Source: a virus. Taken from it: 25,056 nucleotides of DNA. The stretch covers positions 1-25,056 of IMG/VR virus record IMGVR_UViG_3300003691_000048; one strand, given 5' to 3'. Made by a program: the position numbers and the translations under genes. Shown one piece after another: positions 1 through 25,056 of the stretch; within the stretch, counting starts at the first letter, position 1; each line of letters starts with the position of its first letter. The notes under the pieces were generated by a model. It was not told the origin of the DNA. It did not search any database and saw only the letters and a program-made list of their open reading frames with translations.

Positions 1-29
1 TAATTAATTTAAAAAAAAGAGATAGATTA

Positions 30-47
30 AAGTTCGTCTAAAAACTA
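30..47. repeat. 18-bp direct repeat, left copy
   Basis: The sequence AAGTTCGTCTAAAAACTA occurs here and again, base for base, at 23883-23900. Both copies lie between genes, each followed by a hairpin with a T-run and then by a gene on the plus strand, and together they bracket the whole structural gene block. Bases 35-40 can pair with 48-53 (one G-T pair), so this copy may form a stem-loop in RNA. Whether it is a regulatory leader, a protein-binding site or a recombination site cannot be decided from sequence. Confidence 0.75.
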
Positions 48-78
48 TAGATGTGTACGGCTGCAAAACCGAATCCCG

Positions 79-108
79 AAAACGGAGTGTAAAAACTCCG
101 TTTTTTTT
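79..108 (+). terminator. Intrinsic terminator upstream of the small HTH-like gene
   Basis: AAAACGGAGT (79-88) pairs perfectly with ACTCCGTTTT (95-104) across a six-base loop, and the T-run continues to 108. It lies directly before a promoter-like element and a new gene. It could therefore end transcripts entering from the left or act as an attenuator for the gene at 124. Confidence 0.75.
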
Positions 109-110
109 AT

Positions 111-118
111 TACATTTG
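111..118 (+). promoter_or_regulatory. Bacteroidota-type -7 element (TACATTTG)
   Basis: TACATTTG matches the TAnnTTTG -7 consensus described for Bacteroidota primary sigma factor. It sits only six bases before the ATG at 124, so transcripts from it would be leaderless or nearly so. ACATTTGTAATA also resembles the ACTTTTGTnCTA motif of the divergent promoters at 7502-7644 (10 of 12 positions against the minus copy). No clear -33 element is seen because the terminator T-run occupies that place. Confidence 0.45.
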
Positions 119-123
119 TAATA

Positions 124-309
124 ATGGCAAGAGACCCTGAATTGCACCAGAGATTTGTAGATAAAGTAAGTACTTACTTTAACAATCTCGACTGCATTAG
201 AGAGTTTGGCGTTAAAAAAAATACCACGGCTTGGTGTATAGCTAAAACAGCCGACACCTTTCTCCTCAAGCCTAGAACGGTAGAAGATTATATTTATAAA
301 GCAGCGTAG
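124..309 (+). CDS. Small protein, possible helix-turn-helix regulator
   Basis: This 61-residue protein is not firmly recognised. Its second half (AKTADTFLLKPRTVEDYIYK, residues 40-59) has the rhythm of a helix-turn-helix: a short helix, a turn, then a recognition helix that starts with RTVEDYI as in many small DNA-binding proteins. The first half (RFVDKVSTYFNNL) is predicted helical. A TAnnTTTG element lies just upstream and an intrinsic terminator precedes it, so it may be its own transcription unit. Small HTH-like proteins of this kind are common beside late regions of Bacteroidota phages and could be late-gene regulators, but that is inference. There is no Shine-Dalgarno site before ATG 124, which is usual for this phylum. 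Confidence 0.6.
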   Translation: MARDPELHQRFVDKVSTYFNNLDCIREFGVKKNTTAWCIAKTADTFLLKPRTVEDYIYKAA

Positions 310-343
310 CTGTTTATATTTCACATTTTAAAATCACTAAATT

Positions 344-1090
344 ATGAGTAATTGCATTATTTGTACAACAAAATTAAAGTTTATGAATACGCCTACATTT
401 GGTTCTGGCAGGCTTAATGATGGAGGAATTGTGTGTAGTGGTTGCTATAAAAAAATTAACAACATTAACCCATCAATTGCTAGAAAATTAAAAAATCATT
501 CATCTGCAGATATTAACGCTCTATTTCAAAAAAAAGAATCTGACACTGCTTTTAAAAACAAAAAATTAGAAGAAATCAAGATACATATAAAATCTTTGGG
601 GCTTACTAACTTGTCTTCGTTTTTTAGTAGGAAAGAAATTAATGAGCTTCCAGATATCATAGCAGAAAACGAGCGTATCGATAATATTATACAAGGAATA
701 TATAACAACAGTCATGGTATATTAGTTTCAACCAATAGACGACTTGTATTTATAGACAAAGGGATGCTATATGGACTAAAAGTTGAAGATTTTCCACTTT
801 CAAAAATAACGTCTATCCAGTATGAAACTGGGCTATTACTTGCAAAAGTTAAAATTTATACTTCTAGCAATACAGCTATTATTGATAATGTAGATAAAGA
901 TGCTGCTCGTAATTTTGCAGAGTTTGTAAGAAATAAATTGTCTGAGAGCGAAACCCAACCTACAGCCACAACCGTAGCTGCTCCAAACGTATTAGAGCAA
1001 ATAGAAAAATTGGGTACATTAAAAGACAAAGGCCTTCTTTCGCAAGAGGAATTTAACGAGCAAAAAATCAAACTTTTAGAAAAATTATAA
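344..1090 (+). CDS. Zinc-ribbon / PH-like / SHOCT accessory protein
   Basis: The 248-residue protein has three visible parts. The N-terminus carries two CxxC pairs (C4/C7 and C31/C34), which suggests a small zinc ribbon. Residues about 110-195 read as a bacterial pleckstrin-homology-like domain, with the typical GILVSTNRRLVFID strand pattern and a following LSKITSI. Residues 213-248 form a SHOCT motif (LEQIEKLGTLKDKGLLSQEEF...), a short C-terminal oligomerisation element often fused to such PH domains. A Thr/Ala-rich linker joins the last two. It is transcribed against the head operon and ends in a strong terminator. Nothing ties it to virion building, so it is best viewed as an accessory (moron-type) gene expressed from the prophage. 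Its function is unknown. Confidence 0.8.
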   Translation: MSNCIICTTKLKFMNTPTFGSGRLNDGGIVCSGCYKKINNINPSIARKLKNHSSADINALFQKKESDTAFKNKKLEEIKIHIKSLGLTNLSSFFSRKEINELPDIIAENERIDNIIQGIYNNSHGILVSTNRRLVFIDKGMLYGLKVEDFPLSKITSIQYETGLLLAKVKIYTSSNTAIIDNVDKDAARNFAEFVRNKLSESETQPTATTVAAPNVLEQIEKLGTLKDKGLLSQEEFNEQKIKLLEKL

Positions 1091-1114
1091 GGCTACTCCC
1101 CAACTTAATTAATT

Positions 1115-1138
1115 CCCGCCCTTTGTGGCGGGTTTTTT
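1115..1138 (+). terminator. Intrinsic terminator between convergent operons
   Basis: CCCGCC (1115-1120) and GGCGGG (1127-1132) form a six-pair G/C stem with loop CTTTGT, followed by six T residues on the plus strand. It ends the accessory gene transcript. The stop codon of the converging minus-strand gene (1137-1139) overlaps the T-run. On the minus strand no T-run follows the stem, so it should terminate mainly rightward transcription. Confidence 0.88.
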
Positions 1139-1676
1139 ATTCTACATCTACATCGACAGTACTGTCTTGGTCAACTGGAACAATCTTAGCGTCTATCACA
1201 TCCACATCATTAACCAACACGTGCTCACTTTCTACCATTGCGCCCTGATCTAATAAAATACATTCGTAACGCTGTAGGTATAAAAGGTTAGCTGTACCAG
1301 TTTCAACTGGAGTAAAACCAATACGTCGCATCTCTTCAAAATTAACTCCACTGGTACCGTGAAAAAAGGAGTTGATTTTTGAGAGTAATTTTAAGAAATC
1401 TAAAGCCTTGGTTTGTTTTTTACTACCACGAGCTGTATCTGCAAATGTTTCAAAAAAGTAATATACATCTACCTGTAGATGCACGCGTTGCTCTTTTAAA
1501 CTTATATCTTCCATTGCATTGCTACGGTAGCTAAAAAATACTGCAGGAGATTTAAAAGGATGTTCCTCTGCTAAAAAGCTTACCTGCTCTGCCCATAGAT
1601 CTACATGTTTAATCTCTGGAAGATTATCGGTTATTATTTTCTCATGTTCTAGGTATAATTGTTCTAGGTTTTGCAT
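1137..1676 (-). CDS. Neck/tail-completion-like protein (Mu gp37 position)
   Basis: This 179-residue protein is the last gene of the leftward head operon, one base after the gpG-like gene. The N-terminal half (LPEIKHVDLWAEQVSF, then SPAVFFSYRS near residue 45) resembles short Bacteroidota phage proteins that occupy the place of Mu gp37, thought to act at the neck or as tail terminator. The C-terminus is acidic and repetitive (VNDVDVIDAK...VDVDVE). No catalytic motif is visible. The role comes from gene order (portal, F, gpG, then this) and weak pattern similarity. A general head-tail connector component is the main alternative. Confidence 0.65.
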   Translation of the reverse strand: MQNLEQLYLEHEKIITDNLPEIKHVDLWAEQVSFLAEEHPFKSPAVFFSYRSNAMEDISLKEQRVHLQVDVYYFFETFADTARGSKKQTKALDFLKLLSKINSFFHGTSGVNFEEMRRIGFTPVETGTANLLYLQRYECILLDQGAMVESEHVLVNDVDVIDAKIVPVDQDSTVDVDVE

Positions 1677-1677
1677 T

Positions 1678-2226
1678 TTAAAGGTGTTTATTCGTTAATT
1701 TAATAGTTTGATCTATATATCCTTTTTCTAATCGTTGCATATAAAAGTCACTATGTCCCATATATTGCCGTTGGGGTATTTTTATTAAATGGGGCTTTGT
1801 TTTCTTTACTTTACGCCCTTTAGCTTTTAAACTTTGGGCTGTTGTTTTATTAATAAATACAGCTTTACCTGGACCAATAACAATATAATAAGTGCCACCA
1901 GGATGATTAATAATTCCTCCCTCATTATGAATACTGGAGTAGGCTGCATAATTGCGAACATTTACCCAATTATTACCGGTAGTATAATCGAAAGCTCCTT
2001 TTAAAAATCCGGTTACATGTAATGTGCTTCCATTTGCACTACTATTTTTTCTATCTTCCCAACTCTCAAGGCCACTTTTGTCGATCCATCCCTTTTGCTC
2101 AAATCTGTCCTGGAAGAAATTAGTTGCGCTTATTCCGGCTATTTCTGGCAGGTGATGCAATAGATCTTCCATCCCTTTGCCAAGGGCTTTAAAATCTGGA
2201 AACTCGACACGTCTAGTTTTTGGCAT
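1678..2226 (-). CDS. Virion morphogenesis protein (Mu gpG-like)
   Basis: The 182-residue protein carries two hallmarks of the phage virion-morphogenesis family that includes Mu gpG and P2 gpS-like tail completion proteins: IHNEGG at residues 99-104 and IPQRQYMG at 150-157, the latter corresponding to the IPxRPFLG signature. The N-terminus is helical, with a lysine-rich stretch before the second motif. The protein probably joins head and tail or completes the tail. It lies 88 bases downstream of the portal-F gene and one base upstream of the gp37-like gene. The start is ATG 2226, preceded by A-rich sequence and no Shine-Dalgarno site. Confidence 0.85.
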   Translation of the reverse strand: MPKTRRVEFPDFKALGKGMEDLLHHLPEIAGISATNFFQDRFEQKGWIDKSGLESWEDRKNSSANGSTLHVTGFLKGAFDYTTGNNWVNVRNYAAYSSIHNEGGIINHPGGTYYIVIGPGKAVFINKTTAQSLKAKGRKVKKTKPHLIKIPQRQYMGHSDFYMQRLEKGYIDQTIKLTNKHL

Positions 2227-2289
2227 CTTTTTTGTATATTTGTATTAAGATAAAGAGCTGTACGGATACAGGCATCGGATTAACCTCCG

Positions 2290-2328
2290 CTAAGGGCCAC
2301 CGAAGTATGGTTCTTTATTTTTTTGCAT
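2290..2328 (-). other. Short reading frame in the portal-F/gpG gap
   Basis: The ATG at 2328 overlaps the end of the portal-F gene in the +1 frame and encodes MQKNKEPYFGGP before a stop. After a -1 shift near GGCCCT the reading continues as LAEVNPMPVSVQ and on for 25 residues, ending inside the next gene. Downstream, CTGTA-TCCG-TACAG forms a small stem-loop. The frames may be chance. It is listed because this 88-base gap is the longest inside the operon and is G/C-richer than its flanks. Confidence 0.2.
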
Positions 2329-4780
2329 ATAATAGAAATCCTACTCTTTCACTCGCTGCGTTTTTCATTTCAACTTCGTAAGATGTTTTAACATTAAAAT
2401 CTTTATCGGTGTTTACTACTCTAATTTTATCTTTAAAATAGGTGATGAATCGGTAAGATTTAAATGTTTTAGATCCTTTCTTTTCCTTATAATTAAGTAC
2501 ATATATTTCATGTGCTCCATTGAGCATTTTAGGGATATTGTGTACCCAAGTCCAACGACTATTTTTATTATCTTTTACAATATGATCAAACTGTTTTTTA
2601 CTAAGCTTTGTAACGTAGGTTTTCGCTCCTATTTTCGATTTCATCGTTATTTCTCCCTTTACAGCTTTGCTCTCAAACCACTTAGTAGCAGCTTCAATAC
2701 TATCTAATTTCTTCAAAGGAATTAACAGGTTTTTTCCTCTAGCATAGATCTCTTGTGCAGATCTTAACCCGTAATCTTTTACACCTTGCAACTCCCGAGT
2801 TGTATTACTGCTTAGGTTTTTAATATATGGATGATCATTACTAAAAATAAGTTGTTGCTTACCAGCATTAAACTGAAATGGCTTGGGAACCTTTGGGATA
2901 CCTTTTAGCTTTTCATCTGGAGTAATTGGTGTTCCTTTGGCAACTTGCCTAACCGTACATCTGCAAGCCCAATCTATTGGAGGGTAATATTTGTTCCAAA
3001 AAGCATCGTCAACGGGTCGGGTAATGCGATTTAGTCTTTTATGATCTTTTCGCACTTTACTATCTCCTGCAGTATTGTATTGCAAATCGAAAAGGTCTTT
3101 TTGGCTTTCAAACTTTGACCATTTACCAGCAGCTTGAGCAGTAAGCAATGCATTATTATATTCTGTTTTTAAATATCGAATATTATACTCACTGTGCAGT
3201 TTTTCTACTTCAGTTTTAAAAGTATTAAAAGGTCTTGTTTTTCCTTTTTCATCTACCAATAAGGCGCTAATTTCTGCATACTCGGTAAATATTTTTGAAG
3301 CCGAAAACACAAATAAATTACTTTGTAAATTGGCAAAGAAACCATCTTCAAATCCTGCAGAGGCTTTTGTTTCCTCCTTATTTTTAACAGCTTCAAACAA
3401 ATGGGTTGCGGTTTTGTTTACCAAGTCCCAATGTATTTTAGGAGCCGAATCTGTATAATATATGTCGCGTGCCCAGGAGAGCATGGTATTTTTTAAAGGA
3501 TCTGCACCTGCAGTAATTACTTCTGGTGTAGTTGGGTATAAATTTATTACTTCAGCTCTATGATCCGCGCTTAGTTTAGTCTTTTTTTTTTCACCCTCTG
3601 GCTCTTGGGGTGCTTGAGGTTCTGTACGTCCAATAATGGGAATGGCTGTTTTTTCTGAAATATATTCAGGATCCACTACATAACCAGAGTTAGTAATGGA
3701 GTTTACCAGATTCATTAATTCTTGTGGGCTCAACTCTTTAGTATCATCCCACTCAAAACGATGATCTTTTAATTTACTATATACCGGAGATATTAATTCT
3801 AAACGACACAGGAGCTCATCGTTGATCAAGAACTCTATAAAAGTCTTATCGTCTATATGGCGATCGTCGGCAACCTCTTTTAATATTTGCAATGATCCAA
3901 AAGTCCCTTTGGTATCTTTTGAGTCTGTGGTACCATCTTGGCCAAGTACACCCTTTGACATTTCAGAGTTCATTCGTGCCATTAGCTTGTCAAAAGTGTT
4001 ATAAGCATCAACACCTTGCATATTCATCATTTCTAGCTTTTCACCTCCCTGTAGCACAGCCCAGTGATTGCTAATCATATTTTGAAGCATATCTGCCAAC
4101 TCCTGGTGTCGGGTATCGTTATGACTATCTGTAGTTATAGTTCTTGGAGGAATGCTATATCTTTCTACAAATTCCAGCCAAGCTGCTTTGGCAAACTTTT
4201 TAGTTAATGGATCTGGGGCAATTTTCGCCAATTTACCTAAATCTCCATCCTCCCCAATTTGAATATAATAAGGAAATAGGTTTCCTTCTTTATATGGATA
4301 ACCTTTTTCGTCCCCCACTTCTTTTAAAATAAGCCCAGATTTATAATTTACATTCTCTCGAGGGACTAAACCTACGTGCATTAGTTCCATCTCTTCATTT
4401 AGATCCCAAAGCTCCAAAACGGTAGTTCCCATAAATCGCGACCACATCGACTCTTTTAAAAAGTTGTAAAACCATTTCTTTTTAAACAAAATATTGAGAT
4501 CTTTATCTTCTTTACCATTAGCATCAACGATTTTGAACTTAGAACCTAATATTTTTAAAATTCTACTCTCCAGTATCGATTGCAGGTGGCCGTCTATTAA
4601 AATACTTTCATAGACTTGTAATAAAGGTAATCTGTTAGAGCCCTCTTGAAGTCCAGCTAGCGTTAAGGCATCTTTCCAAGTTTTAATGGATTGAACACTT
4701 AAGCTTTTACTACGAGGTAATATTATATTAGAAGGTCTGTTCTTGCTATATTTTTTTCCTACTTTACTGTTTTGTGCCAT
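2315..4780 (-). CDS. Portal (DUF935-like) fused to Mu F-like head protein with C-terminal nuclease-like domain
   Basis: This 821-residue protein joins parts that are separate genes in Mu (gp29 and gp30). Residues about 20-385 match the DUF935/gp29 portal style, with an N-terminal LPRSKSLSVQSIKTW segment and a GTFGSLQ stretch near 292. A proline/charged linker (386-402) leads to a Mu F-like minor head domain at about 430-612, whose signature is complete: DSKVRKDH at 573-580, DDAFW at 591-595, PPIDWACRCTV at 600-610 with paired cysteines. Residues about 685-821 form an extra lysine-rich domain (TWVHNIP, HEIYVLNYK, SYRFITYF, RVVNTD) that resembles the barnase/EndoU/RelE-like domains seen at the ends of phage minor head proteins. 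The portal forms the dodecameric DNA gate; F-like proteins are internal head components. The C-terminal nuclease reading is tentative. Confidence 0.88.
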   Translation of the reverse strand: MAQNSKVGKKYSKNRPSNIILPRSKSLSVQSIKTWKDALTLAGLQEGSNRLPLLQVYESILIDGHLQSILESRILKILGSKFKIVDANGKEDKDLNILFKKKWFYNFLKESMWSRFMGTTVLELWDLNEEMELMHVGLVPRENVNYKSGLILKEVGDEKGYPYKEGNLFPYYIQIGEDGDLGKLAKIAPDPLTKKFAKAAWLEFVERYSIPPRTITTDSHNDTRHQELADMLQNMISNHWAVLQGGEKLEMMNMQGVDAYNTFDKLMARMNSEMSKGVLGQDGTTDSKDTKGTFGSLQILKEVADDRHIDDKTFIEFLINDELLCRLELISPVYSKLKDHRFEWDDTKELSPQELMNLVNSITNSGYVVDPEYISEKTAIPIIGRTEPQAPQEPEGEKKKTKLSADHRAEVINLYPTTPEVITAGADPLKNTMLSWARDIYYTDSAPKIHWDLVNKTATHLFEAVKNKEETKASAGFEDGFFANLQSNLFVFSASKIFTEYAEISALLVDEKGKTRPFNTFKTEVEKLHSEYNIRYLKTEYNNALLTAQAAGKWSKFESQKDLFDLQYNTAGDSKVRKDHKRLNRITRPVDDAFWNKYYPPIDWACRCTVRQVAKGTPITPDEKLKGIPKVPKPFQFNAGKQQLIFSNDHPYIKNLSSNTTRELQGVKDYGLRSAQEIYARGKNLLIPLKKLDSIEAATKWFESKAVKGEITMKSKIGAKTYVTKLSKKQFDHIVKDNKNSRWTWVHNIPKMLNGAHEIYVLNYKEKKGSKTFKSYRFITYFKDKIRVVNTDKDFNVKTSYEVEMKNAASERVGFLLYAKK

Positions 4781-4812
4781 TTAGGTGGGTTTAAAGGGTA
4801 TTTAAAATCTAT

Positions 4813-5229
4813 TTAAAAGAGGTAATCATCATTTCCGATATTTCCCCAAAGCAATTCTTTGCGAGTGTCTATTTTTGGAAGATTTGGAACTTCAATACCG
4901 TTACGAACATCCTCGAGCCATTTATCGGCTAGTTTCTTTTCGTCTTTATAATCACTCGGTATTTTTCTTGGTGCGTTACGCCGTACCATATAATAGCAAA
5001 CTAGTGCTGTTAAATGTTTTACTACCTCAGGATCACGATCAGGGTCTACAGCTGCAAAAACAGCATCCACATCGTAGCGTTGTCGAAGCTTTGTTTTTAC
5101 TCTGGCTATTTGTTGCCCTTCTATTTGCTCGAGAGCAGCTTCATCTTCTACGTCATCGTCATCTACAAAGGTCTCGAACATGTGAGCGACTAAATCTTCT
5201 CTTTTAAGAAATACAAAGTTTAATGCCAT
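4813..5229 (-). CDS. DUF1320 / Mu gp36-like head-tail adaptor
   Basis: The 138-residue protein fits the DUF1320 (Mu gp36) family in length, in its helical, acidic N-terminal half (FLKREDLVAHMFETFVDDDD) and in the later segment (DPEVVKHLTALVCYYMVRRNAPRKIP), which resembles adaptor proteins that dock beneath the portal. Its ATG overlaps the large-terminase stop by one base (TAATG), which implies translational coupling. The portal-F gene follows after 32 bases. The expected role is a connector ring between portal and tail. No enzyme motif is present. Confidence 0.8.
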   Translation of the reverse strand: MALNFVFLKREDLVAHMFETFVDDDDVEDEAALEQIEGQQIARVKTKLRQRYDVDAVFAAVDPDRDPEVVKHLTALVCYYMVRRNAPRKIPSDYKDEKKLADKWLEDVRNGIEVPNLPKIDTRKELLWGNIGNDDYLF

Positions 5230-6743
5230 TAGTATAAGTGTTTGCGTTTAATTCTTCCGGTGCTTATGGTACCGGTTCTGTTTGAATAAATATAAGTGGA
5301 CAATTTCTCGATACATTGTTGATCTGCATCTGGAGAATCGTCCTTTGTTTTGTAATTTGGCTCTAATGCGTATAATTGAGCTAATCCTAACTGAGTATCG
5401 TTATGGCTCTTTAATTTTTCATTATACCACATTCTATTATTTTGGTAATAGGGCTGCATCGTAAGCATCCGATCGTATTTTTTACCCTTCGGAATTACAA
5501 TCTTTATGATATTTAATTTAATGCCAAATTCATCCTCTACCTCTTGGATAGTTCGCTCCACTTCATCGTTCCAGAACTGAGCCTCAAACTGCCAATGTAC
5601 AATCACACCATCGGGTAGGTTAATTTGAAAGTCGCACATAAACTCGACAGCTGCTCTCATTTTACATTGCTTTAAAAAGGTAGTTACTTTAAAGAATTCT
5701 TTACTCTTTAAGCCCCAAACTGGTACTGCATTAAAATCTGCAGTAGGAGTTCCTGCGTAAGCAACATCCCAATGTCCTACTAATGCTTCAAAATGATCTA
5801 TTCTTGGAAGTTTGCAATACTGAGTTTCTTCCGGCATAAATATTTTCCCTTGCGGGTTAGAAATATGGCAATACTCAGCATCTGCAGCTAAGGTTCCCAT
5901 TTTCTTACGTTTCTTTTTAAAGTAATCCTTTTTGTATTTCTGAAACCAAGTAGGTAATAAGGTTACCGTGTTGTAAGCCAACACTTCGTGGACTTTCCAA
6001 TCTTTATGGCGAGCAGCTAGTTTCTTTAAAAACATTATTGGAGCAAACCAGTTATTACTAAATAAAAGGCGTTCGTAAAGTCCATCAAATACTGGTAACA
6101 GTTCCTGCTCTACCCACTCCACAATCTCATCCTGGATACGTTCGTTTTTTATTGTTTTACGTGTTTCTAAATCATCTCCGCCTATTAGAGTAGGTCTTAG
6201 ATGACCAACTCTCAAACCTCTACAGCTTTGTCCCAAACCTAAAGCATGGCCAATAAAACCGCCCTTGGTAATAAAGAATCCATCTTCCCAGGATCCGATG
6301 CGTTTTTGTTCTCCAAAATCATTAATAATTCGAGGATTGTCTTGAAACTCCAAGCGGATATCCTCCAACAGCTGCTGTGCTCTTTTTTCGTTTTGACCTA
6401 TTAAAACGAAGTAGGTTTCACCTTCGTTTAACCACAACCAAAAAGGTATAATTATATTATTCCAAACAGACTTGGCCTGTCCACGACCCCATTTTGCAAA
6501 GCCTATAAATTTAGGATCCCGTTTTACCATATTAGCCCATTTAATATGAAAATCGTTACACTCGCTAGTAGCATAATGAGGGAAGTAATATTCTACACAA
6601 AATTTAACATCTTTTTTTGCACGAGCAATACGAGCTCTCTTTTCGGTTTTAGTTTCATTAATATTAATGGTACCTCCAGAGGCTCGAATAAGTTTTATCT
6701 TTTCGAGGATCCTTTCCTGTGCTTTTTTGTCTTCAGCTTTCAT
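5229..6743 (-). CDS. Terminase large subunit (Mu gp28-like)
   Basis: This 504-residue packaging motor has an N-terminal ATPase and a C-terminal RNase H-like nuclease. The Walker A region is AKWGRGQAKS (83-92). The Walker B strand is PTLIGGDDLE (184-193), with the acidic pair at 190-191 and E193 as likely catalytic glutamate. The nuclease domain supplies acidic residues at D325 (GHWDVAY), E387 (WQFEAQFW) and D469/D472 (DDSPDAD). Length and motif order match Mu gp28-type large terminases, which cut and package DNA by the headful mechanism. It follows the 86-residue gene with adjoining ends and overlaps the DUF1320 gene by one base. Confidence 0.93.
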   Translation of the reverse strand: MKAEDKKAQERILEKIKLIRASGGTININETKTEKRARIARAKKDVKFCVEYYFPHYATSECNDFHIKWANMVKRDPKFIGFAKWGRGQAKSVWNNIIIPFWLWLNEGETYFVLIGQNEKRAQQLLEDIRLEFQDNPRIINDFGEQKRIGSWEDGFFITKGGFIGHALGLGQSCRGLRVGHLRPTLIGGDDLETRKTIKNERIQDEIVEWVEQELLPVFDGLYERLLFSNNWFAPIMFLKKLAARHKDWKVHEVLAYNTVTLLPTWFQKYKKDYFKKKRKKMGTLAADAEYCHISNPQGKIFMPEETQYCKLPRIDHFEALVGHWDVAYAGTPTADFNAVPVWGLKSKEFFKVTTFLKQCKMRAAVEFMCDFQINLPDGVIVHWQFEAQFWNDEVERTIQEVEDEFGIKLNIIKIVIPKGKKYDRMLTMQPYYQNNRMWYNEKLKSHNDTQLGLAQLYALEPNYKTKDDSPDADQQCIEKLSTYIYSNRTGTISTGRIKRKHLY

Positions 6744-7003
6744 TAAATTTTTGTAATGTCTCCTGGTTTAATGATGCGATTCTGTTTTATATGAGTAACC
6801 TCTTTTTTACTAAAATCGTAGAACATATTGGTCACTACTTTTACGCGATATATTTCTTTACGATCGTTGGCGAGTTTCTTTTCACGTACTATTTGACCCA
6901 GCTTATAGCCACAGCCTTTTTCTAATAAGTAGGCTCCTATTTGTAATTGCCAGTCTTTTATGCTGCCCATATTCCAGAGCAGGGACATTATTATTTTTAT
7001 CAT
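6743..7003 (-). CDS. Unknown small protein between the terminase genes
   Basis: This 86-residue protein is not recognised. It starts inside the stop of the small-terminase gene (ATGA overlap) and its own stop adjoins the ATG of the large-terminase gene, so it is surely translated with them. It is basic, with a mostly beta-like C-terminal half (EIYRVKVVTNMFYDF...VTHIKQNRIIKPGDI) and an N-terminal helix with WNMGSIKDWQLQIGAYLLEKG. The last residues (RIIKPGDITKI) resemble the end of a small SH3-like fold. Position suggests a packaging accessory protein. M6 is an alternative start, but the ATGA overlap favours M1. Confidence 0.7.
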   Translation of the reverse strand: MIKIIMSLLWNMGSIKDWQLQIGAYLLEKGCGYKLGQIVREKKLANDRKEIYRVKVVTNMFYDFSKKEVTHIKQNRIIKPGDITKI

Positions 7004-7488
7004 TTGTATTTAAGAGCTATAGTATTAGTATGATTTTCAAAAAAGTCTAATATATCTGGATGTACTTTTTTATCCATTTCGTCTAGCATAGCAGCTAGTA
7101 TTTCCTCAGCAACATTGATGTACACATTGTAAGGTATGCGATGCTCCTTAGTGAAACTTTGAGTGTATTTATTGAGTTTTGCAATAAGATCACCTAATCT
7201 CATTTCTTCTTTAGAGATTCGCTCCTTTTCCTCCAGATCATCACCAGGATCTTCTTGAGATAAAATCAAAAGTTTTTCAGCATAGACATTACCCAATTTG
7301 TTGGCGGTTTCCTCGGCTGTTTTTATAGAACCTAATAACGCATTACGTCTATCTTTCCAATGGTATTTATCTACCCACGATCCAATGGTTTTCTCGTTTA
7401 CATTTAGGAGTTTTGAAATTTCTTTAGCTGTTTTACGCTCTTTAATATAAAGAGGCTCTGCGAGTTGTCTCTCTCTGTCTTTTGCCAT
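7000..7488 (-). CDS. Terminase small subunit
   Basis: This 162-residue protein begins with a helix-turn-helix of the phage small-terminase type: residues about 8-45 read LAEPLYIKERKTAKEISKLL then NVNEKTIGSWVDKYHWKDRR. The tryptophan after the recognition helix and the WKDRR end are typical. The rest is a long helical oligomerisation region (YAEKLLIL..., LGDLIAKLNKYTQSF). Small terminases bind phage DNA and hand it to the large subunit. ATG 7488 is preferred; an in-frame TTG seven codons upstream lies within the promoter-like motif and is unlikely. It is the first gene of the leftward operon, 160-180 bases from the divergent protease gene. Confidence 0.85.
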   Translation of the reverse strand: MAKDRERQLAEPLYIKERKTAKEISKLLNVNEKTIGSWVDKYHWKDRRNALLGSIKTAEETANKLGNVYAEKLLILSQEDPGDDLEEKERISKEEMRLGDLIAKLNKYTQSFTKEHRIPYNVYINVAEEILAAMLDEMDKKVHPDILDFFENHTNTIALKYK

Positions 7489-7501
7489 AGGTAGTAATGT
7501 G

Positions 7502-7548
7502 TAGTACAAAAGTGGTATTTAATTACCATGTTCTTAAAAGTAATATCC
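7502..7548 (-). promoter_or_regulatory. Leftward late promoter, half of a symmetric divergent pair
   Basis: Read on the minus strand, this segment ends in CCACTTTTGTACTA (7515 to 7502) with GATAT 47 bases upstream counting from the end. The same arrangement, with identical spacing, occurs on the plus strand at 7598-7644. CACTTTTG approximates the TAnnTTTG -7 element with C in place of T. The small-terminase ATG follows 13 bases after the motif. Promoter activity is inferred from position, spacing and sequence, not shown. Confidence 0.6.
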
Positions 7549-7552
7549 AAGG

Positions 7553-7600
7553 TCGTGGATACAATCACGGTTGCTCGTGGTCTGAGACCCGTATCTACGA
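7553..7600. promoter_or_regulatory. Nested inverted repeats at the centre of the divergent region
   Basis: TCGTGGATAC (7553-7562) and GTATCTACGA (7591-7600) form a ten-pair stem with one G-T position. Inside lie two smaller hairpins: CACG...CGTG (7566-7579) and the perfect palindrome GGTCTGAGACC (7579-7589). Drawn together they make a three-way junction. The element lies between the two promoter-like motifs and would serve well as a binding site for an activator controlling both operons. It is upstream of both predicted transcripts, so a DNA function is more likely than an RNA one. Confidence 0.5.
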
Positions 7601-7644
7601 TATCCCATTTTTAAAGCTTCCAATTTCACTACACTTTTGTCCTA
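7598..7644 (+). promoter_or_regulatory. Rightward late promoter, half of a symmetric divergent pair
   Basis: This segment starts CGATAT and ends ACACTTTTGTCCTA (7631-7644). Aligned with the minus-strand copy at 7548-7502, the ends agree at 12 of 14 positions, GATAT is shared, and both are 47 bases long. A common AATT lies between. It precedes the protease/capsid/tail operon by about 27 bases from the first possible start. Confidence 0.6.
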
Positions 7645-7671
7645 GCAATTAGTTGAACCAATACAGGTAAT

Positions 7672-8859
7672 TTGAAAAATAGACGTATAAAATTATACTT
7701 AGCAGCAGCAATCATTTTTGCAAGTAGTATGACTGCTACTAGCATTCAAGAGTTGGCAGAAAACCATCCATTTGCTATTACTGCTAAGGTAAAAGAGAAA
7801 ACGGCCTATATCCGTATTACGGGGACCATTTGGAGATGGAATAACAACGCCGAGTGGTTTCGACAAAAAATTGAAGAATACAATGCTCAGGGAGTTACTA
7901 AACTACACATTTATATTAATTCCCCTGGAGGATCTGTGTTTGAAGCTAATGAGATCTGCAATGAAATAAAAACATTTAAAGGAAAAGTTACAGGAGAAGG
8001 CGGTGCTATGGTAGCAAGTGCAGCAACTGTAATTGCTTTAGAGTGTGATACTTTCGAGATGCCAAGTAATGGTCAATGGATGTATCATAAACCTATGATG
8101 ATTGTACAGGGTAATGAAGATAGAATTGAAAGTGAATTAGTTGGTTTAAAAAACCTTACAAAACAATACAAAAAAGGCTATGCTGCTAAAACCACATTAA
8201 CCGAAGCTAAAATTGAAAAGAAATGGGCAAAAGGAGATGTTTGGTTAAGTGCTGAGAAAGCTTTAAAAGAAGGCTGGATTACTGGAATCAAAAAAGAGCC
8301 TGTTAAAATATCTACCAAAGCTGTGGCACTTTTCGCAGCTTGTGGCTGTCCTACAGAATACAAGGCAGAAAAAGAAAAAAATCAAAAACCAAAATCTAAA
8401 AATATGAACGAATTAGAGGCATTAGCCCTTAAATTAGGATTGCCACAAAATTCTACTCAAGAAGTTGTGGACGCAAAATTAGAAGAAATCCAAGCATCTG
8501 CAGCAAAAGCTGAAGGACTTGAAAAATATGCAAAAGACAAGGAAGATGCAGATCAAGAAAAAGCTGTTAAAGCTTTATTAGATGGTGCCGTAAAAGACAA
8601 AAAACTGAATGCCAAGCAAGCTGAAGGTATGAAGGGATGGGCAGAGAGTGACTTTGCTGGTTGTGAGGCTCATATTAAAGGATTAGATCCTGCTGGGAAA
8701 CCTAAAGTAAGAGGTGCAGCAGATGGAGAAGCAGCTGCAACATTAGCAGATAAGAAATTTGAAGCTTTGACTGATGCTGAAAAAGACCAATTGGCCGAGG
8801 AAGATCCTGAGGCATTCTCAGCAAAGTATGAAGAGTACTTAAATACTGAAGACAAGTAA
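7672..8859 (+). CDS. Prohead protease (ClpP/S49-like) with C-terminal scaffold
   Basis: This 395-residue protein combines a ClpP-fold maturation protease with scaffold, as Mu gene I does. The protease shows INSPGGSV at 82-89 (oxyanion glycines), the serine nucleophile S116 in GAMVASAAT, the histidine H139 in MYHKP and a likely acid D189 in GDVWLSAEKA. The scaffold is the charged helical region from about 245 to the end. The frame opens at TTG 7672, with AGG five bases before; the in-frame stop at 7654 excludes anything earlier. That start gives a hydrophobic N-terminus (KLYLAAAIIFASS) that looks like a signal or membrane segment. ATG 7729 would remove it and give 376 residues. The start is undecided. 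The major capsid gene follows 28 bases later. Confidence 0.88.
   Translation: MKNRRIKLYLAAAIIFASSMTATSIQELAENHPFAITAKVKEKTAYIRITGTIWRWNNNAEWFRQKIEEYNAQGVTKLHIYINSPGGSVFEANEICNEIKTFKGKVTGEGGAMVASAATVIALECDTFEMPSNGQWMYHKPMMIVQGNEDRIESELVGLKNLTKQYKKGYAAKTTLTEAKIEKKWAKGDVWLSAEKALKEGWITGIKKEPVKISTKAVALFAACGCPTEYKAEKEKNQKPKSKNMNELEALALKLGLPQNSTQEVVDAKLEEIQASAAKAEGLEKYAKDKEDADQEKAVKALLDGAVKDKKLNAKQAEGMKGWAESDFAGCEAHIKGLDPAGKPKVRGAADGEAAATLADKKFEALTDAEKDQLAEEDPEAFSAKYEEYLNTEDK
8404..8859 (+). CDS. Nested scaffold protein (internal start in the protease gene)
   Basis: An in-frame ATG at 8404 follows a lysine/asparagine/glutamine-rich linker and an A-rich stretch (CTAAAAAT just before the ATG) of the kind used for initiation in this phylum. 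It begins MNELEALALKLGLPQNS and would yield a 151-residue protein made only of the scaffold portion. Phages with fused protease-scaffold genes, such as lambda (C/Nu3) and Mu (I/Z), commonly make the scaffold alone from such an internal start. Existence of the product is inferred by that analogy and by the ATG lying exactly at the domain border. Confidence 0.5.
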   Translation: MNELEALALKLGLPQNSTQEVVDAKLEEIQASAAKAEGLEKYAKDKEDADQEKAVKALLDGAVKDKKLNAKQAEGMKGWAESDFAGCEAHIKGLDPAGKPKVRGAADGEAAATLADKKFEALTDAEKDQLAEEDPEAFSAKYEEYLNTEDK

Positions 8860-8887
8860 ACCAAAACCCCCTATAAAATTACATATT

Positions 8888-9922
8888 ATGAAAAACATAT
8901 TTAAAATCATTCCATTATTGTTTATCCTACTTATTGTAGGCGTTGCCTCTGCTTTTAGTGGCGGAAACTCTGAAACTGTAAAAGTAGTAAACGATTTTGC
9001 ACCCCAAGCTGTAGTTACAACGATGGCAGTTGGTGTAGTAGATGCAGATTTACTAAATACCCTTAACGAGAAATTTATAATTAAGAAGTTTCGTCACGTA
9101 GGTACCTGGATACAGGAAATCACCTCCAAGAATAATTGGGTAAATAACGACAGTATTAAAATACCTAAACGTAAAGGCGATAATGCCCCAACGGTTTTAA
9201 TTAATAATGCAGTATATCCTATTGCCACAAGTGGTAGGTCTGACGAGCACGTTGTGGTCTCTCTTAATAAGTACGATACTGAGAATAGAGAAGTAACTCG
9301 CGATGAGTTGTACGCTATTGCTTATGATAAAGAAGGAGATGTAAATTTAGAATTAAAGGAAGAGCTTGAAGAGCAAACCACTGATCATGCATTGCATTCT
9401 ATTTCACCTCAAGCAGATGCTGCAGATACTCCAGTAATGGAAACTACAGGAGAACTTGATGGCGCTAGAAGACGATTAACCAAGGCAGATGTAATTCTAT
9501 ATAAAGGAAAGTTAGATAAACTAAAAGTGCCTTTAAAAGGAAGAATAATGGTTTTATCTCCAGATCACGCAAATGATCTATTGTTAGAAGATTCTGTATT
9601 CGAAAAAGGATACCATAACAGAGTAAGTGGAGCGATTAGTATTAACTACTACAGCTTTAAAATCTATGAGGAAGTATATACTCCTACCTATGATCAAGTA
9701 GCAAAAACAAAATTAGCTTTTGGATCTGTTGCTCCTGGAAGAGTCTCCAGTATTGTATTCCATAAAAAATCTACTGTAAAAGCTACCGGAACTGTTGAGC
9801 GTTTTGCAAGAGACAAAAAGACGGATCCAGAAAACAGAAAATCTGTAGTAGGATACCAATTATACTTTGGGTGTTTTGCAATTAAAGATGCAGGCCAAGG
9901 GGCTATTATTTCTGGAGCATAA
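8888..9922 (+). CDS. Major capsid protein with signal-like N-terminus
   Basis: The 344-residue protein directly follows the protease/scaffold gene and has the length and composition of an HK97-fold capsid subunit. Typical stretches include LKVPLKGRIMVLSPDHANDLLLED (about 213-236, written here only by its role as the P-domain segment), and the final GYQLYFGCFAIKDAGQGA. The surprise is the start: MKNIFKIIPLLFILLIVGVA then SAFSGG reads as a textbook Sec signal peptide, with lysines, a 15-residue hydrophobic core and an ASA-F cleavage context. M46 (9023) is an alternative start that would drop it. The hydrophobic segment could instead be removed by the maturation protease. Function is assigned from order and size; HK97 fold is an inference. 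Confidence 0.85.
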   Translation: MKNIFKIIPLLFILLIVGVASAFSGGNSETVKVVNDFAPQAVVTTMAVGVVDADLLNTLNEKFIIKKFRHVGTWIQEITSKNNWVNNDSIKIPKRKGDNAPTVLINNAVYPIATSGRSDEHVVVSLNKYDTENREVTRDELYAIAYDKEGDVNLELKEELEEQTTDHALHSISPQADAADTPVMETTGELDGARRRLTKADVILYKGKLDKLKVPLKGRIMVLSPDHANDLLLEDSVFEKGYHNRVSGAISINYYSFKIYEEVYTPTYDQVAKTKLAFGSVAPGRVSSIVFHKKSTVKATGTVERFARDKKTDPENRKSVVGYQLYFGCFAIKDAGQGAIISGA

Positions 9923-9938
9923 TAAAAACTTAAAAAAG

Positions 9939-9966
9939 GCAGGCTAACTTATTGCAAGTAGCCTGC
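9939..9966. terminator. Strong hairpin after the capsid gene
   Basis: GCAGGCTA (9939-9946) pairs with TAGCCTGC (9959-9966), and CTT/AAG extends the stem inward past one bulged base. On the plus strand no T-run follows, so it is probably a partial terminator or a 3' stabiliser of the abundant capsid mRNA. On the minus strand it is followed by CCTTTTTTAAG and would be a full intrinsic terminator, although no leftward gene is seen here. Confidence 0.55.
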
Positions 9967-9992
9967 TCCCTTAGGGGGGAAATCTCAAACAA

Positions 9993-10424
9993 ATGGTAAC
10001 AAGTAGTGATTGTTTAGTAAAATGGGGAAGCCCAAAAACCTTTAACGAGGGAACGTTTATGAAACTTTGGGATGTCCCAGAAAACATAAATAAAGCGATA
10101 TCTGCACTACCAAATAAAATATACTGCAACGAGGAGTTAATTAAACCACTCGAGCAGGCGTTCTTAAATATTATTGATCGCTGCCTTACCGAAGAGGTTA
10201 AAACTTGGGACGGTTGCTTTAACATCCGGATGACCAGAGGTAGAAATTTCTGGTCCACTCATAGTTGGGCAATTTCGATAGACATTAATGCAGCTTGGAA
10301 CGGATTAGGAAAAAACCCTCAAATGAGTCCAGAACTAGTAGCCTGTTTTACAGATGCCGGATTTGATTGGGGAGGAAACTGGAAGCGTAAAGACGGAATG
10401 CACTTTCAATTAAAAGAAATATGA
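9993..10424 (+). CDS. M15-family peptidase endolysin
   Basis: The 143-residue protein is a zinc-dependent D-alanyl-D-alanine/L-alanyl-D-glutamate-type peptidase of the M15 family, with the metal ligands H90 and D97 in STHSWAISIDIN and H137 in GMHFQ, and D134 as likely catalytic partner. GFDWGGNW (123-130) is the usual family block just before the last histidine. It would cut peptidoglycan peptides to release progeny. There is no signal peptide, so it needs a holin or other route to the periplasm. Its stop overlaps the next gene by four bases (ATGA), which couples it to the spanin-like protein. The lysis pair is inserted between head and tail genes. Confidence 0.9.
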   Translation: MVTSSDCLVKWGSPKTFNEGTFMKLWDVPENINKAISALPNKIYCNEELIKPLEQAFLNIIDRCLTEEVKTWDGCFNIRMTRGRNFWSTHSWAISIDINAAWNGLGKNPQMSPELVACFTDAGFDWGGNWKRKDGMHFQLKEI

Positions 10425-10918
10425 GACTACTCATTTACATAGCGATTGTTGGCTTAGGATTAAGCTTAAGTGGGTGCGGTTCTGCCAAGCCCACTTTAAC
10501 AACAAACACTACAGAAACGGTAACAGATAGTACCGTTACTACCATTCGCGTTGTAACTAGAGATACTATAATTACAGTCCCTCAAGATTCTGTAATTGTC
10601 TCGGTTCCCTTAGTTGATCTTACTGAGGACCCAATAGTAAAAGAGTCTACCTCTGGTACTGTAAAGGCCAAAGTTAGAATTGTAAATAAGATCATAGAAG
10701 TTGAATGTCTCGTAGATGCTTTGGAGTTGAAAATAAAGCTCCAGGACAAAGAAATTGAAAGGCTTCGAGAAATTAATACCCAAAAGAAAGTGGTACAAGT
10801 AACAACAGTACCCGTAAAGTATGTGCCTTGGTACATTAAAATATTTGCTTGGTTTGGTCTTGCTTCTGCAATACTAGGAATTATCAAGTTAGTAATAAAG
10901 TATATAAAACCCTTTTAA
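10421..10918 (+). CDS. Probable unimolecular spanin (u-spanin)
   Basis: This 165-residue protein has a lipoprotein signal at the N-terminus (hydrophobic core then LSGC, with C19 as the lipidated cysteine), a long Thr/Val-rich periplasmic region, a predicted coiled coil at about 93-124 (LELKIKLQDKEIERLREI) and a C-terminal transmembrane helix near 138-160 that ends KYIKPF. Outer-membrane lipid anchor at one end and inner-membrane helix at the other is the defining layout of unimolecular spanins such as T1 gp11, which fuse inner and outer membranes in the last step of lysis. It is translationally coupled to the endolysin, which supports this. No sequence homolog was identified; the call rests on topology and context. 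Confidence 0.72.
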   Translation: MRLLIYIAIVGLGLSLSGCGSAKPTLTTNTTETVTDSTVTTIRVVTRDTIITVPQDSVIVSVPLVDLTEDPIVKESTSGTVKAKVRIVNKIIEVECLVDALELKIKLQDKEIERLREINTQKKVVQVTTVPVKYVPWYIKIFAWFGLASAILGIIKLVIKYIKPF

Positions 10919-10930
10919 ATACCCTTTAAA

Positions 10931-11395
10931 ATGAAAACATTCACTAGAGTACAATTATTAGTAATGGCTGCAGCTGTATTTGCTGCTCATAAAGTTTCAA
11001 GCTTATTTGCAACTAGCGATGGGCAATTTTTTATTCACGAAGATCGTGCAAAATTACATGCTCGAGGCAATAACCCTTCATTACGCATATTTGAAATAGA
11101 TGCTGAGGAAGTTCCTGCAGAAAAAGCAGCCTCAACAACTCCACCTGCAGCTAAGCCAAAAGGTAAAGTTGTAAAACTTCCAACGAGCAAAATTTTAAAG
11201 CTATCTGTAAAGAAAATTAAACCTGCTTTAAAGGAGATTGAAACTGCAGAGGCAATCGGACTTTTAATTAAAGAGGAAACCGACACTCAAAACAGAACTG
11301 GAGTTATTGCAGCTTTAGAAGCTCGATTGGATGAAATTAATGCAGTTCCTGAGACCCCAGAAACACCTGAGACTCCAGAATCTTATAATAACTAA
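10931..11395 (+). CDS. Unknown structural-region protein with N-terminal hydrophobic segment
   Basis: The 154-residue protein lies between the lysis pair and the sheath gene. Residues 8-27 are hydrophobic (QLLVMAAAVFAA), so it may be membrane-anchored or secreted. Next comes a compact part (ATSDGQFFIHEDRAKLHARG) that resembles short phage head-decoration or gp35-like proteins, then an Ala/Pro/Lys linker and a small helical C-terminal domain (TAEAIGLLIKEETDTQNRTG, then ALEARLDEI) reminiscent of a helix-extension-helix fold. It ends in three PET repeats (PETPETPETPE), encoded by an imperfect 18-base DNA repeat at 11348-11380. The position is that of Mu gp35. Function unknown. Confidence 0.65.
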   Translation: MKTFTRVQLLVMAAAVFAAHKVSSLFATSDGQFFIHEDRAKLHARGNNPSLRIFEIDAEEVPAEKAASTTPPAAKPKGKVVKLPTSKILKLSVKKIKPALKEIETAEAIGLLIKEETDTQNRTGVIAALEARLDEINAVPETPETPETPESYNN

Positions 11396-11409
11396 AAAAC
11401 CCCTTAATT

Positions 11410-12621
11410 ATGGCACAAGAATTTGAAGGTGTAAAAATCATAAAATCCAACGGGAACCAAAACCGTCAAGGATTTAATTACGATTCGCATATGGCGATGG
11501 TAATTTATAGCCCTGCATTTCCTGCAGGATTAAATGCCGGTGATGTGGTCGAGGCTTTTGTTATTGAAGATATTGAAGCGGTCGGAATCGACGCTGCATT
11601 TGATGCTAACAATACCATTTTAGCTCATTATCATGCAGAGGAGTATTTTAAGTATGCACCAGAAGGAAAACTGTTTTTAATCTTAACAGATCAACAAACT
11701 GCAGCAGCTTATTTTGGCTTGGCAGGAGTTGATGAAGTTTTTAAGACCATTAGCTCTGCAAAACGTATTGGCTGGGTATATAACGGCGAACCTGTAGCAT
11801 TAGACTTTGCAGCAGAATTGGCAGCAGCGCAAGCATTTATTGCTGCAATGGCAACAGATCATTATTTAATAGATGGTATCTATTTAGAAGGAAGAGCTAT
11901 TGGAGCAGCGGGTGTAGATTTACGCCTGCTAAATGCGCCTAATTGTCACGCAGTAATTGCACAAGATCCTGCAATAGCAGTTATCGATGCTGCCTATGGA
12001 AACTATGCAGCTGTAGGTTCTGTATTAGGAATGAGAGCAGTACGTAATCCTAACGAACATTTAGGGTCTACAGATATTATTAAAAAGCCAGATTATGCTA
12101 AAGGAGACAAAGTATATCCTTTAACAAACCCGGCAGTTGGACGTTGGCTAACAGCAGCACTTAGTGATGGGACAACCTACGCTAGTTTATCTGCAGGAGC
12201 AAAAGATCAATTGACCGATAGAGGATATATCTATGCGGGGGATTATTCTAACTTCCCAGGAATATTCTTTAACGGCGAACCTACTTGTGTAGATATTGCA
12301 AGTGATTATGCCTGGGGAGAAAATAATAATATTTGGAACAAAGCAGCTCGAGCAATTAGATTGGCATTATTACCAAAAGTAAAAAGCCAAGTTAAAGTAG
12401 ATCCTGCAACAGGGTTTATTCGTAACACGAGTGCAAAATACTTAGAAGGTATTGCACGTAAACCTGTAGTAGCTATGATTACTGCAGAAGAGATTAGTGG
12501 AGCTGAAGTTACCATCCCTACCAATCAAGCACCAAACGATCAAAACCCTTTAAAGGTTTACGGATCCCTTACCCGAAATGGTATTGTACACTTATTTGAA
12601 TTTACACTTGGATTAAAATAA
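11410..12621 (+). CDS. Tail sheath protein (DUF2586-like)
   Basis: The 403-residue protein has the size, order and sequence character of DUF2586-type contractile sheath proteins from Mu-like elements. It starts with a strand pair (FEGVKIIKSNGN), has an Ala-rich middle with AALSDGTTYASLSAGAKDQL and DRGYIYAGDYSN, and ends with a C-terminal domain (GFIRNTSAKYLEGIA ... GIVHLFEFTLGLK) that packs on neighbouring subunits. The tube protein follows after six bases, as expected for sheath and tube. It marks the phage as a contractile-tailed (myovirus) type. Confidence in the role is high from context and moderate for the family name. Confidence 0.87.
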   Translation: MAQEFEGVKIIKSNGNQNRQGFNYDSHMAMVIYSPAFPAGLNAGDVVEAFVIEDIEAVGIDAAFDANNTILAHYHAEEYFKYAPEGKLFLILTDQQTAAAYFGLAGVDEVFKTISSAKRIGWVYNGEPVALDFAAELAAAQAFIAAMATDHYLIDGIYLEGRAIGAAGVDLRLLNAPNCHAVIAQDPAIAVIDAAYGNYAAVGSVLGMRAVRNPNEHLGSTDIIKKPDYAKGDKVYPLTNPAVGRWLTAALSDGTTYASLSAGAKDQLTDRGYIYAGDYSNFPGIFFNGEPTCVDIASDYAWGENNNIWNKAARAIRLALLPKVKSQVKVDPATGFIRNTSAKYLEGIARKPVVAMITAEEISGAEVTIPTNQAPNDQNPLKVYGSLTRNGIVHLFEFTLGLK

Positions 12622-12627
12622 AAACTC

Positions 12628-13065
12628 ATGGCAAAAGTAGAAAGCTTAGTTAATAAATTTGGAAAAATGGCGGGTTGGAACTCCGTTACTGTAAACCTTT
12701 TTGGCAGAGACCTTGAGGCAATCCAAGAAATAGGTTATGATGATAATGTAGAAGTAGAACATATCTACGGTGCAGGACAAATGCCTATTGGGTATGGTGA
12801 CGGTAATTATAAAGCTAACTGTAAGTTGGTTGTAAACACGGAAGAGCTCATTAACATTTTAGACGCGATCCCTGAAGGGAAACGTATTAGTGATTCTGTC
12901 CCAACAGATGTAACCGTGCAATATGAATATCAAGATCGAATCGTGACCGATACTTGTAGAAACTTTAGAATTACTGGATTAGGAAAAGAAGTAAAGCAGG
13001 GTGACAAAGTAGTTGGCCAAGCTTTAGAATGTTTCCTTACACATATAGACTGGAACGTTAAATAA
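12628..13065 (+). CDS. Tail tube protein
   Basis: The 145-residue protein sits between sheath and tail chaperone, the fixed place of the tube gene in contractile phages (Mu gene M). It is rich in beta strand, with segments such as NSVTVNLFGRDLEAI, NYKANCKLVVNTEE, DVTVQYEYQDRIVTD and a C-terminal QALECFLTHIDWNV, consistent with the conserved tube fold of gp19/Hcp-like proteins. There are no catalytic residues. It should stack as hexameric rings inside the sheath. Confidence 0.83.
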   Translation: MAKVESLVNKFGKMAGWNSVTVNLFGRDLEAIQEIGYDDNVEVEHIYGAGQMPIGYGDGNYKANCKLVVNTEELINILDAIPEGKRISDSVPTDVTVQYEYQDRIVTDTCRNFRITGLGKEVKQGDKVVGQALECFLTHIDWNVK

Positions 13066-13070
13066 TAGTT

Positions 13071-13406
13071 ATGGCTGAAGAAACTCCCATTGGTTACGCT
13101 AGCGACGAACAAATTGATGCTTGGAAAAACCAAACCAAACAGCGTAAAATAGCTGAAGTATATACTATAGATGATGATGGAAATGATCACGTCTGTTATC
13201 TTAAAAAACCAACCTTAGACAACTTGCAAATGTTAGCAGATTATGCTAAAAAAAGCAAGGAGATGAAGGGACTACAGCTATTGTTTAATACACTTTGGCT
13301 TGGAGGTTCTGAAGAGGTAAAGACGGATTCAGAAATGTATCTGAGCGCCATGACAAAATGTGAGGAAATATTTAAACCACAGGAGGCGAAGCTAAAAAAG
13401 CGATAG
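13071..13406 (+). CDS. Tail assembly chaperone, short form
   Basis: The 111-residue protein is mostly helical and acidic, located between tube and tape measure, where phages encode the chaperone that coats the tape measure during tail assembly (lambda G, Mu gp41). It includes a strand region (AEVYTIDDDGNDHVCYLKKP) and a helical region (LDNLQMLADYAKKSKEMKG). Just before its stop lies the slippery heptamer A AAA AAG, and a second open frame without its own start continues in -1. This arrangement supports the role better than the sequence alone does. Confidence 0.82.
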   Translation: MAEETPIGYASDEQIDAWKNQTKQRKIAEVYTIDDDGNDHVCYLKKPTLDNLQMLADYAKKSKEMKGLQLLFNTLWLGGSEEVKTDSEMYLSAMTKCEEIFKPQEAKLKKR

Positions 13407-13612
13407 CCGGAACAAAACTATCACCGGCAGATAATCAAGATTTTTACCCAAAGGCAAATGCGCTGATTCGTAATGCCTTTGGAATTAGAAACCCTGAAAA
13501 ATTAGAAATCGAAGAATATGCTCAATTATATAATGAGGCAATTTATTTAAAACAACGAGATGCTAAGATTTTAGGAGAGATATTAAACAAACTATTCAGT
13601 AAAGATGGCTAA
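13071..13612 (+). CDS. Tail assembly chaperone, -1 frameshift product
   Basis: Shifting -1 on the heptamer at 13394-13400 joins the first 110 residues to a 70-residue extension (AIAGTKLSPADNQDFYPKAN ... ILNKLFSKDG) ending at TAA 13610-13612, to give 180 residues. The extension has no ATG at its beginning and is coding-like throughout. This is the layout of lambda G/GT and Mu gp41/42. The stop overlaps the tape-measure start region (ATG 13605). The long form is expected to be the minor product that binds the tape measure directly. Confidence 0.85.
13381..13428 (+). promoter_or_regulatory. Programmed -1 ribosomal frameshift signal
   Basis: Three elements are aligned: AGGAGG at 13381-13386, the slippery heptamer A AAA AAG at 13394-13400, and a downstream stem GCCGG (13406-13410)/CCGGC (13424-13428), with GATAG (13402-13406)/CTATC (13418-13422) as an alternative pairing. 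The spacing is seven bases upstream and five downstream. The heptamer is the same as in E. coli dnaX, which also uses an upstream Shine-Dalgarno-like site and a downstream hairpin. Confidence 0.85.
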
Positions 13613-15605
13613 ACACGAGACAAATTGGTTATTAAATCTCGTCGATAATATAACGAAGCCGTTACAGAAGCCTGCAAAATCCGTAAAAACTCTGGAGGGT
13701 GCAGTGTCTAAAGTAACGGCTTCGCTAGATTCTATGGATGAGGCTACTCGTACTATGGCCAAAAATTCGTTAAAAAGCTATAAAGATCTTACCAAAGAAA
13801 TTAAAAAAGAAGAGCGCGAGCTTGATAATTTAGAGAAACGATTAAAAGCTGCAGGTAAAGCTGTAGATCCTCTTTTAAAGGCTGAGATAGATTTTGAAAT
13901 TTCAGGTGCTCAAACCAAACTACGTCGTTATAAAGAGCAGTTGGTAGAAGTTGGCCACGAGCTAGACGAAATTGCCAAGAAACCAGATACCGAAAAAATG
14001 AAAGCCAATTGGGGGGCAGCTGTTGTAGTTGCTAACCAAACCATGGAGTTGGTACAAAAAGCTGTTGATGGGCTTTCATTTACCGAAGATATTGAAGATC
14101 TAAGAGCGAATATCCAGCGAATGTCGGATGCTTCTGGTAAAGAACTCGATAACCTAACAGCTAAAGCTTTTCGTTTAGGAAAAGTATTTAAAGAGTCTCC
14201 AGACGAAATTGCCAAAGCTGCTAATGCCATGACAAAATTGGTAGGTGGTTCTTATGATGAAAACCTTGCATTAATTGAAGCAGGTTTCCAAAAGGGAGCA
14301 AATATTAATGGCGACTTTATAGACCAGTTAAAGGAATATCAACCCTTTATTAAGCAATTGGGTCTTAGTCAAAGCGAAGCAATTGCATTGATGACTCAAG
14401 CAGGCAAGGATGGAATATTTAGTGATAAAGCTTTTGACTCTATAAAAGAAGCCGATCTCTCACTTAGAGAGATGGGAAAAACTCAGGTTGATGCCTTGAG
14501 AGGAATTGGGATGGAAGCTTCAGATCTAGCAGGGAAAACCACTTTTGAAGCCGTTCAGATGATTAGTAAGTCTATGGAAGGAGCTTCTGTGCAGGCCAAG
14601 CAATTAATTTTAGCAGATATTTTTAAGGGAGCAGGAGAAGATGCCGGACTTGGGTGGATTGAGGGCTTAGATAGTGTAGACTTAGACATTAATAATATAC
14701 CAAGCATCCAAGCAGCAGGAAGTGGCATTAGAGGTTGGTTAGCAGATATGCAAACGAGCTTCAGCAATACTTTTGGCACGATTGGCGCTTCGGTTTCTGC
14801 ATTAGCTCCAGTTGTTACAGCTGTAGCCGGAATGATCCCTTTAATACAAACTTTAAGTAAAGTTACTTGGGTACAAAATATTGCAACCAAAGCTGCAGCA
14901 GCAAGACAATGGTTATTAAATGTGGCAATGACAGACAACCCAATAGGGTTTATAATTGCGGGTATCGCTGCTTTAGTAGCGGGTATCGTTTGGGCTTGGA
15001 ATAATTTTGAGGGTTTCCGTAAGATTATTCTAGGAGTTTGGGAGACGATGAAAATGTTTGGTACCGTAATTAAAGAATTTGTGATCGAGCGAATCAAATC
15101 TGTGATCTCTGGACTTAGTGGAATGGGAAAAGCTTTGATGCACTTTTTTAAAGGAGAATGGAGTCAAGCTTGGGAAGCAGGAAAACAGGCCGTTGTAGAT
15201 TTATCTGGAGTAGAAGCTGGCAAGAATGCTATTAATAAAGTAAAAGACGGCATTGCAGATGCTTATAAAGATGGAGCACAAAAGGGAGTAGATTCCTTTG
15301 CTGCTGACCAGGACAAAAAAGAGGAAAAGAAATCTAGTTACGGAATTGTTGACAGAGGCTTGAGCAACCCCCCACTTTTAGATGGAGACAGCTCGTTAAC
15401 TGAAGGAGGAAGCAAAAGCGGATCTAAAGGATCCTCTACAGGATCTAGTGGAGGCAATATTATTACAATGACTCTTGAGGTGATTAACAATTTTAATGTT
15501 AAAAATGGAACGGATATCATGCAGCGAAAAGAAGAAATTATTGATATGGTAGTAACAGGAATTAACAGTAGGGTAAAAGACGGCTTTATAGCAGCGACAG
15601 CATAA
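13605..15605 (+). CDS. Tail tape measure protein
   Basis: The 666-residue protein begins with a long coiled coil (about 20-120; KSVKTLEGAVSKVTASLDSM and later EIKKEERELDNLEKRLKAAG), has a central Ala/Gly-rich helical region typical of the phage tape-measure TP901 style (TFEAVQMISKSMEGAS, GIFSDKAFDSIKEADLSLRE), and two hydrophobic stretches at about 390-420 and 445-467 (NPIGFIIAGIAALVAGIVWA). The C-terminus is Gly/Ser-rich, then ordered. It sets tail length and is ejected before DNA. The gene is the longest of the rightward operon, directly after the chaperones and overlapping the next gene by one base (TAATG). Confidence 0.92.
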   Translation: MAKHETNWLLNLVDNITKPLQKPAKSVKTLEGAVSKVTASLDSMDEATRTMAKNSLKSYKDLTKEIKKEERELDNLEKRLKAAGKAVDPLLKAEIDFEISGAQTKLRRYKEQLVEVGHELDEIAKKPDTEKMKANWGAAVVVANQTMELVQKAVDGLSFTEDIEDLRANIQRMSDASGKELDNLTAKAFRLGKVFKESPDEIAKAANAMTKLVGGSYDENLALIEAGFQKGANINGDFIDQLKEYQPFIKQLGLSQSEAIALMTQAGKDGIFSDKAFDSIKEADLSLREMGKTQVDALRGIGMEASDLAGKTTFEAVQMISKSMEGASVQAKQLILADIFKGAGEDAGLGWIEGLDSVDLDINNIPSIQAAGSGIRGWLADMQTSFSNTFGTIGASVSALAPVVTAVAGMIPLIQTLSKVTWVQNIATKAAAARQWLLNVAMTDNPIGFIIAGIAALVAGIVWAWNNFEGFRKIILGVWETMKMFGTVIKEFVIERIKSVISGLSGMGKALMHFFKGEWSQAWEAGKQAVVDLSGVEAGKNAINKVKDGIADAYKDGAQKGVDSFAADQDKKEEKKSSYGIVDRGLSNPPLLDGDSSLTEGGSKSGSKGSSTGSSGGNIITMTLEVINNFNVKNGTDIMQRKEEIIDMVVTGINSRVKDGFIAATA

Positions 15606-16231
15606 TGGCAGAAATAGACGAACTTTTCTTACAAGCCTTTGGTCTTAAAGTAGACAAAGCTGTCGTGGTGGAAACTGGCGACGGAAAACCCAATGATCCT
15701 AATTTGGATTATGGCAATATTGAGGTAGTAGATGAAGACGAAGCTGTAGAATTAAGTTTTTTAGGTACTCCAGTAATTTTCCCTATCACATTTGCTTCAG
15801 GAAAATATAAAAAGTACAATAATGATGGAGAGGTAGAATTAGAAAGAAAAGAGGCTTTTAGATTGCCTAGTAGTTGTATCGTAGATTTTTCGAGAGATAA
15901 GATTATAGGAAAAACTAAAATTAATAATAGCAATGGAACGGTTAAAGAGACCTTTGGTTTTGATGATTGGAGGATAACCATTAGAGGTTTTTGTGTTTGG
16001 GATGATGGCCAGAAGCAAGATTTTAAAACAGCTCAACAACAGGAAGAGGAACTATTAGCTTGGGATGAACTGGTTGATAGTATTGACGTTGTTTGTAAGC
16101 TGTTTTCAATTAGAAAAATAGACAGTATCGTAATAGAAAAAATACCGATTAATGCCTTGAGAGGAAAGCCAAAAATACGGCCGTTTGTAATTCAAGCAGT
16201 AAGTGACACTTCTTTACATTTAATATATTGA
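15605..16231 (+). CDS. Baseplate-proximal protein (DUF6046-like, Mu gpN position)
   Basis: This 208-residue protein lies between the tape measure and the hub, the position held by gpN (gp43) in Mu. It resembles proteins annotated as DUF6046 in Bacteroidota phages, with an acidic N-terminal half (IEVVDEDEAVELSFLGTPVI), a central strand-rich part (RITIRGFCVWDDGQKQ) and a helical stretch before a final strand pair. No enzyme motif is seen. It probably joins the tube tip to the hub, as its neighbours do. The family name is from memory of pattern only, so it is moderate. Confidence 0.7.
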   Translation: MAEIDELFLQAFGLKVDKAVVVETGDGKPNDPNLDYGNIEVVDEDEAVELSFLGTPVIFPITFASGKYKKYNNDGEVELERKEAFRLPSSCIVDFSRDKIIGKTKINNSNGTVKETFGFDDWRITIRGFCVWDDGQKQDFKTAQQQEEELLAWDELVDSIDVVCKLFSIRKIDSIVIEKIPINALRGKPKIRPFVIQAVSDTSLHLIY

Positions 16232-16233
16232 TT

Positions 16234-17205
16234 ATGGTTTATGCAATGATAGCACATATAATATTCCCAGATAGCGAAACCAGAAAGAAGGTAGAGATTC
16301 GTAAGGTAACTCGTGTGCGTATTGAAAGCGGTTGGGAAATGTTAACCAGTACTGCAGAAATTGTGATTGCTCGTAATGTTAAGTTCTTTGATAAATTAAA
16401 AGTAAAACAGGTATTTAAAAAAGGAGATCCTGTAGAGATCCATTTGGGCTATGATCAAACGTACATTAAAGAGTTTGTTGGGTATATAACAGAAGTAAGT
16501 GCTACTGCACCCATCACTATTAAATGTGAGGATGCTATGTATTTATTAAAGCGCCATCCTGTTAACGTTTCATTTAAAGAAACAAGTGTATCTGCATTAT
16601 TAGATGCCATTCTTCCGGAAGGTTTTAAATACGATGCAATAGAAGCTGAGATTGGAACGGTACGTTATGCAAAAACAACGGTGTCTCAAGTACTTGAAAA
16701 ATTAAAAGATGATTTTGGACTTTATAGTTATATAAAAGATTTTGACACATTGGTAGTCGGTAAAATATATCAGGACGATGATGGAGTAGCTCCTGTAAAA
16801 TTTAACCTAAATAAAAATGTGGCTTCAGATAATCTGAATTACAAAAGCAAAGAAGATCTATTTATAAAAGTAAAGGCCGTTTCTACCTTAAAAAATGGAG
16901 ATAAGTTGGAGGTAGAAGTTGGTGATGATAATGGAGTACAAAAGCAATTAAGTTATTACAATATCACTAGTAAAATCGAACTTAAAAAGTTGGCTCAGTT
17001 AGATTACGATAAGTTTAAAGTAGATGGGTTTGATGGAGATTTTGATGCCTTTGGAATCCCTAGCGTAAAGCACGGTTTAAGGGCAGATTTAGAAAGTCCA
17101 CAGTACCCAGAGCGCGACGGAACCTATTGGATTAAAAAAGTATTAAAGATTTATGACGAAAGCCCAAAATACAGGCAAACCATCACATTAGATACCAAAG
17201 TATGA
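16234..17205 (+). CDS. Baseplate hub protein (Mu gpP / P2 gpD-like)
   Basis: The 323-residue protein has the pattern of phage hub proteins related to P2 gpD, Mu gp44 and T4 gp27: an early strand region (VEIRKVTRVRIESGWEML), a split-barrel segment with GDPVEIHLGYDQTYIKEFVGYI, a helical SVSALLDAILPEGF, then VSQVLEKLKDDFGLYSYIKD. Its C-terminal part includes ERDGTYWIKKVLKIYD, typical of the final hub strand. I chose ATG 16234, two bases after the upstream stop; a TTG at 16228 would add two residues. The next gene overlaps by four bases (ATGA) and would provide the spike. Confidence 0.85.
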   Translation: MVYAMIAHIIFPDSETRKKVEIRKVTRVRIESGWEMLTSTAEIVIARNVKFFDKLKVKQVFKKGDPVEIHLGYDQTYIKEFVGYITEVSATAPITIKCEDAMYLLKRHPVNVSFKETSVSALLDAILPEGFKYDAIEAEIGTVRYAKTTVSQVLEKLKDDFGLYSYIKDFDTLVVGKIYQDDDGVAPVKFNLNKNVASDNLNYKSKEDLFIKVKAVSTLKNGDKLEVEVGDDNGVQKQLSYYNITSKIELKKLAQLDYDKFKVDGFDGDFDAFGIPSVKHGLRADLESPQYPERDGTYWIKKVLKIYDESPKYRQTITLDTKV

Positions 17206-17723
17206 GTACGGCATTAGAAGAGTTTACGGAGTTAATGCGAAAATCTGCTAAAAAGCAGGTGCCCATCCAAACGGAGTGGTGTATTGTTAAGGAAGTGGAT
17301 TGGGACAAAAAAACGATGGTAGCTGAGAGCGTGATCAACGAGCTCGAGTACTTTGATATTTTGTTAGGATTAGGAGCTATTTATAAAAAACCTAAAGTAG
17401 ATACTAAGGTTTTAATAGGGATTATTGCCAATACAAATGCTTGTTTTTTGATCTCGTGCGAAGCTTTTGAGGAGATGATCATGGTAAGTGAAAAAAGCAC
17501 TTTTGTAATAAAAGAGGAAGGGTTTATTGTGCAGCAGGACAATGAAAATTTAGGGAAGATAATAAGTGATTATCATACAGAATTTGGAAAGCTATGTGAT
17601 GAAGTAAATAAAATATTAGTTAGTGTTGGAACTACGCCAAACATACCGGTTATAGAAGCTATAAAATTAAAAGTAACGGAAGAAATTGACAGCCGTTTGA
17701 AACAAGTTTTAAAAGAGAATTAA
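17202..17723 (+). CDS. Baseplate spike/assembly protein (gpV- or gp45-like)
   Basis: The 173-residue protein follows the hub and precedes the W-like gene, which is where the spike protein sits. The central region (WCIVKEVDWDKKTMVAESVI ... LLGLGAIYKKPKVDTKVLIG) reads as an OB-like fold, the usual first domain of phage spikes, with KPKVDTKVLIGII as the strand in which spike proteins typically show a P-x-G pattern. The C-terminal half is helical (NLGKIISDYHTEFGKLCDEV) rather than the beta-helix of P2 gpV, so the tip may be provided by another protein. Position makes the baseplate role firm; the spike label is less certain. Confidence 0.72.
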   Translation: MSTALEEFTELMRKSAKKQVPIQTEWCIVKEVDWDKKTMVAESVINELEYFDILLGLGAIYKKPKVDTKVLIGIIANTNACFLISCEAFEEMIMVSEKSTFVIKEEGFIVQQDNENLGKIISDYHTEFGKLCDEVNKILVSVGTTPNIPVIEAIKLKVTEEIDSRLKQVLKEN

Positions 17724-17724
17724 A

Positions 17725-17913
17725 ATGCCTTTAAATAAAGCACAATTAGAAGCACAATTAGTACAGATACTAAGTAATCCACAAACTGAGAATAATGTTC
17801 AGGCTGTGGCAGCTGCTATTGCAACGGCAGTAGATGTATATGTAAAAGGTGGATTAGTAATAGGAACCTGCCCTAATGGCGGGGGCCCTTTAACAGCTGG
17901 ACAAGTAACATAA
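17725..17913 (+). CDS. Small conserved-looking baseplate-region protein
   Basis: This 62-residue protein is not recognised. It has a helical N-terminus (LNKAQLEAQLVQILS), an Ala/Val-rich middle and a glycine-rich end (GTCPNGGGPLTAGQVT). It fits tightly between the spike-like gene (one-base gap) and the W-like gene (one-base overlap), so it is clearly expressed with the baseplate. The short size and glycine-rich end would suit a spike-tip or assembly factor, but this is conjecture. Confidence 0.68.
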   Translation: MPLNKAQLEAQLVQILSNPQTENNVQAVAAAIATAVDVYVKGGLVIGTCPNGGGPLTAGQVT

Positions 17914-18197
17914 TGGCAAAAGATTTATTATTAGATGAAAACAATGACCTCCTTTTTATAAATGGAGAGTTAGTTATTGGAGAAAGTGAAATGCAGGATG
18001 TGGCATTAATAATTGGCAGTAACCCTGGAGACTGGAAAGAACATCCATTAGTTGGAATGGGAATGCCAAAGTATGTAAATCAGAAAACAGCAACCGATGT
18101 TATAGAGGCTCAGTTAAGAAGACAATTAGCATTTGATGGGAAAGATTATAACAAAATTAAAAACAAAATTAAGCTTAACGGAAAGTTAACTCAATGA
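17913..18197 (+). CDS. Baseplate wedge protein W/gp25-like
   Basis: The 94-residue protein matches the GPW/gp25 family in size and position (Mu gp46, P2 W, T4 gp25). It starts with DLLLDENNDLLFINGELVIG and has GDWKEHPLVGMGMPKYVNQK, which replaces the NPFG-like loop of the family, followed by a helix with IEAQLRRQLAFDG. It would help link the sheath to the baseplate wedge. It overlaps its neighbours by one and four bases, so it is in a coupled run of baseplate genes. Confidence 0.82.
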   Translation: MAKDLLLDENNDLLFINGELVIGESEMQDVALIIGSNPGDWKEHPLVGMGMPKYVNQKTATDVIEAQLRRQLAFDGKDYNKIKNKIKLNGKLTQ

Positions 18198-18673
18198 GAA
18201 TAATATCACAACAAAACCAATCCTTCATAGACACTCAAATAATGGGAGTAGGAACTCTTATTACCTTATTTGAAAGTGCTCTGGAGAGTGGAGTATCTAT
18301 CACAGATATTCCAGAACCTGGTACCGAGGTGTTGTTAGTAGATATTGATGCAAAAGAGAAGTTTAATTTACCCTTGCCAGTGTTGGTAATACCAAAACAA
18401 AAAAAGGTAAGGGCTTTAAACAACCAAAACTATCAAGATTTAAGCATTCAAGAATTGGGAGGCCTAGAACACTTATTTGAATTAGCCTTAATAAATGGAG
18501 TTTCTATTACTGGAGCTCCAGTTCTAGGTGATGCGTATTGCTTACCAGAAATCGCAATATCTGAATTGGTAACCTATTTAGATGCCAAAGGAATTAAACT
18601 CGCCACAGGAACCCCACCTTTCGGAGAATATTTATTTGAAACAGGACTATTTGAAAACGGATTATTTGCATAA
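18194..18673 (+). CDS. LysM-like tail protein with an internal duplication
   Basis: The 159-residue protein contains two copies of one module 69 residues apart: residues 8-46 and 77-115. Shared features are NQ(S/N)(F/Y)xD, a helix with (T/E)LF E-A-L, and (S/N)GVSIT followed by P-x-x-G. This is the outline of LysM-like domains, which anchor peptidoglycan or act as tail-tip adaptors (P2 gpX). The C-terminus has a short repeat (LFETGLFENGLFA). It probably acts at the tail tip or hub. It overlaps the W-like gene by four bases. The LysM label is pattern-based. Confidence 0.7.
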   Translation: MRIISQQNQSFIDTQIMGVGTLITLFESALESGVSITDIPEPGTEVLLVDIDAKEKFNLPLPVLVIPKQKKVRALNNQNYQDLSIQELGGLEHLFELALINGVSITGAPVLGDAYCLPEIAISELVTYLDAKGIKLATGTPPFGEYLFETGLFENGLFA

Positions 18674-18675
18674 TT

Positions 18676-19119
18676 ATGGATCAAAATGAAATTAGAGATT
18701 ATAACGGACAACAGTTTAGCGTAGCTGAAGGCGCAGCACTTGTAAAAGAATTGAACGATCGTACCAAGAGTGACCAAACTGGGTATAATAATATTGATGA
18801 GTTGGCTACTAAGGTAAAAGCTTTAAAACCAACAAACACCCCAAACACAGGTACAACAATAAACACTACCAATCCATTTGGCGATTGGGCAACAACAGAT
18901 GCTAATGGTGACGAATTAGCTAATAACGCCACATCTTATGCTCTAGGAGCAATTATAGTTGATTTATTTTGCGAAACAAGGTTAATAAACGCAGCGAGTG
19001 AGCCAACGGTTACAGGTGCAACAAAAATAAAAGGAAGTGATTTTGTAGCAGATACCAATATGTATATGGTTACTTGGAATAATGGAGTTAGAAACGAATA
19101 CCATTTACAAGAGATATGA
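18676..19119 (+). CDS. Unknown protein of the fibre cassette
   Basis: The 147-residue protein is not recognised. The N-terminal third is helical and polar (EIRDYNGQQFSVAEGAALVK), followed by a Thr/Asn/Pro-rich linker (KPTNTPNTGTTINTTNPFGD) and a small compact C-terminal domain (YALGAIIVDLFCETRLINAA, then YMVTWNNGVRNEYHLQE). The linker and the position before the LamG gene suggest a tail-fibre or receptor-binding component. Its ATGA overlap with the LamG gene implies they are made together. Confidence 0.65.
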   Translation: MDQNEIRDYNGQQFSVAEGAALVKELNDRTKSDQTGYNNIDELATKVKALKPTNTPNTGTTINTTNPFGDWATTDANGDELANNATSYALGAIIVDLFCETRLINAASEPTVTGATKIKGSDFVADTNMYMVTWNNGVRNEYHLQEI

Positions 19120-19769
19120 GTTTGATAAAGATGTTAAACAGGAGGCGGGTTTTGATTAATCAAAATCAGTTAGGATTTATTTCTTATAAGAAATTTAACG
19201 GAAACGCAATTGATAGTATCAATAGCCAATATGACGGAGTAGAGACTAATGTTACTTATGGAGTTGGAGTAAGTGGACAATGTGCTGTTTTTACAGGCGA
19301 TGGGTCGGTATCAGTTGCTGCTGATTCTGGATTAGAATTAACTGAAGGCACTATATCCTGTTTAATCAAAGCATCGTCTTCTGGAGGTTATTATAGAGGT
19401 ATTATCATTCTAGTAAGCTCTTATAATATCTATTTAAAATATGGCGTATTTGGCACTTATTCATGGGCTGCTCCTTTTGGTTGGAATCCTACATCACATA
19501 ATTTAAATGATGGTAATTGGCATTCAGTAGGAATGACATTTAAAAGTGGCGTTACAAATGCTACGATTTTATATTTGGATGGAATACCAGTTTTAACAAC
19601 AACTTGGAGTACTACTGTTAATAGCTCCTTATTACAAACAGGCAAAGGAACCGATGCTCAAAAAATAAACGCAAGTATTGAAGGGCAGGGAATATGGAAT
19701 AGAATCCTAACAGCTGATGAAATGCTCGCAAACCATATTATACAAATTAATGGCGGAGATTTAATTTAA
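19116..19769 (+). CDS. LamG/concanavalin-like adhesin, probable fibre protein
   Basis: The 217-residue protein has the pattern of a LamG-like jelly-roll domain: an early FNGNAIDS and VSGQCAVFTGDGSVSVA, a central NDGNWHSVGMTFKSG followed by ILYLDGIPV, and a final YxGxGIWNRIL-like strand (GQGIWNRILTADEM). In phages this fold binds glycans or surface proteins on tail fibres. Its first ~20 residues are basic and could dock to the tail. It follows the 147-residue gene with a four-base overlap. It likely determines host range, by inference from fold and position. No signal peptide is seen. Confidence 0.8.
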   Translation: MSLIKMLNRRRVLINQNQLGFISYKKFNGNAIDSINSQYDGVETNVTYGVGVSGQCAVFTGDGSVSVAADSGLELTEGTISCLIKASSSGGYYRGIIILVSSYNIYLKYGVFGTYSWAAPFGWNPTSHNLNDGNWHSVGMTFKSGVTNATILYLDGIPVLTTTWSTTVNSSLLQTGKGTDAQKINASIEGQGIWNRILTADEMLANHIIQINGGDLI

Positions 19770-19780
19770 AACATATAACA

Positions 19781-20251
19781 ATGAAATTCACAAGCAAAAA
19801 CCAAAATTACCACAGCCCACAAGCAAACAGAGGTGTATTTTTAAATCCTTATGTAAAGACAGTTTCAACAGAAATTGACACTGAAAACGAAAGGTTAACA
19901 GTCAATTTTGCGCTTCAATATGAAGAAAATGGAGTAACACAAACATTAGATCGTGTAGCTGTTAGTTTCAATAAATTAGGTCAAGAAACTAAAATCGAAG
20001 ATGAAAACGGAAATCTTATAGAGATATTAGCATTTTTAACCGCAGGTGGAACGTATGATGCTACTAAGGTTATAGAATGGGGAACACCATCATTTACCAA
20101 TGTGCAAGGGTATTTTGACTTAGCAAGCGTATGGAACGACTTACAATTTGCAGACACTCCATTTAAGCAGTTGGCTATTGACTGGGTTTTAAATTCCGTA
20201 AAAATTGAAGGACTTCTACTTAAAGAAAAATTTGAATTAGAAGTAGTGTAA
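19781..20251 (+). CDS. Unknown protein of the fibre cassette
   Basis: This 156-residue protein is not recognised. It is strand-rich in the first half (VKTVSTEIDTENERLTVNFA, LDRVAVSFNKLGQETKIED) with an Asn/Glu-rich content, and helical at the end (FKQLAIDWVLNSVKIEGLLL). It may be a small beta-sandwich fibre part or a fibre chaperone. It sits 11 bases after the LamG gene and overlaps the next gene by one base. Confidence 0.6.
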   Translation: MKFTSKNQNYHSPQANRGVFLNPYVKTVSTEIDTENERLTVNFALQYEENGVTQTLDRVAVSFNKLGQETKIEDENGNLIEILAFLTAGGTYDATKVIEWGTPSFTNVQGYFDLASVWNDLQFADTPFKQLAIDWVLNSVKIEGLLLKEKFELEVV

Positions 20252-20601
20252 TGGGATTCATCTTAGCCATCATATCACGTATTATATTTCTGTTTTTAGG
20301 GGTTATAAACCCTATGGTAGTAGCTGTTAAATACAGAAAGAAGCGTGCCTTCTGGAAAGTGCAAAGTGAGTACTGGTTTACCGATGCTTTGGAACTTGAT
20401 ATTTATGGAAACTATGCCTACCGAGCCACTTGGAATTATTTATTTCAGAAAAACGGTTATTTATTTGGCAAAAAAAAAGAAACAATATCGAGTGCGCTTG
20501 GAAAAAACCAAAGAGATGCTACCCTTACCAATGTAGGTAAGATAATGTGTTGGATTTTAGACACTTTAGATAATGAACATTGTAAAAAAAGTATTAATTA
20601 A
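20251..20601 (+). CDS. Small protein with N-terminal membrane segment
   Basis: The 116-residue protein starts with a hydrophobic stretch (FILAIISRIIFLFLGVI, 3-19) and continues with a basic soluble part rich in aromatic residues (FWKVQSEYWFTDALELDIYG, NYAYRATWNYLF) and a C-terminal KIMCWILDTLDNEHCKKS. I do not recognise the family. It might be an accessory membrane protein or a host-interaction factor rather than part of the virion. It overlaps the upstream gene by one base and precedes the J-like gene by 27 bases. Confidence 0.6.
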   Translation: MGFILAIISRIIFLFLGVINPMVVAVKYRKKRAFWKVQSEYWFTDALELDIYGNYAYRATWNYLFQKNGYLFGKKKETISSALGKNQRDATLTNVGKIMCWILDTLDNEHCKKSIN

Positions 20602-20628
20602 AGTTACCTGATTACTCGGGCAATAAAT

Positions 20629-21540
20629 ATGGAAACACCCACTATTAACGAAATACAGACACAGATTTTAGCCCAAGCAGCTGCCTCTGCAGATTTACCG
20701 GCAACCGAGGTTTTAACCCAAGATGAGCAGGCAAATATTGCTAACTTAACCAGTACGAGTAAGGTGTCTATATTTAGATTAATCATCTATATAGTGGCTG
20801 TAATAACTTGGAGTGTTTATAAATTATGGGAAACCCTATCGTTAGATCTAGATGAACGTTTGGCAGTCTCCAGACCCTTTACAAAAGGATGGTATGCGGT
20901 TACGGCGCTTAATTACCAACACGGTCATACATTGCCCGAGACAGGAATTTACGATAATACAGGCCTTACAATTGCTCAAATAAACGATGCCAAAATAATA
21001 GATAAAGCTGCAATAGTTGAAACCATTATTAATGGCCACGGGATACTACGTATTAAAGTTGCCAAGCAAATAGACCAGGGCGATCTTGAAAAATTAAGCC
21101 CAACCGAAATTGCAGGCTTTCAGGAATATATGAATAATATGGGTGCAGCTGGAGTAAGTGTAGAAGCTTCGAGCAAAAATGCAGACAATTTAAAGGTAGA
21201 TTTTAAAATCTATTTTGATGCAACCATCTTAGATAATCAAGGTAAAAGATTGGATGGCACTAACGACACTCCCGTGCAATCTGCAATAGATGACTATTTA
21301 AAAGTAAAAAACAGCGATGATTTTAATGGCGAATTATCCATTACAAAATTAACAGATCAAGTACAAGCTGTAGTGGGTGTAACAGATGTTTTTTTACAAC
21401 AAGCTTGGAGCGCTATTAATAGCTTTGATTACACACAAAATAACAATAACACGGGTATTATAGATGAATTTAGACAGCCCGATAGTGGCTATTTTAAACT
21501 AGATACAGTCAACTCAATTTTTACATTTATCCCCAGATGA
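20629..21540 (+). CDS. Baseplate J-like protein
   Basis: The 303-residue protein belongs to the baseplate J style (Mu gp47, P2 J, T4 gp6-like wedge). Near residues 47-64 it has the typical hydrophobic run (VSIFRLIIYIVAVITWSVYK) seen in Bacteroidota J-like proteins, then a central helical region with DKAAIVETIINGHGILRIKV and a C-terminal part with DTPVQSAIDDYLK and ELSITKLTDQVQAVVGVTDV, which is the recurring end motif of the family (short helix, VxGVxDV strand). It is coupled to the next gene by an ATGA overlap. A fibre cassette separates it from the W-like gene, unlike in Mu. Confidence 0.85.
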   Translation: METPTINEIQTQILAQAAASADLPATEVLTQDEQANIANLTSTSKVSIFRLIIYIVAVITWSVYKLWETLSLDLDERLAVSRPFTKGWYAVTALNYQHGHTLPETGIYDNTGLTIAQINDAKIIDKAAIVETIINGHGILRIKVAKQIDQGDLEKLSPTEIAGFQEYMNNMGAAGVSVEASSKNADNLKVDFKIYFDATILDNQGKRLDGTNDTPVQSAIDDYLKVKNSDDFNGELSITKLTDQVQAVVGVTDVFLQQAWSAINSFDYTQNNNNTGIIDEFRQPDSGYFKLDTVNSIFTFIPR

Positions 21541-22055
21541 TAAACAATAACATATATATAGTATCGTATTCAGAATTTAAACGGCAATTGCTTCCGACAT
21601 TGTTGCGTAAGCCTAAATTAATGGCTTGGATTCAGGCATTAATAACGCCGTTAGTTACTTTGTACGATCGTTTTTATTTGTTTAAAAATCAAGCAATTTA
21701 TAAAACCGAACACAATGCTTCGGTTACATTATTAGAAAAAGCGTTGAACGATTCTTTTGATAATGCAACCAGAGCTATCTATATAAATAACGCATTGGTT
21801 TTGGACAGCGAGCATTACTATGATGATGTAAATGGGGAACCATTATATTTTTATGATGACCCAAATGGTGCGCCTCAGTACTTTTTAGATTCATCGGCTT
21901 ATAATGTTTACGGAAGTGATTTTACGGTTTTTCTACCCGCTGCTATCCGTCCCATTATTACTGAAGACGAAGAAAGATTATTAACAAAAATTAGAGCATT
22001 GCTCGATTATTATAAATTATTTGGAACTAAATATACATTGGTATGGTTGAATTAA
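21537..22055 (+). CDS. Baseplate/tail protein (Mu gp48, gpI-like)
   Basis: The 172-residue protein follows the J-like gene with a four-base overlap, which is the position of Mu gp48 and P2 gpI. The N-terminal part (EFKRQLLPTLLRKPKLMAWI, then LITPLVTLYDRFYLF) is helical and basic, as expected for this wedge-to-fibre protein. The middle contains an acidic repeated pattern (YYDDVNGEPLYFYDDPNGAP) and the C-terminus a helical DEERLLTKIRALLDYYK. It probably connects wedge to fibre. The family label is by position and rough pattern only. Confidence 0.75.
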   Translation: MINNNIYIVSYSEFKRQLLPTLLRKPKLMAWIQALITPLVTLYDRFYLFKNQAIYKTEHNASVTLLEKALNDSFDNATRAIYINNALVLDSEHYYDDVNGEPLYFYDDPNGAPQYFLDSSAYNVYGSDFTVFLPAAIRPIITEDEERLLTKIRALLDYYKLFGTKYTLVWLN

Positions 22056-22747
22056 TTATAGAGGAATCAGGATTCCCGAAAGACAGGCCCACTTTAAAGC
22101 TATTTCAAGACTCTTTTAAAAGCCCGATAGATGGTGTTTTTAAACATTTTGCAGGAAATAGGATTCTTGCAGGATTTGAAGAAACCGATAATGGTGACGG
22201 AACACTTACAATTAGTGAAGGCTTATTGTTGTTTAGAGGAAAAGTATATACTTTTTCTGAATTTACAGGAGCAGCTGTACCACCTTTCTTATACTTCTAT
22301 GCTAATACGGGTCAGTTTTCATTTAATGTTGGCACCGAAGCGGTTCCTGTATATGAAAATAGGGACGCTTATATCACTAGAACTGCCACCGACACATCTG
22401 GAGGAGCAGGATATATAGGTAAGTTATTTACAAATCAGTTATTAAAAGAACGTCGATTTTTAGAATATTACAAATCTGGAACCACTGTTTTAGGAAACAT
22501 TATACAGCGAACAGATCAGCCTATTTATGATGTTATGTTTGATGAGATCCCAACATCAGATTACCTAGTTATTGGTAATTTTAGACCCGTAGATCCTGCT
22601 GAAAGTTTTACAGCAGCTTTTAGTTGGGAAACAAAAAACAAGAGTAACGTTGGTTTCGATTTGGTGTTTAATCAAGTAAGAGCCGAAACACCTGCCAATA
22701 TCCCAGTATTTTTTGACTGGACATTAATAGCCACCACACGATTTTAA
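22043..22747 (+). CDS. Probable tail fibre or baseplate appendage protein
   Basis: The 234-residue protein overlaps the gp48-like gene by 13 bases and is strand-rich (GNRILAGFEETDNGDGTLTI, GLLLFRGKVYTFSEF, NVGTEAVPVYENRDAYITRT). Its first part resembles Bacteroidota phage proteins in which a short basic helix is followed by a trimer-forming NDGDGTL-like strand pattern, as in fibre attachment domains. The C-terminal half contains a repeat-free beta domain. I infer an appendage or fibre-base role from position after J and gp48. Length is short for a whole fibre. Confidence 0.62.
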   Translation: MVELIIEESGFPKDRPTLKLFQDSFKSPIDGVFKHFAGNRILAGFEETDNGDGTLTISEGLLLFRGKVYTFSEFTGAAVPPFLYFYANTGQFSFNVGTEAVPVYENRDAYITRTATDTSGGAGYIGKLFTNQLLKERRFLEYYKSGTTVLGNIIQRTDQPIYDVMFDEIPTSDYLVIGNFRPVDPAESFTAAFSWETKNKSNVGFDLVFNQVRAETPANIPVFFDWTLIATTRF

Positions 22748-22758
22748 ATAAAAGAACT

Positions 22759-23271
22759 ATGTCATATTACAGAGCACGAACACAAGTACAATTACCTTAT
22801 TTATTATTCGATTGTATCGCAGATACCGATGAAGATCTTCAAGATTGGCTAGATGCTAATAATGCGGGAGCTCCAGACCCATTAGTAATAGAAATTAGTG
22901 ATTTGGTTAATGAGCTACCGAGCTATGAGTTTGGTATTTGCCACTCCAAAGTTTTTAATAACGCTATTATTGCTAGAGATCAAGTAGATATTGATGCTCA
23001 GCAATTAGTATCTGAAGCGGCAACGGAGATTAAAAAAAATGATGAAGTAGAAGAAAAAATAGCTCTCAATACTTTCAATTATGATAGTAAAGAATTTCCT
23101 TTAGGAATTTCATTTAGGTCTATCTATGAGGCTATATTTAACAGCCCCGCAGCTAACCACGACCTTACTACCACTACGGGTACATATACCTTACTTTCTG
23201 CAAATATAACCGCATTTAAAGATGCTTTCTATTTAAAATTATTAACCTTTAAAGTTGAATTTACAGCATGA
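22759..23271 (+). CDS. Unknown late protein
   Basis: The 170-residue protein is not recognised. It has an acidic N-terminal half (LLFDCIADTDEDLQDWLDAN), a middle helical part (AQQLVSEAATEIKKNDEVEE) and ends with ITAFKDAFYLKLLTFKVEFT. No signal peptide or membrane segment is seen. It begins 11 bases after the fibre-like gene and overlaps the next gene by four bases. A fibre chaperone or a tail tip component is possible; nothing more can be supported. Confidence 0.6.
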   Translation: MSYYRARTQVQLPYLLFDCIADTDEDLQDWLDANNAGAPDPLVIEISDLVNELPSYEFGICHSKVFNNAIIARDQVDIDAQQLVSEAATEIKKNDEVEEKIALNTFNYDSKEFPLGISFRSIYEAIFNSPAANHDLTTTTGTYTLLSANITAFKDAFYLKLLTFKVEFTA

Positions 23272-23648
23272 GTTGGCTCTTAGAAAATTGGACAGTAATT
23301 GCGGGTCTTATGGGCTTTATTGGAACACCTATTGCTTGGTATGCTGGTCGAAGTAAAGAAAAAGCCAAGACTAAAATAGTCCAGGGCGATGCTGTACAGA
23401 ATATGCAAAAAGCGTATGACACATTTGTGGCGGATGTTGTGGAGAGATACGAATATCTAAAAAAGGATATGAAGTATGTAAAATCGGAGCTTTCTCTCGT
23501 TAAAACCGAAAATGTTGAGCAACGTAAAGATCTCCGAAAATCCTATTTAGAGGTCAACAGGCTGCGAAAAGAGTTACGCTCTTATAAAGAAAAATATACG
23601 GCTCTCAAGGCTGCATTTGATAAACTAAAAATGGAGCGTGATGAATAA
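23268..23648 (+). CDS. Membrane-anchored coiled-coil protein, lysis candidate
   Basis: The 126-residue protein has one transmembrane segment at about residues 8-27 (WTVIAGLMGFIGTPIAWYAG) followed by a basic stretch and then a long coiled coil to the end (YEYLKKDMKYVKSELSLVKT, KDLRKSYLEVNRLRKELRSY). That layout is shared by inner-membrane spanins and by some holin-associated proteins of Bacteroidota phages. Because a probable u-spanin exists beside the endolysin, the exact role is uncertain. It overlaps the next small membrane gene by eight bases and the previous by four. Confidence 0.65.
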   Translation: MSWLLENWTVIAGLMGFIGTPIAWYAGRSKEKAKTKIVQGDAVQNMQKAYDTFVADVVERYEYLKKDMKYVKSELSLVKTENVEQRKDLRKSYLEVNRLRKELRSYKEKYTALKAAFDKLKMERDE

Positions 23649-23841
23649 AGTGATATCCAATTTTTGGACGGCTGTAATTGCTTCAATAATATTAACAGTA
23701 ACGGCCTTATTACTAGAAGGTAATTTACATCTTGGTAAGATATTAATTATGGAAGGGGCACTCTTTGGGGTGCGTGTAGGTGATCAAGTAGTGAAAGCCT
23801 ATCAAGTAAGTAAAACCAATCCGGAGCGAATGAAGCTGTAA
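23641..23841 (+). CDS. Small membrane protein, candidate holin
   Basis: This 66-residue protein has two hydrophobic segments: about residues 10-24 (AVIASIILTVTALLL) and 33-48 (ILIMEGALFGVRVG), with a charged C-terminus (KTNPERMKL). Size and topology fit class II holins, which form membrane lesions that release the endolysin. The M15 endolysin of this phage lacks a signal peptide and so needs one. I chose ATG 23641; the GTG at 23638 adds one residue. The link is from topology and position at the end of the late operon; the gene is 13 kb from the endolysin, unlike in most phages. Confidence 0.6.
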   Translation: MNKVISNFWTAVIASIILTVTALLLEGNLHLGKILIMEGALFGVRVGDQVVKAYQVSKTNPERMKL

Positions 23842-23850
23842 CACTTTTTT

Positions 23851-23874
23851 GGGGGTAGTGTTTAAAAAACCCCC
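23851..23874. repeat. G/C hairpin just after the last late gene
   Basis: GGGGGT (23851-23856) pairs with ACCCCC (23869-23874) around a 12-base A/T-rich loop. No T-run follows, so it is not a standard terminator. It could protect the 3' end or lower transcription before the main terminator 33 bases on. Confidence 0.5.
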
Positions 23875-23882
23875 GGCTTCTT

Positions 23883-23900
23883 AAGTTCGTCTAAAAACTA
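23883..23900. repeat. 18-bp direct repeat, right copy
   Basis: AAGTTCGTCTAAAAACTA is identical to bases 30-47, 23.85 kb away. Here the inner GTCTAAAAA (23889-23897) is also answered in inverted orientation by TTTTTAGAC at 23968-23976, so this copy forms the outer arm of an 88-bp palindrome around the terminator. Confidence 0.75.
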
Positions 23901-23906
23901 AAAAAG

Positions 23907-23965
23907 AAAATGTACTGAATACATCACCGAGGGCAAAGCCTTTGGTGTAATCAGTACATTTTTTT
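23907..23965 (+). terminator. Very strong terminator ending the rightward late operon
   Basis: AAAATGTACTGA (23907-23918) pairs with TCAGTACA plus T residues (23951-23962), then CACC/GGTG (23925-23928/23944-23947) and GGC/GCC (23932-23934/23938-23940) continue the stem to an AAA loop. A run of seven T residues covers 23959-23965. It is the most stable hairpin I see in the window and probably isolates the late operon from the methyltransferase gene. Confidence 0.85.
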
Positions 23966-23988
23966 AATTTTTAGACAGCACAAATATA

Positions 23989-24807
23989 ATGAAAACCCCA
24001 ACATCTTACTACGGAGGAAAGCAAAACCTTGTAACGACCATATTACCGTTAATACCAAAGCACACGACTTACGTTGAGCCATTTGTTGGCGGTGGCGCAA
24101 TATTCTGGTCTAAGCCAAAGAGTGAAGTTGAGATTATAAATGATTATAACCGCGAACTGATCAACTTCTATGAATGCGTGCAAAATGAGTTTGTGGAGCT
24201 TGAGAAGATGGTAAGGATCTCTTTGCACTCTAGATCTATCCATAACGATGCAACGGTGATTTATAACAATCCTCACATGTTTACCAGACTAAAGCGGGCT
24301 TGGTCTATTTGGGTATTAGCTGCTCAAAGCTTCAGCTCGATGCTTGACGGTTCTTGGGGCTATGACAAAATAAAAGGGACCACCTCACAAAAGATAGCCA
24401 ACAAAAGGAATGATTTTACCTTAGATCTATCTATTCGCCTCCAGAACGTACAGATTGAATGCACGGATGCCTTGAGAGTAATCAATGCTAGAGACCATAA
24501 GGATGCGTTCCATTATTGTGACCCGCCCTATTTTAATAGTGATTGTGGACACTATGATGGTTATAGCCGTGATGACTTTGAAAGCTTGTTAAAGACGCTC
24601 ACTCGCGTTGAGGGTAAGTTTTTAATGAGCAGCTATCCAAGTGATATACTAGAGGAGTACACCAAAGCCAATGGATGGATGACTAAGAAGATAGAACAGA
24701 GTGTGAGCGTGGCCAACGGCACCGGTAAGCCTGGCAAAAAGAAGATAGAAGTGTTTACGGCCAACTACGACCTGAGCAACCCGCAGGATGATTTAAAGTT
24801 GTTTTAA
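23989..24807 (+). CDS. D12-class DNA adenine N6-methyltransferase
   Basis: The 272-residue protein has the full D12-class motif set: YYGGK at 7-11 and EPFVGGGA at 30-37 (AdoMet binding, motif I), ND at 51-52 and the catalytic DPPY at 178-181 (motif IV), followed by GYSRDDFESLL. Enzymes of this class methylate the N6 of adenine; Dam (GATC) is the best-known example, but the target cannot be read from the sequence. It is separated from the late operon by the strong terminator, sits near the probable right end of the phage, and so takes the place of the mom modification gene in Mu. It probably protects phage DNA from host restriction. A start at ATG 23989 follows an A-rich leader (CAAATATA). Confidence 0.93.
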   Translation: MKTPTSYYGGKQNLVTTILPLIPKHTTYVEPFVGGGAIFWSKPKSEVEIINDYNRELINFYECVQNEFVELEKMVRISLHSRSIHNDATVIYNNPHMFTRLKRAWSIWVLAAQSFSSMLDGSWGYDKIKGTTSQKIANKRNDFTLDLSIRLQNVQIECTDALRVINARDHKDAFHYCDPPYFNSDCGHYDGYSRDDFESLLKTLTRVEGKFLMSSYPSDILEEYTKANGWMTKKIEQSVSVANGTGKPGKKKIEVFTANYDLSNPQDDLKLF

Positions 24808-24842
24808 ATGGTATTTAATGATGTATATTCGCTGTGTTAAAA

Positions 24843-24887
24843 ATACACATTTCGATTTGCGATTATACACATATTGATTTGCCGATT
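24843..24887. repeat. Tandem 22/23-bp repeats, candidate phage-end binding sites
   Basis: Two head-to-tail units begin ATACACAT and end GATTTGC(C)GATT: unit one 24843-24864 (22 bp) and unit two 24865-24887 (23 bp), which differ by two substitutions and one extra C. A 22-bp period is that of the MuA transposase sites R1 and R2 at the right end of Mu. A TGTGT/ACACA dyad overlaps the left edge (24833-24849). No recombinase is visible in the window, so this is inference from position and period. Confidence 0.6.
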
Positions 24888-25056
24888 ATAATAGTGATAA
24901 CCCTTTTATAACAAGAAAAGGATTTTTTGAAAATTACGGCTATTATTTAGAAGGTACAAGTGGTCCTTATGGTGAAACGGAATATGCTATTAGAATTTTA
25001 AATAGCAATGCTAAAATTGGTATTACTAAAAAGAACTATGCTTTTTGGCAAAAAGA
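24878..25056 (+). pseudogene. Start-less open reading frame running off the window
   Basis: After a TGA at 24875-24877 the frame stays open to the end of the window for 59 codons (FADYNSDNPFITRKGFFENY, then GYYLEGTSGPYGETEYAIRI and on) with a protein-like composition and no ATG, GTG or TTG near the start. It has no visible promoter. The simplest reading is the 3' part of a host gene cut by phage insertion, with the phage end just to the left, but a gene with an unseen start in the repeats cannot be excluded. I do not recognise the protein. Confidence 0.45.

Follow-up and report, generated by a model that had tools for sequence, protein, structure and literature searches.

A probable mirror-symmetric, bidirectional late promoter with a countable operator array in Mu-like phages of Bacteroidota

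The results described below indicate that the gap between the two divergent gene arms of a Mu-like phage probably contains a bidirectional, activator-dependent late promoter, in which mirrored promoter segments enclose an operator array that would be filled by dimers of a helix-turn-helix (HTH) protein of ~60 residues. The evidence comprises a mirrored pair of promoter-like boxes, a quantised spacing between them, repeated near-palindromic units in the interval, a single-copy HTH gene near the late block, and co-variation of this protein with the operator. The DNA analysed is an IMG/VR virus record of 25,056 bases (hereafter the window), a fragment from which the early region is missing; judged by its genes, it is a Mu-like, Winoviridae-like phage of Bacteroidota, with the late half encoded. 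The Mu-type gene matches are Portal_Mu (1.5e-58), Phage_Mu_F (6.7e-13), Gp36 (4e-4) and Phage_tail_S (5e-6), and the terminase large subunit (TerL) is 51% identical to that of phage Peternella_1, which shares the gene order and layout of the window and carries a MuA-type transposase. The leftward (-) arm encodes a gpP-like terminase small subunit (TerS), TerL, a Gp36-like protein (DUF1320), a portal-MuF fusion, a gpG-like virion morphogenesis protein and a Gp37-like protein, and the rightward (+) arm a Clp-type protease, capsid, sheath (DUF2586) and tail genes; the mirrored segments occupy the gap separating them. The portal-MuF fusion (2315-4780, -) also bears a C-terminal PBECR2 nuclease-like domain (E 5e-5, just under the Pfam cut-off), a toxin-like domain carried on a portal/head protein. 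For TerS, the ATG at 7488 (MAKDRE...) is more likely to be the start than the TTG at 7509, because the MAKD start is conserved in relatives. The features concerned are as follows.

124-309 (+): 61-residue HTH protein, candidate late activator, homologue of Peternella gp28
5229-6743 (-): terminase large subunit, the query for finding relatives
7000-7488 (-): terminase small subunit (Terminase_5/gpP-like HTH), by profile match, start chosen from relatives
7507-7514 (-): -7 box CACTTTTG of the predicted leftward promoter (terminase small and large, DUF1320, portal-MuF, gpG-like and Gp37-like genes), aligned with the box in relatives
7535-7539 (-): -33-type T-rich element TTTTA of the predicted leftward promoter, at the offset of ATTTT in relatives
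7541-7561: first predicted operator unit, TAATATCCAAGGTCGTGGATA, centred on 7551 and lying 37 bp from the -7 box of the leftward promoter
7563-7583: second predicted operator unit, AATCACGGTTGCTCGTGGTCT, centred on the mirror axis at 7573
7585-7605: third predicted operator unit, AGACCCGTATCTACGATATCC, centred on 7595 and lying 37 bp from the -7 box of the rightward promoter
7607-7611 (+): -33-type element ATTTT of the predicted rightward promoter
7632-7639 (+): -7 box CACTTTTG of the predicted rightward promoter (protease, capsid and tail genes), aligned with the box in relatives
7672-8859 (+): Clp-type head maturation protease/scaffold, TTG start
8888-9922 (+): probable major capsid protein, from position and synteny with Peternella gp40

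The mirrored divergent segments, noticed earlier in the window, are real, and their common centre of symmetry at base 7573 is borne out by both pairs of coordinates, as (7502 + 7644)/2 and (7543 + 7603)/2 both give this value. The length of 47 bases given for each segment in the earlier note becomes 46 on recounting (right, 7599-7644, +; left, 7547-7502, -). The segment ends, ACACTTTTGTCCTA and CCACTTTTGTACTA, do agree at 12 of 14 positions, and CACTTTTGTNCTA occurs exactly twice in the record, once per strand (7502-7514, -; 7632-7644, +), with no occurrence of the reversed-pattern control anywhere in the 25,056 bases. As to the shared GATAT start, the right segment indeed reads GATAT...TCCTA, but GATAT is not conserved in relatives and carries no weight; what is conserved across relatives is the -7 box, an ATTTT-type -33 box and the units in between.

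Relatives were collected by terminase-based scans (28 loci in the first, and 80 each from genomes and from viral contigs in those that followed), giving 150 loci with a divergent TerS/protease pair, 114 of them non-redundant at TerL identity below 90%. The protease as a single query retrieved no relatives, and blastn of the region against phages returned no match. The TerL frames of L022 (5001-6129) and L024 (5001-6531) are interrupted, by decay or assembly error. The mirrored pair sits between the divergent terminase-small and protease genes of the relatives: mirrored NMnnTTTG boxes lie at exactly 118 bases, the distance seen in the window, in 41 of the 114 loci and at 117 bases in a further 12, against a mean of 1.3 per distance and a maximum of 4 in the reversed-pattern control over the same loci. 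With a leave-one-out matrix, a pair is detected in 91 loci, compared with 9 of 342 shuffles. The expectation that the paired motif would recur in related phages is thus upheld, but its spacing is not a single number. The distances between -7 boxes are quantised (74, 95-99, 116-120 and 135-140), with 61 loci near 118, 14 near 95, 11 near 137 and 2 at 74, together 88 of 114; the remaining 26 contain no pair under the box-pair model. Because the centre of the outermost unit lies 37 bp from each -7 box, these distances follow d = 2 × 37 + (N - 1)p = 74 + (N - 1)p, where N is 1-4 units and p is about 21-22 bp, and the quantisation persists where the intervening sequence has diverged, at TerL identities down to about 24-50%.

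The motif common to both sides, which had been taken for a late motif, consists largely of a modified host -7 box. In relatives it reads ATTTT, 20 bases, (C/G/A)AnnTTTG (82 sites), with an information peak at -25 to -21 from the 5' base of the -7 box corresponding to the -33-type element; by its composition it is a predicted promoter, made up of a Bacteroidota -7 box in variant form and, upstream of it, a -33 box of the ATTTT type. It resembles the TTTG/TAnnTTTG promoters of Bacteroidota sigma-ABfr (PMC6847099, PMC7366714) in the AnnTTTG core and in having a box near -33, and departs from them in the first base (C, G or A instead of the nearly invariant host T-12) and in having ATTTT for TTTG near -33; phage boxes thus retain AnnTTTG and do not match TAnnTTTG. 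In Flavobacterium johnsoniae, T-12, A-11, T-8, T-7, T-6 and G-5 of the -7 box TANNTTTG are nearly invariant, and transcription starts 4-5 nt downstream of the box (PMC6847099), a scale on which the predicted starts in the window fall at ~7502-7503 (-) and ~7643-7644 (+). T is absent from the first -7 position in all 82 seed sites and present in 8 of 176 sites of the wider PWM set, compared with 24% of NAnnTTTG in the same loci, the seed figure being the cleaner because the matrix that selected the wider set penalises T. This departure from the host T suggests weak promoters needing help. A sigma-70 promoter scan was discarded as irrelevant for Bacteroidota.

Between the boxes, self-match peaks occur at lags of 21 and 22, and near-palindromic units repeat every 21-22 bp, i.e., two helical turns. 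With the -33 elements trimmed, these being symmetric by construction, palindrome analysis places symmetric axes at 0 and ±10.5 in the 95 class and at 0, ±11 and ±22 in the 118 class. When unit number and period were fitted freely, the outermost centre fell 37 bp upstream of the 5' base of the -7 box in most loci, and an offset scan from 31 to 43.5 gave a sharp optimum at 37.0 in each of the three testable classes (95, 118 and 137). At this offset, 67 of 86 loci have units at p ≤ 0.05, compared with 14-30 of 86 at wrong offsets, the shuffle p-values being generous and not calibrated, in that roughly one locus in four passes even when the offset is wrong. Clear arrays are those of L073 with two units (TCGTAGGGTACGA), L130 with three (ACCCATnATGGGT) and L116 with four (ACCATCATGGG). 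The four L116 units (5059-5140, period 21) are near-identical, which points to recent unit duplication or homogenisation. Several Bacteroidales arrays (in the gap regions of L108, L060, L028 and L026) have in common a unit of the GCAA-n-GTTGC type despite distant terminases. The half-site in the window is close to CGTGGWYW, and its three units at the fixed geometry reach a shuffle p of 0.0012, on the same generous shuffle that 14-30 of 86 loci pass at wrong geometries. These units are imperfect; when fitted freely, their consistency (0.37) falls below the null 95% value (0.40) and is not significant. The case rests on the relatives.

The frozen matrix was applied to 27 unseen non-redundant loci from a new scan and from cultured phages. 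It detected a pair in 21 of these. All 21 distances lie within the allowed windows, which span about 11% of the range, and 20 of the 21 loci have units at the geometry frozen beforehand, although the held-out loci are kin of the training set and not fully independent. Two cultured phages are among them, Peternella_1 of Winogradskyella and the Bacteroides hankyphage p00, the latter with d = 117 under the frozen model and TAATTTCG as the right box; Elizabethkingia phage TCUEAP3, whose TerL is 24% identical, obeys the rule too. In phage fF4, the frozen model gave no pair; counting by hand gives d = 74 with a weak unit. Mapped on the TerL tree, N has changed 13 times, with supported branches accounting for at least 8 of the changes, so that the spacing rule has outlasted repeated gain and loss of units.

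The protein that would read these units is most likely the 61-residue HTH protein (124-309), as a dedicated late activator resembling Mu C/Mor in action. Homologues of its gene occur in 75 loci, where they lie some 4 kb beyond TerL and are encoded on the other strand, and Peternella gp28 also belongs to the family. Of 11 records in which the gene at first appeared to be absent, 9 have a single copy close by; in nearly all records the gene is single-copy and at the edge of the late block. The window protein has no naming match in Pfam, PHROGs or PDB sequence searches; the only hit for the family is a weak NCBIfam match (CD3324_fam), and none of 30 members matches the Pfam Mor model (PF08765) at E ≤ 1. 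In the AF2 model (pLDDT 84), a helix (5-23) and a hairpin precede the HTH (35-45/50-59). Foldseek returned no significant match for this model; comparison with known structures gave middling Z to many HTH domains, with no Mor structure among the matches listed. A second comparable operator copy was sought in the 37.5 kb of Peternella and in the best-defined loci and none was found, so that the protein appears dedicated to this single region. In Bacteroidales relatives and hankyphage (L070, L077, L081, L108, L072, L050, L191), other small HTH-like ORFs occupy the corresponding place downstream of the portal block and are perhaps separate activator families with the same job. By eye, the L050, L072 and L098 proteins resemble ORF14 of fF4, a phage of the same layout, which was matched to Mu mor by HHpred (PMC7761591). 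L032, L042 and L124 have BRO-N/KilA-like putative regulators of about 190-240 aa near the late-block end, in the place taken by the small HTH gene in other phages, and here the small gene is further out.

Co-variation links this protein to the units. Over 40 loci, operator similarity correlates by rank with that of the HTH protein (r = 0.35) more than with that of TerL (0.10), TerS (0.20) or the protease (0.23), in a comparison that covered these four proteins. The partial Mantel correlation of the HTH protein is 0.34 given TerL and 0.30 given TerS (both p = 5e-4), the reverse partials of TerL and TerS given the HTH protein are about 0.02-0.03 and not significant, and the HTH protein alone is thus left as tracking the operator. 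At the level of single residues of the recognition helix and bases of the half-site, the couplings K51/T5 (p = 3e-4), R51/G5 (p = 5e-5) and L48/A1 (p = 9e-5) are obtained with kinship ignored; when independent pairs are counted, the tally is 4-5 to 0, with p of about 0.06-0.13. Among 14 new loci, K51/T5 holds in 5 of 5 (p = 0.03) and R51/G5 in 2 of 3, L48/A1 is not significant, and Peternella violates the R51/G5 rule.

In the predicted mechanism, an array of N near-palindromic operators (1-4; three in the window), spaced 21-22 bp apart on one helix face, lies between two divergent promoters whose boxes are of the host type except that the first -7 position is not the usual T. The HTH protein would be expressed ahead of the late genes, and each operator would be filled by one dimer. 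The outermost dimers, lying just upstream of each -33 box with their centres about -49 from the start, would recruit host RNA polymerase or activate it for leftward and rightward transcription simultaneously, turning both arms on together, and the inner operators would aid cooperative filling. We infer transcription, binding and dimerisation, and favour activation over repression because of where the units lie and because the boxes deviate from the consensus; cooperativity and activation as such are assumed. The earlier proposal of a regulator site shared by two mirrored promoter-like segments, with packaging (leftward) and capsid/tail (rightward) genes switched jointly, is supported as a predicted reading. 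In place of one regulator site at the centre, however, there are N = 1-4 units, of which, with the three of the window centred at ~7551, 7573 and 7595, only the middle one sits at 7573.

Other readings of the array were weighed. The same architecture might be filled by another protein, either a host factor or an early-region BRO-N/KilA-like regulator near the late block, and several phages do carry larger putative middle-region regulators (e.g., Peternella gp24); we regard this as unlikely, since the operator sequence varies with the small HTH protein but not with TerL, TerS or the protease, nearly all records have one copy of the HTH gene next to the late block, and a host factor would have no need of a different site in each phage. 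That the array is a repressor operator silencing both late promoters until induction is quite improbable: three operators between divergent promoters do recall the lambda OR layout, but the units are all located upstream of the -33 boxes and leave the -7 boxes uncovered, at a 37 bp offset in the testable classes, as for polymerase contact, and the non-T first base of the -7 box speaks for promoters in need of help.

The repeats adjoin the gene for TerS, which has its own HTH domain, and could in principle form its packaging site. This is very improbable, as the units are locked to promoter boxes on both sides and TerS similarity adds nothing beyond the HTH protein (partial 0.02, p = 0.22). Moreover, the ends of Peternella are Mu-like, with host/phage hybrid reads (PMC8776804), and packaging should therefore not start mid-genome. 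It is scarcely credible that two ordinary host promoters merely face apart, with a symmetry due to chance or shared ancestry: the -7 box does resemble the host TAnnTTTG (PMC6847099), but the distances stay quantised at the TerL divergence given above, independent changes of N keep the rule, and the held-out result (21/21) contradicts this reading.

The bidirectional, activator-dependent promoter favoured here is worth comparing with known systems. It shares with the Mu late promoters (lys, I, P, mom) under C, and with Pm under Mor, the setting of a transposable phage and a small HTH activator, here a candidate, encoded before the late virion genes. The late genes of Mu run one way, from separate promoters, whereas in the present phages a single intergenic region, with its mirrored promoters and operator array, would drive transcription both ways, so that the earlier contrast with Mu was a fair one; the window-type protein, at ~60 aa and outside the Pfam Mor model, also differs from Mor and C. 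In phage P2, divergent late promoters of the packaging and capsid operons are likewise under one small phage activator, Ogr, which is zinc-binding and has its own sites at each promoter; we know of no mirrored N-unit array with quantised spacing in P2. The lambda right operator similarly comprises a set of palindromic sites, separated by about two turns and placed between divergent promoters, but these overlap the promoters and act unequally, whereas the phage array is symmetric and stops short of both. Small late activators in transposable phages and divergent promoters sharing an activator, as in P2, are thus already known; the mirror geometry with a countable operator array, the spacing rule and the unnamed ~60-residue family are not described in the papers examined. 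A keyword search of the hankyphage, fF4 and Peternella papers yielded no description of a late promoter or activator at this site, and late gene control in Bacteroidota phages is essentially uncharacterised.

Altogether, and with somewhat less assurance than for the promoter itself, we think it likely on balance that there is a phylum-wide class of transposable phages with a strictly mirror-symmetric bidirectional late promoter, obeying d = 74 + (N - 1) × 21-22 bp and read by unnamed ~60-residue activators that would be among the smallest natural ones, the recognition helix co-evolving with the operator by a partly readable code. Given only the sequence of a new phage, the spacing rule locates its operator and both of its predicted late starts, and the loci with N = 1 to 4 form a natural set of helical-phasing variants. 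The candidate activator is small enough for its specificity code and minimal activation contact to be worked out, and the region may provide a compact two-way promoter part for Bacteroidota genetics.
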